Origin: Natronorubrum tibetense GA33 | GTDB lineage: Archaea; Halobacteriota; Halobacteria; Halobacteriales; Natrialbaceae | Assembly: GCF_000383975.1 (NCBI RefSeq) | Contig: NZ_KB913017.1 | Coordinates: 2,407,527 to 2,471,526 of the forward strand | Reading direction: 5' to 3' | Length of the DNA: 64,000 nt | Part shown: piece by piece, positions 1-64,000 of the stretch | Numbering within the stretch: the first letter of the stretch is position 1 | Layout: every line of letters starts with the position of its first letter | Program-made: the position numbers and the translations under genes | The notes under the pieces: model-generated | What the model was told of the DNA's origin: nothing | Database searches by the model: none | The model's input: the letters and a program-made list of their open reading frames with translations, nothing else

Positions 1-2
1 CG

Positions 3-890
3 ATTGCGGACGTCCGCGACGACGTGACGCTCGCCACCAAGGTGGGCTACGACTTCTACAACAACCCCCAGGCCGGCCACGGCGAGTTGCCCAAGGAGAT
101 GGACCCCGACTATCTCCGAGACGCCGTCGAGCAGAGCCTCGAGCGACTCGACGTCGAGCAGATCGACGTACTCCAGCTCCACAACGCCAACGTCGAGGAG
201 ATCACCCCCGACGTACTCGAGTTGCTCGACGAACTCGAGGAGGAGGGACTGGTCCGCGCGCGCGGGCTCGCGCTCGGCCCCTCGATCGGCTGGCTCGCGG
301 AGGGCGACCTCGCCATCGAGAAGGAGTTCGACTCCCTGCAACTCGTCTGGAACGTCCTCGAACAGGAGGTGGGCAACCACTTCCTCGAGACGATCGAGCG
401 GACGGGATCGTCGACCAGCCTGATCCCCCGTGTCCCTCACTCCTCAGGTATCCTCAACGAGCAGGTGACGCCCGAGACCGAACTCGAGGAGGGTGACCAC
501 CGCGGCTTCCGACCCGACGCCTGGTACGAGACCGGCTGGGAGAAACTCGAGGCGTTGCGTTTCCTCGAGCGCGCGGAGCCACGGTCCGCGGATAGCTCGA
601 GCGAAGCGAGCGGCCGTGAACGAACGATGGGGCAGGCCTCCATCGCGTGGCTCCTCTCCCACGACCCGGTCGCGTCCGTCACGCCGACGTTCCGGACGAC
701 AGCCGATATCGACGAGTGGGCGGCCGCGAGCGACGTGCCGAAACTCTCCGACGAGGAGATGGCTCGCGTCGAAGAGCTGTACGAGAGCGACTTCGATATC
801 GACCGCGACGATGGCATGGACTCGCTGCGCTCGTCGGTCGGCGGGGCGGACATCGAGTCGGCGGGGCTCGACAAGCTCGCGGCCGACTGA
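3..890 (+). CDS. Aldo/keto reductase (5' end outside window)
   Basis: NAD(P)H-dependent carbonyl reductase of the aldo/keto reductase superfamily, expected to be cytosolic. The reading frame enters from the left edge, so the N-terminus is missing. The visible part has the Lys of 'TKVGYDF' and the His of 'LQLHNAN', both in the positions of the family's catalytic residues; the Asp and Tyr of the tetrad would lie upstream. The C-terminal 'GQASIAWLL' helix and the 'TPTFRT' cofactor-loop region are also typical. Substrate cannot be told from sequence. An acidic Ser/Glu insert sits before the C-terminal helix. No operon partner is visible downstream. Confidence 0.88.
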   Translation: MADVRDDVTLATKVGYDFYNNPQAGHGELPKEMDPDYLRDAVEQSLERLDVEQIDVLQLHNANVEEITPDVLELLDELEEEGLVRARGLALGPSIGWLAEGDLAIEKEFDSLQLVWNVLEQEVGNHFLETIERTGSSTSLIPRVPHSSGILNEQVTPETELEEGDHRGFRPDAWYETGWEKLEALRFLERAEPRSADSSSEASGRERTMGQASIAWLLSHDPVASVTPTFRTTADIDEWAAASDVPKLSDEEMARVEELYESDFDIDRDDGMDSLRSSVGGADIESAGLDKLAAD

Positions 891-1002
891 GGAATCCACG
901 GAACAAAGGTAAGCAGATTTAACAATTCTATCAGGCTGTTTCATCTCTCGGTACTGTTCGCCTAGTCCGCCGTTAGATGGCTCATAAAGCCGTCTAGCCG
1001 AC

Positions 1003-1026
1003 AATTATTTTGGGAAATAATTTTTT
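1003..1026 (+). terminator. AT-rich hairpin followed by a T run
   Basis: A perfect 8-bp inverted repeat (AATTATTT, 4-nt loop, AAATAATT) is followed directly by a run of T. It lies in an AT-rich patch between the reductase and the lipoprotein gene. It could terminate the upstream transcript or be an operator for the downstream gene; archaeal termination mainly needs the T run, so the hairpin may instead bind a protein. Confidence 0.4.
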
Positions 1027-1097
1027 GATATTTCCTGAAAACCCGAGATATTGTTCTGGGTGTTGATAACTATCTCTGGGTGGACTGTCAGTCGCGT

Positions 1098-2009
1098 ATG
1101 GTCGATCCGACCAACAGACGTGCGTTCCTGGGGGGTAGCGGACTGGCAATCGTCGGTCTCAGCGGCTGCCTCGGCAGGTACAGTACCGAATCGGAGACGG
1201 ATAGCTCGAACACCGAACCCGCCGACGGTGAAAATCATGATCGAACGCTCCAGTGGGGCAGACAGGGGGGCGAGCACGCGATGCAGGACTGTCCTGGGGA
1301 ACGAGGATACTGGAAGTGGGTACTCACGCCGGGTGGCCCGACCGCGATCGAAGCCGGTGCGGTGCTCACCGTCGAATTCGAGGATGGGGGCAGCGAAACG
1401 GTGGACGGATACTTCCCCGGGGGAGGGCAAGGAGCCGTTCACTTTGACGTTTTCAGGGACGATGGCGGAACCGTCGAGAGCGCGACCGTCGCGTTCAGTG
1501 GGGGTGGCAACAATGCCCTTCTGACGATCAGTGAAGGCTACTGCGTCGAAGGTCCAGAAGACCCAGAGGATCCGGAGGACCCCGAAGACCCAGAAGAACC
1601 GGAGGATCCCGAAGACCCAGAAGAACCGGAGGACCCCGAAGACCCGGAAGATCCCGAAGACCCAGAAGACCCGGAGGATCCCGAAGACCCGGAAGATCCC
1701 GAAGACCCCGAAGAACCGGAGGATCCCGAAGACCCAGAAGACCCGGGGGATCCCGAAGACCCAGAAGACCCGGAGGATCCCGAAGACCCCGAGGATCCAG
1801 AAGATCCGGAGGATCCCGAAGACCCAGAAGACCCGGGGGATCCCGAAGACCCAGAAGACCCGGAGGATCCCGAAGACCCAGAAGACCCGGAGGATCCCGA
1901 AGACCCAGAAGACCCGGAGGATCCCGAAGACCCCGAGGATCCAGAAGATCCGGACGAACCCACGAAGAAAGAACAAAAGAAGAAAGAAGCGAAGAAGAAC
2001 TCGAACTAA
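1098..2009 (+). CDS. Tat lipoprotein with long Pro-Glu-Asp repeat and basic tail
   Basis: Predicted secreted lipoprotein of 303 residues; function unknown. The N-terminus has a twin-Arg signal (NRRAFLGGSG) and a lipobox ending LSGC at about residue 23, so it is probably exported by Tat and anchored by lipid outside the membrane. Residues about 45-145 form a small glycine-rich, probably beta-rich domain with two Cys. From about residue 150 it becomes roughly 45 PED triplets with a few PEE and PGD variants, then ends in a Lys-rich tail (TKKEQKKKEAKK). The ATG at 1098 was chosen over an in-frame GTG six codons upstream because it places the Tat motif near the N-terminus and has a TATA-like sequence about 30 bp ahead. 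Confidence 0.8.
   Translation: MVDPTNRRAFLGGSGLAIVGLSGCLGRYSTESETDSSNTEPADGENHDRTLQWGRQGGEHAMQDCPGERGYWKWVLTPGGPTAIEAGAVLTVEFEDGGSETVDGYFPGGGQGAVHFDVFRDDGGTVESATVAFSGGGNNALLTISEGYCVEGPEDPEDPEDPEDPEEPEDPEDPEEPEDPEDPEDPEDPEDPEDPEDPEDPEDPEEPEDPEDPEDPGDPEDPEDPEDPEDPEDPEDPEDPEDPEDPGDPEDPEDPEDPEDPEDPEDPEDPEDPEDPEDPEDPEDPDEPTKKEQKKKEAKKNSN
1552..1959 (+). repeat. 9-bp tandem repeat array encoding PED triplets
   Basis: About 45 tandem 9-bp units of the type GAAGACCCA / GAGGATCCC inside the lipoprotein gene. Larger 27-bp blocks recur nearly exactly, which points to expansion by unequal recombination or slippage. All frames stay open through it, so it creates false open frames on both strands, including a Gly-Ser-Ser frame on the minus strand. 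Copy number is likely to vary between strains. Confidence 0.9.
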
Positions 2010-2114
2010 CCCACGACGCAGCTAACGAGTCAGTGCCGGGTCGAGGAACTCGGTGCTACACGTCGCTGGTCCTCAAGACCGACCGACTGTCGAGAGCCAG
2101 GGCCTGTTGACGCC

Positions 2115-2384
2115 CTACTCCGCGTCGGTCGTCGTGACTCTGAACTCGAACTCGAGTTGGCCGCTCGTTTTCACGTTCACGCCGCCGAGTTGCTCGGAGA
2201 TCTGTTCGCGCGCTCGAGAGCTCGGTTCGACGGTCACGGAAACGCTGTCGCTGTTCGTGTTGTAGGAGATGTTGCCTACCGTCACGTCGAACTCGAAGAG
2301 CGTCGGCACCTCCGCCCTGAGCTGTTCGCGGACGTCTTCGACCTCCGAGCGGACGGTCGCCATCTCCTCGTTTAACGTCGTCAT
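2115..2384 (-). CDS. Conserved haloarchaeal protein, 89 aa
   Basis: Unrecognised small acidic protein. The first 25 residues (MTTLNEEMATVRSEVEDVRE...) look like an amphipathic or coiled-coil helix; the rest alternates short beta-type stretches rich in Val, Thr and Ser. There is no signal peptide or membrane segment, so it should be cytosolic. Codon use is like the neighbouring genes and no competing frame looks better. It stands alone, convergent with the lipoprotein gene. Function cannot be assigned. Confidence 0.65.
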   Translation of the reverse strand: MTTLNEEMATVRSEVEDVREQLRAEVPTLFEFDVTVGNISYNTNSDSVSVTVEPSSRAREQISEQLGGVNVKTSGQLEFEFRVTTTDAE

Positions 2385-2635
2385 CGGCGGAGGTAGCTGC
2401 CAGTCGCGCTTAATCGTGTTCCTTGCTTACGTACCGCATTCATACGTTCGAGGCGCTCGGAGCCGTCTAACTCCAGCGGGGTGGAACAGTGTCGTACTCG
2501 GTCCGCTCCTGCAATCGTCTACCCGGTGCCGTGAGAGCTTGAGAGGTGGTCGGCTCCGGCTGCTATACACCTCCCTCTATATTCGGGTACTCCCCCTAAC
2601 CCCGCTGGGTGCCTACTGTGTGATAGGAGAGACCC

Positions 2636-2776
2636 ATGTCCACCCAAACATACGAGTTCACCTGTCCGGACTGCCAGCGAGCGATTCCCGTGACTGGCCC
2701 GATGCGTGAGGCGACGCTGTCGAGCGGTTGTCCCGTCTGCGGTCGGTCGGTGACCGACGTCCACTTCGGAACGTGA
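2636..2776 (+). CDS. Small zinc-ribbon protein (DUF7560 type), 46 aa
   Basis: A 46-residue protein with two Cys pairs, CPDC at residues 10-13 and CPVC at 32-35, which form a compact zinc ribbon. The layout (YEFTCPDC ... GCPVCGRSVT) matches a small haloarchaeal family I recall as DUF7560; the number is from memory. Such proteins are thought to bind nucleic acid or partner proteins, but no role is proven here. A GGAG element 7 bases before the ATG supports this start. It is monocistronic, upstream of the Nudix gene. Confidence 0.75.
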   Translation: MSTQTYEFTCPDCQRAIPVTGPMREATLSSGCPVCGRSVTDVHFGT

Positions 2777-2881
2777 CTCCCGACGCGGTCGACTCGTCAC
2801 GAACTCGCCGAACCGAATCGCAGACCAGTCGAACCGCCGCAACAAGACCCTTAGTCCCATTTAACATCTTTTGGGAGTGGC

Positions 2882-2890
2882 TTTTTATAC
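2882..2890 (+). promoter_or_regulatory. TATA box of the Nudix gene
   Basis: TTTTTATAC centred about 29 bp before the ATG at 2915, the spacing expected for a leaderless haloarchaeal transcript. It decides between this ATG and an in-frame GTG five codons upstream. Confidence 0.6.
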
Positions 2891-2914
2891 GGCGTCATTG
2901 TGTGTTACTACGTC

Positions 2915-3373
2915 ATGAATAACGTTACGTACGTCCAGAAAGCGTGTGCGTACATCACGCGCCAGACGGGCGAACTACTGGTCTTCGACGGACCGGGCCA
3001 CGACGGGTTACAGATTCCGAAAGGAACGCTCGAGCCCGGCGAATCGCCGCGCGAGGCGCTGTTTCGGGAGGTTATCGAGGAGAGCGGTCTCGGGACGCTG
3101 AGTTCGACGAGCCATCTGACGACCGATGTCTGGACGCGCCGCGAGTCGCCGCCGAAGCGCTACGTCCGCCATTTCTTTCACTCGACGGTTCACGAGCCTC
3201 GAGATCAGTGGACGCATACGGTGACCGACGGCGGTGAGGAACACGGGGCCGAGTTCGACCTGCACTGGGTCCAGCCGACGACCGCTCGGGAGTTCGCCCT
3301 CGATCTCGACGACTACGTCCATCTGCTGCCGAACGTGACGCCGGCCAACGACGTCGCGACGGTCTCTGACTGA
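2915..3373 (+). CDS. Nudix hydrolase
   Basis: Hydrolyses a nucleoside diphosphate linked to another group; the substrate is unknown. The complete Nudix box is present (G-x5-E-x7-REVIEESGL), starting at G in 'GTLEPGESPREALFREV' near residues 37-53, with the E residues that bind Mg. At 152 residues it is a normal single-domain enzyme. There is no signal peptide, so it is cytosolic. The start at 2915 is supported by a TATA box at leaderless spacing. It is convergent with the FAU-1 gene. Housecleaning of damaged nucleotides or removal of nucleotide conjugates is possible. Confidence 0.88.
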   Translation: MNNVTYVQKACAYITRQTGELLVFDGPGHDGLQIPKGTLEPGESPREALFREVIEESGLGTLSSTSHLTTDVWTRRESPPKRYVRHFFHSTVHEPRDQWTHTVTDGGEEHGAEFDLHWVQPTTAREFALDLDDYVHLLPNVTPANDVATVSD

Positions 3374-3412
3374 GCCCGTTCGGTCCGTTCCATCCGTCCG
3401 TTCCAGTATCTC

Positions 3413-4852
3413 TCACTTCGAGAGCGCGCGCTCGACAGCTTCGGCGACGCCTCTCGCTTTTTCGGCCAGTTCGTCGGAGACGTAGCCGTCGGCCACCGCG
3501 GCCTCGAGTTCGTCGGCGTCGACGATCTCGACCGTTCCGTCGGGTGCCCGGACAACGTCGATGTAGAGGTCGACGTACCGCGCCGCGTCGGGGAAGAGTT
3601 CGACCGGCGTACAGACGTTGACGTAGGTTCCCTTCGCGGTGCCTTGCTCGTCTCTGTACGTCGTTGGATACCACCACCGACCCTCTCGGAACTTGGTGAC
3701 GGCAACGTCGCCGTTCTCCTTGGGCACGTCGAGCGCGTCGTACGTGCCGCCGCCGCGCATCGAGCGCTCGAGGGTCACCGAGCCGTCCCCGTTCCAGTCG
3801 GTTACCTCGCCGCGACCCAGCGAAATGAGTCGGCCGTCGGGCTTCCCGTGACCGATCCCGATCCGATCTCCCGATGCCGGACCGAACTGTTGGGCGACTG
3901 CAGGGAAGGGAAACTCGCCGTCGGCGAGATCCGTCTCCGTGCCGGTAGAGCCACAGACAGCTTCCGCGAAGTCGACCGCCGCGCTCGCGGCCCGGTCGGC
4001 GGCTTTGGTCCGGTGGTGGCCCGGCATCGTCGTCTCCACCTCGCGACGGACCGCGTCCAGCGCGAACCGCGACTCGCGACCGAACCAGCACCACGCCGTC
4101 GTCCGCGGTGCAGCGAGTACCCCGGGTTCGTCCGGCTCCTCGGGCGCGTCTGTGAGTGTGTTCTCGAGCGCCCGTACGCGGTCGGCTGCCTGCTCGAGCG
4201 CAGTTGTCATCGCCTCGAGGTCGGCGTCGGCGGCCGCGTGCTGCCAGCGCAAGCCCCAGCCGTCGGGGATCTCGACCGAGAGCAGGTCGGTCATGCCGAC
4301 GAGTTCGTCGGCTCGCTCACCCCGGAGTGCCGCAGAAACGCCGGTCCGATCGCGCGAGAGCGTACAGAGCCCGCCCTGCACCTCGAGCGTCGGCACGACC
4401 CGCGGATCGTCGTCGCTCCAGGGCGGCGCGGGCTCGCGGACCTGCACGCGATAGCGGTTCCCCGCATCCACGTAGCCGTCGACGTCGTCGTAGTGGAGGT
4501 AGCCGCGTCGACCGTTTCCGAGGTCGACCGTCGCGCCGCCTCCACCCCCGGCGTCGATCACTTCGCACTCGAAGACTGCGCTGCGCGAGACGGCGTCCTC
4601 CCAGCGAAAAGCATCGATCGCGAGTCCCTCGAGATCGCTTGCGACCGCATCGACGCTGCCGGACTCGCCCGAGACCTCGACGCCCTGTCTGTCACGAGTC
4701 GTTTCGATTCTTATGTCCGCCGGCACGGTCTCGAACGAGTCGTCGAACCGTTCTCGGATCGGGTCGGAGGCCTGCACGACCTCGAGCCCGTTCTCGCCGA
4801 GCAGTTGCGTGATCGCCGTCGTATAGATGCCGCGGACTCGAACGGTCGTCAT
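3413..4852 (-). CDS. FAU-1-like RNA-binding protein / ribonuclease (DUF402)
   Basis: Archaeal RNA-binding protein of the FAU-1 (AU-1) type, a family that binds AU-rich RNA and is linked to RNase E/G-like activity and 5S rRNA processing. The N-terminal half (about residues 1-190) fits the RNA-binding part with an S1-like beta region (YLHYDDVDGYVDAGNRYRV); the C-terminal part from about residue 310 is a DUF402 domain with 'WNGDGSVTLERSM' and 'WWYPTTYRD'. The ATG at 4852 has GGAGGTG 6 nt upstream and begins MTTVRVRGIYTTAI. Two more in-frame ATGs lie exactly 21 and 42 nt upstream, each with its own GGAGGTG. Confidence 0.85.
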   Translation of the reverse strand: MTTVRVRGIYTTAITQLLGENGLEVVQASDPIRERFDDSFETVPADIRIETTRDRQGVEVSGESGSVDAVASDLEGLAIDAFRWEDAVSRSAVFECEVIDAGGGGGATVDLGNGRRGYLHYDDVDGYVDAGNRYRVQVREPAPPWSDDDPRVVPTLEVQGGLCTLSRDRTGVSAALRGERADELVGMTDLLSVEIPDGWGLRWQHAAADADLEAMTTALEQAADRVRALENTLTDAPEEPDEPGVLAAPRTTAWCWFGRESRFALDAVRREVETTMPGHHRTKAADRAASAAVDFAEAVCGSTGTETDLADGEFPFPAVAQQFGPASGDRIGIGHGKPDGRLISLGRGEVTDWNGDGSVTLERSMRGGGTYDALDVPKENGDVAVTKFREGRWWYPTTYRDEQGTAKGTYVNVCTPVELFPDAARYVDLYIDVVRAPDGTVEIVDADELEAAVADGYVSDELAEKARGVAEAVERALSK

Positions 4853-4858
4853 CGTCTC

Positions 4859-4917
4859 ACCTCCATCCGTCATCGACCCACCTCCATCCGTCATCGACCC
4901 ACCTCCATCCGTCGTCG
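4859..4917 (-). repeat. 21-bp tandem repeat carrying Shine-Dalgarno and ATG
   Basis: Two full copies and one partial copy of a 21-bp unit lie directly in front of the FAU-1 start. Read on the minus strand, each unit carries ATG, GGAGGTG and a short spacer, so ATGs at 4894, 4873 and 4852 are all in frame and all preceded by the same ribosome-binding site. Since 21 is a multiple of 3, extra copies add MTDGG(G/E)(S/T) to the N-terminus without changing frame. Confidence 0.85.
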
Positions 4918-5036
4918 TTTCGCCACCATCCGTCCTCGCTTTGCCTCCACGTACTCTCGTTTCGCCGCCGCGGATCCGTTTCGTTGCGCTCGCTGCGCGT
5001 ATCGGCCGTCAGGGATATCGCCTCTCAGCACGGAAA

Positions 5037-5414
5037 TCACTCCAATGTCTCGCGGTCGGGTGCGAACCGCACTCGAGCGTGTATCGTCGGACCCAGCGTC
5101 AGTTCGACCGTTTCGTCCGGCAGCACTCGGCCGTCCTCGACGTAGACGCCCCATGTGTCGAATCGGAGCCAGCCACGCATCTCGTCCGCGTGCGTCGTGA
5201 GATCGAGCTGGTCGACCGCGTGTTCGGGGTAGTCCGACGCCGAGTGGGCCATCTCCATATCCGAGTAGACAGTGTCGTGGGCGTCGAAGAACTTCTCGAG
5301 CGCCGTCGCATCGGTTTCGACCGCTTCGACGACCGCCTCCGAGGCGGCTCGGAGGTCGTCGGTCTCGAGGCCGACGTCCCGGAGTGCCTGCTGCGTTCGC
5401 TGATCGAAGTGCAT
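5037..5414 (-). CDS. Conserved haloarchaeal protein (DUF7532 type), 125 aa
   Basis: Small acidic cytosolic protein starting MHFDQRTQQALRDVGL. The first 60 residues are helical and rich in Ala and Glu; the second half is beta-rich (GWLRFDTWGVYVEDG ... ETVELTLGP). I recognise it as a lineage-specific haloarchaeal family, DUF7532 from memory, with no known function. It lies 142 bp upstream of, and in the same direction as, the FAU-1 gene, so it may be co-transcribed with it. The ATG at 5414 gives the natural N-terminus; longer forms read into non-coding sequence. Confidence 0.75.
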   Translation of the reverse strand: MHFDQRTQQALRDVGLETDDLRAASEAVVEAVETDATALEKFFDAHDTVYSDMEMAHSASDYPEHAVDQLDLTTHADEMRGWLRFDTWGVYVEDGRVLPDETVELTLGPTIHARVRFAPDRETLE

Positions 5415-5611
5415 AGCCGTCGGTTGGGTGGGGAGGCCTTTGTGGATTCCGAGTCCGCGTCGGCGCGACGGCTCGACGAGAGTTCGGATCCGGGTGGTAG
5501 AACTGTGCTGTTCGCGTTCGCCGCTCGCGTCATACGGTTCGCTGTACCGATGTACCGGTGGGATCGCAGGACGGTTGCGATCCTCCCGGAACTGACTTCC
5601 AGCGGACAGTA

Positions 5612-5776
5612 TCAGTCGTCGGCCGCGAGACTCTCGGTGCTCTCGGCGGACAGCACGGCCTCTTCGGGGTCCGTGCTGGTGTTCGTGGCTGTAACGTCGC
5701 CCTCGGATCGGTTTTCGTCCGTCTCGTCTGGTCCCGGCGGCGCGGTGTAGAGGATCCCTCGGCTCGAGTTGTACAT
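5612..5776 (-). CDS. Possible small hypothetical protein, 54 aa
   Basis: Short acidic frame (MYNSSRGILYTAPPGPDE...) without Cys or a membrane segment, unrecognised. The N-terminal 20 residues are uncharged and aromatic, the remainder is Ser/Thr/Glu/Asp-rich and likely disordered. A TATA-like sequence (gcttatcag) lies about 30 bp upstream on the minus strand, next to the promoter of the divergent PrsW gene. It could be a real small gene or a chance frame; composition alone does not decide. Confidence 0.4.
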   Translation of the reverse strand: MYNSSRGILYTAPPGPDETDENRSEGDVTATNTSTDPEEAVLSAESTESLAADD

Positions 5777-5821
5777 CGTTGTCGGTCGAGTATCGCAATC
5801 GGACACTGATAAGCACGATCC

Positions 5822-5827
5822 TTATAT
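5822..5827 (+). promoter_or_regulatory. TATA box of the PrsW gene
   Basis: TTATAT about 80 bp before the ATG at 5905, predicting a 5' leader of about 50 nt. It is the only strong TATA element in the divergent gap. Confidence 0.45.
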
Positions 5828-5904
5828 GGATCTTGACAGTGAATATCATACTAGGTTCCTTTCCTCGCCGAACGCTTACCGGAGCGGACGTCGTAGCGAC
5901 GGGT

Positions 5905-6912
5905 ATGGATCAGCGACGCGACCTGGTTGAACGGGCCGACGAGCAGTCGCGGGACCTCCAGGAGGTCTCGACGTGGGAACCGCGAACGGTGGTCGATCGA
6001 CTCGCGTACGTGCTCTACAACGCGGTCAACTACGGGTTACAGACGATCGTGCTCGCCGTCGCGCTGGGAATCACTCTCCTCTTGCTCGTCCAACCGGCGG
6101 TGCTCGTCCTCGAGGAGCCGTCGCTCTCGTTCTTCTTCGGGCTCTCGGTGGTTCCGGCGGCGTTGCTCGCGGGATTTATCTGGTACACGGATATCACGTC
6201 GAGCGAACCGCTGTCGCTGTTGGTGGCGACGTTCATTCTCGCCGTGCTCTTTGCGACGTTCGCGGCGGTCGTGAACTCCGCCGTGGGGCCGGTTCTGCAG
6301 GCGATTCCGGTTATCGGCACCGTCCTCTTTTTCTACCTGATCGTCGGACCCGTCGAGGAGGCGGTAAAGCTCCTCGCGGTCCGCGTCTTCGCCTACCGCA
6401 GCGACACGTTCGACGCGGTCATCGACGGCGCGGTGTACGGTGCAATCGCGGGACTCGGGTTTGCGGCGATCGAGAACGCCATTTACATCGCCAGCACGGT
6501 CGCGACGGCCGAGGTCGGGACGATCACCGCCGCGACCGGCATCGCGACCGTTCGAGCGCTCGTCGGTCCCGGTCACGTCATCTACTCCGCCATCGCGGGC
6601 TACTACCTCGGACTCGCGAAGTTCAACCCGGAACACGCCGGTCCGCTCGTCGCGAAGGGGCTCCTGATCGCCGCGTTTGTCCACGCGACGTACAACACCA
6701 CGGTCGGTATCGTTCCCGGCCTCGTCGCGGAGACCTACGCCGTTTCCTTCGAACTCGCGTTCGTCGGCTACGTCATCCTGTTCGACCTCGTCGTCGGCTA
6801 CTACCTCTACCGAAAGATCGCCCGCTACCGCCGGACCTACCGCGCTGTCAGAGATGAGACGCGTGCGTCGCCGAAGCCGGAACTGACCGAGTTCGACCCG
6901 CCACGGCGCTGA
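5905..6912 (+). CDS. PrsW-family intramembrane metalloprotease
   Basis: Polytopic membrane protein of 335 residues, related to PrsW, the site-1 protease that cuts anti-sigma factors in Bacillus. About eight hydrophobic segments are visible. Family motifs are present: 'PVEEAVKLLAV' (the EExxK motif, near residues 150-160), 'GFAAIENAIY' (second motif with Glu), and the histidines of 'GPGHVIYSAIAGYY' and 'FVHATYN', likely metal ligands. Archaea lack sigma factors of that type, so the substrate here is unknown; cleavage of a membrane-tethered regulator is a possibility. An upstream in-frame start would add a hydrophobic stretch spanning the promoter and was rejected. Confidence 0.85.
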   Translation: MDQRRDLVERADEQSRDLQEVSTWEPRTVVDRLAYVLYNAVNYGLQTIVLAVALGITLLLLVQPAVLVLEEPSLSFFFGLSVVPAALLAGFIWYTDITSSEPLSLLVATFILAVLFATFAAVVNSAVGPVLQAIPVIGTVLFFYLIVGPVEEAVKLLAVRVFAYRSDTFDAVIDGAVYGAIAGLGFAAIENAIYIASTVATAEVGTITAATGIATVRALVGPGHVIYSAIAGYYLGLAKFNPEHAGPLVAKGLLIAAFVHATYNTTVGIVPGLVAETYAVSFELAFVGYVILFDLVVGYYLYRKIARYRRTYRAVRDETRASPKPELTEFDPPRR

Positions 6913-7003
6913 CGGCCGATTTCACCGACGCGACCCTCCGACAGGTTCGCGGCCCGCTGGTGCAGGCACCACCGGCTTGCCTCGCAGTGTCGCACTGTCC
7001 GGT

Positions 7004-9259
7004 ATGAGCGCGACCTTTACAGACGACGACCTCGAGAAGTCCGTCGAGAACGCCAACGGCGAGGTGATCGGGACCGTGAGGAAGATCGAAGCGGATACCG
7101 CCCGCGTCGAACCCCGTTCCGGTCTCGTCGACTCGATCAGAGCCGCACTCACCTGGAGCGAGAGCCACGAGGAGACTCTCGAGGTCCACGAGGAGTCGGT
7201 CGACGAAATCTCGAGCGAGGCGATCCGACTCGAGTCGGAATCGGTGGCGGACCTCGAGGACGAGTCGACCGAAATCGACAGCGAAACGGGCCAGTCCGAA
7301 ACGCCGGATCCGGTTGGCGAACAGGACACGGCTTCCGAGCGGGATCCGTCTGAGAAACTCGACGATCCGTCGACCCACGACGCGGCCGAACGATCCGCGG
7401 AACCCGACCGGACGGTTTCGGTCGAAGAGATGGATCAGCCTCCCCTCGACGAAGAGGCGACAGCCGAGATGCCGGACGATCTCGAGGAAACGGAGACGCT
7501 CGACGGGTCGAATCCGGACGATCCGACTGACGAGTTCAAGGAGCCGGATGAGATTCCGACGAGCGGAATGACGGGCGAGGACGGCAGCGACGATACGAGC
7601 GACGCGGTCGATGATTCGGATGGATGGAACGACACGGAATCGTCGGCCGAAGCGGACGACTGGAGCACCACTGGGCCGGCGACCGGGTCGGCCGAACCGA
7701 ACGAACAGTCTTCGCCGGACGCGATGAGCGACACTCGACCCGTCGAATCGCCCGGCGAGATGGACCGCGCTAGCGTTCAGGACGAACCGGCGGGCGAAAC
7801 CCCGGAACCGATCGACGAGGAGGAGTTGCTCGACGATATGGCATCGAGTGAGGGTTCGAACGATGACACCACCGACGCCACCGACGGCGCCGACAGCGTC
7901 GATGGCGGCCCGAGCACGGAACGGGCCGCGGATTTCGAGAGCGTCGGCGACGTGGACGCTGACGACACGAATGCCGACGGTCCGATCGAGACCGCAGAGA
8001 CCGAATCCGAAACGCCAGGGACTGATTCGACTGACGAGACGGATTCGACTGACGAGTCCGATCTAGCTGACGAACTGGACACTGGCACCGATCTCGAGTC
8101 GGTCGCCGACGAGTCCGACGGGCTGGACGACGGCGAGGTTGACGGTCCGGCGGAAACGGACGACGTGGCCGACGAGATGGATCCGGGCATCGATCTGGCG
8201 GCAGCCGCAGAGCTGGACGATACCGACGACCTTGAGCCCACTGACGGAGAGGGCGAGACCGACGAGATGAGTCTGGTCGACGAACTCGACACCGGCACCG
8301 ACCTCGAATCGGCAGCGGAGTCGAACTCCGGTGGAGCGAGTCCGGAGACTGAATCGAGTGCCAACGGTCGGCCGGAGACGGCACTCGATCCCGACGTCGG
8401 CGACCACGCGTCGAGCGAGGCGGACCCGCGACCGGAAACCGAACTCGAGCCGGCGGAATCGGCTGCGAGCGACGAGTCGGTAGAACCCGCTGTCGGCGAG
8501 ACGGCAACGATCGAGGAAAGCGAGGAGACGGCCAGCGACATCGTCCCGGGAGTCGACATCGAATCGGCCGTGGAATCGGACGACCAGCGGGCAGCCGAGA
8601 TCGATCCAGACGCGCTCGCCGGCCGAGGCGCCGGCGACGAATCGGCAGCCGACGATGTCACTCCACAGCGAGTCTCCGACGACGAGGTCGACTCGGATAC
8701 GGCCTCGGATCGGGCCGCACGAGCGCGAGTGGACGACGACGGAACGGCTACAGCGACAGACGCAGAGAGCCGCGATCTGGATCGGTCCCGGTCGAGTACG
8801 CCACTCGCGGCCACCCTCGCCGCACAGCGGGCAGCGATGACGAGCGGACAGGAACTGGTCGAGCAAAGCCTCACCGTCCAGCAGCGAGCCGCTCGAGCCG
8901 CAGTTGCGACGCCGCTGCTCGCCCAGCGACAGGGAGTCGAGAACGCCAAGTCAGCTACGCAGCAGTACTTCGACGCCGTTACCGCGCTGACGGGCACCGG
9001 GAGCAGTGACTCCCACGAGCAGCAGTCGCTGAGCGAGGCGATCGACGAACTCGAGGCGGCTCACAGGGGGCTCCCCGACGAGGACCTCTCCCGACAACTC
9101 GCGGACCACCTCGAGGAGCTTCGCTCGCTCCAAGAGCAGTTCGGCGACGACGTCGAACGCGAAAGCGAACGGGTTGTGGACCTGCTCGAGCGCCAGGCCG
9201 ACCTGCTCGAGGCCTGCAGGGACTCGATCGAGGCCGACAGCGGGGAGACGGATCGATAG
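7004..9259 (+). CDS. Large acidic protein: PRC-barrel-like N-domain, disordered middle, coiled-coil end
   Basis: A 751-residue protein in three parts. Residues 1-70 (MSATFTDDDLEKSVENANGE...) resemble a PRC-barrel-like domain and match the 79-residue protein at 48756. Residues about 75-590 are an extremely acidic, Ser/Thr/Glu/Asp-rich region, surely disordered, with four copies of a short motif of the form DE(L/M)DxGxDLxxxA. The last 150 residues are helical (AQRAAMTSGQELVEQS, ENAKSATQQYFDAV, heptads up to LERQADLLEACRDS), reminiscent of phasin-like or coiled-coil surface-binding helices. Function unknown; a scaffold is the best guess. The ATG at 7004 matches the start of the short paralogue. 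Confidence 0.8.
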   Translation: MSATFTDDDLEKSVENANGEVIGTVRKIEADTARVEPRSGLVDSIRAALTWSESHEETLEVHEESVDEISSEAIRLESESVADLEDESTEIDSETGQSETPDPVGEQDTASERDPSEKLDDPSTHDAAERSAEPDRTVSVEEMDQPPLDEEATAEMPDDLEETETLDGSNPDDPTDEFKEPDEIPTSGMTGEDGSDDTSDAVDDSDGWNDTESSAEADDWSTTGPATGSAEPNEQSSPDAMSDTRPVESPGEMDRASVQDEPAGETPEPIDEEELLDDMASSEGSNDDTTDATDGADSVDGGPSTERAADFESVGDVDADDTNADGPIETAETESETPGTDSTDETDSTDESDLADELDTGTDLESVADESDGLDDGEVDGPAETDDVADEMDPGIDLAAAAELDDTDDLEPTDGEGETDEMSLVDELDTGTDLESAAESNSGGASPETESSANGRPETALDPDVGDHASSEADPRPETELEPAESAASDESVEPAVGETATIEESEETASDIVPGVDIESAVESDDQRAAEIDPDALAGRGAGDESAADDVTPQRVSDDEVDSDTASDRAARARVDDDGTATATDAESRDLDRSRSSTPLAATLAAQRAAMTSGQELVEQSLTVQQRAARAAVATPLLAQRQGVENAKSATQQYFDAVTALTGTGSSDSHEQQSLSEAIDELEAAHRGLPDEDLSRQLADHLEELRSLQEQFGDDVERESERVVDLLERQADLLEACRDSIEADSGETDR

Positions 9260-9323
9260 GACGGCGACGGTCAGTCGAACGTTAAGAGCGACGAACACGA
9301 CCGGCCGCGGGAGTCTGTTACGC

Positions 9324-9335
9324 AGTATATATACC
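9324..9335 (+). promoter_or_regulatory. TATA box of the small membrane-protein gene
   Basis: AGTATATATACC centred about 29 bp before the ATG at 9359, giving a leaderless transcript and fixing that ATG as the start. Confidence 0.65.
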
Positions 9336-9358
9336 GGTGAGAAGTGTACGCTTTCGTG

Positions 9359-9709
9359 ATGGTTCCAATTATCGGATCAGTCGTCGCGTTCGTCGTCGCA
9401 CTGCTCGTCGGCGGATTGGCTATTTACGCAGGAGCATCGATTATCGCTGACGTCGACGACTACTCCTACGCGGTCGTGACCGCACTCGCCGGCGCGATCG
9501 CGTGGGCGCTGACGGTCTGGATTCCGCTGTTCGGGCCGTTGTTCGCGTTGCTCGCCTGGATCTGGGTTATCAACTGGCGGTACCCTGGCGGCTGGATCGA
9601 CGCCGCCCTGATCGGGCTCGCAGCCTGGGTCTCCGCCCTGGTGATCCTCTTCGTGCTCAACAGTGTCTTCGGGCTCGGCGTCAGTGCGTTCGGCGTTCCG
9701 GGCGCGTAG
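9359..9709 (+). CDS. Small four-helix membrane protein, 116 aa
   Basis: Hydrophobic protein with four likely membrane segments (residues about 4-26, 38-55, 57-72 and 83-106). The sequence is Ala/Val/Ile/Leu-rich with Trp and Tyr at the segment edges (WIWVINWRYPGGWID). It is a conserved-looking haloarchaeal membrane protein without recognised function. The strong TATA element upstream supports the start at 9359 rather than an in-frame GTG five codons earlier. It converges with the riboflavin synthase gene 10 bp away. Confidence 0.75.
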   Translation: MVPIIGSVVAFVVALLVGGLAIYAGASIIADVDDYSYAVVTALAGAIAWALTVWIPLFGPLFALLAWIWVINWRYPGGWIDAALIGLAAWVSALVILFVLNSVFGLGVSAFGVPGA

Positions 9710-9718
9710 GACCGTACT

Positions 9719-10324
9719 TCAGTCGAATCGGGCCTCGAGCAGCCGTTCGACGTACTTCGCGAGCACGTCGACCTCGAGGTGGACCGGATCGCCGACATCC
9801 TTGTCGGCGAGCGTCGTGAGGTCGTACGTCGTTGGGATGATCGCGACGGTGACGCGACCGTTCTCCTCGTCCAGGTTCGCGACGGTCAGACTGATTCCAT
9901 CGAGCGTGATCGATCCCTTTTCGACGACGTAGCGGCCGTACCCCTCGGGGAGTTTGAACTCGAAGAACCAGTCCTCTTCGACGGACTCGATATTCGAGAC
10001 CGTCGCGACCGCATCGACGTGGCCCTGCACGACGTGGCCGTCGAATCGACCGTCGGCCGGCATCGCGCGCTCGAGGTTGACCGCGTCGCCCTCCTCGAGG
10101 TCGCCCAGATAGGTCCGGTTGACCGTCTCGGTCGCGAGGAAGACCTCGAACCACGTTCGCTCCTCGAAGCGCTCGACGGTGAGACAGACGCCGCTGACGC
10201 TGATACTCTGGCCGTGCTCGAGTCCCGTCGCGACCTCGTCGGCTCCGATCCGAAGCCGCAGGCCGTCCTCGGTGCGCTCGCGTGCGACGATCTCGCCGGT
10301 CTCCTCGACGATTCCCGTGAACAT
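9719..10324 (-). CDS. ribE: Riboflavin synthase, alpha-chain (lumazine-binding) type
   Basis: Catalyses dismutation of two 6,7-dimethyl-8-ribityllumazine molecules into riboflavin and a pyrimidinedione, the last step of riboflavin synthesis. At 201 residues it holds two tandem lumazine-binding domains: the first opens with MFTGIVEETGEI and has 'SVSGVCLTV', the second has 'GHVVQGHVDAVA' and 'ITLDGISLTVA'. This is the bacterial-type enzyme, not the RibC-like enzyme found in methanogens, which agrees with what is known of haloarchaea. It stands alone here. Confidence 0.93.
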   Translation of the reverse strand: MFTGIVEETGEIVARERTEDGLRLRIGADEVATGLEHGQSISVSGVCLTVERFEERTWFEVFLATETVNRTYLGDLEEGDAVNLERAMPADGRFDGHVVQGHVDAVATVSNIESVEEDWFFEFKLPEGYGRYVVEKGSITLDGISLTVANLDEENGRVTVAIIPTTYDLTTLADKDVGDPVHLEVDVLAKYVERLLEARFD

Positions 10325-10460
10325 ACGTTGACGTACCAGCGGACGAATAAAGGCGTTCTGAACCCGTCATGCGTTCCAGATCTGAGACGCGCTCTTCTCG
10401 AGCATTGATCGACGAATCCAGTCGCCGTCCTTTTGTCCGTACCCGCGCTATCACCGCGCA

Positions 10461-10748
10461 ATGACCGGTCTCATCGACACGATCAAACTCGCGGGGACGC
10501 TCGTCCTCGCGATTCCCGCCGCGCTCGCCGGGCTCGAGTTTCTGCTCGTTCGCGGGGAGACGGCGACCGGAGCGATCCTGCTCGTGCTCGCCGTCACGCT
10601 CGTGATCGTCCAGCACCGCGTGACGCTCCCGACCGACATCCCCGGGCTCGTCGCCAAACGAGTGGCGGGGTCGGTCGTAAGTGATTCGGACGCCGAGCAG
10701 GACGAACCCCAGGAGGTTCCGTCCGAGACTCGAGACGACCGCTCGTAG
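10461..10748 (+). CDS. Conserved haloarchaeal membrane protein (DUF7533 type), 95 aa
   Basis: Small protein with two hydrophobic segments (about residues 7-29 and 36-52) and a charged acidic tail. The opening MTGLIDTIKLAGTLVLAIPAALAGLE is typical of a haloarchaeal family I recall as DUF7533, function unknown. It is followed 60 bp later by another small gene in the same direction whose N-terminus (IIGIFKLGEVV) is vaguely similar, so the pair may work together. The tail is probably cytoplasmic. Confidence 0.7.
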   Translation: MTGLIDTIKLAGTLVLAIPAALAGLEFLLVRGETATGAILLVLAVTLVIVQHRVTLPTDIPGLVAKRVAGSVVSDSDAEQDEPQEVPSETRDDRS

Positions 10749-10807
10749 CGTTTCGGCGGACGGGTTTATGTTTGTGTGCGTGAAAGAACGGACAGGAGGA
10801 GCGACTC

Positions 10808-10948
10808 GTGGCAGACGCCATTATCGGTATTTTCAAACTGGGTGAAGTAGTGATCGACGGTCTCGTCAGCGTCTACGGTCGGTTCACGGGTTCGGACGGA
10901 GACGAAGACGAGAACGAAGACGCGGACGAGTCCGAGACGGACCGGTAG
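10808..10948 (+). CDS. Small acidic protein with GTG start, 46 aa
   Basis: Short gene missed by length filters. It begins at GTG with an excellent AGGAGGA 7 bases upstream and a TATA-like TTTATG further ahead. Residues 4-28 (AIIGIFKLGEVVIDGLVSVYGRF) form one hydrophobic or amphipathic helix; the rest is almost entirely Asp/Glu. It could be a membrane-surface peptide. It follows the two-helix membrane protein gene and may share function with it. Unrecognised otherwise. Confidence 0.55.
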   Translation: MADAIIGIFKLGEVVIDGLVSVYGRFTGSDGDEDENEDADESETDR

Positions 10949-10983
10949 ACCGCTGTTTCGGTTCCAGCACGGTCCCCTCTACG

Positions 10984-12168
10984 TCAGTCTTCGAGCACCG
11001 CCGACGGCTCGAGCGACCGCGACGGGGCCTCGAGGTACGTCGCCCGTTCGCCGTCCTCCGCTTTGACCAGCAGGTCGGCGATCCGGAGCCACGCCCCGTC
11101 GCCGACGTGGACGGCCGACTCGAGTCGAACGACGCTTCCGGGTTCGATCTGATCGCCACCCTCGAGCGGGCGTTCGCAGGACTCGAGACCCACGCCGTAC
11201 GCTCGTGTCCGGATGTCGTCACCCTCACCGAAGCCGAACGCGCGGACTTCGGCCTCGAGGTCGGCTTCGACGGCGGTGACCGACTCCGCGTCCGCGGTCA
11301 ACATCGCCGCCGCGGATCGAAACGACTGCGTCGCGCCGACGTGGGCGCGGCGCTCGCTGCCGCCGTCGCCGTCGACGACGAGCGTGCGGACGAGCCCGGC
11401 GTGGTAGCCGTCGGGTCCGCGGGGAGCCGTCTCGAGGACGATCGGTTCGCCGGGTCGCAGCGGATCCTCGCTCGTGTCTCCGTCGCCATCGGCCGCTCCC
11501 CCGCTGCTATCGAGAGTCGAGGGCGTGTGCCCCGGATCGGGGTTGACGACCGTGTTTCCCGCGGGAAACGCGCCCGCCGAGACGATGGCTTCGTCGATGC
11601 CCGTCCGGAGTCGATTCGGCGTCACCGGATCGCCGTCGACCACGAGAGTGCCGTCGTCGAGTGCTGCGCCTGCGAGCAGCGACGCTGCGCCTCGAATGCC
11701 GGCGCTTGCGGCGGCCTGTGCGTTCGCGATTCGGTCGCGCTCGGTGTCCGTCTTCGTCGCTCGAGCGCGCTCGAGGACGTCCGTCGAGGCGAGGTCGAAG
11801 CCAGCTTGCTCGAGGTAGAGCGCGGCGTCGTGTGGCACTCGTGCCGGCGTGAGGGCCGTGCCCGATTCGATCCGTTCGGCCAGCCGAGTCGCGAGCGCTT
11901 CGGCGGGGTGAGTCGACGCGTCTCGACTCGAGTCGAGGACCCACTCGTTCCCGTCGAACGCGACCGCAAACGTGGGCGTGGCGCAGTCGGTGATCAAATC
12001 GTGCTCGAAAGCCGACAGACAGTATCGAATGGCTGCATCGTCGTGGGCCCCGACGTGAACGAACGCATTCGCCTCGCGGCGCTCGAGCGTGTCGCGAATC
12101 GTCGACTCGAGGTGCGCATCGACAGTCTCGCTCTCGAAACCGCCTGCAGGTAGTTCCGCGTCAGTCAC
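10984..12168 (-). CDS. M24-family peptidase homologue, probably inactive
   Basis: Related to Xaa-Pro aminopeptidase-type 'pita-bread' proteins (394 residues, N-terminal creatinase-like domain then the M24 fold). Active M24 enzymes have two Asp in 'D-x-G...Y-x-S-D', a His in 'G-H-G' and two Glu. Here the matching places read 'VLETAPRGPDGYHAGLVRT' and 'YGVGLES', so both Asp and the His appear replaced (Thr, Gly, Val). A non-catalytic binding role is therefore likely. The GTG start overlaps the helicase stop by 4 nt (GTGA), so translation is coupled to the helicase. Confidence 0.75.
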   Translation of the reverse strand: MTDAELPAGGFESETVDAHLESTIRDTLERREANAFVHVGAHDDAAIRYCLSAFEHDLITDCATPTFAVAFDGNEWVLDSSRDASTHPAEALATRLAERIESGTALTPARVPHDAALYLEQAGFDLASTDVLERARATKTDTERDRIANAQAAASAGIRGAASLLAGAALDDGTLVVDGDPVTPNRLRTGIDEAIVSAGAFPAGNTVVNPDPGHTPSTLDSSGGAADGDGDTSEDPLRPGEPIVLETAPRGPDGYHAGLVRTLVVDGDGGSERRAHVGATQSFRSAAAMLTADAESVTAVEADLEAEVRAFGFGEGDDIRTRAYGVGLESCERPLEGGDQIEPGSVVRLESAVHVGDGAWLRIADLLVKAEDGERATYLEAPSRSLEPSAVLED

Positions 12169-14036
12169 GGCGCTTCCGCTTCGATCTCCTCGCCGTTGGC
12201 GTCGGTGTCGGCCGGCTGCTGGGCCTCCTCGACCAGATCCTCGAGCGGCGTCTCGAGGAGTTCGTTGTGGAGCAAGACGTCGATCGGAAGCGTCGGCGCG
12301 CCGTCGACGAGGTTCTCGAGCAAGACGAGTCGCTCGCGGGCACGGGACATGCCGACGTAGAAGACGCGGCGTTCGTTGTCGGTGAGAACGGGAACCGGCG
12401 AGGTCGTCTTGGTGAACTCCTCGCAGCCCGGAATCGCCGTTGGGTCATCGACGGTCGCGACCATCTGCTCGACGACCTTCTCGGTGAGGTCGGTGCCGAC
12501 GATGACGTGGTCGGCCTCACGCCCCTTCGCGGAGTGGATGGTGCCGACACGGACGCGGTCGGTCTTCATCTTTTCGTACTCACCAATAGCGAAGTAGGAT
12601 TTGACGCTCTTCTTCTGGAAGTTGGTGACCTTCCGGAGCATGTCCGAGGCCGACGCGGGGCCGGGCATGAACGGAACGTGATCCTGGACGACCTCGACCG
12701 GGATCATGAGCTCCGCTAAGTCTTCGATGCCGGACTCCTCCTGTCGCTCGTCGATCTCGTCGAAGAGCGCGTCACGATCGTTGGTGCCGAAGGCCGACTC
12801 TTGGAGCATATCGGCGAGGCGTCGGGCCTGTAGGCCGGTGACGTCCTCGCCCGCGTCGATCGCCTCGACGGCTCGAACGTACTGGGTGAGTCGGTCTGTC
12901 CACATCCGCTGGTCGGTCAGGGACGTAAACGGCATCCCCTCGGTGATGAACTCATCGATGAACTGGAACATCTGGTAGCGAGCGCGGAAGAGCACCATGA
13001 CAGTCCCCTCTTCGACGATGGATCGCCGGACCAGACGAACGACATCGAGCATGGAGGCGTTGCGTCGAGCCTCGACGGACCCGCCCTCCGTGCGCGGTTT
13101 GAGGTCCTTGTCCTGGCGCTTGTCGATGTGGCGGATCTCCTTGTTGACCGCGTTGAGTACGTTCGAGGGGAGCCGATAAGAGTTCGGCAGAATAACGTCT
13201 TCGTCGACCTCCTCGTCAAGCAGGAGTGCGGGGTCGGCGCCCTGCCAGGAGTAGACGACCTGGTCGTCGTCGCCGGCGATCAGGACCTGCTTCATGTGCG
13301 GTTTCCACTCCTCGTAGACGTCGTACTGCAGCGTCGTGATGTCCTGAAACTCGTCGATCACGAGGTAGTCGACGCTCGGGAGCAGTGAACGCTGCTTCAC
13401 GCGCTCGAGCATGTCCGCGAAGCCGATCTTGCCGTTTTCGCCCTTGTAGGCGCGCCAGCCGCGAATCGCTTCGGGGACGTCGATACGGTCGTCGTCGGAG
13501 GGCCACGTCGGCGTGTACTTGTTGCCCTCCTGAGCGTTCGGATCGATTTCCGGCGGAAGTCGAACCTCCTCTTCGTCCCACTGGAAGGGGACATCGTACC
13601 AGTCGGCGACGTCGCGACTGGTCCGCTGGAGCCACTGGCTCGTCGCGATAACCTTGTTTCCGATCGTCGTCGAGCGGGCGGTGCGCCGGCCGGCGCCGCT
13701 GTACTCGTCTTCGTACTCGATGCCGAACTCATCGCAGAACTCCTCCTTGTCGGACTCGCCGATAACGTCGCTTCGAGAGAGATCAAGCAGTTCGTAGGCC
13801 TTCGCGTGCATCGTACAGACGTTGCCCTGCAGCGCTCGCGGACTCTCGTCGAGTCGCTCGGCCAATCGTTCGCGAACCTCCTGTGCAGCCGCTCGCGTGT
13901 ACGAGACGACGAGGATATCCCGGAACGTCACGTCATCCTGTTCGAGGATTTCTTCGACGTGGTCGAGCAGGGCAGTCGTCTTGCCGCTGCCCGGACCACC
14001 GAACAACCGGGTCACCTTCGTCTCCGTAGTAGCCAT
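12165..14036 (-). CDS. UvrD/Rep-family ATP-dependent DNA helicase
   Basis: Superfamily 1A 3'-5' helicase of 623 residues. Motifs in order: Walker A 'GGPGSGKTTALL' (about 14-25), Ia 'SYTRAAAQEV', II 'VIDEFQDI', III 'GDDDQVVYSWQGAD', V 'GTIHSAKGREADHVIV', VI 'VFYVGMSRARERLVL'. All look intact, so ATPase and unwinding activity are expected, in repair or in clearing of stalled forks. An insert of about 90 residues after motif Ia is less conserved. It is the first gene of a two-gene unit with the degenerate M24 protein, which overlaps its stop codon. Confidence 0.92.
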   Translation of the reverse strand: MATTETKVTRLFGGPGSGKTTALLDHVEEILEQDDVTFRDILVVSYTRAAAQEVRERLAERLDESPRALQGNVCTMHAKAYELLDLSRSDVIGESDKEEFCDEFGIEYEDEYSGAGRRTARSTTIGNKVIATSQWLQRTSRDVADWYDVPFQWDEEEVRLPPEIDPNAQEGNKYTPTWPSDDDRIDVPEAIRGWRAYKGENGKIGFADMLERVKQRSLLPSVDYLVIDEFQDITTLQYDVYEEWKPHMKQVLIAGDDDQVVYSWQGADPALLLDEEVDEDVILPNSYRLPSNVLNAVNKEIRHIDKRQDKDLKPRTEGGSVEARRNASMLDVVRLVRRSIVEEGTVMVLFRARYQMFQFIDEFITEGMPFTSLTDQRMWTDRLTQYVRAVEAIDAGEDVTGLQARRLADMLQESAFGTNDRDALFDEIDERQEESGIEDLAELMIPVEVVQDHVPFMPGPASASDMLRKVTNFQKKSVKSYFAIGEYEKMKTDRVRVGTIHSAKGREADHVIVGTDLTEKVVEQMVATVDDPTAIPGCEEFTKTTSPVPVLTDNERRVFYVGMSRARERLVLLENLVDGAPTLPIDVLLHNELLETPLEDLVEEAQQPADTDANGEEIEAEAP

Positions 14037-14141
14037 TGTAGCTGTTCAAGGGCGCAATACCCATAAGTCACGTGGATTATCGTCGGCAAAAATGCCGATG
14101 CGGGTACCCATTTCGACCGCAAGCGACCGAAACCGACTGTT

Positions 14142-14300
14142 TCAGGGGTTTCGTGGAGAGCGGGCGCTTCGTATCTCGGCACCGTCGCGTATTTTGTCCT
14201 GGCAGTCGGGACAGACTCGCGGGTTCTCGACACCGCGTGGGGTGAACACGCGAGCGTACGCATCGGTGACGAACGCGTCGCAGTTCTGGCATTCCGGCAT
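14142..14300 (-). CDS. Small zinc protein (DUF7563 type), 52 aa
   Basis: Starts MPECQNCDAFVTDAYARVF and has two Cys pairs, CQNC at residues 4-7 and CPDC at 30-33, with the conserved ending 'IRSARSPRNP'. The pattern is that of a short haloarchaeal family I recall as DUF7563. The two pairs should bind one zinc. It is upstream of the helicase in the same direction, 105 bp away, possibly with its own promoter. Role unknown; nucleic-acid or protein binding is plausible. Confidence 0.75.
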   Translation of the reverse strand: MPECQNCDAFVTDAYARVFTPRGVENPRVCPDCQDKIRDGAEIRSARSPRNP

Positions 14301-14524
14301 AGTGGTTCTCACTGAATTATTGTGGGGTCATACAGTATAGTTCTATCGCATATTCACCCGGGAAAATACGACAACAACGCCGGTGACCGACAGTGGATCG
14401 GGTCCGATGGAATCAGGCCGGCACCCGGACAACCGTCAGGAGGCTGATTCCGGACAGTTCGACGGCGGCCGCTATGGAACTCGAGTGTCGCCGACAGTAT
14501 TCGAAAAACGGAGTCTCAGTGGCC

Positions 14525-14710
14525 TCAGAGCGTGGGCTCCCAGCCACAGACGGTACACGTGCTGGCGGACGTATCGTGGAGGCCGCCACAGTCCGGGCAC
14601 TGTTTCTTGTTATACTCCTGGTCCCACCCGACTCGTTCTACCGTGTGACCGCGGTCCGTGAGGAATTGGTCGATGACGTCGTCACCGGCATCACTGGGTG
14701 AGGTTGCCAT
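14525..14710 (-). CDS. HVO_0416-family zinc finger protein, 61 aa
   Basis: Short protein with CPDC and CTVC pairs in the C-terminal half (NKKQCPDCGGLHDTSASTCTVCGWEP), matching the haloarchaeal HVO_0416-type small zinc fingers. The first 30 residues (DDVIDQFLTDRGHTVERVGWD) form a helix. No enzyme domain is present. The ATG at 14710 gives the family's usual length; the longer frame upstream runs into the promoter of the divergent UbaA gene and was not used. It is transcribed away from UbaA. Confidence 0.8.
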   Translation of the reverse strand: MATSPSDAGDDVIDQFLTDRGHTVERVGWDQEYNKKQCPDCGGLHDTSASTCTVCGWEPTL

Positions 14711-14879
14711 AGGTGTGTCAATATCACCCATGGTATTAAACTGTGTGGTCGACCCATATTTCTGCCTCGACCCGGCTAACGCATCCCGACGAGTGACTGT
14801 CTCCGCTACCCGTTTGTTCGATTCCAGCGGCAGTATACCGACCAGCGGACTTTTCTCGGTCTCGGCCGAATAGCCACCC

Positions 14880-15746
14880 ATGAGCGACCTGCGCCTCGAT
14901 GCCACCCAGCTCGATCGCTACTCGAGACACGTGATCATGGACGAAATCGGGCCCGAAGGACAGCAACGGCTGCTCGAGAGTTCGGTGCTGGTCGTCGGTG
15001 CGGGCGGACTCGGTTCCCCGGCGATCCAGTATCTCGCAGCGGCCGGGATCGGTCGCATCGGGATCGTCGACGACGACGTCGTCGAACGGTCGAACCTGCA
15101 ACGACAGATCGTCCACGGCGACGACGATGTCGGCCGGCCGAAAGTCGAGAGCGCGGCGGAGTACGTCGCGGCGCTCAACCCCGACATCGACGTCGAGCCG
15201 CACGAGACCCGCATCACGGCGGACAACGTCGCGGAATTGGTCGACGACTACGACGTCGTGCTCGACGCCAGCGACAACTTCGGGACGCGATACCTGCTCA
15301 ACGACTATTGCGTGCTCACGGGGACGCCGCTCTCCCACGGTGCGATCTATCGCTTCGAGGGGCAGGTGACGATGTTCACGAACGAACGCGGCGACGACTC
15401 GGGCGAGGCGAGCGACGGTACCGCCGGCGACTCGCCGCCGTGTTACCGCTGTATCTTTCCCGAGGCACCCGAACCTGGTACCGTCCCCGACTGCGCAACG
15501 ACGGGCGTCCTCGGCGTCCTTCCCGGCACCGTCGGCTGCATTCAGGCCACGGAGGTCGTCAAGTACGTCCTCGGCAAGGGCGAGGTGCTCGAGGGACGGC
15601 TCCTCATGTACGACGCGATGGACATGACCTTCGAGACGGTCGAGATCCTGTCGAACCCGTCCTGTCCGGTCTGTGGTGACGAACCCGACATCGAATCGGT
15701 CGAAGACGTGAGCTACGAGGGCAGTTGCGGGATTTCGGCGGATTAG
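14880..15746 (+). CDS. ubaA: E1-like SAMP-activating enzyme UbaA (ThiF/MoeB family)
   Basis: Adenylates the C-terminal Gly of ubiquitin-like SAMP proteins in archaea; needed for protein sampylation and for sulfur transfer to molybdopterin and tRNA thiolation. Features seen: nucleotide-binding 'GAGGLGSP' at about residues 41-48, 'DDDVVERSNLQRQI' with the conserved R and Q, the zinc pairs 'CYRC' (about 182) and 'CPVC' (about 265), and the likely catalytic Cys in 'PDCATTGVLG'. At 288 residues the length is normal. It is monocistronic and divergent from the zinc finger gene. Confidence 0.9.
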   Translation: MSDLRLDATQLDRYSRHVIMDEIGPEGQQRLLESSVLVVGAGGLGSPAIQYLAAAGIGRIGIVDDDVVERSNLQRQIVHGDDDVGRPKVESAAEYVAALNPDIDVEPHETRITADNVAELVDDYDVVLDASDNFGTRYLLNDYCVLTGTPLSHGAIYRFEGQVTMFTNERGDDSGEASDGTAGDSPPCYRCIFPEAPEPGTVPDCATTGVLGVLPGTVGCIQATEVVKYVLGKGEVLEGRLLMYDAMDMTFETVEILSNPSCPVCGDEPDIESVEDVSYEGSCGISAD

Positions 15747-15783
15747 TCGGCCAGCTTTGACTAGCTCTTCTCGGCCCAGTTCG

Positions 15784-16740
15784 TTATCGGAGCCGTTCGG
15801 TTACGATCTCTCGAAGCTCGAGCGCGCCGAGAAGCCCGATGCAGGAGACGAACGCGATCGTCCCGAGTTTCCCGCCGGAACCCTCGAACGCCGGCGCGAC
15901 CAGCAGAAAGACGACTCCGGAGAGCCCGCCGGCGACGCCGACCGCGAGCGCTCCGCCCAACCGATCCGCGCTCGACATTCCGACGAAGGAAGCACAGAAG
16001 GCGACGGCGGCCAGCGTCGACCCGAATTCCGGAACGGCGAGCGGAAACGCGACGCCTGCAGCCACGCCCACGGCACCCGAGCCGACCACGGCACCCCACT
16101 CGAGGCGGACGCTCAGGACGACCGTCGCGACGGCTCCGGCGACGGCCACCGGGACGATGAGGTGGGCGAACTCCCACTGCGGGGCCCCCGCCTCGGCGAA
16201 ATCGAGCCCCAGCAGCGCCGCGGTCGCGAGACAGCCGAACATCGCGAGTGTCCCCAGCTTGCCGCCGACGCCGCCGAACGACTCCGTCGTTGCGACGAAT
16301 CCGAGTCCCGCGACGACGCCCGCGAGGGCGACGGACTCGAGCGACCCGAACACCGCCGGCGAGGCCATCCCGACAAAGGAACCACAGTAGACCGGTGCAC
16401 CGACCCTCGGGACGGCGAGTCCGGCGGCCAGTCCGACGAGCGCGGAGGCGAGCACGGGTCCGATACCGGCGTAGACGCTCAGCGCGTAGGTGACGACGGC
16501 ACCGACGACCACCGCGAGCCCGGCGGCGGCGTCGCTTCGGTCGAACGCCGGCGTCTCGAACGCCTCGAGTTCACGTCGGTGTTCGATCACGCCGGCGACG
16601 GCGGCGGTGAGCAGGATTCCGAGCTGAATGCCGGTCGTTCCGATCGGCATCTCGGTCGGAGCGAGTACGGCCCCCACGAGCAACGTTCCGGCCGTCAGAA
16701 GCAACGCGAGGTAGCCCGCAAACTGTGCCGAACGGTACAC
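15784..16740 (-). CDS. Polytopic membrane protein with internal duplication
   Basis: A 318-residue Ala/Gly/Val-rich protein with roughly nine to ten membrane segments; family not recognised. Two halves repeat: residues about 118-175 contain 'YCGSFVGMASP ... GGVGGKLGTLAMFGC' and residues about 247-305 contain 'FCASFVGMSSA ... GSGGKLGTIAFVSC'. This two-fold build is common in transporters and channels, and the Gly-rich GGKLGT loops could line a pore. It is convergent with UbaA and next to the SDR gene. A transport role is only inferred from the architecture. Confidence 0.72.
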   Translation of the reverse strand: MYRSAQFAGYLALLLTAGTLLVGAVLAPTEMPIGTTGIQLGILLTAAVAGVIEHRRELEAFETPAFDRSDAAAGLAVVVGAVVTYALSVYAGIGPVLASALVGLAAGLAVPRVGAPVYCGSFVGMASPAVFGSLESVALAGVVAGLGFVATTESFGGVGGKLGTLAMFGCLATAALLGLDFAEAGAPQWEFAHLIVPVAVAGAVATVVLSVRLEWGAVVGSGAVGVAAGVAFPLAVPEFGSTLAAVAFCASFVGMSSADRLGGALAVGVAGGLSGVVFLLVAPAFEGSGGKLGTIAFVSCIGLLGALELREIVTERLR

Positions 16741-16795
16741 GAATCGAGAGATGAGAAGGGGAACGGAGAGCGTTACGGTTCCGAGCCGTCCGGTT

Positions 16796-17581
16796 CTAGC
16801 TCCGCAGCAACCCGCCGTCGATGGGCACCGCGACGCCGTTGACGAAACTCGAGCGCGGACTCGAGAGCACGGTCACGATGTCGCCCAGCTCACGGGGCTC
16901 GCCGATGCGATCCATCGGAATTTCGCTCGCGAGGTCCGCCAGCCCTTCCTCGTAGTCGTCGTAGACGCCGCGCTCGATGTTCGCCTCGATGAGCTCCTCG
17001 ATACGGGGCGTCTCGATCGTCCCCGGCAGCACCGCGTTGACGCGAATCTCGGGGGCGAACTCCCGCGAGACCGTTTTCACGAGACCGATCACGCCCCGAC
17101 GGACGGCGTTCGACAGCAACAGGCCGTCCGCGACCTCGCGGACCGTGCGGGACGTGATACAGGTGATCGAGCCGTAGTCGGACTCGAGGAGGTGCTCGTG
17201 GGCTTCCTCGATCGTCCAGACGGCGCTCATCACCAGCAGATCGTAGGCCTGGTACCAGTCCCGTTCGTCGGTCTCGAGAAAGGTCGTACTCGGCGGGCCA
17301 CCAGCGCTCGTGACGAGGTGGTCGAGCCCGCCGAAGGCGTCAACCGTTTCGCTGACGAGGTGGGAGACCGCGTCCGGATCGGTGATGTCGGTCGGCCTGG
17401 CTCGGACCTCGCCCACGGCCGTCTCGGCGATCGCCTCGCGGGCGTCTTCGAGCCGATCCTCGTCGCGACCGCAGAGCATCACGTTCGCGCCCTCCTCGGC
17501 GAGCGCCTGTGCGCTCGCGAAGCCGAGGCCGCTCGAGGAGGCCGTCACCAGTGCACTGTTGCCGTCGAGATCGAGATCCAT
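16796..17581 (-). CDS. SDR-family oxidoreductase lacking the usual Tyr-Lys pair
   Basis: Short-chain dehydrogenase/reductase fold, 261 residues. The cofactor motif is 'TASSSGLGFASA' (TxxxGxG) near residue 13, followed by 'VTSAGGPP' at the NNAG position and the C-terminal 'VNGVAVPIDGG'. The catalytic YxxxK of ordinary SDRs is replaced by 'GLLLSNAVRRG', so the general-base Tyr and the Lys are absent. Related 3-oxoacyl-ACP-reductase-like proteins with 'LxLSN' at this place exist, so it may be a distinct subgroup rather than a dead enzyme. Start chosen at MDLDLDGN. Confidence 0.85.
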   Translation of the reverse strand: MDLDLDGNSALVTASSSGLGFASAQALAEEGANVMLCGRDEDRLEDAREAIAETAVGEVRARPTDITDPDAVSHLVSETVDAFGGLDHLVTSAGGPPSTTFLETDERDWYQAYDLLVMSAVWTIEEAHEHLLESDYGSITCITSRTVREVADGLLLSNAVRRGVIGLVKTVSREFAPEIRVNAVLPGTIETPRIEELIEANIERGVYDDYEEGLADLASEIPMDRIGEPRELGDIVTVLSSPRSSFVNGVAVPIDGGLLRS

Positions 17582-17666
17582 GCTCGAGTACACGGCGGCG
17601 TGCTACAAAGTCTCAATGTCACTGGCAAGGCGCTCGTTCGGGTCCGATGTCGGTGGAAACCGTCGA

Positions 17667-19142
17667 TTAGTCCGCGCCCAATCCGTCGAAGTAGATCGCC
17701 CGGCGTTCGTCGTCTGCGGGCGTCGTGACCAGCGAGACGACGACGGTGGCGAGCAGTCCGATTCCCATCCCGACGAGTCCGGCCGTCCAGCCGGCGTACG
17801 CGCTCGGGACGGTCGCGAGGAAGAGACTCGAGAGGTAAAAGCCCTGGCTGAGGACGATGCCGGCGGTGATCCCGGCTCGAGTCGTCCGCCGCCAGTAGAG
17901 CGAGACCATGACGGGCAGGGCGAGTTGGGCGAAACCGCTGAAGGCCGCGTCGCCGAGTTCGAACAGCGTTGCGGGGTTCCAGAGGCTGGCGACGAAGGCG
18001 GCGGTCGCAAAGCCCACGACGCCGACTCGAGCCAGCAGGTCCTCACGACGATCCGAGATGTCGCGGTCGACGAACGGTCGGTACAGGTCCCGCGTAAAGT
18101 AGGACGACCCCGACAAGAGCATCGAGTCCGAAGAGGACATCATCGCGGCCATCGCGCCGGCAATGACGAGCGCGGCGAACCAGACCGGCGTGTACTCGGC
18201 GAGGATCACCGGAAGCACGTTCTCGCCCTCCGGAATCGCCACGTCGAGCCCGCGGGCCCACGCGCCGAGCATGAACGAGGGGACGAACAACAACACGCAG
18301 AGGATCGGCCACAGCGCGAACGAGCGCTTGAGCACCGTTCTCGAGCCCGCGGCGAAAAAGCGCTGGTTCACCTGCGGGAACATCGCGACGCCGAAGCCGA
18401 TCGTAATCGCCGTCGAGAGCATCCACTGGGGCGTATAGTAGGCGCTGCCGAGCGAGAGAAAGTCGGCGGTCGCTTCGTTGGATGCCAGTGCGTCCGTTGC
18501 GGCACCGGGACCGCCGACGACGGCGAGCACCCAGAGCAGGGCGACCCAGGTCGCGACGAGCATGAATGCGCCCTGCAGCGTGTCGGTCCACGCGATCCCC
18601 CGAAAGCCGGCGATGACGACGTAGAGGATCATGAACACGGTAATCAGTCCCGCACCGGCGGCGTACGGAACGGCGCCCTCCGTCAGGGCCTCGAGGGCGG
18701 TGCCGGCGCCGACCTGCTGGAGCATGACGTACGGAAAGAGCCAGAGCAGGCTAATGCCCGCGACGAGCCCGCGGAGTCGCCTCGAGGCGAACCGGTCGCC
18801 GAGCATCTCCCCGAGCGTGACGTACTCGTATCGCTGGCCGAGCAGCCACTGCTTGTAGCCGATGACGTACCAGAGGACGGCGAAAATGATTCCGTCCATC
18901 AGCCCCATGACGAGGATCCACTCCGGCCCCTGGGCGTAGGCGATGTTCGGTCCCGCGAAGAACGTAAACGCCGAGAGCAGCGTCGCGAAGGTCGTAAACA
19001 GCAGCACGATCGTTCCGACCGTCCGACTGGCGAGGTAGAAGTCCTCCGCCGTCCGGTCGGTCAGTCGGTAGGCGACCAGCCCGACGGCCAGCGCCAGAAG
19101 CAGGTAGCCGACGATGATGCCGAGTTGGAGGGCGAGGCTCAC
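17667..19142 (-). CDS. Sodium:solute symporter (SSS family)
   Basis: Sodium-coupled uptake transporter of 491 residues with about 13 membrane segments, in the cell membrane. Visible family traits: 'FYLASRTVGT' after the first helix, 'AIPEGENVLPVILAEYTP', 'GAMAAMMSSSDSMLLSGSS' (the conserved SSSD stretch that helps form the Na site), and 'FTRDLYRPF'. The GTG start overlaps the stop of the DUF3311 gene by 4 nt (GTGA). The DUF3311 partner is typical for pantothenate/monocarboxylate-like SSS carriers, so an organic acid is the likeliest substrate. Confidence 0.9.
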   Translation of the reverse strand: MSLALQLGIIVGYLLLALAVGLVAYRLTDRTAEDFYLASRTVGTIVLLFTTFATLLSAFTFFAGPNIAYAQGPEWILVMGLMDGIIFAVLWYVIGYKQWLLGQRYEYVTLGEMLGDRFASRRLRGLVAGISLLWLFPYVMLQQVGAGTALEALTEGAVPYAAGAGLITVFMILYVVIAGFRGIAWTDTLQGAFMLVATWVALLWVLAVVGGPGAATDALASNEATADFLSLGSAYYTPQWMLSTAITIGFGVAMFPQVNQRFFAAGSRTVLKRSFALWPILCVLLFVPSFMLGAWARGLDVAIPEGENVLPVILAEYTPVWFAALVIAGAMAAMMSSSDSMLLSGSSYFTRDLYRPFVDRDISDRREDLLARVGVVGFATAAFVASLWNPATLFELGDAAFSGFAQLALPVMVSLYWRRTTRAGITAGIVLSQGFYLSSLFLATVPSAYAGWTAGLVGMGIGLLATVVVSLVTTPADDERRAIYFDGLGAD

Positions 19143-19435
19143 GGTCGATCACCGTTAGTCGCCGATCGGGCCGAGCGATTCGTTCCGCCGTTCCCGTTCG
19201 ACGTTCCGTCTCTGCTCGAGTCTCCCCCCGATTCAGTTTCGATGCCGATTCCCCACGCTCGCTGGGTGAACAGGTAAAAGACGACCGACGTGAGCCCCAT
19301 CCAGCCGATATGCCACCAGAGCCACACTGGGAGTCCGGCGACCACCGTTGCGTCCCCCCAGAAGAACCACGGGATCGCGAGCGCGCAGAGGACGACCGCG
19401 ACCGCGATCCAGCCCACGAGTTCTAGCCGACGCAT
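19139..19435 (-). CDS. DUF3311 small membrane subunit of the symporter
   Basis: A 98-residue protein with two membrane helices (residues about 5-25 and 33-53) and a soluble Gly/Ser/Asn-rich tail. The pattern 'PWFFWGD ... VWLWWHIGWMGLTSVVFYLF' is that of DUF3311 proteins, which are coded just ahead of SSS carriers. Its stop codon overlaps the symporter start (GTGA), so the two are translated together and probably form one complex. The start at MRRLELVG avoids an extended hydrophilic leader. Confidence 0.82.
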   Translation of the reverse strand: MRRLELVGWIAVAVVLCALAIPWFFWGDATVVAGLPVWLWWHIGWMGLTSVVFYLFTQRAWGIGIETESGGDSSRDGTSNGNGGTNRSARSATNGDRP

Positions 19436-19610
19436 ATCCGGAGGTTGGGATCGACGCTGATACCCGTTTCCCTTCAACGTTTCCGATTGAAGAGAATCTA
19501 CTATCGGTTCTCAGACCGTCGCTCAGTCGCACGATTTGGCAAGGTAAAATCGCTCTTTCAGGGAGGAGAAAACGTATAGGTATTGCCAGACGAATGCAAC
19601 TCGAACTGAT

Positions 19611-20477
19611 ATGGCCCGGCTGTTCCCGTTTCGCTCCGAACCCGCAGAACACGAGGGCCAGCCACGCGTCGTCGACCTCGAGGGCGAGGACGCCGATGCC
19701 GTCTTCAGCGCGCTCTCGTCGACGACTGCGCGCCAAATCTACGCCCGACTGGACGAGGAGCCCGGAACGCCGAGCGACGTCGCCGACGCGATCGACTCCT
19801 CGATTCAGAACGTTCGGTACCATTTAGAGAAACTCGAGGATGCCGGGCTCGTCTCCGTTGTCGACACGTGGTACTCCTCTCGCGGCAACGAGATGAGCGT
19901 CTACGCGACGACCGACGGTCCGCTGATCGTCACGGGCGACGAGTCGGCGGCGAGCCGAATACGGGAGGCCCTCTCCCGGTTCGTCGGTGGGATCGGCGCG
20001 CTGGCCGGCGGGAGCCTCTTAGTCCACCACGGACTCACGCGGTGGGCCGAGTCGGCGACGGACTCCTCGGGGGCGGGGACGGCCCCGGCGGGGGCAGAAA
20101 CGGACGATACCGACGGTGGAGACGCCGGCGAATCGGAGGATGGTGGAGACACCGAATCGGACGACTCGACGGACGACGCAGCCGACGACGATTTCGGCGC
20201 ACAACAGACGGATGCGGAAGACGAGGAGATGGACGAGGCCGACGAGGCCGAATCTGACGACGCCGACGTCGCGTACGACGAGGAGGGGACCGGCGAGACG
20301 TTCGATGCTGAACCGGCGGCCGGCGACGGCGCTGTCGAACCCGCGGGCGACGGTACTGCGGCGGTCGCCCAGACGCTGTTCGAGACCGTTCCGCCGGGGC
20401 TCCTCTTTTTCCTCGGTGGCCTGCTCGTGTTGACCGCGGTCACCCTCTACTGGTACTGGTACCGACCGGCGTACTGA
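19611..20477 (+). CDS. Winged-helix regulator with C-terminal membrane anchor
   Basis: A 288-residue protein with an ArsR-like winged helix at about residues 30-100 (ALSSTTARQIYARLDEE, SDVADAIDSSIQNVRYHL, EDAGLVSVVDTWYSSRGNEM), then a weakly hydrophobic stretch, a very acidic disordered linker (about 150-245), and one C-terminal membrane helix (LLFFLGGLLVLTAVTLYWYWY). The layout predicts a DNA-binding domain tethered to the membrane from the inside. Release by proteolysis or direct sensing at the membrane is possible but not shown. It stands alone, divergent from the symporter pair. Confidence 0.85.
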   Translation: MARLFPFRSEPAEHEGQPRVVDLEGEDADAVFSALSSTTARQIYARLDEEPGTPSDVADAIDSSIQNVRYHLEKLEDAGLVSVVDTWYSSRGNEMSVYATTDGPLIVTGDESAASRIREALSRFVGGIGALAGGSLLVHHGLTRWAESATDSSGAGTAPAGAETDDTDGGDAGESEDGGDTESDDSTDDAADDDFGAQQTDAEDEEMDEADEAESDDADVAYDEEGTGETFDAEPAAGDGAVEPAGDGTAAVAQTLFETVPPGLLFFLGGLLVLTAVTLYWYWYRPAY

Positions 20478-20617
20478 CGGCGTACCGCCGTGGTACCGGG
20501 CAGTGTACCGTCAGGAGACGGGGCCATACAGGTCAACAGCTATTTCCCCGTCACGATCCAAAATCTACACAACCGACCGCGGTACCGCGTCTGCGGTGCC
20601 CCTCGAGGGGATTCCCC

Positions 20618-22045
20618 ATGGAAGACACGTCGAAATACCTCATCCACGCGAACGTTACGGCTGACGGGGTCGTCGAGCGGAGCGACGTCGTCGGCGCGAT
20701 CTTCGGCCAGACCGAAGGCTTGCTCGGCGACGAACTCGACCTCCGTGACCTCCGTCAGTCACAGAAAGTCGGCCGCATCGATGTCGAGATAACCAGCACC
20801 GCCGGCCAGTCACACGGCCACCTCACCATCGCGACCAGCCTCGACAAGGTCGAGACCGCGACGCTCGCGGCCTCGCTCGAGACCATCGACCGCGTCGGGC
20901 CGTGTCGAGCGAACCTCGAGGTCACCGAGATCGAGGACGTCCGCGCGGCCAAGCGCAAGGAAGTCGTGAATCGGGCGAAGGAACTCCTGCAGACGGGGTT
21001 CGACGACAGTGTGATGAGCTCCGAGGAGATCCTCGCGGAGGTACGCCAGCACGTCCGGGTGGAGGATATCACCGAGTACGAGGGGCTGCCGGCTGGTCCC
21101 CGTGTCACCGATAGCGACGCGATCATCGTCGTTGAGGGGCGCTCGGACGTGCTCACCCTCCTCAAGTACGGCGTCAAGAACGCCATCGCGGTCGAGGGGA
21201 CGAACGTCCCCGACGCGGTCGCGGAACTGACTCGTCACCGCACGGTTACGGCCTTCCTCGACGGCGATCGCGGCGGGGATCTCATCTTCGAGGAACTATC
21301 GCAAGTGGGCGATATCGACTTTGTCGCGTTCGCGCCCTCCGGCACGTCCGTCGAGGATCTGGACCACCATCAGCTGTTCGCGTCGCTGCGCAACAAGGTC
21401 CCCTACGACAACGTCTCCGGATTGAACGAGCCTCGAGAGGCCGTTGCGGCGACCGACGGGAGCTCGACGCCGGCCCCGGAACCAGATGCCAGACGCACGC
21501 ACGGGTCCGAAGCCGCCTCGCCGACGTCGATCGACGAGTCGTCCGGTTCGACCACCCAGACGGCGAGTGGGGCGAACGCGGCCGCCGACGTGACGACCGC
21601 CGGCGAGGCGGCGACCGAGAGCGAGGCTGTCGGTCCGTCCGACGGCTCCTCGAGCGCGCAGTCGGCCGCGAGCACCGACGCGGGGTCGACATCAGGGGCG
21701 GCCCCCGACACACCGGCCGAACCTGCGAAACCGGAGACCGTCTACGGCCACGCGTCGGCTGTCATCCGAGACGGCACCGACCGGGTTCGGTTTCTCGACG
21801 CCGACGGCGACACTATCGACGAGACCGACGCGAACGACGCCTACGACGCGCTCGAGGACCTCGAGTCGGCACCGACGACGATCATCCTCGATACGATCCT
21901 CAGCCAACGACTGCTCGATCTGGCGGCCGATCGGGGCGTCGATCGGATCGTCGCACGCTCGCTTGGACAGTTCACTAAGCGGCCGACGGCTGTCCGGATC
22001 CACGCGATCGACGACGTGGCGGCGGAACGTCCCGACTCGGAGTGA
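20618..22045 (+). CDS. dnaG: Archaeal DnaG-type primase / exosome-associated protein
   Basis: TOPRIM-domain protein of 475 residues, bacterial-primase-like, found in archaea where it primes DNA and also joins the RNA exosome. N-terminal region (about 1-165) is the conserved archaeal domain; the TOPRIM has 'AIIVVEGRSDVLTLL' with the catalytic Glu near residue 172 and 'FLDGDRGGDL' with the metal-binding Asp pair near 213. Residues about 275-375 form a Ser/Thr/Ala/Glu-rich disordered linker, and the final 100 residues are a folded tail of about usual size. It has an ATG start at 20618. Confidence 0.95.
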   Translation: MEDTSKYLIHANVTADGVVERSDVVGAIFGQTEGLLGDELDLRDLRQSQKVGRIDVEITSTAGQSHGHLTIATSLDKVETATLAASLETIDRVGPCRANLEVTEIEDVRAAKRKEVVNRAKELLQTGFDDSVMSSEEILAEVRQHVRVEDITEYEGLPAGPRVTDSDAIIVVEGRSDVLTLLKYGVKNAIAVEGTNVPDAVAELTRHRTVTAFLDGDRGGDLIFEELSQVGDIDFVAFAPSGTSVEDLDHHQLFASLRNKVPYDNVSGLNEPREAVAATDGSSTPAPEPDARRTHGSEAASPTSIDESSGSTTQTASGANAAADVTTAGEAATESEAVGPSDGSSSAQSAASTDAGSTSGAAPDTPAEPAKPETVYGHASAVIRDGTDRVRFLDADGDTIDETDANDAYDALEDLESAPTTIILDTILSQRLLDLAADRGVDRIVARSLGQFTKRPTAVRIHAIDDVAAERPDSE

Positions 22046-22186
22046 GCGGAGACTGGTTGACAGACCGATCGCGAGTCGTGGAGAGGCGGTTCCGCAGTGT
22101 CTTATTTGTTGCATGCGTGCGTTCCGCTCGCAAACGCGGCTCGGACCGAGATGTTGATATTCGGCTCCCCTTGAGTTCCGCTCGAG

Positions 22187-22471
22187 ATGTCACCACCGCC
22201 AATGGCTGCGCTCGTCCTCCTCGGCGTCTGGGTGCTCGTGTTGTTCGCCGCGACCAACGCGGCGGCGTACAGCCAGTGGCGAGCGACCCGTGAGTACGGT
22301 GCTGTCGACTCGACGGCCCCCTCGTGTGACGACGCGGCGAATCGGTGGTCCGACGATTCGGTAAGTCGGAACCGTATCGACTCTCAACCCTCGGAGTCGA
22401 CGGCGCGGGCTCGAGACGATCGATCGACGTGCGGGAGGCGGGACGATGTCGGTGCGGTCGCGGACGATTAG
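22187..22471 (+). CDS. Possible single-helix membrane protein, 94 aa
   Basis: Short frame downstream of dnaG. It opens with a hydrophobic helix (MAALVLLGVWVLVLFAATNAAAY) followed by a hydrophilic, Ser/Asp/Arg-rich tail with two Cys. It may be a small signal-anchored protein. There is no recognised family and the tail has low sequence character. Start could be 22187 or the in-frame ATG at 22202. The frame may be real because the hydrophobic part has good codon use, but confidence is modest. Confidence 0.45.
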   Translation: MSPPPMAALVLLGVWVLVLFAATNAAAYSQWRATREYGAVDSTAPSCDDAANRWSDDSVSRNRIDSQPSESTARARDDRSTCGRRDDVGAVADD

Positions 22472-22584
22472 TCTAATTGTGAGATCGTGCTGAATACAGG
22501 GCGCGAATGAGGTATAGACTGAGACGGGATCTGCGAGAGGTCGTGACCGGTCAGTACAGGAGCATCATTCCGTAGCAATGTCAT

Positions 22585-22812
22585 TTATCTCAGCATTTTC
22601 AAGTTAGTATAGGTGTGAAAAATACAGTAGGAGGCGAAACTTGTGACTGTTAATCCAATGAAACCAAGCAGAGTATCCGCGAGACCACTTCCTACAAAAA
22701 CAACTCCAACTGCGAAATAGAGTCCAACAAGGCCCACTATCGCGAGTAGTGCGACAAGAATTCGATGGGTGGGAGAAAGAGATTTTCCTGTCTCAGAAGT
22801 GCCTTCAGCCAT
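22585..22812 (-). CDS. Two-helix membrane protein in an AT-rich patch, 75 aa
   Basis: Small protein (MAEGTSETGKSLSPTH...) with two hydrophobic segments, about residues 18-40 and 44-62, and a short basic end (TNLKMLR). The region has clearly lower GC than its surroundings and uses codons such as AAA, ATT and ACT that are rare nearby, so it may have arrived by transfer. No family recognised. The ATG at 22812 was chosen because the longer frame adds a Cys/Phe-rich leader unlike a real N-terminus. Confidence 0.55.
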   Translation of the reverse strand: MAEGTSETGKSLSPTHRILVALLAIVGLVGLYFAVGVVFVGSGLADTLLGFIGLTVTSFASYCIFHTYTNLKMLR

Positions 22813-23037
22813 ATGTAAAATACCCAACTCGAGGGTGCAAAAGTACTCTGGTGTAGTGAGCAGATAGTTCACCGTTTTCGGCGCGAAACAAACGGGGTCG
22901 TTGTGCTGCATTCATCCTCTGTATTCAACAGGCCGTTTCTGACGCCTATTCGGGGGGTGGGGTGGTCGCTCCGGTAACGCCTTCCTCTACGTACTGTCGT
23001 TCGTGATCTCTCTCACAACGCGGTCCAACAGCGACAG

Positions 23038-24390
23038 TTACCCGAATACTGTGAACGCCAGCACCACGAGGGCACAGAACAGCGCGCCCGAGAGGGTCGC
23101 CAGGAAGTTGACGCCCTGATTGCTGAGGATGTCGCCCTCGAGCGTCGCGCCAAGCAGGCTGTCGACGGTCATGCCGACGATGCCGGCGGCGACGATGATC
23201 GCCGCGCCGACGACGCCGACCTCCGGGAAGAGGACGTAGGAGATGCCGGCGACGACAGTCGCGCCCGCGATACCGGCGATCTCTCCCTGCCAGGTGACGC
23301 CGCCGTCGGTGCCGGGTTCGACTGGCTCTAAGGTGGTGATCAGCCGCGGCGTGTCGAAGACGCTCCCGATCTCGCTCGAGAGCGTGTCGCTCATCGCGGT
23401 CGAGACGGAGCCCGCGAAGGCGAACAGAAAGAGCCCCGGTTCGGGATCGCCGGGCAGTATCGTCGCCGAACTCGCCGCATAGCCTAACACGGCGACGATC
23501 GCGACGGCGGCGTTGCCGAGTACGTTGCCGCTGCCGCGGGCACCGTTGTTGTCCTCGGCAACCCCCAGTTCCGCTTTTTCCTCGTAGCGAAACTTCGAGG
23601 AGAGCCCGCCGATGGCGAAAAAGGAGATGAGGACGACGAACCAGCCGTAGCCGCCGAGGACGATGGTCAACAGCCCCAACAGGATGCCGGTGAGCATCCC
23701 CGCGATTGAGGCCGTCTCGAGCGCGTAGGAGGCGTAGCCGAGCGCGATGGTGACCCCGAGGGCGGCGACGATCTCCACGCCGTCGAGCGTCAGTGCCGGC
23801 TCGAGCTCCGCGAGCAGCCAGCCCAGCAGGCCGACCGAGAGCATGACGATGGGGTCGTCGCGGGCCAGCAGCACGTCCCGGAGCAAGGCGGCGAGTAACG
23901 CGGCGCTTGCGCCGAGGAAAATCATCGTCGGAACGGTCGATCCTATCGACTCGAGCGAGGCCGCCCCGTCGGTCAACGACTGCGTGAGCGCTTGGCCGCC
24001 GACGGCCGCGACAGTCGCGACCAGACAGAAGACGGCCACGAGGACGACGTCGTGGTCGGTCCGGCGGCGGGCGAGTTGCTCCGCGGCGTTTCCGTAGCCG
24101 ACGAGGAGCACGGCGGCGACGAAGACGGCGACGGACATCGAGGCCGTGACTGCGATGAGACCGAGCGTGACGGCTGCGAGGACGAACGTGATGAGTCCGT
24201 AGAGGCGACCGTCCTCGTAGTCTCCCGGATACGCGAGGAGGTCGAAGAGCGGACCGTCGGTCACGGCGAACGCCCCTCCGATCACGACGGCCGCGATCGC
24301 GGCCCCGACCCAGGGGCCGCCGAGGGGCACGGCGAGGACGAGCGTACAGAGGAGCGCAAACGCTCCTGCTCGCCGAACGGGTGCTGTCAC
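23038..24390 (-). CDS. DUF92 (TMEM19/VTE6-like) membrane protein with extra N-terminal membrane domain
   Basis: Membrane protein of 450 residues. The C-terminal 240 residues are a DUF92 domain ('GYASYALETASIAGM', 'FFAIGGLSSKFRYEEKAE', 'GNVLGNAAVA', 'AMSDTLSSEIGSVF', 'GMTVDSLLGATLEGD'). The plant member VTE6 is a phytyl-phosphate kinase, so a role in phosphorylating an isoprenyl phosphate is a reasonable guess. The first 200 residues add about six further helices not found in short DUF92 proteins. The gene is divergent from the cis-prenyltransferase-like gene at 24647. GTG start. Confidence 0.85.
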   Translation of the reverse strand: MTAPVRRAGAFALLCTLVLAVPLGGPWVGAAIAAVVIGGAFAVTDGPLFDLLAYPGDYEDGRLYGLITFVLAAVTLGLIAVTASMSVAVFVAAVLLVGYGNAAEQLARRRTDHDVVLVAVFCLVATVAAVGGQALTQSLTDGAASLESIGSTVPTMIFLGASAALLAALLRDVLLARDDPIVMLSVGLLGWLLAELEPALTLDGVEIVAALGVTIALGYASYALETASIAGMLTGILLGLLTIVLGGYGWFVVLISFFAIGGLSSKFRYEEKAELGVAEDNNGARGSGNVLGNAAVAIVAVLGYAASSATILPGDPEPGLFLFAFAGSVSTAMSDTLSSEIGSVFDTPRLITTLEPVEPGTDGGVTWQGEIAGIAGATVVAGISYVLFPEVGVVGAAIIVAAGIVGMTVDSLLGATLEGDILSNQGVNFLATLSGALFCALVVLAFTVFG

Positions 24391-24616
24391 GATACTGAGT
24401 CCTTTCTGTGGCGTTTACTTGAAGGTTCGTGAACCGTCCCGCGGCCGTTCTCACCGTCGTCAACGCCGCTATCCGGAGAACATGTAACTGCAGAGAAAGA
24501 CCATCAACTCCGTACGACCGACTGTCTCGGACCGAATACACTCACTGTAACCGGAAGGAAACGTAAGCGGTACCGGTCCCACCGAAGCGGGGCGATTCCG
24601 CTGACGCTTCGTAACC

Positions 24617-24624
24617 GGTATACC
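24617..24624 (+). promoter_or_regulatory. TATA-like element of the cis-prenyltransferase-like gene
   Basis: GGTATACC about 27 bp before the GTG at 24647, the spacing for a leaderless transcript. It supports GTG as the start. Confidence 0.45.
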
Positions 24625-24646
24625 AACGCGTCGGAAACGCAAGGCT

Positions 24647-25252
24647 GTGGGTCTGTACGAACGGTACCTCGCGTTGCGAATCCGCCGCCACGACGGCACG
24701 CTGCCCGACCATATCGCCCTCGTCATCACCGAGCGGGACCTCCTCGAGCGCGGCGCCTACGAGACGCTCACGGAGTTTTTCGCGTGGGCGTTCGAGTACG
24801 CCTCGCAGGTGACGGTCTACGTGAGCGTCCTCGACGCCGCCGCAGTTCCTGCCTTGCGACGCGAACTCGAGACGATCGACGCGCCGCGAGCGGTGGCGGT
24901 TCGGGGACCGGACGATCAGACCCGTGCGGACGCGCCGATCCGGATCGGAATCGGACTCGGTGGCAAACACGAGTTCACCAGCGCCGTCCGAACGCTCGCG
25001 GAACGCGTCGACGACGGCGAACTCGAGCCCGACGAGATCGACGACGAGCGGGTCGAGGAACACCTCATCTTCCCGACCGAACCCGATCTCGTGATCAAAA
25101 CCGGTGCCGAACGGCTCTCGGACTTTATGATTTGGCAGTCGGTCTACTCCGAACTCTACTTTACGGACGTCAACTGGCGGGATTTCCGCAGGCGAGACTT
25201 CCTGCGGGCGGTCCGAGAGTACTGCAACCGGTCGCGACGCTACGGTCAGTGA
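24647..25252 (+). CDS. cis-Prenyltransferase homologue without the catalytic motif (NgBR/Nus1-like)
   Basis: A 201-residue relative of undecaprenyl diphosphate synthase. The C-terminal half is clearly of this family: 'EPDLVIKTGAERLSDF', 'IWQSVYSELYFTDVNWRDF', and the ending 'CNRSRRYGQ', which carries the RxG signature. The N-terminal 'HIAxxxDGNRR' motif that binds the diphosphate is missing; the matching stretch reads 'DHIALVITERDLLERG', and much of the substrate tunnel region is shortened. Such paralogues act as non-catalytic partners in heteromeric cis-prenyltransferases (human NgBR, yeast Nus1, Methanosarcina). The catalytic homologue is coded 600 bp away. Confidence 0.82.
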   Translation: MGLYERYLALRIRRHDGTLPDHIALVITERDLLERGAYETLTEFFAWAFEYASQVTVYVSVLDAAAVPALRRELETIDAPRAVAVRGPDDQTRADAPIRIGIGLGGKHEFTSAVRTLAERVDDGELEPDEIDDERVEEHLIFPTEPDLVIKTGAERLSDFMIWQSVYSELYFTDVNWRDFRRRDFLRAVREYCNRSRRYGQ

Positions 25253-25328
25253 ACTGCCACACCCCCCTTCTCCCGAACGCCGAATCTACGTTCCCGGTAC
25301 GGCCACCGATAGCGGGACGGCGGGACGG

Positions 25329-25775
25329 CTACTCTTCTGGGTCGCGCGCGTCGATCGATCCGGGTCCGTCGTTCCCCGTCGTCGGCGTGCGAGTATCGGT
25401 CCTCGTCGTCGGTCCGCGACCGTCCTTACCCGTCGCGTCCGGAGCCGTGCCGATGGGCTCTTCGAGGCCGACGACCGGGCCGTCGAGGTGGACGGCCTCC
25501 TCTTCCAGTTCGTACTCGAGCACACCGTTCGCCTCGAGTTTCGGCAGGACGACGTGGACGAGCGAGATCCGGACCGATGTCGGCGACCCCTCGGGATCCA
25601 GTCGGGCGACCGATGTCGCCAGTCGCTCGAGAGATGGACGCGACCCGGCCGTCGATAGTACGTGCAGGGCAACCCGGGTACGGGTACTCGCGAGGAGCGC
25701 GTAGGCTGTCTCGGTCGGGACCTCGGCAACTTGCGTGAACCGATCGACGTCGACAGGGATGCGAGAGGGTGCCAT
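25329..25775 (-). CDS. Winged-helix regulator (DUF7344 type), 148 aa
   Basis: Small regulator common in haloarchaea. The HTH part spans about residues 22-95: 'AYALLASTRTRVALHVLS' then 'LERLATSVARLD', 'RISLVHVVLPKLEANGVLEY' and 'EEEAVHLDGP' as the wing, all typical of the DUF7344-type domain. The C-terminal 50 residues are Thr/Pro/Gly/Asp-rich and disordered. No effector domain is present. It sits between the two cis-prenyltransferase-related genes, so it might control them. ATG at 25775 chosen; the longer frame enters the upstream promoter. Confidence 0.8.
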   Translation of the reverse strand: MAPSRIPVDVDRFTQVAEVPTETAYALLASTRTRVALHVLSTAGSRPSLERLATSVARLDPEGSPTSVRISLVHVVLPKLEANGVLEYELEEEAVHLDGPVVGLEEPIGTAPDATGKDGRGPTTRTDTRTPTTGNDGPGSIDARDPEE

Positions 25776-25865
25776 ACCAACTACACGTGTGGGAATGATC
25801 GATAAAATCCTTGCGGTGAACAAACATGTTCGGCCGACCCCGTTGCCGGAGACCAACGATCTCGT

Positions 25866-26822
25866 TCAGTCCGCGGCCTGCCCGCTCGAGTCGAGTTCCT
25901 CCACCTGGCCGCCGTCGACGCCCTCGAGGTCGTCCGGATCGGGCTGTTCGGCCGTCGGCAGCGAGTCGCGGAACCGCTCAACGATCGACTTGGCTTCGAC
26001 GAGTTCGGGATCGCTGACGGCGCCGAGCAGGGCGATTGCGCGTCGAGCGCGGGTCCGTCGCCAGGACTCCTCGCGGTGTTCGTACGTTCGAATGCCCCGA
26101 AGGAAATCGGTCTTCGAGAACTCCGGCCAGTAGGGCGTACAGAAGAAGACGGCGGCCTCGTTGCCGTTAGCGTGCCACGGGAGGAAGTTCGAGGTCCGCT
26201 CGTCGCCGCCGGTTCGGATGATCAGGTCGACGTCCCGAACCGGCTGGTCGTAGAGTCGGTCCTCGATCGTCTCGACGTCGATTGCGTCCGGCTCGAGGGT
26301 GCCCGTTTCGACGTCGCTGGCGACGCCCTGAACCGCCTCGAGCAGCTGCGAACGCCCGCCGTAGGCGAGCGCGATGTTGAGGACGAACCGATCGTAGCCG
26401 CGGGTGCGGCGCTCGGCGTAGTCGACGGCGTCGCGCACCCGTTCGGGGAGTCGCTCGACCTCGCCGATCACCCGGATGCGGACCTCGTTCTCGTGGACGC
26501 GATCGGCGTCGGCGAACTCCCGAAGCTTCTCACACAGGAGGTCGAACAGCGCCTGATTCTCCTCGTCCGGGCGGTCGAAGTTCTCGGTCGAGAACGCATA
26601 CAGCGTCAGCTCCTCGACGCCGATGTCCTGACACCACTCGAGGACGCGCTCGGTCGTCTGGGCCCCCTCGCGGTGGCCGTCGGTCGCGTCGTCTCCCTTG
26701 CGGCGAGCGTACCGTCGATTGCCGTCCTGGATCACCGCGACGTGCGTCGGTGCACCGGAAATCTCTCTCGAGAGCACCTCCTCGTAGACCGCGTCGACGC
26801 GCTGCCGGAGCCACCGCTTCAT
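25866..26822 (-). CDS. uppS: Polyprenyl diphosphate synthase, cis-type (catalytic)
   Basis: Adds isopentenyl units in cis to make the long polyprenyl diphosphate used as glycosyl carrier (dolichol-type lipid). Active-site motifs are intact: 'HVAVIQDGNRRYARRKG' at about residues 27-43, 'LTLYAFSTENFDRP' near 75, 'LNIALAYGGRSQLL' and 'DLIIRTGGDERTSNF'. The usual 'WQxAYxE' stretch reads 'WHANGNEAAVFF', and the C-terminal RxG motif is missing, replaced by 'REESWRRTRARR' plus a 70-residue acidic tail. It therefore resembles DHDDS-type catalytic subunits needing a partner. Start at MKRWLRQR (26822). Confidence 0.92.
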   Translation of the reverse strand: MKRWLRQRVDAVYEEVLSREISGAPTHVAVIQDGNRRYARRKGDDATDGHREGAQTTERVLEWCQDIGVEELTLYAFSTENFDRPDEENQALFDLLCEKLREFADADRVHENEVRIRVIGEVERLPERVRDAVDYAERRTRGYDRFVLNIALAYGGRSQLLEAVQGVASDVETGTLEPDAIDVETIEDRLYDQPVRDVDLIIRTGGDERTSNFLPWHANGNEAAVFFCTPYWPEFSKTDFLRGIRTYEHREESWRRTRARRAIALLGAVSDPELVEAKSIVERFRDSLPTAEQPDPDDLEGVDGGQVEELDSSGQAAD

Positions 26823-26967
26823 TGCTCGGTAAAAGGTCACCTATCCCTATGTGTCTTGTGTGGTGTGTACCAGCATGAGAATCCGAGTATCGCGCTACCA
26901 GAGTGGCGTTCGACCGGTCTCCCGGAAATCGTGACGGCTATCCGTTCGGACGCCGTCTGCTCGACCA

Positions 26968-27372
26968 ATGGCAGACGCGATCGACGACGACCTCTATCAG
27001 CGGACCAAACGGCTCCTCGAACCGGGCGAGATCGAACTCAACGGCGCGATCGTCCACACCGATCACGACGGGCAGGAAGACGTACAGATGATGCAGGCCA
27101 CGCTCGACGTCGGCGACATCATCGCCGAGCACTCGGGCCACGAGCCGGAGGACTGCTACGTCTACTCGGGCAACGACGACCCCGACTTCTCCTCGAACCA
27201 ACACCAGGGGCTCACCCTCGAGGACGAATCGTTCGTCTGGGAGTGCCAGCAACTGCTGCGTCAGGGCAGTTTCGATATCGTCATCTACTACCGAGCGAGC
27301 GCCGACCACGAGGCGATTCTCGAGGGCGTCCGCGACCTCGGCTACGAGGTCACGGGCGTCGAGGGCGACTAA
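26968..27372 (+). CDS. Conserved haloarchaeal protein (DUF5778), 134 aa
   Basis: Acidic cytosolic protein starting MADAIDDDLYQRTKRLLEPG. It alternates helices and strands, with 'DVQMMQATLDVGDIIAEH', 'CYVYSGNDDPDF' and 'FDIVIYYRASADHEAIL'. I recognise the family as DUF5778, widespread in halophilic archaea, of unknown function. The terminal 'HEAILEGVRDLGYEVTGVE' resembles small ACT- or ferredoxin-like folds, but this is only an impression. It is divergent from uppS and upstream of the heme genes. Confidence 0.78.
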   Translation: MADAIDDDLYQRTKRLLEPGEIELNGAIVHTDHDGQEDVQMMQATLDVGDIIAEHSGHEPEDCYVYSGNDDPDFSSNQHQGLTLEDESFVWECQQLLRQGSFDIVIYYRASADHEAILEGVRDLGYEVTGVEGD

Positions 27373-27480
27373 CGAGCCTATCGAAGAACCGACCGTCCTT
27401 TTCGGCGATCGGTCGTTCGAACGGGCCCTCGAGCGGACCGTCCCGGTTCGCTTATGCCACGGGACTCCCGAACGACTAGT

Positions 27481-28569
27481 ATGAGCACGGATGTCGACCT
27501 GTCGGAACGCGAACGGGCGGTCGTCAACGCCTTTCAGGGCGGCTTTCCCGTCGTGGAACGTCCCTTCGAACCCGCCGCCGCGGCCATGCGCGACCGCGGA
27601 GTCGACATCGACGGGACCGAACTCCTCGAGACGATTCGCGACGTAGACGAGCGGGGCGTCCTCTCGCGCTTTGGCCCGCTGGTCAACGCCCAGGAGATCG
27701 GCGGCGCGGCGACGTTAGTCGCCATGCACGCTCCCGAGAATCGGTTCGACGAGGTCGTCGACGCCGTCAACGCCCATCGGGAGGTCGCGCACAACTACGA
27801 GCGCGCCCATCCCCACCTGAACGTCTGGTTCGTCGTGAGCGTGGCCGACGAGGAGCGAGTCGAGGAAGTGCTGGCCGAAATCGAAGAGGAAACCGGCCAG
27901 GAGACGTACAATCTCCCCAAACAGCAGGAGTTTCGCGTCGAGGCGAAGTTCTACGTCGACGGCCCGTTCGACGGTTCCGGCGACGACGAAGCCGAGACCG
28001 CCGGCGTCGACTGCACCGACCTCGGTCCCAGCGTCACCCCGACCGACGAATCGACGCTGACGCCGGCCGAGCGGGATCTTGTCCTCGAGATCCAGGACGG
28101 TCTCCCGCTGACCGAAACCCCCTACGCGGACGTCGCTGACGCCATCGAGCAGGACCTCGAGTGGGTCCTCGAGACGATCAAGCGGTTCGAGCAGGAGGGC
28201 AAGATTCGGCGCATCGGCGTCGTGCCGAACCACTACGCGCTGGGGTATACAGAGAACGGGATGACAGTCTGGAACGTCCCGGACGACATCGTCAGCGAGG
28301 TCGGCCCTGAGGTCGCCGCCCTCCCCTTCGTCACGCACTGCTATCGGCGGCCGCGCCACGACGGCGTCTGGCCGTACAACTTCTTTGCGATGACCCACGG
28401 CCGCAGCGAGGAAGAGAGCCAGCGGCGGATCGAACAGGTTCGCGAGACGATGGCCGACTACTGGAACGTCGACGACGGCGACTGGGACTCGCTGTTCTCG
28501 ACGCAAATACTGAAGAAAACGGGTATTCGTATGGCTGAACGCGCCGAAGCCAACACTGAATCCCGATAA
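27481..28569 (+). CDS. ahbA/ahbB: Siroheme decarboxylase, fused AhbA/AhbB
   Basis: Converts siroheme to 12,18-didecarboxysiroheme in the archaeal siroheme-dependent heme pathway. The 362-residue protein has two Lrp/AsnC-like halves, each a winged helix followed by a ferredoxin-like fold; in other archaea these are separate AhbA and AhbB subunits. The halves show matching active-site patches 'VAHNYERAHPHLN' (about residue 104) and 'VTHCYRRPRHDGVWPYN' (about residue 284), with H-x-Y-x-R in both. The next two genes are also for tetrapyrrole synthesis. ATG at 27481. Confidence 0.9.
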   Translation: MSTDVDLSERERAVVNAFQGGFPVVERPFEPAAAAMRDRGVDIDGTELLETIRDVDERGVLSRFGPLVNAQEIGGAATLVAMHAPENRFDEVVDAVNAHREVAHNYERAHPHLNVWFVVSVADEERVEEVLAEIEEETGQETYNLPKQQEFRVEAKFYVDGPFDGSGDDEAETAGVDCTDLGPSVTPTDESTLTPAERDLVLEIQDGLPLTETPYADVADAIEQDLEWVLETIKRFEQEGKIRRIGVVPNHYALGYTENGMTVWNVPDDIVSEVGPEVAALPFVTHCYRRPRHDGVWPYNFFAMTHGRSEEESQRRIEQVRETMADYWNVDDGDWDSLFSTQILKKTGIRMAERAEANTESR

Positions 28570-28598
28570 CGAACAGGGTTCACAATCCAATTCACAGG

Positions 28599-29255
28599 AT
28601 GATTCCACTCTTGCACGATTTCACGGGTACGACGGTGCTCGTCTTCGGCGGCGGCCCGGTCGGGGCGCGGAAGGCCCGTCGCTTCGCCAGCGAAGCCGAG
28701 GTACTGGTCGTCAGTCCCGAGTTCGCCGATCGGGAGTTCGACGGTGCCGAACTGGTGCGGGCCGCTCCCGACCCCGCCGATATCGACGATTGGCTCGAGC
28801 GAACTGCCCCCGCGCTGGTCGTCGCCGCCACGAGCGACGAGGCGATCAACGAGGCCGTCGTGACGGCCGCTCGAGACCGCGGCGTCCTCGTCAATCGCGC
28901 GGATCGCTCCGGCAAGCGCGAACCGGGCAGCGTCGTCGTGCCGGCGACCGTCCGCGAGGATCCCGTCGTCGTCTCGATTTCCACGGGTGGGACCGCACCC
29001 GCACTAAGCAAGCATCTCCGGCAGGAACTCGAGGGGACACTCGCCGGAGCGGGCGAGATGGCACGTGTCTGTGGCGAACTTCGTACGGAGCTGAAATCAC
29101 GGGACATCGATCCCGACCGACGACGCGAGATCGTCATCGATGTCGTCAATTCTCCGGCTGTTTGGACAGCTTTACGTACGGGTGCTTCTAACTGTGGTCA
29201 AGTGATTGAGGACGTGTTGGGCGAAGAGTTATATACGAAGGGTGATCGCCCATGA
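28599..29255 (+). CDS. Precorrin-2 dehydrogenase / sirohydrochlorin ferrochelatase
   Basis: Met8p/CysG N-domain-like enzyme, 218 residues, oxidising precorrin-2 to sirohydrochlorin with NAD and probably inserting iron to give siroheme. 'VFGGGPVGARKARRF' near residue 16 is the NAD-binding loop; 'NRADRSGKREPGSVVVPA' holds the Asp seen at the active site of this family. It sits between ahbAB and hemA, 30 bp after the former, and its stop overlaps the hemA ATG (ATGA), so the three genes form an operon for heme synthesis. Confidence 0.9.
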   Translation: MIPLLHDFTGTTVLVFGGGPVGARKARRFASEAEVLVVSPEFADREFDGAELVRAAPDPADIDDWLERTAPALVVAATSDEAINEAVVTAARDRGVLVNRADRSGKREPGSVVVPATVREDPVVVSISTGGTAPALSKHLRQELEGTLAGAGEMARVCGELRTELKSRDIDPDRRREIVIDVVNSPAVWTALRTGASNCGQVIEDVLGEELYTKGDRP

Positions 29256-30631
29256 TTCCGGCTGGAGTCGTCACTGCGGGACGCGTTACGCACGAAAGTG
29301 GTAGCGTCGACGATCTCGCAGCCGCGAGCCCCGAGAGCCAGCGGGCCGGCGTCGCCGACCTGCTCTCCGTTCCATCGGTCAAGGAGGCGTACGTCCTCTC
29401 GACGTGTAACCGAGTCGAGGCCTACGTCGTCGCGACCGACGCCGCCGTCGGCCGGGCCGCACTCGAAGAGTTCTTTCTCGACGTAGCTACCGATGCGGTC
29501 GTCGTTACCGACCACGATGAGAGTCTGCGCCACCTGCTGTCGGTCGCGAGCGGGCTCGAGTCAGTTGTCCTTGGTGAGGACCAGATCCTCGGACAGGTTC
29601 GGACTGCCTACGAGGACGCCCGGACCGCCGGCGGCATCGGCGAGATGCTCGAGGCCGCCGTCACGAAGGCGATTCACGTCGGCGAACGCGCCCGCACCGA
29701 GACCGAAATCAACGAGGGTATCGTCTCGCTGGGCTCGGCGGCGACGAAACTCGCTGCCGAGAGCGTCCCGCTCGAGAACGCGACGTCGCTCGTCGTCGGC
29801 GCCGGCGAGATGGGGCGACTCGCGGCTCGCAGCCTCGCCGACGCCGGCGTCGAGGAGGTCGTCGTCGCGAACCGAACCGTCTCGCGCGCTGAACACCTCG
29901 CGAGCGAACTCGAGACCGACACCAGCGCCGCACCGCTGTCGGCGCTCGACCAGTTCGCGAGCGACGCCGACGTGGTCGTCACGGCGACCGGCAGCGAGGA
30001 CCCGATCCTCGAGGCGCAGCATTTCGAATCGGACGGCGGTGTCGACGCAGGCAGCCGTGGAGACGGAGATGATGGGACTGAGGATGGTTCCAGCCGAGTC
30101 GTCGTCGACCTCGGACAACCTCGCGACGTTGCGCCGACGGCAGCCTCGCTATCGACCGTGACCGTCTACGATCTGGACGACCTCGAGTCGATCACCGCGG
30201 AGACTCGCGAGCAACGCGCCGACGCGGCCCGCGAGGTCGAGTCGATGGTCGACCGCGAGTTCGACCTGCTCTGCGAGCAGTACAAGCGCGCCCGAGCGGA
30301 CGAGGTGATCGCCGCGATGTACGAATCCGCCGAACAGATGAAGAAGCGAGAACTCGAGACGGCACTCTCCCGACTCGAGGGGGATGAGTTCTCGCGGGAA
30401 CAGCGCGAGATCGTCGAGTCGATGGCCGACGCGCTGGTCAACCAGTTGCTCGCCCCGCCAACCAAGAGCCTGCGCGAGGCCGCCGCGGAGGACGACTGGA
30501 GTACGATCAACACTGCACTCCAGTTGTTCGATCCCGATTTCGGCGGCGACGACGGCCCGATCGCACCGCCACTTCCCATCGGCGGCGCGACGGCAACCGA
30601 AACCCACCTCGAGGCGACGGACGACGATTAA
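29252..30631 (+). CDS. hemA: Glutamyl-tRNA reductase
   Basis: Reduces glutamyl-tRNA(Glu) to glutamate-1-semialdehyde with NADPH, the first committed step of tetrapyrrole synthesis in the C5 pathway. The catalytic Cys is in 'LSTCNRVE' (about residue 51); 'HLLSVASGLESVVLGEDQILGQ' is the conserved substrate loop; NADPH binding is 'VVGAGEMGRLAARSL' (about 184). The long C-terminal dimerisation helix is present. At 459 residues it is a little long because of an acidic insert near 265-285. It is translationally coupled to the upstream dehydrogenase. Confidence 0.95.
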   Translation: MIPAGVVTAGRVTHESGSVDDLAAASPESQRAGVADLLSVPSVKEAYVLSTCNRVEAYVVATDAAVGRAALEEFFLDVATDAVVVTDHDESLRHLLSVASGLESVVLGEDQILGQVRTAYEDARTAGGIGEMLEAAVTKAIHVGERARTETEINEGIVSLGSAATKLAAESVPLENATSLVVGAGEMGRLAARSLADAGVEEVVVANRTVSRAEHLASELETDTSAAPLSALDQFASDADVVVTATGSEDPILEAQHFESDGGVDAGSRGDGDDGTEDGSSRVVVDLGQPRDVAPTAASLSTVTVYDLDDLESITAETREQRADAAREVESMVDREFDLLCEQYKRARADEVIAAMYESAEQMKKRELETALSRLEGDEFSREQREIVESMADALVNQLLAPPTKSLREAAAEDDWSTINTALQLFDPDFGGDDGPIAPPLPIGGATATETHLEATDDD

Positions 30632-30709
30632 TCGCCTCGGAAACGAGTACGTGTGGGACGCCGACCGTTTTTGACGACGCTCCTCGAGGAGTTGGTGATA
30701 GCGACGCCG

Positions 30710-30889
30710 TCAGTGCCAGAGCTTCGTCGCGTCGACGACCTCGAGATCGTCGTCGGCTTCGACTTCCCAGATCCGGACGACGAGATGAGCCTTACAGTAG
30801 TACTCGGTGGTCTCGATCCCGGTGTGCCCGTTTCTGAGGACGAGCTGGCAGGTATCGTCGTTCGAACAATCGCCTGTCCGATCACACAT
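30710..30889 (-). CDS. Small Cys/His protein, 59 aa
   Basis: A short protein (MCDRTGDCSNDDTCQLVL...) with Cys at 2, 8, 14 and 32 and His at 35 (YYCKAH), a likely metal site. The C-terminal half 'LVVRIWEVEADDDLEVVDATKL' is beta-rich. A TATA-like sequence (gacttatcgg) lies about 33 bp upstream. It resembles other small haloarchaeal zinc proteins in this window but is not a CPxCG type. A long minus-strand frame of which it is the tail is an artefact. No role known; it converges with hemA. Confidence 0.65.
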   Translation of the reverse strand: MCDRTGDCSNDDTCQLVLRNGHTGIETTEYYCKAHLVVRIWEVEADDDLEVVDATKLWH

Positions 30890-31009
30890 TACACTGCCAG
30901 CACGTACTCCGCTCGCCGATAAGTCCCTGTCGGTGGTGTGGGTCTGTGTTGCGGCCAGACGACCTCGCACGGCACAATCATTATTTGATTGGGTTGCGTT
31001 CGCCCCACT

Positions 31010-31291
31010 ATGGCCGATCTGCTTTCCGACGACGAAATCGACGACCAGCTCCCCGACGAGTGGACCCAGGAGGGTGACAAGATCGTTCGCAAGTACGGAT
31101 TTAGCGACTACCTGCGCGGCGTCAACTTCGCCCAGATGGTCGGCGAAATCGCCGAAGCGCAGTTTCACCACCCCGAGATCATCATCCGCTACGAGGAAGT
31201 CGAGATCCGGCTCACGTCCCACGAGGAAGGCGGCATCACGGACAAGGACACCGAGATGGCGGAGTTGATCGAGTCGGAAAAGAACGCCTGA
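31010..31291 (+). CDS. 4a-hydroxytetrahydrobiopterin dehydratase (PCD/DCoH)
   Basis: Pterin-4a-carbinolamine dehydratase, 93 residues. The conserved 'EAQFHHPEIIIRYEEVEIRL' region (written here in part) carries the active-site His pair 'HHPE', followed by 'SHEEGGITDKDTEMA', which matches the family's H-x3-GGLTxxD. The reaction regenerates quinonoid pterin after aromatic amino-acid hydroxylation, and homologues also aid molybdopterin-related steps. No hydroxylase is nearby, so its role here is open. ATG at 31010 gives the usual start; it is followed 21 bp later by the LWR-salt gene. Confidence 0.88.
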   Translation: MADLLSDDEIDDQLPDEWTQEGDKIVRKYGFSDYLRGVNFAQMVGEIAEAQFHHPEIIIRYEEVEIRLTSHEEGGITDKDTEMAELIESEKNA

Positions 31292-31312
31292 GCGATGGAG
31301 AGACGGTGACCG

Positions 31313-31696
31313 ATGGAGGCCCGATACGTCTTCCGCGCGGAGATCCGCCTCGAGCCCGACCAGCCGTCGGTTCGCCTCGACCCATCGACGGCCGAGACCA
31401 CGGTCACCGTCTTTCACGAGGCCCCCGAGCCAGGGCACGAGGGCTGGCTGTTCTTCCGGGACACGCTCTGGCGCGGCGAGGTGGGCGATGCGGCCTACGG
31501 TCGCCGACTCGTCGAAGAGTGGCTCGGCGAGCCCGTCGAGTCGGCTTCGTTTCGCGAACTCCAGGTCGACCAGGAGTACTTCGCGGCGATGAAAGACGCG
31601 ATTGCGGCCGACCTCGAGGCGTTCAACGCCGAGACCGTCTCGGAGGTGCTCTCGAAGTATCTGGGCTCGAGTATTCGCGTCACCGACAGGGAGTGA
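31313..31696 (+). CDS. LWR-salt protein, 127 aa
   Basis: Member of a halophile-only family named for its LWR tripeptide, seen here in 'WLFFRDTLWRGEVGD' (about residues 45-59). Other conserved parts are the opening 'MEARYVFRAEIRLEPD' and the ending 'VLSKYLGSSIRV'. It has no signal peptide and no known function. It follows the PCD gene by 21 bp and probably shares its transcript, with the HAD phosphatase gene downstream. Confidence 0.85.
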   Translation: MEARYVFRAEIRLEPDQPSVRLDPSTAETTVTVFHEAPEPGHEGWLFFRDTLWRGEVGDAAYGRRLVEEWLGEPVESASFRELQVDQEYFAAMKDAIAADLEAFNAETVSEVLSKYLGSSIRVTDRE

Positions 31697-31769
31697 ACCG
31701 GGGGATTCCGTGACCAACGAGCACGCAGCCGACACATCTTTAGCCGAGACGCACGTATATCAGCGTCCG

Positions 31770-32417
31770 ATGGACGGCGAGATGGACGACGACGATTCGT
31801 ACGATTTCTGGCTGCTCGACCTCGACGGGACGCTCGTCGACGTCGAGTGGTCGTACACCCGCGACGTGTTCGACCGGGTGGGCGACCGGGTTGGCCGCGA
31901 GTTTACCGACCGCGAAGCCGACATCATTTGGAGCGGTCTGACCGGCTCTCGAGACCGCCAACTCGAGGAGTGGGGGATCGACCCGCAGACGTTCTGGGAT
32001 GCGTTCCACGAGGAGGAGGATCCGCTGGTGCGGGCCGAACAGACCTATCTGCACGAGGACGCCGAGTTCGTCACCGACCTCGACGTGCCGGTCGGTCTCG
32101 TCACGCACTGTCAGCAGTTCCTCTGTGAGCCGGTGCTCGACCACCTCGACATTCACGACTGGTTCGACGCGCGCCTGTGCTGTACCGAGCAGACGGGCTG
32201 GAAGCCCGATCCGGAGCCCGTCCAGTCCGTGATAGACGATCTCGGAGTCGGGGACAACGGCCATCAGGGGGTCCTCGCGGGCGACGGCGCCAACGACATC
32301 GGGGCGGCCTGGAACGCCGGACTCGACGCCATTCACGTCGAGCGCGTCGGCCACGACCGGCGCGGGCGCTGCGTTCTCGGCGACTACCGCGTTCAGTCGT
32401 TCGACGACCTGTTCTGA
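31770..32417 (+). CDS. HAD-superfamily hydrolase (phosphoglycolate phosphatase-like)
   Basis: Phosphatase of about 215 residues with all four HAD motifs: I 'DLDGTLVDV' near the N-terminus, II 'GLVTHCQQF', III the Lys in 'GWKPDPEPVQ', IV 'GDGANDIGAAWNAG'. A cap domain of about 70 residues lies between I and II, as in phosphoglycolate phosphatases. The substrate is not known. The start is uncertain: GTG 31710, ATG 31770 or ATG 31782 are all possible; TATA-like elements sit at leaderless distance from the last two. Confidence 0.87.
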   Translation: MDGEMDDDDSYDFWLLDLDGTLVDVEWSYTRDVFDRVGDRVGREFTDREADIIWSGLTGSRDRQLEEWGIDPQTFWDAFHEEEDPLVRAEQTYLHEDAEFVTDLDVPVGLVTHCQQFLCEPVLDHLDIHDWFDARLCCTEQTGWKPDPEPVQSVIDDLGVGDNGHQGVLAGDGANDIGAAWNAGLDAIHVERVGHDRRGRCVLGDYRVQSFDDLF

Positions 32418-32519
32418 CATCGCCGTCGACTCCTGTCCGTCTCGAATCGGCTCGAGTCCTGAGTAATGCAATACCAAAAAAGATTCAGGAGGCGACTCAA
32501 AGCTGGAAGCAGAGACGCG

Positions 32520-32723
32520 ATGAAATACTGCCTCACCTGCGACTGGCACACGAGCGAGACCGACGAGCCCTCCAGCAGCGCTCGCTCGCGCCGAGCGATC
32601 GAACACTACGTCGAGACGGGGCACACGATCGACTCGAGCGACGGAGTCGTCCCGCCGCAGCTTCCCGACCTCCCCGACGAGGTCTTCGTCCGAGATCTGC
32701 TCCCTTCGCCCTCGAGCGACTGA
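32520..32723 (+). CDS. C2H2-like small zinc finger, 67 aa
   Basis: Starts MKYCLTCDWHTSETDEP. The Cys pair at residues 4 and 7 and the His pair in 'EHYVETGH' (H-x5-H, near residues 28 and 34) make a C2H2-type zinc finger, unlike the four-Cys ribbons elsewhere in the window. The acidic Pro-rich tail is probably disordered. A longer start at 32466 would add a basic leader (MQYQKRFRRRLK) and cannot be excluded. Function unknown; nucleic-acid binding is possible. Confidence 0.68.
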   Translation: MKYCLTCDWHTSETDEPSSSARSRRAIEHYVETGHTIDSSDGVVPPQLPDLPDEVFVRDLLPSPSSD

Positions 32724-32756
32724 TCGACGGCTCGTCGGTCGCGCTATCTGATACGG

Positions 32757-32763
32757 TTTTTTT
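32757..32763 (+). terminator. T run between convergent genes
   Basis: Seven consecutive T residues shortly after the small zinc finger gene and before the convergent beta-helix gene, a typical archaeal transcription stop. Confidence 0.45.
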
Positions 32764-32839
32764 CGGTGACTACGAGGGAGGCCTGCCCTCGATGCGACAG
32801 GTCGATTTGCGACTATCTCGACGAGACGATTGACGACGA

Positions 32840-34399
32840 TTACGACGACTTCCACTCCCGTAGTTCGCCGTCGACGACGACCTCGCTGCCGACGTCGTCG
32901 AACGTGACGCCGCCGTAGGCGACGCGACTGCCAGGACCCGTGTAGATACCGACAGTGCCACACTCCGCCGCGCGAGCGGTCGTGAGCGTCGCATCGACGT
33001 TCTCTCGGAATCGGAACGCTTGGTGTCTGGCTCCCGTCGCCGTGACGGTACTCATTTTCAGGTCGTCCATGTCGTCGAACACCATCGCGTTCGTAAACGC
33101 GCCGTCGACGATGACATTCGAGACCTTCGCGCCGTCGAACCCGCTCGCGTAGAGTCCCGATCCGGCGGCCAACCCGTTGTCATCGGTTCTGATCGTGACG
33201 TTGTCGATCGTCAACTCCCGCCGACCGCTCTCGACGCGACCCAGCGAGATCCCTCTCGCGTTCTCGATACAGGAGACGCGATCGATCGTCAGATCCGCGA
33301 TCAGATCGCCGGTGTCGGCCCTGATCGCCGAGTGCTGGCAGCCGGTAACGTAGCCGTCGCTGACGGTGATCGACTCGTTTCCGTCGCGGTGGATGTGAAC
33401 GCCGTAGTCGGGACCGTTCTCCGGATCGATCTCGAAATCCGTCAGGCGACAGTGTTTCGTCGGCGTGTCGTCGGCCGTCGCTGGGCTGTGGTCCTTGCCG
33501 TTCCAGACGCTGTTCCAGCCCGTCCCCGCGTTCTGGTTGTCGAACTGAATCGGGGCGTCCGAACTCCCCTCGCCGCCGCGGGTCGCCCAGTAGCCGTCGA
33601 CGACGACGTTTTTCGACGAGACGATGTCGATGTGGTGGTAGTAGACCGCGTCGCCATAGATGTTCTCGAGCCGGACGTTTTCCGCGTGTGCAGGCATGAT
33701 CCCGTTGGACTCCGGCGCGTCGATACGGACGTTGCGGACGCCCCAGTTCGACGCGCCGCCGTAGCCGGTTGCGTCGTACCCCCTGTTGGAGAGGAGCGCC
33801 CCTCCCTCCTCGCCGTCGGGGCGTGGCCCCTCGAGGACGGTCGATCGACCGGCACCCACGAGGAGCGTATCGTCACCCACTAGCGGCGTTCGCTCGAGGA
33901 GATACCGACCCGGCGGAACGTAGACGATCCCGCCGCCGGCGTCCGCGACGGTCTCGAGGAGTTCGTGGACGGCTTGGCCGACCTCAGTCGATCCGTCGCC
34001 CTCGATACCGTGTGCCTCGACGTTCCACACGGGAGTTTCCTCGGACCGCGCGTGGACGATATCCGCCGTGCCGACGCTCGCTGTGTCGACGTTTGCCGCT
34101 TCGATCGTTGCCGCGTCGACGCGCGTCTTCTCGAAGTGACTGGTTCCCGGCACCGGCTGATCGGCGCTGCCCCGGCCTCCGAAGTACACCCAGTCGTCGC
34201 TCGAGTCGTCCCAGCGCCAGGTGATCCCCTGGTCGGTCGCGTAGAACAGTTCGTCGTCGTACTCGCCCGCCGCCGGACGGTCGGCGATCGGGCCGCGGAC
34301 GATCGCGTGCTCGTCGAGCGCCTCGACCGTGTCGGTGTGATCCCACTCGTCGCCCGGTTCGTAGGTCCCCAGTCCGAGCCGCGGCGTTTCGTCGGCCAT
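32840..34399 (-). CDS. Right-handed beta-helix protein (pectate lyase/tailspike-like)
   Basis: A 519-residue parallel beta-helix protein. Residues 1-125 form an N-terminal region (MADETPRLGLGTYEPGDEWD, 'YATDQGITWRWDDSSDDWVYFGGRG', then 'AATIEAANVDTASVGTADI') that resembles the head of viral or surface fibre proteins. From 'NVEAHGIEGDGSTEVGQAV' onward, beta-helix coils typical of pectate lyase-like and GH28-related proteins begin ('ADAGGGIVYVPPGRYLL'). No signal peptide is present, but its ATG lies 2 nt after the stop of a tiny Tat lipoprotein gene, so the two are co-translated. A polysaccharide-binding or degrading role is inferred; catalytic residues are not assigned. Confidence 0.8.
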   Translation of the reverse strand: MADETPRLGLGTYEPGDEWDHTDTVEALDEHAIVRGPIADRPAAGEYDDELFYATDQGITWRWDDSSDDWVYFGGRGSADQPVPGTSHFEKTRVDAATIEAANVDTASVGTADIVHARSEETPVWNVEAHGIEGDGSTEVGQAVHELLETVADAGGGIVYVPPGRYLLERTPLVGDDTLLVGAGRSTVLEGPRPDGEEGGALLSNRGYDATGYGGASNWGVRNVRIDAPESNGIMPAHAENVRLENIYGDAVYYHHIDIVSSKNVVVDGYWATRGGEGSSDAPIQFDNQNAGTGWNSVWNGKDHSPATADDTPTKHCRLTDFEIDPENGPDYGVHIHRDGNESITVSDGYVTGCQHSAIRADTGDLIADLTIDRVSCIENARGISLGRVESGRRELTIDNVTIRTDDNGLAAGSGLYASGFDGAKVSNVIVDGAFTNAMVFDDMDDLKMSTVTATGARHQAFRFRENVDATLTTARAAECGTVGIYTGPGSRVAYGGVTFDDVGSEVVVDGELREWKSS

Positions 34400-34401
34400 G
34401 A

Positions 34402-34542
34402 TCAGTCGGTTCCGTACCCGTAGCCGTAGGCCGTTCCGTATCCCGAGTTGGCGGTGCTGATCTCCGAACAGCCCGCGACCGTCGCGCACCCGGCCGATAC
34501 TGCGACGAGGAGGTCCCGCCGTCGCAGCGCTGTTCCATTCAT
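34402..34542 (-). CDS. Tiny Tat lipoprotein, 46 aa
   Basis: A 46-residue protein: twin-Arg region 'LRRRDLLVAVSAG' then 'CATVAGC', where the second Cys (about residue 25) fits a lipobox. After cleavage only about 22 residues remain, ending in a Gly-Tyr repeat (GYGTAYGYGYGTD). It is too short for a domain and may be a lipid-anchored peptide. It is leaderless (TATA 26 bp upstream) and its stop is separated by only 2 nt from the beta-helix gene, which it probably serves. Missed by length filters. Confidence 0.7.
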   Translation of the reverse strand: MNGTALRRRDLLVAVSAGCATVAGCSEISTANSGYGTAYGYGYGTD

Positions 34543-34563
34543 ACCACCTGACTATCCCGATAC

Positions 34564-34573
34564 GTTATAAAAA
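34564..34573 (-). promoter_or_regulatory. TATA box of the lipoprotein/beta-helix operon
   Basis: Minus-strand TTTTTATAAC centred about 26 bp before the ATG at 34542, a strong leaderless promoter for both genes. Confidence 0.65.
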
Positions 34574-34651
34574 TAGTCATGCAGCAAGCAGATCCACGAA
34601 CCGTCGATCACTCCTCGTACCGGAGTATCCGTGCCGTACCGACCTTACGCG

Positions 34652-34735
34652 TATAGTGACAACTGAAACGATTTACACACTGATCGCACAGCCGTCGTGC
34701 GATCAGGTGTGCAGTGACGTTCAGTGGCTACTATA
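34652..34735. repeat. Palindromic element family A, copy 1
   Basis: About 84 bp with imperfect inverted repeats: the left end TATAGTGACAACTGAAACG pairs with the right end CGTTCAGTGGCTACTATA, and the inner GATCGCAC / GTGCGATC arms form the tip. The right end contains the stop codon of the glutaredoxin-like gene (34721). It matches a second copy at 61671-61750 in its outer arms (AGTGGCTACT). No transposase is present, so it may be a MITE-like or REP-like element; a terminator role is likely. Confidence 0.75.
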
Positions 34736-34990
34736 GTGCTCCTCGAGGTAGTCGACGATCTCCTCGCTCTCGTAGAGCGCCTCCTCGCGGTCGGTGTCGA
34801 CGAGGAACGGAATCGAGTCCTCGCCGCCCAGTTCGGTCATCACCCGTCGGGCCTGTTCGTTGAGTACATCGCCGCCCTCGCCACCGGGCCGTCGCGGGTT
34901 GTGGATCACGTACGAGACGCCGAGGTCGGTCAGCTTCTCGCGAACGTCGGCGCTGTACGGACAGTCTTCCGCCTGGTACAGTTCGAGCAT
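34721..34990 (-). CDS. Glutaredoxin / GST N-domain-like protein, 89 aa
   Basis: Thioredoxin-fold protein with the redox or GST-like active site 'CPYS' at residues 10-13 (MLELYQAEDCPYSADVRE), the cis-Pro in 'SIPFLVDTDREEALYESEEI', and the C-terminal helix 'VDYLEEHY'. It is of glutaredoxin size and is often annotated as GST N-terminal domain in haloarchaea; thiol-disulfide exchange is likely. The final residues SSH and the stop are coded by the end of palindromic element A. Confidence 0.85.
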   Translation of the reverse strand: MLELYQAEDCPYSADVREKLTDLGVSYVIHNPRRPGGEGGDVLNEQARRVMTELGGEDSIPFLVDTDREEALYESEEIVDYLEEHYSSH

Positions 34991-35082
34991 GCCACGAAGA
35001 CCGTCGCCGCCGGCAGGGATAACCGTTGGCCGTGCACACTCAGCCGTCAATTTCGTTCGACGACTCGGCTCGCGGTTCGCGC

Positions 35083-35736
35083 TCACCGAACGTTCGACTG
35101 CTCGCTCGCCGGCTGTAGCTCGTCGTCGACCAGCGTCTCGTAGGCGCGTCGGAACCGTTCGGAGAGCGCCTGATGGGAGATTCCCAGCTCTTCGGCCAGC
35201 TCCTCCATCGAGATCCCGCGTGGAATCTCGAAGTAGCCGTGCTCGAGCGCCGCCTCGAGCGCCTCCTGTTGCTGGGGCGTCAGCCGCGTCTCCTCGCCCG
35301 TGACGCCGCTGACGTCGCTCACCCGGCGCAGATCGACGGAGATTCCGGACGCCTCGAGGCGGTCGTACGCCTCGACGAGCGTGTCCCGATCGGGAAACCG
35401 GACTCTGACCTGCCACCAGCCGTCGGTGCCCCACATCTCGAGGACGGAGCCGCCGTTCGCGAGCAGTTCGTCGCGGAGTCGCATCGTGCCCTCGACGAAC
35501 GTCACGTCGAACAGCAGGCGCGACTTGGTTTCGACGAGCAGTTCGTACTCGGCGACGGAGGGATCCGTCTCGAAGGCCGCCACGGCCGTGTCACGGCCGA
35601 CTTCGGAGACCCAAAGCGAGGGACACGTCTTCGAGACCGATGACTCGAGTTCGAACGTGGCTTCGGGCGCGTATTCGAGTGCCGTTCCCAGTGTCGTCTG
35701 CGCTGCAGGTAGCCGGAACTCGGCTATCGTCGACAT
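35083..35736 (-). CDS. Bacterio-opsin-activator-like HTH regulator
   Basis: A 217-residue regulator of the Bat/HTH_10 type. The N-terminal 155 residues are a ligand-sensing region (TFELESSVSKTCPSLWVSEV ... GWWQVRVRFPDRD) and the C-terminal HTH_10 domain spans about 156-210: 'LTPQQQEALEAALEHGYFEI', 'PRGISMEELAEELGIS', 'HQALSERFRRAYETL'. Such proteins activate bacterio-opsin, gas vesicle or stress genes; the target here is unknown. ATG at 35736; a TTG codon just before it was not used. Confidence 0.88.
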   Translation of the reverse strand: MSTIAEFRLPAAQTTLGTALEYAPEATFELESSVSKTCPSLWVSEVGRDTAVAAFETDPSVAEYELLVETKSRLLFDVTFVEGTMRLRDELLANGGSVLEMWGTDGWWQVRVRFPDRDTLVEAYDRLEASGISVDLRRVSDVSGVTGEETRLTPQQQEALEAALEHGYFEIPRGISMEELAEELGISHQALSERFRRAYETLVDDELQPASEQSNVR

Positions 35737-35864
35737 CAAGACCTGTACACCACACTGCCGTAAAAAGCGCTGTTCTGTCAGTTCTGACTGTCTGTCGGGC
35801 TGATATCGCCCGGAATCGGTCGGCGGTCACCGACGGTCCGTCATCACGCCCCGGTTGCCGACGG

Positions 35865-37748
35865 TCAGCGTTCGCTCTCGGTTCGAGTTTCGTCCGCGAG
35901 AACTGCCTCGAGTTCGCGGACGCTCTCCTTGCCAGTTCGGTCGGGGTTCACGAGCACCCGCACGGGTTGTTCGCCGACGGAGACGAACGCGAGATCGAGC
36001 CGATCCGCGGTCTCGCGCAGTCCCAACCCGACGTCTGCGTCGCCCGCAATGACTTTTCGTGCGGGACTCTCGTGAGCCCGCAACCCCAGCTCGAAGCCGT
36101 CGATCGACTCGCGAAGATCGTGGGGAGCAACGTCGCGTTCTGCCGCGAGGTCGTCGACTGCGGCCTCGAGGCTCGAGCGCAGTCCCGAGTCCGTCGTGCG
36201 GTTGACGAACCGCAGATCGCGATCGACCAGCTCGGCGAGCTCCTCTACACCGTCGGGATTGCCGGGCCGGACGATCAGCCCCCACTCGCGGCTCCAGCCG
36301 CCGAGTTCGTCGGCCTCGAGCTCGCGATCGATTGGTCCCGCGACGACCGCGACGTCCGGCACGCCCTCGCGCAGTCGGCGCAGCCCCGGCCGGGAGCCAA
36401 CCGACAGGTAGCGCGGGTTCTCGAGACCGTCGAGCAGCCGATTCAGCGTCGGATCGTCCTCGCCGACGCCGAGCAGCGTCGGTGGCCGAACGTCCGGCGA
36501 GAAGAGCTGGACGGTGACGGGCTCGCCGGCCTCGAGGTAGTCGGTTTCTGGTCCGACCTCGACGACGCCGTCGGCTTCGGCGAGACTGGTCGTCGCGCCG
36601 GAGCCCTTGTCGACAGGGTAGACGAGCGGGTCGTCGTCCGCGTTCTGCACCACTCCGACGGGCATGAGCCGAAGTCGTCCTTCCCCGTACCGTTCCTGAC
36701 GAGCCATCCGGCCCGATATCGTTGCCGCCTTCGGCTCCGGCAGCCCCGCGGCCGCGCGGATCGCGGGCGCGACGAACGTCCGGAAGACCATCATCGCGGA
36801 GACGGGGTAGCCGGGGAGACCGATGTACGCGGAGCCCTGTAACCGGCCGACGAGCATCGGTTTTCCGGGTTTGACGCTGACGCCGTGGAGCAGCAGTTCG
36901 CCCTGTTCCTCGATCACCCGGTAGATCACGTCGACCGCACTCGCGCTGGTCGATCCCGAGGAGAGCACGAGGTCGCAGTCGTCGGCTGCCTCGCGGAGGA
37001 CACGCTCCATTTCGTCCTGTTCGTCGCCGGCGTGGGGGTAGAGCACCGCCTCGCCGCCGGCGTCCTCGACCCCCGCGGCGATCGTGTAGCTGTTCACGTC
37101 GTAGATCTCGCCGCGCTCGCTCTCGAGGTCGCCGCCCGGACGGACGAGTTCGTCGCCAGTCGAGACGATCCCCACCGTGGGGCGGCCTCGGACGGGCACC
37201 TCGTCGATCCCGAGCGCCGAGAGCAGTCCGATGTCCCGCGGCGTGATCCGGGTTCCGAGACCGAGCGCCCGTTCGCCGGCCGCGACGTCGGCACCCGCGA
37301 ACATGACGTTGTCACCGGGGGCGACCGAGGTGCGGACCAGCACGTCGTTCGCCCCACCGTCGTCGGTTTCGTCCATATCTGTGCGTTCGACGGGAACCAT
37401 CGCGTCCGCGCCGTCGGGCATCACCGCACCGGTCGAGATTTCGGCGGCCTGCCCCTCTTCGAGTTCGATGTCGGGCTTCTCTCCCGCGTGGACCTCTCCG
37501 ACGATCTCGAGTCGTGCCGGGTCGGCCTCGTCCGCGCCGAACGTATCCCGCGCTCGGAGGGCGTAGCCGTCCAGACTCGCCCGGTCGAACCCGGGGACGT
37601 CGAGTTCGGCGTCGAGTCGTGCCACGAGCACCCGGCCGCGGGCGTCCTCGAGCGAGACGCGGTCGATACCGCCCTCGAGCGAGAGCGAGTCGATCGCCTC
37701 GCGGGCCGCGGCGGGGGAGGCGAGGTCGCGAAACTCCTTGCGTTCCAT
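35865..37748 (-). CDS. moeA: MoeA with C-terminal substrate-binding-like domain
   Basis: Inserts molybdate or tungstate into adenylylated molybdopterin. The first 400 residues are MoeA ('FDRASLDGYALRARDTFGA', 'EISTGAVMPDGADAMVPVE', 'GIVSTGDELV', 'VLSSGSTSASAVDVIY', 'LLHGVSVKPGKPMLVG', 'GLPGYPVSAMMVF'). The final 190 residues (from about 435) are a periplasmic-binding/LysR-substrate-like domain ('LNRLLDGLENPRYLSVGSR', 'ADVGLGLRETADRLDLAFVSV'), a fusion known in archaea that may sense or hold metal. 627 residues; ATG at 37748. Confidence 0.9.
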   Translation of the reverse strand: MERKEFRDLASPAAAREAIDSLSLEGGIDRVSLEDARGRVLVARLDAELDVPGFDRASLDGYALRARDTFGADEADPARLEIVGEVHAGEKPDIELEEGQAAEISTGAVMPDGADAMVPVERTDMDETDDGGANDVLVRTSVAPGDNVMFAGADVAAGERALGLGTRITPRDIGLLSALGIDEVPVRGRPTVGIVSTGDELVRPGGDLESERGEIYDVNSYTIAAGVEDAGGEAVLYPHAGDEQDEMERVLREAADDCDLVLSSGSTSASAVDVIYRVIEEQGELLLHGVSVKPGKPMLVGRLQGSAYIGLPGYPVSAMMVFRTFVAPAIRAAAGLPEPKAATISGRMARQERYGEGRLRLMPVGVVQNADDDPLVYPVDKGSGATTSLAEADGVVEVGPETDYLEAGEPVTVQLFSPDVRPPTLLGVGEDDPTLNRLLDGLENPRYLSVGSRPGLRRLREGVPDVAVVAGPIDRELEADELGGWSREWGLIVRPGNPDGVEELAELVDRDLRFVNRTTDSGLRSSLEAAVDDLAAERDVAPHDLRESIDGFELGLRAHESPARKVIAGDADVGLGLRETADRLDLAFVSVGEQPVRVLVNPDRTGKESVRELEAVLADETRTESER

Positions 37749-37909
37749 ACTCGCCGTTGGCGGGCCGGGGCTAAAAACGTCGGTCGACCGCGGCCGTGGT
37801 GTGTGACGCCCAGACACGACATCGAACGGATGGGTATCCAACGAACGATAATGCTGTAAAATCCTGGGAAAATGCGAACGTCTCCCGGTGCATTCTCCGA
37901 TATCAAGCC

Positions 37910-37916
37910 CTTTACC
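37910..37916 (+). promoter_or_regulatory. TATA-like element of the MATE gene
   Basis: CTTTACC centred about 26 bp before the GTG at 37939. It is the leaderless spacing and favours that GTG over the GTG at 37888. Confidence 0.4.
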
Positions 37917-37938
37917 GCCAGAACCCAAACCCGCGTTC

Positions 37939-39417
37939 GTGTCTTTTCGATGGAGTGATATCCCGAATCCGTTCCGGTGGCTGCTGCTCTCGGTCGGCTC
38001 GCTGCTCGCGCGATTCGGGGTGATCGAGCCTCGTCGCGTCGAGCGGACGACCGACCTCGCGTGGCCGCGGATCGTCACGGGACTCGCCCGGATGTCCAAG
38101 TCCGCGGCGGACGTCGCGATGGTCGGAATCGCCCTCGGGCCAGCAGCGATCGCTGGCATCGGACTCGCGGCCCCGTTCTGGGGGTTGGCGTTCGGAATCG
38201 GCGGCGGGATCGCCGGCGCGACGATCGGGCTGGTCTCCCAGCGCTACACCGGCGGCACCGCCGAGGAGGTTTCGCTGGCGGTGACGACGAGCGGACTCGT
38301 GGTCGTCGCGATCATGCTGCCGCTCGCAGCCCTGTACTGGCTGGTCCCCCACCAATTGATCGCCCTCGTCGGCAACGACGCCGCGTCGATCGCCTACGGC
38401 GCGGACTACCTCAAGGTTGTCGCGCTCGGAGTTCCCTTCGCGGCGCTGAACCTCATCGGGAGCCGGACGCTCGTCGGTGCCGACGACGCGTGGACGCCGA
38501 TGATGCTCCGAGCGGGCGGTGCCGTCGTCAACGTCGCGCTCAACGCGGTGTTCATCTTCGCACTCGGGATGGGCGTCGTCGGCGCGGCGATGGGAACCGT
38601 CGTCGCGAACGTCGTCGTCCTGGCTGCGTTCGTCGTCGGATTCGCCGTCGGTCGACTGCCGCTGGTCGGCGAGTTCCCGGTCGCCCTCAGCCTCGGCTGG
38701 CCCCACACGACGCTCGAGGACGTCCGCGACGTCCTCACTATCGGGACCCCGCTGGTGTTTACGAACGTCGCCCGTCGGGGCGCACAGTTCCCGATGCTCG
38801 CCATCGTCGCGCTTTTCGGGCCGAACGTGCTTGCGGCCTACGTCGTCGCTCGACGGGTCCGGGACCTGATGGACACGCCCGGCTGGGGCTTCTCGCTGGC
38901 CTCGAGCAGCCTCGTCGGCCAGGAACTGGGCACCGGTGACGAACGGGCCGCGGACAGCTACGGCCGTCAGGTCCTCTGGTTCGGCGTCGGCGTCTACCTC
39001 GTCAGCGCGGCGCTCGTCTTCGTCTTCGCCGAACAGATCGGTCGCGTCTTCGTCGACGATCCGTCGATCCTCCCGCTCGTGACGACGTTCATCGTCGTCG
39101 CCTGCGTCAGCGTCGTCTTCCGCGGCGTCAGCGGCGGCGCGACTGGTCCGCTGCGCGCCAGCGGCGACACCCGCTGGCCGTTCTACGGCCAACTGCTCGG
39201 CCTCTACGTCTTCGCGCTCCCCGTCGCCCTCCTCGGTGCCGTCACCGTCCCGATCCCCGGCCTCGAGGCCGTTACCCCGCTCGGCATCGAAGCGCTGTAC
39301 GCCGCACTGGTCATCGAGACGCTCGTCCCTGCCGTCGTCACCTACTACCGGTTCGAGACGGGGACGTGGAAGGCGATCAGTCGGTCCTACCGTCCCGACT
39401 CACAGCCGAGCGATTAA
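37939..39417 (+). CDS. MATE-family efflux transporter
   Basis: Multidrug/toxin exporter of 492 residues with 12 predicted membrane helices, driven by Na or H. The typical N-terminal 'TDLAWPRIVTGLARMSKSAADVAMVG' pattern and the matching second half 'TIGTPLVFTNVARRGAQFPML' reflect the two-fold MATE build. It is separated by about 190 bp from the divergent moeA. Start uncertain: GTG 37939 is preferred because of the TATA element; GTG 37888 would add 17 residues. Confidence 0.92.
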   Translation: MSFRWSDIPNPFRWLLLSVGSLLARFGVIEPRRVERTTDLAWPRIVTGLARMSKSAADVAMVGIALGPAAIAGIGLAAPFWGLAFGIGGGIAGATIGLVSQRYTGGTAEEVSLAVTTSGLVVVAIMLPLAALYWLVPHQLIALVGNDAASIAYGADYLKVVALGVPFAALNLIGSRTLVGADDAWTPMMLRAGGAVVNVALNAVFIFALGMGVVGAAMGTVVANVVVLAAFVVGFAVGRLPLVGEFPVALSLGWPHTTLEDVRDVLTIGTPLVFTNVARRGAQFPMLAIVALFGPNVLAAYVVARRVRDLMDTPGWGFSLASSSLVGQELGTGDERAADSYGRQVLWFGVGVYLVSAALVFVFAEQIGRVFVDDPSILPLVTTFIVVACVSVVFRGVSGGATGPLRASGDTRWPFYGQLLGLYVFALPVALLGAVTVPIPGLEAVTPLGIEALYAALVIETLVPAVVTYYRFETGTWKAISRSYRPDSQPSD

Positions 39418-39692
39418 CTCGAGGGACGACGAAAGCCGACCGGGTTTCGGTCGGATCTGTTTCGACCTTTCGATCGGATCTGCTTCGATCGCCATCGGAA
39501 TCCCAGTTCCCTGACAAACCGTCGCTCGCCGGCTCGCAAAGACTTCGCGCGACTCCGAGTCGCGGTTTACCGTCCGTTCACCACAACTCAGCGCACGCCA
39601 CCCGCAGTGGTTTGACCGGTCTAATCCGATTCGTCGTTCACTACATTGCACAGACAACAATACCTACAAGTCTGCCGCTGGAGGGTGATGGT

Positions 39693-40820
39693 ATGTCACG
39701 ACTTGCCGAATCCGATCGCGAGCGGATCGCCGCGCTGTTCGACCGTCACCTCGAGGTGGGTCTCCACCACGGTGCCCAGTTGAGTCTCTACGTCGATGGC
39801 GAGGCGGTGCTCGATCTCGCGGGCGGCGTGACGGGGCCGGACGGCGACGACGAGACGTCCGAGACGCGACACGTCCTGTTCTCGAGTACGAAACCGTACG
39901 CCGCCGTGACCCTCCACGCGCTCGTCGACGAGGGGGAACTCGCCTACGACGACCGCGTCGTCGACCACTGGCCCGAGTTCGCCGACGACGGAACCGAGAA
40001 GGCCGAGATCACCGTCCGGCAGGTGCTCAGTCACACGTCGGGACTCAACCGCGGCGAGATCGACGACCGGCCGGATCTCTGGAGCGACTGGGACGCCGTC
40101 GTCGAGCACCTCGAGTCGATGGAGCCGAACTTCCCACCGGGCGAGCAACCGGCCTACCACGCGCTGACCTTCGGCTGGCTGGTCGGCGAACTCGTCCGCC
40201 GGGTGTCGGGGACGGCCATCGAGGACGCCGCCGCCGAGCGCGTGTTCGATCCGCTGGACATGGACGATACGGGGATCGGCCTTCGGGAGGACGAGGACGA
40301 CGATGTCGCGACGCTGGTCGGCTTTGAACCGTTCGACCGCTGTCGCGACCCGGGCGAGGGACTGGGGAAGAACGCCGACGTAGCGGCTCCGTTCAACTCC
40401 GAGGCGATCCACCGCGCCGTCATCCCCGCCGCCAACGGCATCGGGACCGCAGGCGACATGGCCCGCTTCTACGCCTGTCTCGCCAACGGGGGCGAACTCG
40501 AGGGCACCCGCATCCTCTCGGCCGAAACGGTCGAACGGATGACGACACTCGAGGCCGAGACGGAGGCAGACGGCACGCTCGGCCGCGAAGGCCGGTTCGC
40601 CCTCGGCTTCTGGAAGGGCGGGACGACGGTCGCACCGTACGGAACGCTTTCACCCGAGCGGGTGTTCGGCCACGCCGGACTGGGCAGTAGCGTCGGATGG
40701 GCCGACCCAGAGGAGAATATCGGCTTCTCGTACGTCACGAACGGGGTTCGAGACGGCTCCTACGAACACGTCGCTCGCGTGAACGCGCTCGCGGATGCGG
40801 TTCGACTCGCGCTCGAGTAG
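39693..40820 (+). CDS. Serine hydrolase (beta-lactamase / class C esterase family)
   Basis: Penicillin-binding-protein-like serine hydrolase, 375 residues, with no signal peptide, so probably cytosolic. The nucleophile motif is 'SSTKPYAA' (SxxK, about residue 68), 'YHALTFGW' holds the second-motif Tyr (about 156), and 'FGHAGLGSS' is the third motif (H-x-G, about 328). 'LSHTSGL' is also characteristic. Substrates may be esters or small peptides; such proteins rarely act on lactams in archaea. 'GGAGGGTG' just before the ATG looks like a ribosome site. Confidence 0.87.
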   Translation: MSRLAESDRERIAALFDRHLEVGLHHGAQLSLYVDGEAVLDLAGGVTGPDGDDETSETRHVLFSSTKPYAAVTLHALVDEGELAYDDRVVDHWPEFADDGTEKAEITVRQVLSHTSGLNRGEIDDRPDLWSDWDAVVEHLESMEPNFPPGEQPAYHALTFGWLVGELVRRVSGTAIEDAAAERVFDPLDMDDTGIGLREDEDDDVATLVGFEPFDRCRDPGEGLGKNADVAAPFNSEAIHRAVIPAANGIGTAGDMARFYACLANGGELEGTRILSAETVERMTTLEAETEADGTLGREGRFALGFWKGGTTVAPYGTLSPERVFGHAGLGSSVGWADPEENIGFSYVTNGVRDGSYEHVARVNALADAVRLALE

Positions 40821-40847
40821 CATTCTACTCGAGTAGGGTCGACGGCC

Positions 40848-40988
40848 CTAGACGGCGAGCCAGAAGACGTCTCTGAGCGCCACGAGGAGTATCCCCGCCA
40901 CGATTACCAACACCAGGAAGGTAAAGAAGATGATCGCGGCCTGTCGTCCGGTAAGTGACTCCCCTTCGAGGAGTTCGTTCAGTCCCAT
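40848..40988 (-). CDS. Single-helix membrane peptide, 46 aa
   Basis: Short protein (MGLNELLEGESLTGRQAA...) with one membrane helix at about residues 18-38 (AIIFFTFLVLVIVAGILLVAL) and a short cytoplasmic head. A TATA-like ATTAATAAC lies about 33 bp upstream on the minus strand. Its even composition and neat start and stop suggest a real small haloarchaeal gene, not recognised by name. It is convergent with the serine hydrolase. Confidence 0.62.
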   Translation of the reverse strand: MGLNELLEGESLTGRQAAIIFFTFLVLVIVAGILLVALRDVFWLAV

Positions 40989-41042
40989 ACGTGCAGAGTA
41001 ACCAGACAGTGTTATTAATGATGGTGGTCGCGAGCGCGCCGT

Positions 41043-41127
41043 TCATACGGTCTGTTGTACGTCATTTCCGGTGCAACCGCGACCGTCCTGCGGTTACACC
41101 GGTAACTCGGTACAGCAGACCGTATCA
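41043..41127. repeat. Palindromic element family B, copy 1
   Basis: About 85 bp. Outer arms TCATACGGTCTGTTGTAC / GTACAGCAGACCGTATCA and inner arms CCGGTGCAACCGC (41068-41080) / GCGGTTACACCGG (41090-41102) pair with few mismatches. The right end contains the TGA of the second moeA gene (41125). A second copy lies at 55475-55561. No coding capacity; function may be termination or a mobile miniature element. Confidence 0.75.
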
Positions 41128-42447
41128 GCCGTTCGGCTCCCAGTCCTGTACGGCGACCGTCTCACCAGCCGGGATCCCCTCGCGCTCGTCGTCGACGACC
41201 ACCCAGCCGTCGGCCAGTGCGACGCTCGAGAGCACGCCCGACCCGCTCGCTCTGGTCGGCGTTGCGGTGTATCGCGGCTCGTTGGCCTCGAGTTCGTCCG
41301 TGTCTCCCTCCCGCGGCTCGAGTTGCACTCGCGCGAACGTTCGCGTCCCGGGCTCGCTCGGAATTTTGCGCCCGAGTCGGGCCAGCGTCGTGGGGTGGGG
41401 GTCGGGCTCGGTTCCCTCGAGCCAGCGCAGTACGGGACGTAAGAACTGGACGGCGTTGACAATACAGGCGACGGGGTAGCCGGGTAAGGCGAGGACGGGA
41501 GTGTCCTCGACGATCCCCAGGCAGACTGGGTGGCCGGGCTTGAGGCCGACGCCGTGGACGAGCACCTCGCCCAGGTCGTCGATCACTTCGGGCAGGAGGT
41601 CGCGCTGGCCGACCGAGGAGCCACCGGTCGTGACGACGACGTCTTTCGTCAGATCCCGCTGGATCGCCACGCGCAGTGACTCGGGGTCGTCGGTGACGAC
41701 GTTTCGGTAGGTTGCGCGGCCGTCCCAACGTTCGACCAGTCGGGAGACGGTGAGTCCGTTCGTCTCGATGACCTCGCCCGGCCCCGGATCGTCCGCGACG
41801 AGTTCCTCTCCCGTCGGCACGACGCCGACCGTCGGCCGCTTTGCGACCGGCACCTTCGTGTAGCCCGCAGAGCGCAAGAGTCCGAGATCCGACGGCCGGA
41901 GCCGATGGCCCGCCTCGTAGAGCCGTTGGCCCTCCTCGACGTCCTCGCCGACCGGAGCGACGTTTTCCCCCTCCGCGACGGCGTCTTCGACCTCGAGTTC
42001 GCCCGCGGACTCGAGGGCCGTCACGCGTTCGATCATCACGACGGCGTCGGCGCCCTCTGGCAGGGCGCTGCCGGTGTGGACGCGGGCGGCGGTGTCGGGT
42101 CCGACGCTGGCGTCGCCGCCGGTTCCTTCGGCGATCTGAAGCACTTCAGCCGAGCGATCGCTGGCACCGAAGGTATCCGCGGCGCGGACGGCGTAGCCGT
42201 CCATCGCGGCCCGTTGGTAGTGTGGGACGTTCTGTGCGGAGACGACCGGCGTGGCCAGCACGCGGCCGTCCGCGCGCTCGACGTCGATCCGTTCGGTGCC
42301 CGTGCGAGGCGGATCGTCGCCACTGGAACCGGCCCCGTTGGCCTGCTCGCTCGCCACGACGGCGTCCCTGAGCGTCCGACGCGCCTCTGCTACCGGGGTC
42401 CGAACCTTGAACCCGGACTCCTTGCGCTCGCTGTCGGCTCCGTCCAT
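41125..42447 (-). CDS. moeA: MoeA, second copy
   Basis: Molybdopterin molybdotransferase paralogue of 440 residues without the extra substrate-binding domain of the gene at 35865. Seen motifs: 'AAMDGYAVRAADTFGA', 'VHTGSALPEGADAVVMIE', 'VGVVPTGEELVADDPG', 'VVTTGGSSVGQRDLLPE', 'LVHGVGLKPGHPVCLG', 'ALPGYPVACIVNAV'. Archaea often carry two MoeA forms, thought to favour Mo or W or different pterin forms. Its TGA stop lies in palindromic element B. Confidence 0.9.
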   Translation of the reverse strand: MDGADSERKESGFKVRTPVAEARRTLRDAVVASEQANGAGSSGDDPPRTGTERIDVERADGRVLATPVVSAQNVPHYQRAAMDGYAVRAADTFGASDRSAEVLQIAEGTGGDASVGPDTAARVHTGSALPEGADAVVMIERVTALESAGELEVEDAVAEGENVAPVGEDVEEGQRLYEAGHRLRPSDLGLLRSAGYTKVPVAKRPTVGVVPTGEELVADDPGPGEVIETNGLTVSRLVERWDGRATYRNVVTDDPESLRVAIQRDLTKDVVVTTGGSSVGQRDLLPEVIDDLGEVLVHGVGLKPGHPVCLGIVEDTPVLALPGYPVACIVNAVQFLRPVLRWLEGTEPDPHPTTLARLGRKIPSEPGTRTFARVQLEPREGDTDELEANEPRYTATPTRASGSGVLSSVALADGWVVVDDEREGIPAGETVAVQDWEPNG

Positions 42448-42513
42448 ACCCTGACTCGGGGTGCCGGGCGTCAAAAACGTAGGGTCCGCGACCCGCCCGA
42501 CCTATCGTACATA

Positions 42514-42522
42514 TTTATATTG
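42514..42522 (+). promoter_or_regulatory. TATA box of the GIDE-domain gene
   Basis: TTTATATTG about 32 bp before the ATG at 42550, in the divergent gap with moeA. Confidence 0.55.
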
Positions 42523-42549
42523 AGTGTTGCGTTACTGTCACGACCGTAG

Positions 42550-43374
42550 ATGGTCCTCCAACTCGAGCCGGTTTCGGCCGCGATCCTCGCAGTCGGCGCC
42601 GTGGTCGCGGTCGCGTTCTGCTGGTACGGCCTCGGTGAGCTCCGGCTCGCGAACCGAATCCTCCGCTCGCAGCCGGATTCGGTTCTCGATACGACGGACG
42701 GCGGCCGAGTCGAACTCCGCGGCACGGCCCGACCGGTCGACGACGGTCGTCTCTGTCGAGCACCGCTCTCCGACGCGCCGTGTCTCGCCTACGAGTACGA
42801 GATCGAACAGTACAGCAGTTCGAAAAACGGTTCGAACTGGTCGACGATCGACGCCGACGACGGGTACGTCCCGTTTCGGCTCGAGGACGACTCGGGAAAC
42901 GTCCTGATCGAACCGCCGGGGGCCGACCTTCGGCTGGAGACCGACAACCGGGTCACCGTCGACGCCGGAACGGAGCCGCCGTCGACGATCGCCCATTTCA
43001 TCGACGAAACCGAAGCGGTCGACGCTCAAGCGACGGGTTCGAATCGCGGGATCCTCGACCGGCTCACGGGGAGTGATCGTCGGTTCACGGAACGACTGCT
43101 TGTCCCCGACGAGGAGGTCCACGTCCTCGGAACGGCTCGATACGATACGGCCGTCTCGAGCGCGCCGGGACAGGTAAATGCCGCCGTCGGTGTCGACGAG
43201 GCGGCGTACGCGGACAGCCGTTGGCTCCGGCTTCGTCACGCACTGTTCGGCGATCCGTTCATCATCTCCGACAGCACCGAACGGCGACTCGGACTCCGTG
43301 CCGCCACACAGGGGCTCCTCACTGTCGGAATCGGCGCTCTCGCCGCGGTGATCGCCGTTTCGTGGGCATTTTGA
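42550..43374 (+). CDS. GIDE-domain membrane protein
   Basis: A 274-residue protein with an N-terminal helix (about 9-29), a central soluble domain and a C-terminal helix (about 253-273). The middle ('LRGTARPVDDGRLCRAPLSDAPCLAYEYEIEQ', here shortened, and 'GVDEAAYADSRWLRLRHALFG') resembles the GIDE/BAM domain of mitochondrial MUL1, but without any RING finger. It probably sits with both ends at the membrane and the domain on one face. Function in archaea is unknown. Confidence 0.75.
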   Translation: MVLQLEPVSAAILAVGAVVAVAFCWYGLGELRLANRILRSQPDSVLDTTDGGRVELRGTARPVDDGRLCRAPLSDAPCLAYEYEIEQYSSSKNGSNWSTIDADDGYVPFRLEDDSGNVLIEPPGADLRLETDNRVTVDAGTEPPSTIAHFIDETEAVDAQATGSNRGILDRLTGSDRRFTERLLVPDEEVHVLGTARYDTAVSSAPGQVNAAVGVDEAAYADSRWLRLRHALFGDPFIISDSTERRLGLRAATQGLLTVGIGALAAVIAVSWAF

Positions 43375-43469
43375 GGAGTGTTCGACCGAACGTTCGCCGC
43401 CGTTTTTCGCTCGCGCCCGAATCGACCGCTACCGCGGCCTTTTTCGTATCGGCGTTCGAACCAGTAGCT

Positions 43470-43832
43470 ATGTCAGCGCTTCGCGACGCACTGCGGGACC
43501 TCTCGGACGACGTCTTCTTCGATCTGCTCGAGAGCGAGGACGCCTACCTGCTCGTTCTCGACGTTCCGGGAGTCTCCGCCGACTCGCTCGAGCTGTCGGT
43601 CGACGACGGCCGTATCTCGATCGACGCCCACCGCGAGAAGGAACCCGAGGACGACTATCGCTATCTCGAGGAGAACCGCTCGCTCTTTCTGGACGTCGAC
43701 CTCCCGATGCCCGCCGACGCCCTCGAGACGGAGGCCGAGGCGGCCGTCGAGCGCGGCGTCCTCGAGTTGACGCTGCCCAAAACGCGGGACGGGGAGATGA
43801 CGATCGACGTCGTCGAAGAGGATGCCGACTAA
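43470..43832 (+). CDS. Small heat-shock protein, Hsp20/alpha-crystallin
   Basis: ATP-independent holdase chaperone of 120 residues. It consists almost only of the alpha-crystallin domain ('DAYLLVLDVPGVSADSLELSVDDGRISIDAH' in part, ending with the family signature 'GVLELTLPK' at about 101-109). The usual N-terminal arm is very short and the C-terminal IxI motif is weak ('MTIDVV'), so it may form smaller oligomers than typical. It precedes the UbiB-like kinase gene by 16 bp or 46 bp, depending on that gene's start. Confidence 0.88.
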   Translation: MSALRDALRDLSDDVFFDLLESEDAYLLVLDVPGVSADSLELSVDDGRISIDAHREKEPEDDYRYLEENRSLFLDVDLPMPADALETEAEAAVERGVLELTLPKTRDGEMTIDVVEEDAD

Positions 43833-43878
43833 CGTGAGGTGACCGAGACTGGTCTCCCTCCGCGCCTACAAGCGGTTC

Positions 43879-45594
43879 GTGCTCGTCGCGTGGCAGTTCC
43901 TCCCACTGCTCGTCGCCTTCGCCCGTGACCGGCGACGATTCCTGCTGTTCGGCCGGTCGCGGCGCGTCGACCCCGAGACCCACCGCCACCGCGCGGAGGT
44001 CCTCCTCGAGTCGCTGTTGACCCTCGGGCCGACGTTCATCAAACTCGGCCAGTTGCTCTCGACGCGGCCGGACGTGTTGCCGCCGGCGTACATCGACGTG
44101 CTCTCGGCGCTGCAGGACGACGTGCCGCCCGCGGAGTGGGACGAGGCGAAGGTCGTGCTGGAAGACGAACTCGGCGGGCCGCTCGAGGATCACTTTACGG
44201 AATTCGAGACGGAGGCGATCAGCGGCGCGAGTCTGGGACAGGTGTACCGGGCGCGCGTCGATCCCGACGCTGTAGCGGCCGACGAAGCTGCCGACGGGAG
44301 CACCGAACGGACGAGCGACGTCGGTACCGCCGGTGACGCCGGCCGCGAGGTCGCCGTCAAGATCCGGCGGCCGAACATCGAGGAACTGGTGAACGCCGAC
44401 CTGCGCGTGATCAAGTGGTCGCTCCCGATCCTGCTCACCTTCGTCGACGAGTCGCGGTCGTTCTCGCTCGAGAACCTCGCCGACGAGTTCTCGAAGACGA
44501 TCCGCGAGGAGATGGACTACGAGCGCGAAGCCGAGATGCTCCAGGAGATCCGCGGAAACTTCGCCGGCGACGATCGGTTCGTCATCCCCGACGTGGTCGA
44601 GAGCCACTCGGGACCGCGCGTGCTCACGATGGAGTACGTCGAGGGGACGAAGGTCAACGACGTCGAGGAACTCGAGCGAAAGGGGATCGACCGAACGCGA
44701 GTCGCGGAGAACCTGGAGCGAGCGTACCTGCAGATGATCATCGAGGACGGCGTCTTTCACGCCGACCCGCACCCGGGGAACCTCGCGGTGACCGACGACG
44801 GCCAAATCGTCTTCTACGACTTCGGGATGTCCGGACGGGTCGACTCGTTCATCCAGGAGAAGATCGTCGACTTCTACGTCGCCGTCGCCAACCAGGACAT
44901 CGACGGCATCCTCGACGCCCTAATCGAGATCGGGACGCTCAGCCCCGACGCCGATCGCGGGGTGATGGCCGAGGTGATGGAGATCGCGATCCAGGACGCC
45001 CGCGGCGAGGACGTCGAACAGTACCGGATCAACCAGATCGTCGGCCAGATCGAGGACTCGATCTACGTCTTCCCGTTCCGACTCCCGAAGAACCTCGCGC
45101 TGGTCCTCCGAGTCGCAACCGTCGTCGAGGGCGTCTGTGTCACCCTCGACTCCGACTTCGACTTCATCGACACGGCGACGGACTACCTCACCGAGGAGGG
45201 CTACCGCGAGGAGACCGCTCGCCAGTACGTCCGGGAGACCGGTCAGCAACTCCGTCGCAGCGGCGAGTCCCTCACTCGGTTGGCACCCAAAACGGAGCGC
45301 ACGCTCGACCGACTGGACCGCGATGACCTCTTCGTCCGGATCGGTGTCGAGGACGAGGAGAAGGTGTTCGCCACGCTCGCCAAACGACTGATTTACGGCC
45401 TGTTACTGACCATGTCGCTGTTCTCGATGGGCGTCCTCTACGCCCTCGAGGCCCCTGAGGCCAGCGCCGTCGCCGCGATCTTCTCGCTCGTGGTGATGAT
45501 CCAGCTCTACCGGTCGTTCCGCGAGCGGCGAACGACCCGCGTCAAACCGCAGTTCACCCGCCAGAACCTGCGCCAGCGACGCGACGAGAAGTGA
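43879..45594 (+). CDS. UbiB/ABC1/AarF-family protein kinase
   Basis: Atypical kinase of the UbiB/ADCK family, 571 residues from the GTG. Markers: 'LGPTFIKLGQLLSTRPDVLP' (the KxGQ motif), 'ASLGQVYRARV' (the Ala-rich loop), 'VAVKIRRPNIEE' (the Lys), 'FHADPHPGNLAV' and 'FYDFGMSGRV' (HxDxHPGN and DFG). Two C-terminal membrane helices follow. Homologues support quinone or isoprenoid lipid metabolism. Start is uncertain: family members extend about 10 residues upstream, where no ATG, GTG or TTG exists but a CTG at 43849 has GAGGTGA 6 nt ahead. Confidence 0.9.
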   Translation: MLVAWQFLPLLVAFARDRRRFLLFGRSRRVDPETHRHRAEVLLESLLTLGPTFIKLGQLLSTRPDVLPPAYIDVLSALQDDVPPAEWDEAKVVLEDELGGPLEDHFTEFETEAISGASLGQVYRARVDPDAVAADEAADGSTERTSDVGTAGDAGREVAVKIRRPNIEELVNADLRVIKWSLPILLTFVDESRSFSLENLADEFSKTIREEMDYEREAEMLQEIRGNFAGDDRFVIPDVVESHSGPRVLTMEYVEGTKVNDVEELERKGIDRTRVAENLERAYLQMIIEDGVFHADPHPGNLAVTDDGQIVFYDFGMSGRVDSFIQEKIVDFYVAVANQDIDGILDALIEIGTLSPDADRGVMAEVMEIAIQDARGEDVEQYRINQIVGQIEDSIYVFPFRLPKNLALVLRVATVVEGVCVTLDSDFDFIDTATDYLTEEGYREETARQYVRETGQQLRRSGESLTRLAPKTERTLDRLDRDDLFVRIGVEDEEKVFATLAKRLIYGLLLTMSLFSMGVLYALEAPEASAVAAIFSLVVMIQLYRSFRERRTTRVKPQFTRQNLRQRRDEK

Positions 45595-45688
45595 ATGTGT
45601 CCCCGTCTGCGAACGCGAGTCCCGTCTCGCCTGTGAACCGGGGCCCCGTCGCTGCAACTTTCATTCCCCTGGTCCACGACTAAACCGT

Positions 45689-46789
45689 ATGGACTACCAC
45701 CGGATCGCCGATCTGTCGCTGTCGATCGACGCGGTGTCGACCGAACGGCTGGAGCGGGAGACCTCGAGCGAGTTCACCCGCGTCTCAACCGAGTTCGCGC
45801 TGGCTGGGCCTGCCTCGAACGCCGACGGTGCTCACAATGCCCCCATCGTCGGCCGCGGCGAGGACGTCACCTACGAGACGGACGAACACGACGCGCTGGC
45901 CGAGTCGGGACTGCCCGATCTCACTGGAGAGTACACCATCGACTCCTTTTCTGCCCGCCTCGAGTCGGTCAACCTGTTCCCGGCTGGCCCACCCGACCGC
46001 GAGGTCTTTCGCAACTACCGCCGGTGGGGACTCGAGAGCGCCGCGTTGGACCTCGCCCTTCGACAGGCCGGAACTGACATCGCCAGCGCGCTCGGGCGCT
46101 CGCTCGACCCCGTTCGGTTCGTCGCCAGCACGCGACTGGGCGACCCGCCGACGACCGACCGACTCGAGCAGTTGCGCGAGCGAGTTCCCGGCCTCGAGTT
46201 CAAACTCGATCCGATCCCTGAGTGGGACGACGCCCTCGTGACCGAAATCGACGAGAGCGTCGGCGCCGATGCCGTCCGGATTCTCGATCTGAAGGGGCAG
46301 TACGAGGGGACCGAGGTCGACGTCCCGACGGATCCGGGGCTGTACCGGCGCGTTTTCGAGGCCTTCCCCGACGCCGTCCTCGAGGATCCATCCATGACCG
46401 ATGAGACCGAGCCCCTGTTCGAGGACGATTCGGCTCGAAGCCGCGTCTCCTGGGACGCGCCGATCGACAGCCTCGAGGACGTCGAATCGCTCCCGTGGGA
46501 GCCCGACTGGCTCAACATCAAACCCTCGCGGTTCGGCTCGCTCGAGTCGCTGCTCGAGACGATCGCCCACTGCGAGGAGCGCGATATTCGACTGTACGGC
46601 GGCGGTCAGTTCGAGCTCGGCGTCGGTCGCGGCCACATCCAGACGCTCGCGTCGCTGTACTACCCAGACGGCCCCAACGACGTTGCGCCGCGGGCGTACA
46701 ACGAGTCCGACGCCGGGACCGAACTCCCGTCGAGCCCGCTCGAGCCACCCGCTGTGCCGGTCGGCTTTCGGTGGGACGGCGACGCGTAG
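45689..46789 (+). CDS. Enolase-superfamily-like protein
   Basis: A 366-residue protein with an enolase/mandelate-racemase-like barrel ('GLESAALDLALRQAG' as in muconate-cycloisomerase relatives). The usual metal ligands D-x-N, E and D/E appear altered: the region reads 'RILDLKGQYEG', 'VLEDPSM' and 'SWDAP', and the last Lys is in 'LNIKPSRFGS'. It could be a divergent enzyme acting on a carboxylate or a non-catalytic relative. 'GGGQFELGVGRGHIQTLAS' is a conserved Gly-rich end. It stands alone upstream of the phosphoesterase. Confidence 0.7.
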   Translation: MDYHRIADLSLSIDAVSTERLERETSSEFTRVSTEFALAGPASNADGAHNAPIVGRGEDVTYETDEHDALAESGLPDLTGEYTIDSFSARLESVNLFPAGPPDREVFRNYRRWGLESAALDLALRQAGTDIASALGRSLDPVRFVASTRLGDPPTTDRLEQLRERVPGLEFKLDPIPEWDDALVTEIDESVGADAVRILDLKGQYEGTEVDVPTDPGLYRRVFEAFPDAVLEDPSMTDETEPLFEDDSARSRVSWDAPIDSLEDVESLPWEPDWLNIKPSRFGSLESLLETIAHCEERDIRLYGGGQFELGVGRGHIQTLASLYYPDGPNDVAPRAYNESDAGTELPSSPLEPPAVPVGFRWDGDA

Positions 46790-46847
46790 TCGGGCGGGTA
46801 CCGGGCCGGCGTGAGCGGATGACTGCCGTCTGAAGACCGGCAGCAGC

Positions 46848-46855
46848 ACTATACC
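46848..46855 (+). promoter_or_regulatory. TATA-like element of the phosphoesterase gene
   Basis: ACTATACC about 27 bp before the ATG at 46879; it supports the ATG rather than the GTG at 46858. Confidence 0.45.
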
Positions 46856-46878
46856 CGTTGGCGTCGACTGTCAATTCG

Positions 46879-48228
46879 ATGTCCGATACCGCCGCCGATC
46901 CGGTCTACTACGTGATTAGCGACCTCCACATGGGCGGCGACGACCAGTTGGGTGAGATCGACTTCCTCGAGGAGTTACTCGCGTTTCTCGAGCGTCTGGA
47001 GACGACCGACGAGAACGCCGAACTGATCATCAACGGCGACGCGTTCGGACTGTGGGAGTACACCGAGACTGAGGGGGTAGCGAAGTTCGACCGTCTCACC
47101 GAGCGCTATCCCGATCTGTTCGAGCAGTTGCGCGCGACTGGTGATTCGATACCGATCACGCTGTTGCCGGGCAATCACGACAGCGACCTCGCCGCCTACG
47201 ACGAGTACGTGAGCCGGCTGGCCGACTACAACGTCGACCTCGTCCAGGAGATGTCGATCGTTCGACCGATCGGCGATCGAACGATCCACTTCGAACACGG
47301 GCATCAGCAGGATCCCAACAATCGATTCAGGGACTTCGGCAACCCCTTCGAAACGCCGCTGGGCTATTTTTACAACGCGCTCGTCACGAGCCGAGCCGGA
47401 CAGCTCTCCGATCGAGGGCGGTTCAACTGGCTGAAAGACGTCCAGGCGGTCACGCCGACCGAGCGGGTTCCGAACTGGCTCCTCTCGAAGTACTTCTACC
47501 GCGAGATGAATCCCCTCTTGCGGTACGCCGTGATACCGTTCCTGTTGCTGTTCTACGTTAGCGCGATCGTTGCGGTGCTGGCGGGGCTGGACGTGGCCGG
47601 TATCTGGACGATGCCGGTCGAACGAACGGACGCGGTGCTCGACCAACTAGGGCTGGTCGGGGAGGCCGTACACTTTCTCCTCGTCGTCAACGCGGCGATT
47701 ACTGGCATGATCCTCCTCGTGGGAATTCCTGTCTACTTCGTCTTCCGCGACGTCGGGAAGACCGTCGATCGGTTCGGCGTGTTCGAGACGGACCTCACCG
47801 TCGACCCCGAAGCGCCGTACGTCGAGGCCGCCCGCGAGGTGTTCGCCGACCGACCGGAGACGGCGATCTTCTGCTATGGCCACACCCACCGCGCGTCGGT
47901 GACCGAGATCGACGGCCGGCTGCTCGTCAACACCGGCACCTGGCTGAAACGTCTCCACCGTCGGGACGTCGTCGCGGGGCTGCTCCCGCCGGTGTTCTAC
48001 CCGTCCTACCAGCTCTGTGCCGTCCGAATCTCGGACGCTCCCGACGGCGTGGCCGTCGAGTACGAAGAGATCGAGAAGGCAAACCCTAGTTCGGAGGAGA
48101 TTACCCGCACCGAACGCCTCCTCACGCTGGGACGGGCACCGACGCCGACGCTGCCCGACCGAGCGGTCGTCACCGACGAGGTACCGAGCGCTCGGCACGA
48201 CATGGATCGAGATGCGGATCGGCCGTGA
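46879..48228 (+). CDS. Membrane-anchored metallophosphoesterase
   Basis: Calcineurin-like phosphoesterase of 449 residues. All five metal motifs are present: 'ISDLHMGGDD', 'INGDAF', 'LLPGNHDSD', 'EHGHQQDP' and 'CYGHTHRA'. Two membrane helices (about residues 213-240 and 262-290) are inserted between the fourth and fifth motif, so the catalytic domain must close around a membrane hairpin. The C-terminal 100 residues are outside the core. Substrate unknown (lipid headgroup, nucleotide or cyclic nucleotide). A relic of the 'NHDSDLAAY' stretch lies 2 kb downstream. Confidence 0.85.
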   Translation: MSDTAADPVYYVISDLHMGGDDQLGEIDFLEELLAFLERLETTDENAELIINGDAFGLWEYTETEGVAKFDRLTERYPDLFEQLRATGDSIPITLLPGNHDSDLAAYDEYVSRLADYNVDLVQEMSIVRPIGDRTIHFEHGHQQDPNNRFRDFGNPFETPLGYFYNALVTSRAGQLSDRGRFNWLKDVQAVTPTERVPNWLLSKYFYREMNPLLRYAVIPFLLLFYVSAIVAVLAGLDVAGIWTMPVERTDAVLDQLGLVGEAVHFLLVVNAAITGMILLVGIPVYFVFRDVGKTVDRFGVFETDLTVDPEAPYVEAAREVFADRPETAIFCYGHTHRASVTEIDGRLLVNTGTWLKRLHRRDVVAGLLPPVFYPSYQLCAVRISDAPDGVAVEYEEIEKANPSSEEITRTERLLTLGRAPTPTLPDRAVVTDEVPSARHDMDRDADRP

Positions 48229-48328
48229 GTACGTCCGCGCAGTCGGCTCGCAGTTGCGACCTGGCCGGTACGCGGTTCAGTACCGAAAATCGATCAGAAA
48301 AGCGGCGCGTCGAGCGTCATCCCTCGAG

Positions 48329-48478
48329 TCACTCGGAGTAGCCTTCCTGGAGGAACGCGCCGTCGGTCTCGTAGATCGAGACCAGTTCCTCGAGGAGTTC
48401 TTCGATGGTCTGGTCCTCCTCGCAGTGGCTGTCGAGTCGGTCCTTCAGGTCGTCGCTGATCTCGATGGTGTGTGTCAT
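48329..48478 (-). CDS. Small DUF7557-type protein, 49 aa
   Basis: A 49-residue acidic protein (MTHTIEISDDLKDRLDSH...) ending in 'GAFLQEGYSE'. The start resembles ribbon-helix-helix/antitoxin-like proteins (TIEISDDLKDRLDSHC), and the middle is a Glu-rich helix. I recall the family as DUF7557; no toxin gene lies beside it, so an antitoxin role is not shown. It may bind DNA as a dimer or another protein. Missed by length filters. Confidence 0.72.
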   Translation of the reverse strand: MTHTIEISDDLKDRLDSHCEEDQTIEELLEELVSIYETDGAFLQEGYSE

Positions 48479-48755
48479 GGCTGGAACGAGGCGTCGTCGC
48501 TAGTCACGGCAGCCGTCGTCAAATAGTCCGGGGGCGCGTGTCAACAGCCTCGGGGTCAGGCCCCGTGGCATCCGCCTTGTCGATCTGTGAAGCGGGTCGC
48601 GCCGGCGGGCGGGATGTTCCTCGCTCTGGACGGCAGGACAGTAATTCGCCCCGGTCACGGACGGTCATTCGTCTGGACTGGCACGGGAAGAGCAGCCGTC
48701 CGGACCGGCACGGGACGGCCACGAAGTTATCCCGGCCGTCGTGATAGCCTTCGGT

Positions 48756-48995
48756 ATGACAGCGACACTGTCCGACGACGAGGTCGGCAAGACGGTGATC
48801 GACGCGGAAGGGAAAGAGCTCGGAATCGTTGCGCAGGTCGACGGTGGCCGCGCGGCCGTCGATCCGAACCCCTCCGTCGCGGAGCACGTGCTCGCGAAGG
48901 TCGGCGTCGAGGGGGAAGACGAGGAGGACTACGTCGTCACGGAAGATATGCTCGAGACCGTCGGCGAGGATATCGTGCTGCGCGGCGAACTCTGA
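48756..48995 (+). CDS. Small PRC-barrel-like protein, 79 aa
   Basis: Stand-alone PRC-barrel-like domain: MTATLSDDEVGKTVIDAEGKELGIVAQVDGG... PRC-barrel domains bind partners such as photosystem or RNA-processing proteins. Its first 45 residues match the N-terminus of the large acidic protein at 7004 (MSATFTDDDLEKSV... VIGTVRKIEADTARVEP), so the two belong to one family. The TATA-like 'gttatcc' about 28 bp upstream supports a leaderless start at 48756. Function unknown. Confidence 0.75.
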   Translation: MTATLSDDEVGKTVIDAEGKELGIVAQVDGGRAAVDPNPSVAEHVLAKVGVEGEDEEDYVVTEDMLETVGEDIVLRGEL

Positions 48996-49086
48996 CAGGG
49001 CAGTCGTCGACGACTGCGACTGTCGCGCGACGATCCGACCGCTGACGGGCTCGAGCCGTGAGACGGGTTCGCAACTCGTCGAACGG

Positions 49087-49122
49087 TCACGACAGCGATC
49101 TCGCCGCCTACGCCGAGTTCGT
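49087..49122 (+). pseudogene. Relic of the metallophosphoesterase gene
   Basis: A 36-bp stretch matches the phosphoesterase gene (47175-47210, coding HDSDLAAYDEYV) with 3 mismatches in 36, reading HDSDLAAYAEFV here. The surrounding sequence no longer matches and has no good frame, so it looks like the remainder of a duplicated gene. Its position just before the convergent membrane-protein gene fits a decayed region. Confidence 0.5.
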
Positions 49123-49154
49123 CACCAGCCGAGTGCTGAGCCCCGCTACCCGTG

Positions 49155-49934
49155 TCAGTCGTCGAGCGACTGTTCCCGCCAGGTCGTCCAATCGTAGAGG
49201 CGCTCGAGTTCGCCGCCCTGTTGTCGGATCGCAACGGCGGTGGTGAACAGGAAGGCGGCGACGAGCGTCGTGCCGACGATCCAGGCGGCGTCGGCGAGGG
49301 CGCCGTAGCCGGTGAGGTAGCCCGTTACCAGATCGACGCAGACGACGGCGACCACGACGACGATGGCCGGCAACAGGTGCCGGGTCAGCGCGGCCAGGGT
49401 GGTTCCCTCGTGGACGCGAACGGTCTGTACGCCGTAGAGGATCGCCCACGCGGAGGTAAGGATCCAGCCGGCCGCGACGACGGGTCGCGTCCAGTCGGTG
49501 TCGACGAGGAAGGTCCCCCACCACGCGGCGACGAAGACCGCGATGACGGCAACATCGGCCCACGCGGGGAGCACTCGAGAACGCCCTTCGCCCGGCCGTT
49601 CGGCGTGGTACATCGCTCGAATGCCCAGCGTGAGAAAGAGGATGAAAAACAGTACGGCACCCTCGACGAACAGGCCGAGCCAGTCGGACTCGAGCAGCAA
49701 CGTACCGATACCGGCCGTGGCGTAGACGATCGCGGCACCGAGACCGACGAACAGGTACCACTGCGCCTCGTTCACATCGGCCGCGAGCACGTCGCGGACG
49801 TAGGCGGACGTGTAGTACAGCAGGACGAGCGCCGCGACACCGATCGCGAGGTAAGCGAACAGCTGGCCGATCGCGACCGTCGTTTCCGGGTCGCTGGCGT
49901 CGAGCGTGATCGACGGTGCGAAGACGAACATCAT
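49155..49934 (-). CDS. Seven-helix membrane protein
   Basis: A 259-residue hydrophobic protein with about seven membrane segments and short loops. Trp/Tyr at helix ends and an acidic C-terminus 'LERLYDWTTWREQSLDD' are seen. The number of helices recalls rhodopsin-like proteins, but no retinal-binding Lys pattern 'D-x-x-x-K' in the last helix was found, so it is not called an opsin. Start at the first of two tandem ATGs; a TATA-like TTTTATC lies about 25 bp upstream. Confidence 0.75.
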   Translation of the reverse strand: MMFVFAPSITLDASDPETTVAIGQLFAYLAIGVAALVLLYYTSAYVRDVLAADVNEAQWYLFVGLGAAIVYATAGIGTLLLESDWLGLFVEGAVLFFILFLTLGIRAMYHAERPGEGRSRVLPAWADVAVIAVFVAAWWGTFLVDTDWTRPVVAAGWILTSAWAILYGVQTVRVHEGTTLAALTRHLLPAIVVVVAVVCVDLVTGYLTGYGALADAAWIVGTTLVAAFLFTTAVAIRQQGGELERLYDWTTWREQSLDD

Positions 49935-50098
49935 CGGGTGAACGGTGATGGCCAGACCGATAAAAGCCCACCTCCGGTTACTGCCATTCGGGAACCAACT
50001 GGAGGCGTACGGGACGACGACACGAGCACTGAACGGAGCCGCGTGAAAGCGAGGTGCTAACGCGACGAGCCGCGAACGACCCGTTCAGGTCCCTACTG

Positions 50099-50301
50099 GT
50101 GCTTTGCGAGACCGTTCCGGCCCTGGAGTCTGCCGTCTACCTGAACTGGGGAGCCGGCGGGCCGAGCCGGAGGCAACTGTCGAGCGGCTCTCGGAACTCG
50201 AAATCGTCGTTCGGTCGCTTCCCGGTCTCGAGGCGATTCGCGCGTCGGTCCACGCGTTCAACACTCGGGAGGACGTGGACGCGTTGCTCGAGGGTCTGTA
50301 G
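50099..50301 (+). pseudogene. Cysteine-desulfurase-like aminotransferase, collapsed remnant
   Basis: Two separated parts of a class V aminotransferase are joined here. The first frame reads 'ETVPALESAVYLNWGAGGPS', the N-terminus of such enzymes; about 5 residues later, in another frame, the sequence continues 'VERLSELEIVVRSLPGLEAIRASVHAFNTREDVDALLEGL' (shown in part in the finding), the C-terminal end. The whole PLP-binding core of roughly 300 residues is missing, and a frameshift joins the parts, so the gene is dead. Confidence 0.65.
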
Positions 50302-50429
50302 CCGACCGCTGTCGGAAGCCCGATCCGAACGACGGGACCGAGTACCCGTGCCGTCGAACGCCCGTTCGATACTTCCCGACCGGTTGGAACGAGAGATAGC
50401 TGTAAGGTGCACCGGGCTGACGAGTACGT

Positions 50430-51263
50430 ATGTTCGACCGGATCCTCGTTCCGACTGATGGCAGTGGCCCAGCGAACGCGGCGCTCGAGTACGCCGGCGA
50501 AATCGCCGCCGTAGAGCAGGTAACCGTTCACATCTTATACGTGGTCGATCCGTCCGCGGACCCGGACGACGCGGACGATCCGATCGCCGACAGTCGCGAT
50601 TGGGCAGGCGAAACCGGCTCCCCCATCATCGAGGAGGTCGAGACCGGCGAGCCGCGGGACGCGATCCTCGAGTCCGCCGTCGAGCACGATGTCGACGCAA
50701 TCGTCATGGGGACGCGTGGCCGACGCGGTGTCGGTCGACTCCTGCTCGGCAGCGTGACCGAAGGGGTCATTCGCGACGCCGAGGTTCCCGTTCTCGTCGT
50801 TCGGGGGGACTCTGAGGTCAGACGGCCGTATCCGATCGAGACGATCGTGGTTCCAACCGACGGCAGCGCGCACGCCGAGGTCGCACTCGAGCGCGCACTG
50901 ACGATAGCGAGCCACCACGACGCGACCGTTCATATCCTCTCGATCGTCGACGTAGCGCCGGCGGGGATCGAGGATCAGAACGATCTCAGACTCGATCGAC
51001 TCGAGCGGTTCGCCCGTCGAGTCGTCGACGAGGGTGTCGAACGGGCGACAAACGCGGGCGTCGAGACGGAGGTGACGGTCACGTACGGCTCGACACACCA
51101 GAAGATTCGGACGTACACCGACGCCGTCGATGCGGATCTCCTCGTGATGGGGACGCACGGACGCAGTGGGCTCGATCGGCTCCTCCTGGGGAGCGTTACG
51201 GAACGGGTACTCCGGACGGCGACGACGCCGGTGCTGACGGTTCGAGCAGCGAGCAAAGAGTGA
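50430..51263 (+). CDS. Tandem-domain universal stress protein
   Basis: A 277-residue protein with two UspA domains (about 1-135 and 140-275). Each starts 'ILVPTDGSG' / 'IVVPTDGSA' and ends with the ATP-binding motif G-x2-G-x9-GS: 'GTRGRRGVGRLLLGS' and 'GTHGRSGLDRLLLGS'. Both ATP sites look intact. Universal stress proteins are abundant in haloarchaea and respond to stress or nucleotide levels; a specific role cannot be read from sequence. Confidence 0.92.
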   Translation: MFDRILVPTDGSGPANAALEYAGEIAAVEQVTVHILYVVDPSADPDDADDPIADSRDWAGETGSPIIEEVETGEPRDAILESAVEHDVDAIVMGTRGRRGVGRLLLGSVTEGVIRDAEVPVLVVRGDSEVRRPYPIETIVVPTDGSAHAEVALERALTIASHHDATVHILSIVDVAPAGIEDQNDLRLDRLERFARRVVDEGVERATNAGVETEVTVTYGSTHQKIRTYTDAVDADLLVMGTHGRSGLDRLLLGSVTERVLRTATTPVLTVRAASKE

Positions 51264-51352
51264 ACGGCTGGCGAGGGGTCGATAATAACGGCGAACCGTG
51301 ACGCTGGCGTCAGTCGCTGTCAGTCGACCTCGCCGTTCGTCGGGTACCAGCG

Positions 51353-51850
51353 TCAGTCGGGATCGGCCGCACTCGAGTCCGCCGCGGCTTCGACGAGCGT
51401 CTGTCGCTCCTCGAAGTACGCCGGGGCGTCGTGGTCCGCTTCGAACTGAACGACGCGTTCCAGCGCCGCCGTCCCGTCGTCGGCGTCGGACTGCAGTTCC
51501 GCGCCGAGATCGGTGTACGCCGCCGCAAGATCCTGAAACGCCTGCATGCGCGTTTGCTTGGCTTCGACGAGGAGCTGTTTCTCCTTGACGTCGTCCTCGA
51601 GCGCTTCTAAGGCGTCGATATCGACGTCGCCGGGTCCGGCCGGGGTCGACGGACCGCCGACGCCTTCGACCCCCGTCGCATGCTCCTCGAGTCGGGTCCG
51701 GAGTTCGGCCATCTCCTCGTCGATTTCGGAGAGCAGGTCGTCCGCTTCGTCGCGCATCGTCTCGACGCGGCCCGAGAGCAAACCGGCCTGCGTGTGACAG
51801 TAGTCGATGAACTCCTCGACGACCAGTTCCGGGCCGCTGTCGTCGCTCAT
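51353..51850 (-). CDS. Coiled-coil haloarchaeal protein, 165 aa
   Basis: Acidic protein, mostly alpha-helical with heptad patterns in 'VVEEFIDYCHTQAGLLSGRV', 'MRDEADDLLSEIDEEMAEL', and 'LEALEDDVKEKQLLVEAKQTR', separated by a Gly/Pro-rich turn (GVEGVGGPSTPAGPGDVDI). It is probably cytosolic and forms dimers or bundles. No enzyme motif is visible. It stands alone, convergent with the universal stress gene. Family not named. Confidence 0.7.
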   Translation of the reverse strand: MSDDSGPELVVEEFIDYCHTQAGLLSGRVETMRDEADDLLSEIDEEMAELRTRLEEHATGVEGVGGPSTPAGPGDVDIDALEALEDDVKEKQLLVEAKQTRMQAFQDLAAAYTDLGAELQSDADDGTAALERVVQFEADHDAPAYFEERQTLVEAAADSSAADPD

Positions 51851-52251
51851 AGCGGTCCGTTCGTGCTTCTACCCGAAGTCAGTTTGGACTGAGCGTCTCG
51901 CAACTCGAGGTGCGTTGGCGACTCCTGCGGTACCGATGCAGCAAGGACTTTACTGTGGCTCCAGAAGGTGGTGTCACGTGGCTGCTGACGCCGGCGATGC
52001 CGTCTATGCGTGGTCGGTGACCTACACACCGGTGACGATCACCTCGAGGGGCGTTTCCAGGCTGTTCGAACGCTCCGGACGAACGGCGAGAACGTCCTAT
52101 CGATTGCTCCGGTTCTGTTGCATATTCATTTGCTAGCATAGGCCACGTTACGGCAGTTCCAGACCCGTTAAGTCCCTTCGGCCACTGACTCACTCACAGT
52201 GAATCGAGTAGCGAGTCGCGAACATCTGCAGCCACCAGTCACCACCTACAC
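51851..52251. other. Gene-free interval upstream of uvrA
   Basis: About 400 bp without a convincing gene. It likely holds the promoter of uvrA; a weak TATA-like 'cgttaagt' at about 52166-52173 lies about 80 bp ahead of the ATG. A 104-codon minus-strand frame here has no sensible protein character. A moderately AT-rich patch ('gttgcatattcatttgctagcatagg') lies near 52120-52142. No repeat of the palindromic families was found. Confidence 0.5.
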
Positions 52252-55215
52252 ATGAGCAAAGACTACATCGAGGTGCGGGGGGCGGAGGAGCACAACCTCA
52301 AGGACCTCGACGTCACGGTCCCCCGCGAAGAGTTCACCGTCGTCACCGGCCTCTCCGGATCGGGGAAGTCGTCGCTGGCGTTCGAGACGATCTACGCCGA
52401 AGGCCAGCGCCGGTACATCGAGAGCCTCTCGGCGTACGCCCGAAACTTCCTCGGCCAGATGGACAAACCGCAGGTCGAGACCGTCGAAGGGCTCTCTCCG
52501 GCGATCTCGATCGACCAGAAGAACGCCGCGAACAATCCCCGATCGACGGTGGGGACCGTCACGGAGCTCCACGACTATCTCCGACTGCTCTACGCCCGCG
52601 TCGGCACCCCCCACTGCCCCGATTGCGGCCGCGAAGTCGGCGAGCAGAGCGCCCAGAACATGGTCGAACGCATCCTCGAGCTCCCCGAGGACACCAAGAT
52701 TAAACTCGCGGCCCCGGTTGTCCGCGACCAGAAGGGAGCCTTCGAGGATCTGTTCGACGAACTCGTCTCCGAGGGCTACGCCCGCGTCGAAGTCGACGGC
52801 GAGGAACACGACCTTACGCTCGACAGACCCGAGTTAGACGAGAACTTCGACCACACGATCGACGTGGTCGTCGATCGCGTCAAGGTCAACACCGAAGCCC
52901 GCCCGCGGATCATCGATAGCGTCGAGACGGCACTCGAGGAGGCCGAAGGCGTCCTGAAGGTCATCCTCCCCGACGCGCCGAAAGACGTCGCGAGCGATCT
53001 GGGTGACGCGGCCCGTCGAACGGGCGCGCTGGGCGACGAGACCGAGGAGGACGACCGCTTCGTCGTCGAGTTCTCGAAGGACCTCGCGTGTACCCACTGC
53101 GGGATCGACGTCCCCGAGATCGAGACCCGATCGTTCTCCTTCAACTCACCCCACGGCGCCTGTCCCGAGTGTGAAGGGCTTGGCGAGACGAAGGAGATCG
53201 ACGAGAGCCTCGTCATCCAGGACGAGTCCAAGTCGCTCAAGCACGTCTTCGAGCCCTGGAGCTACAATCGGTCGTACTACCAGACTCGCCTCGACGCCGT
53301 CGCCGAACACTTCGACGTCTCGCTGTCGACGCCGTTCGAGGAGATCGACGGCGAGATCCAGCAGGCGTTCCTCTACGGTACCAGCGAGAAGGTGACGTTC
53401 GAGCGCCACACGAAAAACGGCACTCGACGCAAACGAAAGCGCTTCGAGGGCGTTATCCCGAACCTCGAGCGGCGCTACCTCGAGACCGATTCGGACTCGA
53501 CCCGCGATCACATCGAGGACTACATGTCGGCGACGGAGTGTCCGTCCTGTGACGGCACCCGTCTCAAGGCCGCGAGTCGAGCCGTGCTCGTCGACGACAC
53601 TGCGATCACCGAGATCAACGGGTTGAGCATCGGCGACGCGCTCGAGCACTTCGAGTCGATGGAAGCCGACCTCACCGAGCGCGAGAAGGTGATCGCCGAG
53701 GAGATTTTAAAAGAGATCCGATCGCGACTCGGCTTCATGTGTGAGGTCGGCCTGGAGTATCTCACGCTCGACCGCGAGGCCGCCACGCTCTCCGGCGGCG
53801 AAAGCCAGCGGATTCGACTGGCGACACAGATCGGCTCCGGGCTGGTCGGCGTCCTCTACGTGCTCGACGAGCCCTCGATCGGGCTCCACCAGCGGGACAA
53901 CGACCGACTGCTCGACACCCTAGAGGAGCTACGCGACATCGGCAACACCCTGATCGTCGTCGAACACGACGAGGAGACGATGCGCCGGGCCGACCAGGTC
54001 ATCGATATGGGTCCCGGCCCCGGCAAGCGTGGCGGCGAAGTCGTCGCGAACGGACCCGTCGAGGAGGTCAAGACGACCGAGGGATCGATTACCGGCGAGT
54101 ATCTCTCCGGCCAGCGGCAGATCCCCGTTCCCGACGAGCGACGCGATCCCGACGGCGCGCTGACGATCCGCGGGGCTCGCCAGCATAACCTGGACGATGT
54201 CGACGTCGACATTCCCCTGGGCAACTTCACTGCGATTACGGGCGTCTCGGGCTCCGGGAAGTCCACCCTGATGCACGAGGTGCTCTACAAGGGGCTGGCC
54301 CGCCAGATGAACGACAACACGAGCGTGATTCCGGGGGAGCACGACGCGCTCGAGGGCCTCGACGAGATCGAAACCGTGCGACTGATCGACCAGTCGCCGA
54401 TCGGTCGAACGCCCCGATCCAACCCGGCGACGTACACCAACGTCTTCGACTACATTCGCGACCTGTTCGCCTCGACGAAACTCGCGAAACAGCGCGGCTA
54501 CGAGAAAGGGCGCTTCTCCTTTAACGTCAAAGGCGGCCGTTGCGAGGAGTGTGGCGGACAGGGAACGGTCAAGATCGAGATGAACTTCCTCTCCGACGTG
54601 TATGTCCCCTGTGAGGAGTGTGACGGCGCTCGGTACAACGACGCCACCTTAGACGTGACGTACAAGGGCAAAACCATCGCCGACGTACTCGAGATGGAAG
54701 TCGAGGAGGCCTACGACTTTTTCGAGTCCTCGAGCCAGATCCGGCGGCGGCTTCAGCTCTTAAAAGACGTCGGGCTGGGCTACATGACGCTCGGCCAGCC
54801 CTCGACGACGCTCTCCGGCGGGGAGGCCCAGCGGGTCAAGCTGGCGGAGGAACTCGGGAAGAAGGACTCCGGCGAAACGCTGTATCTGCTCGACGAGCCG
54901 ACGACCGGCCTCCACAGTGAGGACGAGCGCAAACTCATCGACGTCCTCCACCGGCTGACCGACAACGGCAACACCATCGTCGTCATCGAACACGAACTCG
55001 ACCTCGTAAAGAACGCCGACCACGTCATCGATCTCGGTCCCGAAGGCGGCGAGAACGGCGGCGAAATCGTCGCGACGGGGACGCCCGAAGACGTCGCCCG
55101 ACTCGAGGCGTCGCACACGGGACGGTATCTGCGTGATCTGCTGCCGAAGATCGACCTCGAGGGGCCACGCGGCGAGCGCGTCGAACCGGTGTCGGCACCG
55201 ATGGACGACGACTGA
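52252..55215 (+). CDS. uvrA: Excinuclease ABC subunit A
   Basis: DNA damage recognition ATPase of nucleotide excision repair, 987 residues, one of the bacterial-type Uvr genes carried by haloarchaea. It has two ABC modules: Walker A 'GLSGSGKSS' (about 33) and 'GVSGSGKST' (about 665), signature '[12 protein letters not shown]' and '[12 protein letters not shown]', and the zinc-binding Cys pairs 'CPDCGREVG', 'CTHCGIDVP ... CPECEG' and 'CEECGGQG ... CEECDG'. Length and motifs are complete. It works with UvrB and UvrC, which are not in the window. Confidence 0.97.
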
Positions 55216-55288
55216 GTTGCTTCGGTTTTCACCCCCACTCTCTCGTGTGGCGTGGCCGGTCGCTCCGAACCCGTCCATGGGGGAGACC

Positions 55289-55300
55289 GTATATATACCC
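55289..55300 (+). promoter_or_regulatory. TATA box of the small zinc-ribbon gene
   Basis: GTATATATACCC about 60 bp before the ATG at 55355, giving a leader of about 35 nt. Confidence 0.5.
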
Positions 55301-55354
55301 GTTCGACTACTGACTGAATACTGTCGCCCGGAACCACTGGGGCGGCCATCACCA

Positions 55355-55477
55355 ATGACCGATCGAAACGTACATGACGCGACCGGGTGTCTGAAGTGTA
55401 ATACGACGATGACTGCGGTCGGCGGCCGACTCACGTGCCCAGCCTGTGGCTGGGGTGAGTGTGCGGGTGCTGACTGA
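55355..55477 (+). CDS. Small zinc-ribbon protein, 40 aa
   Basis: A 40-residue protein (MTDRNVHDATGCLKCNTT...) with Cys pairs CLKC (12-15) and CPAC (28-31) and one further Cys at 36 near the end (GWGECAGAD). It fits the small CPxCG zinc-finger class of haloarchaea. Codon use and promoter are good. Its TGA stop is the first triplet of palindromic element B. No function known. Confidence 0.7.
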   Translation: MTDRNVHDATGCLKCNTTMTAVGGRLTCPACGWGECAGAD

Positions 55478-55561
55478 TACGGTCTGCTGTAACGTTTTAC
55501 CGGAGCAACCGCCGGACGGCTCGCGGTTGCTCCGAGAACGATTTACAGTAGTCCGTATGAC
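55475..55561. repeat. Palindromic element family B, copy 2
   Basis: About 87 bp starting TGATACGGTCTGCTGTAACG and ending near ACAGTAGTCCGTATGAC. The inner arms GGAGCAACCGC (55502-55512) and GCGGTTGCTCC (55523-55533) form a perfect 11-bp stem. It shares the outer TGATACGGTCTG end and the AACCGC/GCGGTT core with copy 1 at 41043. A second inverted repeat ACAGTAGTC / GACTACTGT overlaps its right end (55545-55571). It begins at the stop codon of the zinc-ribbon gene. Confidence 0.75.
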
Positions 55562-55761
55562 AGACTACTGTTCCATAGCCGTCTCCGACGGGTGCTCGAA
55601 TGGACGACGTCAAACTCGTCGGGGCGTATTTTGAGCTAGCAGATATTCTGAAATCAAGAGCCTGCAGCATTCGCTCGAGAGGTTCGTTCTGCTCGATTCA
55701 ATTACACAACTGTGGGCGCGGAAACGAAAACACAGGACGGATCGGCTACCGATGCCTATCG

Positions 55762-56472
55762 TTAGCCACCGAGATACAGCTTGGACACTTCTTCATTGTC
55801 CAGCAGCGCGTCGGCTTCGTCCTCGAATCGCACGGTTCCCTGATCGAGGACGTAGCCTCGATCGGAGATTCCTAGCCCCTTCTTCGCGTTCTGTTCGACC
55901 ATCAGGATCGCCGTGTCCATGGCGTTGACCTCCTGAACGTCCCTGAACACGTCGTCAGCAGTGTTCGGTGCCAGTCCCGCGGAGGGTTCGTCGATCAGGA
56001 GCACGTCGGGTTCCATCACGAGCGCGCGGGCCAGTGCGAGCACCTGTCGCTGGCCGCCCGAGAGGTTCCGCGCCTTCGCCGAGCGCTTTTCGTCGAGCAG
56101 TGGGAACCGGTCGTACAATTTTTCGAGAACCGGCCCGAGGTCGTCATCGCGGGCGACACCGCCCATCCGCAGATTCTCCTCGATCGTCAGCGAGCCGAAC
56201 ACGTTCTCCGTTTGGGGGACGAACCCGATTCCCTCGCGGACGATGTCTTCGGGTGCCATGCCACCGATCTCATCGTTGTGATACCGAACGGCTCCCTCCC
56301 ACGGCGTCAGCATGCCGAACGCGGTCTTGAGCACCGTCGACTTCCCAGCGCCGTTCGGACCGATCAGGCAGACGATCTCGTCCGTATCGAGGTGGAGCGT
56401 ACAGTCGTCGAGCACCTGCACCTCGCCATAGCCGCTGTCGACAGCCTCGAGTGCGAGAACGTGATCGCTCAT
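55762..56472 (-). CDS. livF: ABC transporter ATPase, branched-chain amino acid type (LivF)
   Basis: ATP-binding subunit, 236 residues: Walker A 'GPNGAGKSTVLK', Q-loop 'FVPQTENVFG', signature 'LSGGQRQVLALA', Walker B 'DVLLIDEPSAGL'. It pairs with LivG to power uptake through LivM/LivH. Its ATG overlaps the LivG stop (ATGA), and the five genes from 55762 to 60661 form one operon in the order of transcription SBP, LivH, LivM, LivG, LivF. Confidence 0.92.
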   Translation of the reverse strand: MSDHVLALEAVDSGYGEVQVLDDCTLHLDTDEIVCLIGPNGAGKSTVLKTAFGMLTPWEGAVRYHNDEIGGMAPEDIVREGIGFVPQTENVFGSLTIEENLRMGGVARDDDLGPVLEKLYDRFPLLDEKRSAKARNLSGGQRQVLALARALVMEPDVLLIDEPSAGLAPNTADDVFRDVQEVNAMDTAILMVEQNAKKGLGISDRGYVLDQGTVRFEDEADALLDNEEVSKLYLGG

Positions 56473-57308
56473 ACGCCACCACCTCCGAGGTAGGCGTCGA
56501 TGACCTGGGTGTCTGACTGGATTTGGTGTGGTTTTCCTTCAGTGAGCACGCTCCCCCGGTCGAGGACGACGATCGGATCGGCGAGTTCCATGACGAACTC
56601 CATGTCGTGTTCGATAAGCAGGAACGTCGTCCCCTGCTCGTTCAGCCGCCGAATCTGTTCGGCGAGCTTGTTTCTGAGTGTCGGATTGACGCCTGCAACC
56701 GGCTCGTCGAGCAGGAGGACTTCCGGTTCGGCGAGCATCGCACGGGCCAACTCGACCAGTTTCATCTGGCCACCGGAGATGTCCGTCGCGGCCTGGGTTG
56801 CGAGGTGATCGATCTCGAACTCCTCAAGAATACGCTCGACGTCCTCGAGGTTCTGCCGTTCGTGTTCGCCGACTGTCTCGGCGTCGGTGAACAGTTTGAC
56901 GAACGACTCGCCGGGCTGGTTCCGCGGGCCGACGAGCATCGCCTCACGGACGGTCATCCCCTCGAGCTTACGCGGGGTCTGGAACGTTCGGATGAGGCCG
57001 TGTTCGGCCACCTCGTAGGGCTCGGTGCCCGTCACGTCGACGCCGTTGACCGTCACGGAACCGCCGTCGGGCTCGTAGAAGCCGGAAATGAGGTTGAACA
57101 GGGTCGACTTTCCGGCCCCGTTCGGTCCGATCAGCCCCGTAATCGTTCCACGTTCGACCTCGAAGGTGGCATGGTCGGTCGCGACGAGCGCGCCGAAGGA
57201 TTTCTGGAGGTCCTCCACCCGAAGGACGACGTCGTTTTTCGCCATGTTGGCGTTCGTCCGAACTGTGCTCGCGTCCGTCTCTGTCGGTTCTTCGATCGCA
57301 TCACTCAT
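56469..57308 (-). CDS. livG: ABC transporter ATPase, branched-chain amino acid type (LivG)
   Basis: Second ATPase of the transporter, 279 residues: Walker A 'GPNGAGKSTLFN', 'GLIRTFQTPRKLEGMTV' (Q-loop region), signature 'ISGGQMKLVELA' and Walker B 'EVLLLDEPVAGV'. The first 25 residues are a hydrophilic Thr/Glu leader. It starts inside the end of livM (8-nt overlap) and ends overlapping livF, so the three are translationally linked. Confidence 0.92.
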   Translation of the reverse strand: MSDAIEEPTETDASTVRTNANMAKNDVVLRVEDLQKSFGALVATDHATFEVERGTITGLIGPNGAGKSTLFNLISGFYEPDGGSVTVNGVDVTGTEPYEVAEHGLIRTFQTPRKLEGMTVREAMLVGPRNQPGESFVKLFTDAETVGEHERQNLEDVERILEEFEIDHLATQAATDISGGQMKLVELARAMLAEPEVLLLDEPVAGVNPTLRNKLAEQIRRLNEQGTTFLLIEHDMEFVMELADPIVVLDRGSVLTEGKPHQIQSDTQVIDAYLGGGGV

Positions 57309-58482
57309 TCGAGTCACCTCCTTTAGCGTCGCGAACGCCCTGTGACGGTCGCGACGGGGCGGCGTTGTCGACCGCGCTCGACCAGATCAGTTCCCGCTGT
57401 GGTGGCAAGATCCCCTGTGGCCGGAACCGCATGACGAGGATGATCAACAGTCCGATCGCGAGCAGTCTGACCGGCGCGCCGCTGACCGGGATCCAGCTGA
57501 GATCGTTGACGAACCGGGAGCCTTCCCGGATTGCGACCACGACGAACCCGCCGAGCAGCGCCCCGCGGTTCGAGCCGCTGCCCCCGAGAATCACCGCGAC
57601 CCACACGTAGAACGTCGTGATCGGGTCGAGGTCGCCGGGGTTGACAAAGAGGTTCAGATGCGCGTAGAACACCCCTGCAAGCGCCATAATAAGGCTGCCG
57701 AGGACGAACGACTGCATCTTATACGAGAAGGTGTTCTTCCCCAGCGCCTTCGCGAGGTCCTCGTCGGATCGGATCGTCCGGAGCAGTCGCCCCCACGGCG
57801 ACCGCTGGGCTCGGCGCAACATCGCGAACGTCACCCCGAGAAAGATCAGCAGGAGTCCGACGTTGAGCAGCTGTTGCCAGAAGGCGAATCCGAGGACGAC
57901 GGCCGACCCCGGGACGAGTTCGATCTCGAGGGCCGGCATGGCGTTCGGAAACGCGCCGAGCACCGGCCACCCTTCGAAGAACGTCGGAATGCCTCGGAGC
58001 CCGGCGCTCCCGTTCGTCCACTGGCGTTCGTTGAGCATGAACAGGCGGACGACTTCCGCCAGTCCGAGGGTCGCGATCGCGAGGTAGTCCGCACGCAGTC
58101 GCAACGTCGGGATCCCGATCGCGACCGCGACGACCGCCGCGAGCACCAGTGCGATGAGCAGGCCGAAGACGGGGTTGTAGCCGCCGGCGATCGGCGAGTT
58201 GCTCGCGGTCATCAGCGCCGCGCCGTACGCGCCGAGTCCGAAGAAGGCGGCGACACTGAAGTTGATCAGTCCGGTAAACCCCCATTGGGAGTTGAGCCCC
58301 AGCGAGAGGAGCGCGTACATCCCCGCTAGCCCGAACAGGAAGAGGAAGTACGACGCCCCGAGCAGGCCGGAGAGCAGTGCGAGCACCATCGCGAGAACGA
58401 CCAGTCCGAGGGCAGCGGTAACCCACTGTTCCGTGGATGTCAGGTCGTCCCAGTAGCCTCGAGGGTCTGAGAGAGCCCCCAT
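57301..58482 (-). CDS. livM: ABC transporter permease, branched-chain amino acid type (LivM)
   Basis: Membrane permease of 393 residues with about nine helices. Typical parts are 'LSLGLNSQWGFTGLINFSVAAFFGLGAYGAAL' (shortened) and the cytoplasmic coupling loop 'RSPWGRLLRTIRSDEDLAKALGKN'. The C-terminal 40 residues are soluble. Its ATG (MGALSDPRG) lies 1 nt after the stop of livH; its end overlaps livG. It forms the channel together with LivH. Confidence 0.92.
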   Translation of the reverse strand: MGALSDPRGYWDDLTSTEQWVTAALGLVVLAMVLALLSGLLGASYFLFLFGLAGMYALLSLGLNSQWGFTGLINFSVAAFFGLGAYGAALMTASNSPIAGGYNPVFGLLIALVLAAVVAVAIGIPTLRLRADYLAIATLGLAEVVRLFMLNERQWTNGSAGLRGIPTFFEGWPVLGAFPNAMPALEIELVPGSAVVLGFAFWQQLLNVGLLLIFLGVTFAMLRRAQRSPWGRLLRTIRSDEDLAKALGKNTFSYKMQSFVLGSLIMALAGVFYAHLNLFVNPGDLDPITTFYVWVAVILGGSGSNRGALLGGFVVVAIREGSRFVNDLSWIPVSGAPVRLLAIGLLIILVMRFRPQGILPPQRELIWSSAVDNAAPSRPSQGVRDAKGGDSNE

Positions 58483-58483
58483 C

Positions 58484-59410
58484 TCACACCCCCTCCCCGT
58501 CGATAGCCTCGCCGGCGATACCCGTCGGTCGGACGAGTAACACGGCGACCATGATGAGGAACGCGACCGCGTTCGCGTACTCGATACCAACTGGAATCCC
58601 GATATCGCTCAACAGCGGCATCAGCTCGACGACCATCCCGATGAGGAAGCCACCGAGCATCGCGCCGTAGATGGAGCCGATCCCGCCGAGGATCACCGCA
58701 GCGAAGATGACCAGCAGGACGTTGAAGCCCATCCGTGGCAGCAGCTGGTTGAACAGGCCGAGGAACACTCCGCCAGCGCCGGCCAGTCCGGCACCGATGA
58801 TCCACGACCAGAGCCTGATTCGATAGGTTCGAATGCCGCTCGCTCGAGCGAGATCCGGGTTATCGGCCATCGCGCGCATCTTTCGACCGAGGTCGGTGTG
58901 TTGTAAGAGGACGTGCAGGCCGGACACGAGCACGGCCGCCGAGAGAACGATCGCGACGTCGTGCTGGGTCAGCCGGATGCCATACGGCAGCAGCGTCTCG
59001 ATCGGTTGGAGGGTGCCGATGTCGTACCGAATCGAGTCCGCGCCAAAGCCCATCTGGATGAGCGCGCGGTAGACGAACGCGACACCGATCGACGTGATCA
59101 GCAGGCCGATCGATCCGATGTCCAGCGGTTCGTAGACGAGTTTCTCCGTGATTACTGCGACAACGGCGGCGACGGCGATGCCGATCAGTAACGCGAGGAA
59201 AAAGCCCATCGGCAGTCCGAGGACGCTGAATCCGACGCCGCCGACGATGCCGAAGGCAACGAGCGACGTGTACGCGCCGACGGTCATCGTATCGCCGTGT
59301 GCGAAGTTTGCAAAGCCGTTGATACTGTAGATCAACGAGAGGCCGATGCTCCCGAGAACGATGATACTACTATACACCAGCCCGTTGGCAGCGTATTCGA
59401 TAAGAGACAT
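58484..59410 (-). CDS. livH: ABC transporter permease, branched-chain amino acid type (LivH)
   Basis: Membrane permease of 308 residues with about eight helices. Typical features: N-terminal 'NGLVYSSIIVLGSIGLSLIY', 'GFANFAHGDTMTVGAY', the coupling loop 'GRKMRAMADNPDLARASGI' and 'GGIGSIYGAMLGGFLIG'. It pairs with LivM. It is preceded 15 bp upstream by the substrate-binding protein gene. Confidence 0.92.
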   Translation of the reverse strand: MSLIEYAANGLVYSSIIVLGSIGLSLIYSINGFANFAHGDTMTVGAYTSLVAFGIVGGVGFSVLGLPMGFFLALLIGIAVAAVVAVITEKLVYEPLDIGSIGLLITSIGVAFVYRALIQMGFGADSIRYDIGTLQPIETLLPYGIRLTQHDVAIVLSAAVLVSGLHVLLQHTDLGRKMRAMADNPDLARASGIRTYRIRLWSWIIGAGLAGAGGVFLGLFNQLLPRMGFNVLLVIFAAVILGGIGSIYGAMLGGFLIGMVVELMPLLSDIGIPVGIEYANAVAFLIMVAVLLVRPTGIAGEAIDGEGV

Positions 59411-59425
59411 TGGTGGGAGTATCGA

Positions 59426-60661
59426 TTACGATTCCCGGAACTCGATCGAGGCGTAGTCGTGGTCCTGGACTTCCATCACCACGAGACTGCCTCGCGGATC
59501 GCCGTTCTCGTCGAAGTCGATCGGACCGCTGACGCCCTGATAATCGATGTCGTCGGCAGTTCCATCGTCTGCAAGGATCTCGTGTGCTTCCTCGTAGGTG
59601 AAGACTTCTTCGCCCTCGGGTCGGGTGACGTCGCGGACGACCTCGCTGAGCGCCTCGCCGGTGAACTCGTCGGCGGCCTGAATCGAGAGCGCTGCGGTGA
59701 CCACACAGTCGTAGGCGAACGCGGACCACGCCGTCGGCGACTCGCCGTACTCCTCTTCGAACGCCGCCGCGAACTCCTGATAGTTGTCCTGGTCTTCCGG
59801 TGCTGCGGGTTCGACGAGTTTCATGCCGTCCATGCTCCCCTCGGGCGTTCCCTCGAGGACGCTGTCGCCCCGGTTCGAGTCGGCGCCGTACAACTGTGGC
59901 TCGTAGCCGCCGGAGTACATGTCGTTGACCATCGTCGCGAACTCGCTCTGGTAGGTGATACAGAGCCACGCGTCCGCTCCGGAGCCGTCCATGCTGGAGA
60001 CGAGGCTGCTGTACGATGACCCTTCTCCGTCGTGGGCGCTGTCGTAGACGATGTCGCCGTCGTACGCTTCCTCGAACGCGTCGAACAGGCTCACGCCGAA
60101 GTCGTCGTTGATGTAAGTTGCTGCAACCTCGTCGTAGCCGTCCTCGGCGATGATGTCCGCCAGCGCGATCGACTGCGTGCGCCCGCTGGGTGACATCCGG
60201 AGGAGGTCTGGTTGATCCGTCAGATCGAGTCCGGTCGAACTCTGGCTCAACTGGACGACGCCAGTCCCCTCGATGACGCTCTCGTAGATCGACATTGAGA
60301 CTCCCGACCCCACGGCCCCGATAACGAACGGGACGTTGTCCTGATTGACGAGTTTCTGTGCCGCTGAGACGCCTTGTTGGGAGGTGCTTTCCGAGTCCTC
60401 GACGATGATCTCGAGGTCCTGGTCCTTGACGCCGATCTCGTTGATGTGCTCGAGAGCGAGCTCCTTGGCGTTCTGGTTTCGCTCACCGAAATCCGCCAGT
60501 GACCCGCTCAGTGAGTCGACCATCCCGATCGTGTAGGCATCGTCGCTCCCCTCTCCTTCCTCCGTCGTGCCGATACAGCCGGCCAGCGCCATTACTCCGA
60601 GTGCAGCCCCGCCGGTTAGCACTTCTCGCCGATTTCGTAGTGGTGTGTCATCAACCGTCAT
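59426..60661 (-). CDS. ABC transporter substrate-binding lipoprotein
   Basis: Extracellular binding protein of 411 residues, first gene of the transporter operon. A Tat signal with lipobox is seen ('NRREVLTGGAALGVMALAGC', Cys at about 29). The mature part has the type I periplasmic-binding fold (branched-chain amino acid receptor family): 'YTIGMVDSLSGSLADFGERN', 'VPFVIGAVGSGVSMSI'. Ligand is not certain: leucine-type amino acids, other amino acids or urea are transported by relatives, and the proline dehydrogenase beside it points to an amino acid. Confidence 0.9.
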   Translation of the reverse strand: MTVDDTPLRNRREVLTGGAALGVMALAGCIGTTEEGEGSDDAYTIGMVDSLSGSLADFGERNQNAKELALEHINEIGVKDQDLEIIVEDSESTSQQGVSAAQKLVNQDNVPFVIGAVGSGVSMSIYESVIEGTGVVQLSQSSTGLDLTDQPDLLRMSPSGRTQSIALADIIAEDGYDEVAATYINDDFGVSLFDAFEEAYDGDIVYDSAHDGEGSSYSSLVSSMDGSGADAWLCITYQSEFATMVNDMYSGGYEPQLYGADSNRGDSVLEGTPEGSMDGMKLVEPAAPEDQDNYQEFAAAFEEEYGESPTAWSAFAYDCVVTAALSIQAADEFTGEALSEVVRDVTRPEGEEVFTYEEAHEILADDGTADDIDYQGVSGPIDFDENGDPRGSLVVMEVQDHDYASIEFRES

Positions 60662-60805
60662 AGCTATCCGTTCGATTGGGAACTCCCCCGATTAGTACCA
60701 CCCCCGACCATGGACGAGATCGCCCCTGAATGCCGGTTTTTGGCACTAATCGAACAAATCTGGCCGTGGACAGTCTCGCGGCGAATCGTCTATGGTCGGG
60801 TGGCC

Positions 60806-60812
60806 GTTTACC
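60806..60812 (+). promoter_or_regulatory. TATA-like element of the proline dehydrogenase gene
   Basis: GTTTACC about 28 bp before the ATG at 60837, leaderless spacing, in the divergent gap with the transporter operon. It supports this ATG over upstream in-frame starts. Confidence 0.45.
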
Positions 60813-60836
60813 CCGATTCCGTTCGAGCATCCGATC

Positions 60837-61673
60837 ATGCTCCTTCCAATTGCGAGAAAATTCGTCGCCGCCGAGGATCAAGCGGGGGCGCTATCGCACG
60901 TTGCGGATCTCAACAAGGACGGTATTAGCGGGATTCTGAACTTGCTCGGAGAACACTACGACAATACAGCTGAAGCCACTGCCGACGCCGACGCCTACAT
61001 CGACATGATCGAGGCCATCGACGACGCCGACCTCGACTGCTGTGTCTCGGTCAAACCCTCCCAGATCGGCCTCGACCTCGGCGATGACGTCTTCCGGACC
61101 CACCTCGAGCGAATCGTCGATGCGGGTGTCGAGCACGATGTCTTCGTCTGGATCGATATGGAAGATTACACGACGACCGACGTGACTCTCGACGCGTTCG
61201 AACACCACGCACACGAGACAGACGGAAACGTCGGCATCTGCGTTCAGGCGAATTTAAAACGCACCCGGGAGGACGTCGAACGACTGGCCGACGTTCCTGG
61301 CAAGGTCCGGTTCGTCAAGGGTGCCTACGACGAACCCGCCGACGTTGCGTACAAACAAAAGGCACGAGTGAACGAGGCCTACCGCGAACTGCTCGCGTTC
61401 GCCTTCGAGACGTTCGACGACGGCATCGCCGTCGGCAGTCACGATCCAGAGATCATCGAGCACGTCGAAGGGCTCGCCGAAACCCACGGGACGCCCTTCG
61501 AGTTCCAGTTACTCATGGGCGTTCGCGAGGACGCCCAACGCGAGCTCGCGTCGGAGTACGAGGTCTACCAGTACGCGCCGTACGGGCCGAAATATCTCTC
61601 CTACTTCTACCGTCGCGTTCGCGAGCGAAAGGAGAACGCGCTGTTCGCGCTTCGGGCAGTGCTCGGGCGGTAG
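60837..61673 (+). CDS. Proline dehydrogenase
   Basis: FAD-dependent oxidation of proline to pyrroline-5-carboxylate, single-domain enzyme of 278 residues. The family pattern is clear: 'VSVKPSQIGLDLGDDV', 'VFVWIDMEDYTTTD', 'VQANLKRTREDVERLAD', 'VRFVKGAYDEPADVAY', 'AVGSHDPEIIEHV', 'YQYAPYGPKYLSYFYRRVRERKEN' (shown in part). ATG at 60837 is fixed by a TATA element. The aldehyde dehydrogenase gene at 62601, with the regulator between, could supply the next step. Its stop TAG lies at the edge of palindromic element A. Confidence 0.9.
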   Translation: MLLPIARKFVAAEDQAGALSHVADLNKDGISGILNLLGEHYDNTAEATADADAYIDMIEAIDDADLDCCVSVKPSQIGLDLGDDVFRTHLERIVDAGVEHDVFVWIDMEDYTTTDVTLDAFEHHAHETDGNVGICVQANLKRTREDVERLADVPGKVRFVKGAYDEPADVAYKQKARVNEAYRELLAFAFETFDDGIAVGSHDPEIIEHVEGLAETHGTPFEFQLLMGVREDAQRELASEYEVYQYAPYGPKYLSYFYRRVRERKENALFALRAVLGR

Positions 61674-61750
61674 TAGCCACTGAAAGTCGATACACCCCCG
61701 ATCGCGAAACCGTATGCGATCGGATGAGAATCGTTTCAGTGGCTACTGTA
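61671..61750. repeat. Palindromic element family A, copy 2
   Basis: About 80 bp with outer arms TAGTAGCCACTGAAAG / TTTCAGTGGCTACTGTA and inner CGATCGC / GCGATCG arms. It fills the gap between two convergent stop codons: TAG of proline dehydrogenase (61671) and TGA of the regulator (61753). It may act as a bidirectional terminator. It is related to copy 1 at 34652 in the outer arms. Confidence 0.75.
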
Positions 61751-61752
61751 AC

Positions 61753-62502
61753 TCAGTTACGCCCGAGGTCATCGGGATCCAACAGCTTCGATTCGGCTTT
61801 TCGAAGGTGGTCGAGCAATGTCGTCTTCGAGATATCGAGTTCGGCCGCGAGTTCCCGCGTTGAGACGCCGCGAGGCCACTGGTAATAGCCCTGGTTACGT
61901 GCGAGTTCGAACACTTCGCGCTGCGTGCTGGTGAGCGTATCCATTCGGTGCTTGCGCTCGGGTTCGCCCGTTGGGGTACTCGTGATGGACTCGACGGTGA
62001 TCTCGGCGTCGCCGTCCTCACAGACGCGGTCGATTTCTGTCTGGACGCCCTCTCGCTCGCCGGCGAACCCGACTTCCCAGTACTCCTGTCCGTTCTCGAT
62101 TCGAACCGGCGCGCTGTGGACGAATCCGTGCTCGAGCAGCGTCGGACAGATCATGTCCTGCGGATCGTACTCGAGGAAAAACTCCCGAACGACGTTGCCC
62201 GGAACCGACGAGGATTGCCGTCGTCCGAACCGCTCCTGCAATTCGAGTACTTCGCCGGCTAGGGGCGACTCGCGTATTTCCTCGATCAACCCTTCGACTT
62301 CGTCGACCGTCTGTCCGAAGGCAGTGAACAGTCCGTTGACTGATTCCCCTTCCGTCGTCGGTGCCGTGTAAATCGCGTGTGCCAGAATGCCTCCGCCAAC
62401 TCGATCGGTCGATTCAATCGCCCAGCAGTTCGGATGCCACAGTTCGAGTGTCACCCGAGTGCCGTGTACTGACTGGCTCTCCCCCATTGTGCTCTCTACC
62501 AT
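61753..62502 (-). CDS. Bacterio-opsin-activator-like HTH regulator
   Basis: A 249-residue regulator with an N-terminal sensing domain (VTLELWHPNCWAIESTDRVGG ... WEVGFAGEREGVQTEID) and a C-terminal HTH_10 domain: 'LTSTQREVFELARNQGYYQW', 'PRGVSTRELAAELDIS', 'KTTLLDHLRKAESKLL'. It sits between proline dehydrogenase (convergent) and the aldehyde dehydrogenase (divergent) and probably controls them. A TATA-like 'actattt' about 28 bp upstream supports the ATG at 62502. Confidence 0.87.
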   Translation of the reverse strand: MVESTMGESQSVHGTRVTLELWHPNCWAIESTDRVGGGILAHAIYTAPTTEGESVNGLFTAFGQTVDEVEGLIEEIRESPLAGEVLELQERFGRRQSSSVPGNVVREFFLEYDPQDMICPTLLEHGFVHSAPVRIENGQEYWEVGFAGEREGVQTEIDRVCEDGDAEITVESITSTPTGEPERKHRMDTLTSTQREVFELARNQGYYQWPRGVSTRELAAELDISKTTLLDHLRKAESKLLDPDDLGRN

Positions 62503-62600
62503 CGTCTGTGCCTATCACACCAAATAGTCGTCGTTGCACCAATCACCACCCTCCCATGGACGGGTCGCGTTATTCTATACCTGGCGACTGATCGATATCC

Positions 62601-64000
62601 ATGAGTCAGCAAACCACAGAGCAGGTGTACGGCCACCACATCGGCGGCGACTGGACCGACGGCGACGGCACTGAGACCTTCGCGAGCGAAAATCCGGCGA
62701 CGGGCGAGGAACTCGCCCGGTTCCACCAGGGAACCGAGTCCGACATCGACGCCGCCCTCGAGGCCGCCGAAGACGCGACCGACGAGTGGCGCGAACTCTC
62801 CTACATCGACCGCGCGGAGTATCTCTGGGACATCTACCACGAACTGCGCGAGCGCACCGACGAACTGGCCGAAATCGTTACGAAAGAGTGCGGGAAGGAG
62901 ATCAGCGAAGGCCGCGCGGACGTTGTCGAAGCCTACCACATGGTCGAGTGGGCGGCGGGCAACGCTCGCCACCCCCACGGCGACGTCGTCCCGAGCGAAA
63001 TCGGGAGCAAGGACGCCTCGATGCGCCGCAAGCCCCGCGGCGTCATCGGCTGTATCACGCCGTGGAACTTCCCCGTCGCGATCCCCTTCTGGCACATGGC
63101 CATCGCCCTCGTGGAAGGGAATACGGTCGTCTGGAAGCCCGCCGAACAGACGCCGTGGTGCGGACAGATCATCGCCGAGATGATGGACGACGCCGGCATT
63201 CCCGACGGCGTCTTCAACATGGTACAGGGCTTCGGTGACGCCGGCGCGAGCATCGTCGACGACGACCGGGTCGACACTGTCCTCTTTACCGGCTCCGCGG
63301 AGGTCGGCCACGAAATTGCGGGGAAAGTCGGCGGCCAGCCCGGAAAACTCGCGGCCTGCGAGATGGGTGGCAAGAACGGCATCGTCGTCACCGAGAAGGC
63401 GGACCTGGACATCGCCGTCCACTCCGCCGTGATGTCGAGTTTCAAGACGACGGGCCAGCGCTGCGTTTCCAGCGAGCGTCTGATCGTCCACGAGGACGTC
63501 TACGACGAGTTCAAGGAGCGATACGTCGCCGTTGCGGAGGATATCAGCGTCGGCGACCCGCTCGAGGAGTCGACGTTCATGGGGCCGGCGATCGAGCCTG
63601 AGCACGTCGAGAAGATCCACCGCGCCAATCAACTCGCTCGTGACGAGGGCGCCGAGGTGCTCGTCGACCGCGCGGAGCTCGACGCCGAGGAGATTCCCCG
63701 AGGAGATTCCCGAGGGTCACGACGAAGGCAACTGGGTCGGTCCGTTCGTCTACGAGATCGAGTACGACAGCGACCTGCGCTGTATCAACGAGGAAGTGTT
63801 CGGGCCACACGTGGCCCTCATGAGTTACTCGGGTGATATCGAAGACGCCGTCGAGATCCACAACGATACACCGTACGGACTCGCCGGCGCGATCATTTCC
63901 GAGGACTATCGCCAGATCCACCACTTCCGAGACCACGCGGAACTCGGACTCGCGTACGCGAACCTGCCGTGTATCGGCGCGGAGGTCCAGTTGCCCTTCG
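62601..64000 (+). CDS. Aldehyde dehydrogenase, frameshifted and cut by window end
   Basis: NAD(P)-dependent aldehyde dehydrogenase; oxidises an aldehyde to the acid. Seen: 'ITPWNFPVAIPFWHM', 'NTVVWKPAEQTPW', 'LFTGSAEVGHEIAG', 'CEMGGKNGIVV' (general-base Glu), 'TTGQRCVSSERL' (catalytic Cys). It could be a pyrroline-5-carboxylate or semialdehyde dehydrogenase because proline dehydrogenase is near. A 13-bp tandem duplication (GAGGAGATTCCCC at 63687-63699, then GAGGAGATTCCC at 63700-63711) shifts the frame: before it the frame codes '...DRAELDAEEIP', after it the family sequence continues in another frame ('EGHDEGNWVGPFVYEIEY', 'CINEEVFGPHVALMSY') to the window edge. Either a pseudogene or an assembly error. 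Confidence 0.85.

Follow-up and report, generated by a model that had tools for sequence, protein, structure and literature searches.

A gene in the 64,000-nucleotide stretch of Natronorubrum tibetense GA33 DNA analysed here (the window) encodes a long acidic protein in which a small folded head and a helical tail are joined by a disordered chain. What does such a protein hold, and at which site in the cell? The first-pass annotation proposed a scaffold and named granules or membranes as the structures that it might bind.

Gene and protein architecture

The gene and its main parts are as follows.

7004..9259, + strand: gene for the 751-residue protein with PRC head, acidic middle and phasin tail (open frame; orthologue starts agree)
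7004..7234, + strand: head, residues 1-77, predicted PRC-barrel fold (AlphaFold2; best Foldseek and VIA-align matches)
7241..8794, + strand: acidic disordered middle, residues 80-597 (178 of 518 residues Asp or Glu)
8795..8992, + strand: putative phasin core in the tail, residues 598-663, with the first helix (PhaP homology by HMM and hhalign)
9020..9253, + strand: last two tail helices, residues 673-750 (AlphaFold2 model; helix 692-750 amphipathic)

The frame runs from an ATG at 7004 to the stop at 9259, and orthologues align from the same residue; the one in Natronorubrum texcoconense shares 72% identity with the 751-residue protein. With a pI of 4.05 and 230 Asp or Glu among its 751 residues, the product is indeed the acidic protein that had been described at 7004-9259. 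AlphaFold2, run on the whole protein with 14 sequences, gave a mean pLDDT of 50 and a pTM of 0.25. The model contains an ordered head (1-77), a middle (80-597) that lies nearly entirely below a pLDDT of 50, and tail helices at 600-663, 673-688 and 692-750, bearing out the disordered middle and helical tail of the earlier description. Searches of the whole protein against Pfam and NCBIfam returned no phasin model among the matches up to E 1, and no match to it was found in the plasmid collection. Weak helical matches of the whole protein or tail in Pfam and NCBIfam (PilJ, Spectrin, F0F1 subunit b and others) fell below the cut-off and were taken as chance.

The gene neighbours encode a PrsW-family protease and riboflavin synthase, and PrsW adjoins the gene in 9 of 11 loci. 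The gene is accessory: it is absent from six of ten congeners, all ten of which have phaC, and in each of the six a small membrane protein directly follows PrsW. Genus-wide, the PrsW-family protease gene (window 5779-6912, + strand) stands beside the genes for the small membrane protein and riboflavin synthase, a neighbourhood that is kept with or without the phasin gene in between.

The head is predicted to be a PRC barrel

The AlphaFold2 model of the head, computed from 36 heads, reached a pLDDT of 75 and a pTM of 0.58, with residues 41-60 weakly predicted. The best Foldseek rows for this model were reaction-centre H subunits, Archaeoglobus PRC1/PRC2, CdpB1/CdpB2, MTH1859 and RimM; no row reached an E below 0.001. 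The best rows of VIA-align were RimM (Z 8.2), 8onw (Z 7.7), MTH1859 (Z 7.4) and the reaction-centre H subunit (Z 7.0), and 8qzo aligned with Z 6.6; values under 8 may reflect a common arrangement, and the listed rows nonetheless agree on one fold. On the predicted model, the head thus has a PRC-barrel fold, in agreement with the PRC-barrel-like head originally suspected. On the sequence level the support is weak: with a limit of E 0.5, Pfam PF05239 matched 21 of the 36 heads (3.8e-4 for the best) and left the query head unmatched, and PDB sequences searched with a head profile gave no match up to E 1.

A second head-domain protein is encoded in the window.

48756..48995, + strand: 79-residue head-only remote paralogue

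An HMM built from long orthologues only recovered this protein among 344 window ORFs at E 3.2e-12, with the best reversed decoy at E 1. Its link to the 751-residue protein, proposed earlier, therefore stands as far as a head in common is concerned; it is nevertheless a remote paralogue (19 of 74 residues identical to the head, the genes about 39 kb apart) and one of several head proteins. Other head paralogues in N. tibetense GA33 are closer than the 79-residue protein, which missed E 0.01 there. We regard it as a possible partner of the 751-residue protein. In the same genome, two head-domain genes lie in tandem at L010:3870-6467 (- strand); the true start of the second frame (632 residues) is probably further downstream.

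N. tibetense GA33 also encodes two proteins with a Pfam PRC domain, which we take to be a possible CdpB pair. The long-orthologue head HMM did not recognise them (E 1.5 or worse); with a broader head HMM and a small search set, one of the pair reached E 0.0056. The head is thus at most a distant cousin of these proteins. The head family also has matches in genomes that lack phaC, for example G013, G015, G019 and G034.

The resemblance of the head model to Archaeoglobus PRC1/PRC2 and CdpB structures (8onw, 8qzo) raises the alternative of a scaffold for cell division or the envelope. In this reading the PRC head would join a CdpB-like assembly, the tail would only oligomerise and its PhaP likeness would be irrelevant to PHA. 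PMC12186497 describes CdpB1/CdpB2 as PRC proteins that stabilise the divisome, and the frequent adjacency of PrsW would suit such a role. Against this stand the HMM results for the two Pfam-PRC proteins and the persistence of the PrsW neighbourhood in genomes without the gene; we consider this alternative improbable.

The tail core is related to PhaP

In Haloferax mediterranei the pha genes form a phaJ-phaR-phaP-phaE-phaC cluster, and PhaP is the phasin. N. tibetense GA33 has a corresponding cluster (locus L063) with a MaoC-type PhaJ, PhaR (AbrB domain), PhaP, PhaE and PhaC, where PhaC was named by a match over the curated cut-off, PhaE by a weak TIGR01834 match and PhaP by position. This cluster is distant from our gene (3.18 Mb and 2.4 Mb on the same contig, phaC being about 0.77 Mb away), which speaks against the gene being phaP itself and not against a phasin domain.

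Profile comparison indicates homology between haloarchaeal PhaP and approximately the first 70 residues of the tail. A tail HMM made from the first 80 columns of 14 tails was searched against 4,791 ORFs, the training proteins among them. It matched the PhaP of all seven distinct pha clusters (E 5.8e-11 to 4e-5) and three PhaP-like helix-hairpin-helix proteins (E 9.6e-21 to 2.3e-11), as well as PhaP-like genes adjacent to head-only ones and other relatives; the 4,791 reversed ORFs gave no match up to E 10. In a small set, H. larsenii PhaP scored E 7.6e-10, the next ORF outside the PhaP group only E 0.2. The hhalign probability for the tail was 91% with PhaP and 99.6% with the PhaP-like proteins. 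PhaE was rejected as a tail relative (hhalign control, 0.5%). A direct phmmer comparison of the tail alone with the PhaP of N. tibetense GA33 gave 15.9 bits. The tail alone, too, found no phasin model up to E 1 in Pfam or NCBIfam, and the organism's own PhaP is likewise unmatched in NCBIfam.

The first tail helix, which is the part in common with PhaP, is not clearly amphipathic (hydrophobic moment 0.20, shuffle mean 0.16, equalled or exceeded in 71 of 500 shuffles), whereas helix 692-750 is (0.48, shuffle mean 0.21, 0 of 500).

PhaC, the PhaP-like proteins L009, L053 and L054 and four distinct long orthologues all terminate in a helix-hairpin-helix domain. When the L009 domain was searched in N. 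tibetense GA33, the best matches were one other gene, PhaC and a second PhaP-like protein, with four genes weaker. The resulting link among PhaC, the PhaP-like proteins and the long orthologues is suggestive only. PhaP-like genes are also present without an annotated pha gene nearby, in a gene table that is incomplete. The organism's own PhaC (L063:7158-8756, - strand) has a C-terminal extension that ends in a helix-hairpin-helix-like segment.

A short motif is conserved in the disordered middle

The middle contains four copies of a short motif, positioned as had been reported (about 8066-8575) and defined here by pattern and conservation.

8066..8110, + strand: motif copy 1, ADELDTGTDLESVAD, residues 355-369
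8168..8212, + strand: motif copy 2, ADEMDPGIDLAAAAE, residues 389-403
8276..8320, + strand: motif copy 3, VDELDTGTDLESAAE, residues 425-439
8531..8575, + strand: motif copy 4, ASDIVPGVDIESAVE, residues 510-524

In 500 shuffles of the query middle, the motif occurred 0.02 times on average and at most once. Across 17 distinct long proteins (the query and 16 relatives) we counted 51 copies versus 0.23 expected from shuffled middles; all 17 carry at least one copy and 14 carry three or more. The pattern was fitted by eye after the copies had been seen, which makes the shuffle figure partly circular, and conservation was therefore compared as a better test. Over 10 orthologues, with gaps counted as mismatches, the four 15-residue motif windows have a mean identity to the query of 54%, twice that of four windows drawn at random from the middle (26%, SD 6%; 0 of 2000 draws reach 54%). 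In copy 2, G395 and D397 are invariant across the 11-sequence alignment. The motifs are thus conserved while the linkers vary, a point that the first-pass annotation had proposed to check, and its own potential objection, motifs lost in orthologues, does not apply.

Little of the middle reaches a pLDDT of 50; the stretches that do include 353-359, 400-402 and 423-429, which lie at or beside copies 1-3. A profile of 15 motif peptides, three of them from the query, retrieved the four copies from the whole genome at E 6.7e-10 to 0.0011; among the 150 of 178 candidates that were scored, the only others, at E 0.46 and 0.85, were taken as chance. The copies match one another at 26-35 of 45 bases and align across orthologues, which disfavours a recent tandem duplication. 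Three other patterns recur in the long proteins: an RPETxL-like one (15 copies versus 0.04 expected, 9 of 17 proteins), an IDPDAL-like one (11 versus 0.21, 11 of 17) and an AER-type one (18 versus 4.9, 12 of 17).

Could the repeats and the PhaP likeness both be by-products of an acidic, alanine- and glutamine-rich halophile composition? Helical low-complexity sequences do yield weak spurious matches, as with PilJ and Spectrin above. Such an origin is hardly credible, given that shuffled middles contain almost no motif, that reversed ORFs give no tail match and that PhaE, another helical acidic PHA protein, fails to align with the tail.

The tail profile follows PHA synthase

Among the first 37 family genomes, all 12 with the long or short protein have phaC, but with a base rate of 32 of 37 this association is weak, and we therefore widened the sample to 125 family genomes. 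The tail profile (E up to 1e-4) was present in 84 of these and phaC in 105 (103 over the cut-off). All 84 fall among the 105 phaC genomes and none among the 20 without phaC, where relatedness is uncorrected and, for part of the 20, absence was obtained by subtraction. The corresponding Fisher p of 4e-12 ignores kinship and overstates the association, since PhaP itself accounts for many of the tail matches and the 20 negatives belong to just five genera. Tail matches in frames of at least 560 residues came from 35 genomes, all 35 with phaC by hand count among the matches listed; heads were checked in some of these 35.

Within genera, an extra phasin-domain match besides PhaP occurs in 4 of 4 carriers versus 0 of 6 non-carriers in the query genus (p 0.005), and in 9 of 9 carriers versus 7 of 20 non-carriers in genus g8 (p 0.001); these are hand counts among the matches listed, and the single match of six g8 non-carriers, whose place was not shown, was counted as PhaP. 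That the tail profile tracks phaC further argues against the cell-division or envelope scaffold considered above. In genome G103, contig C2:737147-738164, the phaC match is broken into two parts that fall below the cut-off, and an in-frame stop is present; this genome gave no tail-profile match (by subtraction).

Head and phasin domains occur fused and as neighbours

Head and tail share one frame in 25 rows, which reduce to 18 distinct proteins once genomes present twice are removed. A head without a fused tail was found in 36 rows, 10 of which have a phasin-domain gene within 3 kb. In eight distinct loci, head-only and phasin-domain genes lie tail-to-tail, 53-220 bp apart. These are L011 of N. 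tibetense GA33 and loci of seven Natrinema species, mutually close relatives; L087, perhaps a broken fused gene, is outside the eight. Adjacent in some genomes and fused in others, the head and the phasin domain are suggested to act jointly. At L011:1920-4181, a 298-residue head paralogue continues into GDDDDGLTDDDD-type repeats and has the phasin-domain gene tail-to-tail; this locus also adjoins an enoyl-CoA hydratase-family gene.

The Salinadaptatus version is only 187 residues long and consists of the head and part of the tail, with no middle. Such a form, the accessory nature of the gene and the strong acidity of the middle would all fit an extra phasin whose middle is just a charged brush, maintaining granules in a soluble, separated state at high salt, and whose head and motifs have no specific partner. 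This reading is harder to reconcile with motif windows whose conservation greatly exceeds that of the remaining middle, with motif copies in 17 of 17 long proteins, and with the retention of the head in all fused proteins found (in a search partly selected for the head). We judge it unlikely.

A putative multidomain phasin

With moderate confidence, we propose that the 751-residue protein is a granule-bound multidomain phasin in which an acidic, motif-bearing tether carries the PRC head. Binding to granules, docking through the motifs, the partners and the cellular role are what we infer here. A PhaP-related tail combined with a folded barrel head suggests that the protein probably sits on granules and connects them to something else. 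The C-terminal phasin domain would most likely place it on the PHA granule surface, contacting either the polymer itself or the PhaP/PhaE/PhaC coat. The acidic disordered middle, 518 residues long, would act as a tether that keeps the N-terminal PRC barrel off the granule, and its conserved short motifs may serve as docking sites. The partner of the barrel could be a second copy of itself, a different PRC-head protein or some other scaffold. As a net effect, granules would be cross-linked, spaced or positioned. The scaffold idea of the first-pass annotation thus survives in outline; of its granules or membranes, the homology of the tail to PhaP points to PHA granules as the likely site.

Several findings count against this reading: the gene is far from the pha cluster, the first tail helix is not clearly amphipathic, six phaC-bearing congeners lack the gene and no named phasin family is matched. 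The same holds for the large share of PhaP itself in the phaC association, for PhaP-like genes away from annotated pha genes and for head-family matches in phaC-less genomes.

A more specific and distinctly speculative version, which we think unlikely as it stands, is an archaeal granule-positioning system. Here the phasin would use its acidic, motif-bearing linker to tether PHA granules to a PRC-barrel assembly, either its own head paralogues or the PRC proteins of the divisome, so that granules are spaced and shared at division. If true, this would be an archaeal counterpart, made from other parts, of the bacterial PhaF/PhaM nucleoid tethers.

Comparison with known systems

Haloarchaeal PhaP of the Haloferax mediterranei type is homologous to the tail core over about 70 residues by our profiles. 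However, PhaP has about 160 residues in N. tibetense GA33, is encoded in the pha cluster and has neither PRC head nor acidic middle. The closest tail relatives outside the family, the PhaP-like helix-hairpin-helix proteins L009, L053 and L054, have the same ending domain as the four long orthologues and likewise lack the PRC head and the acidic middle.

No mechanism for spacing or dividing PHA granules is known to us from archaea. With its PRC barrel and conserved putative docking motifs, the multidomain phasin proposed here would be a concrete candidate for such a function, and since one genus holds species with and without the gene, the question can be tested. Our searches of the open-licence PMC literature brought up no phasin domain linked to a PRC barrel by a disordered chain with motifs, and the accessible parts of PMC6631277 and PMC13038957 contain nothing on the domain.

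In bacteria, PhaF of Pseudomonas and PhaM of Ralstonia are phasins that attach granules to the nucleoid, according to PMC5658603. By analogy, and in proposed layout only, our protein would resemble them in having a granule-binding part and a second part that holds another structure. Whereas PhaF and PhaM are described there as binding DNA, a PRC barrel on an acidic chain is an unlikely DNA binder. PRC-barrel proteins help to organise the haloarchaeal divisome, as PMC12186497 reports. CdpB1 and CdpB2 of archaeal cell division have the PRC-barrel fold (8onw, 8qzo) that is predicted for our head, but the head HMMs did not clearly recognise their possible counterparts in N. tibetense GA33 as close sequence relatives, and no phasin tail has been described for them.

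The PhaP-like helix-hairpin-helix proteins and the PRC-head proteins, both uncharacterised as groups, are candidate members of the granule coat. Elsewhere in the window, a gene at 1080-2009 (+ strand) encodes a 309-residue protein with a very long PED/PEDPED repeat, the start of which, judged by eye, we take to be twin-arginine/lipobox-like.
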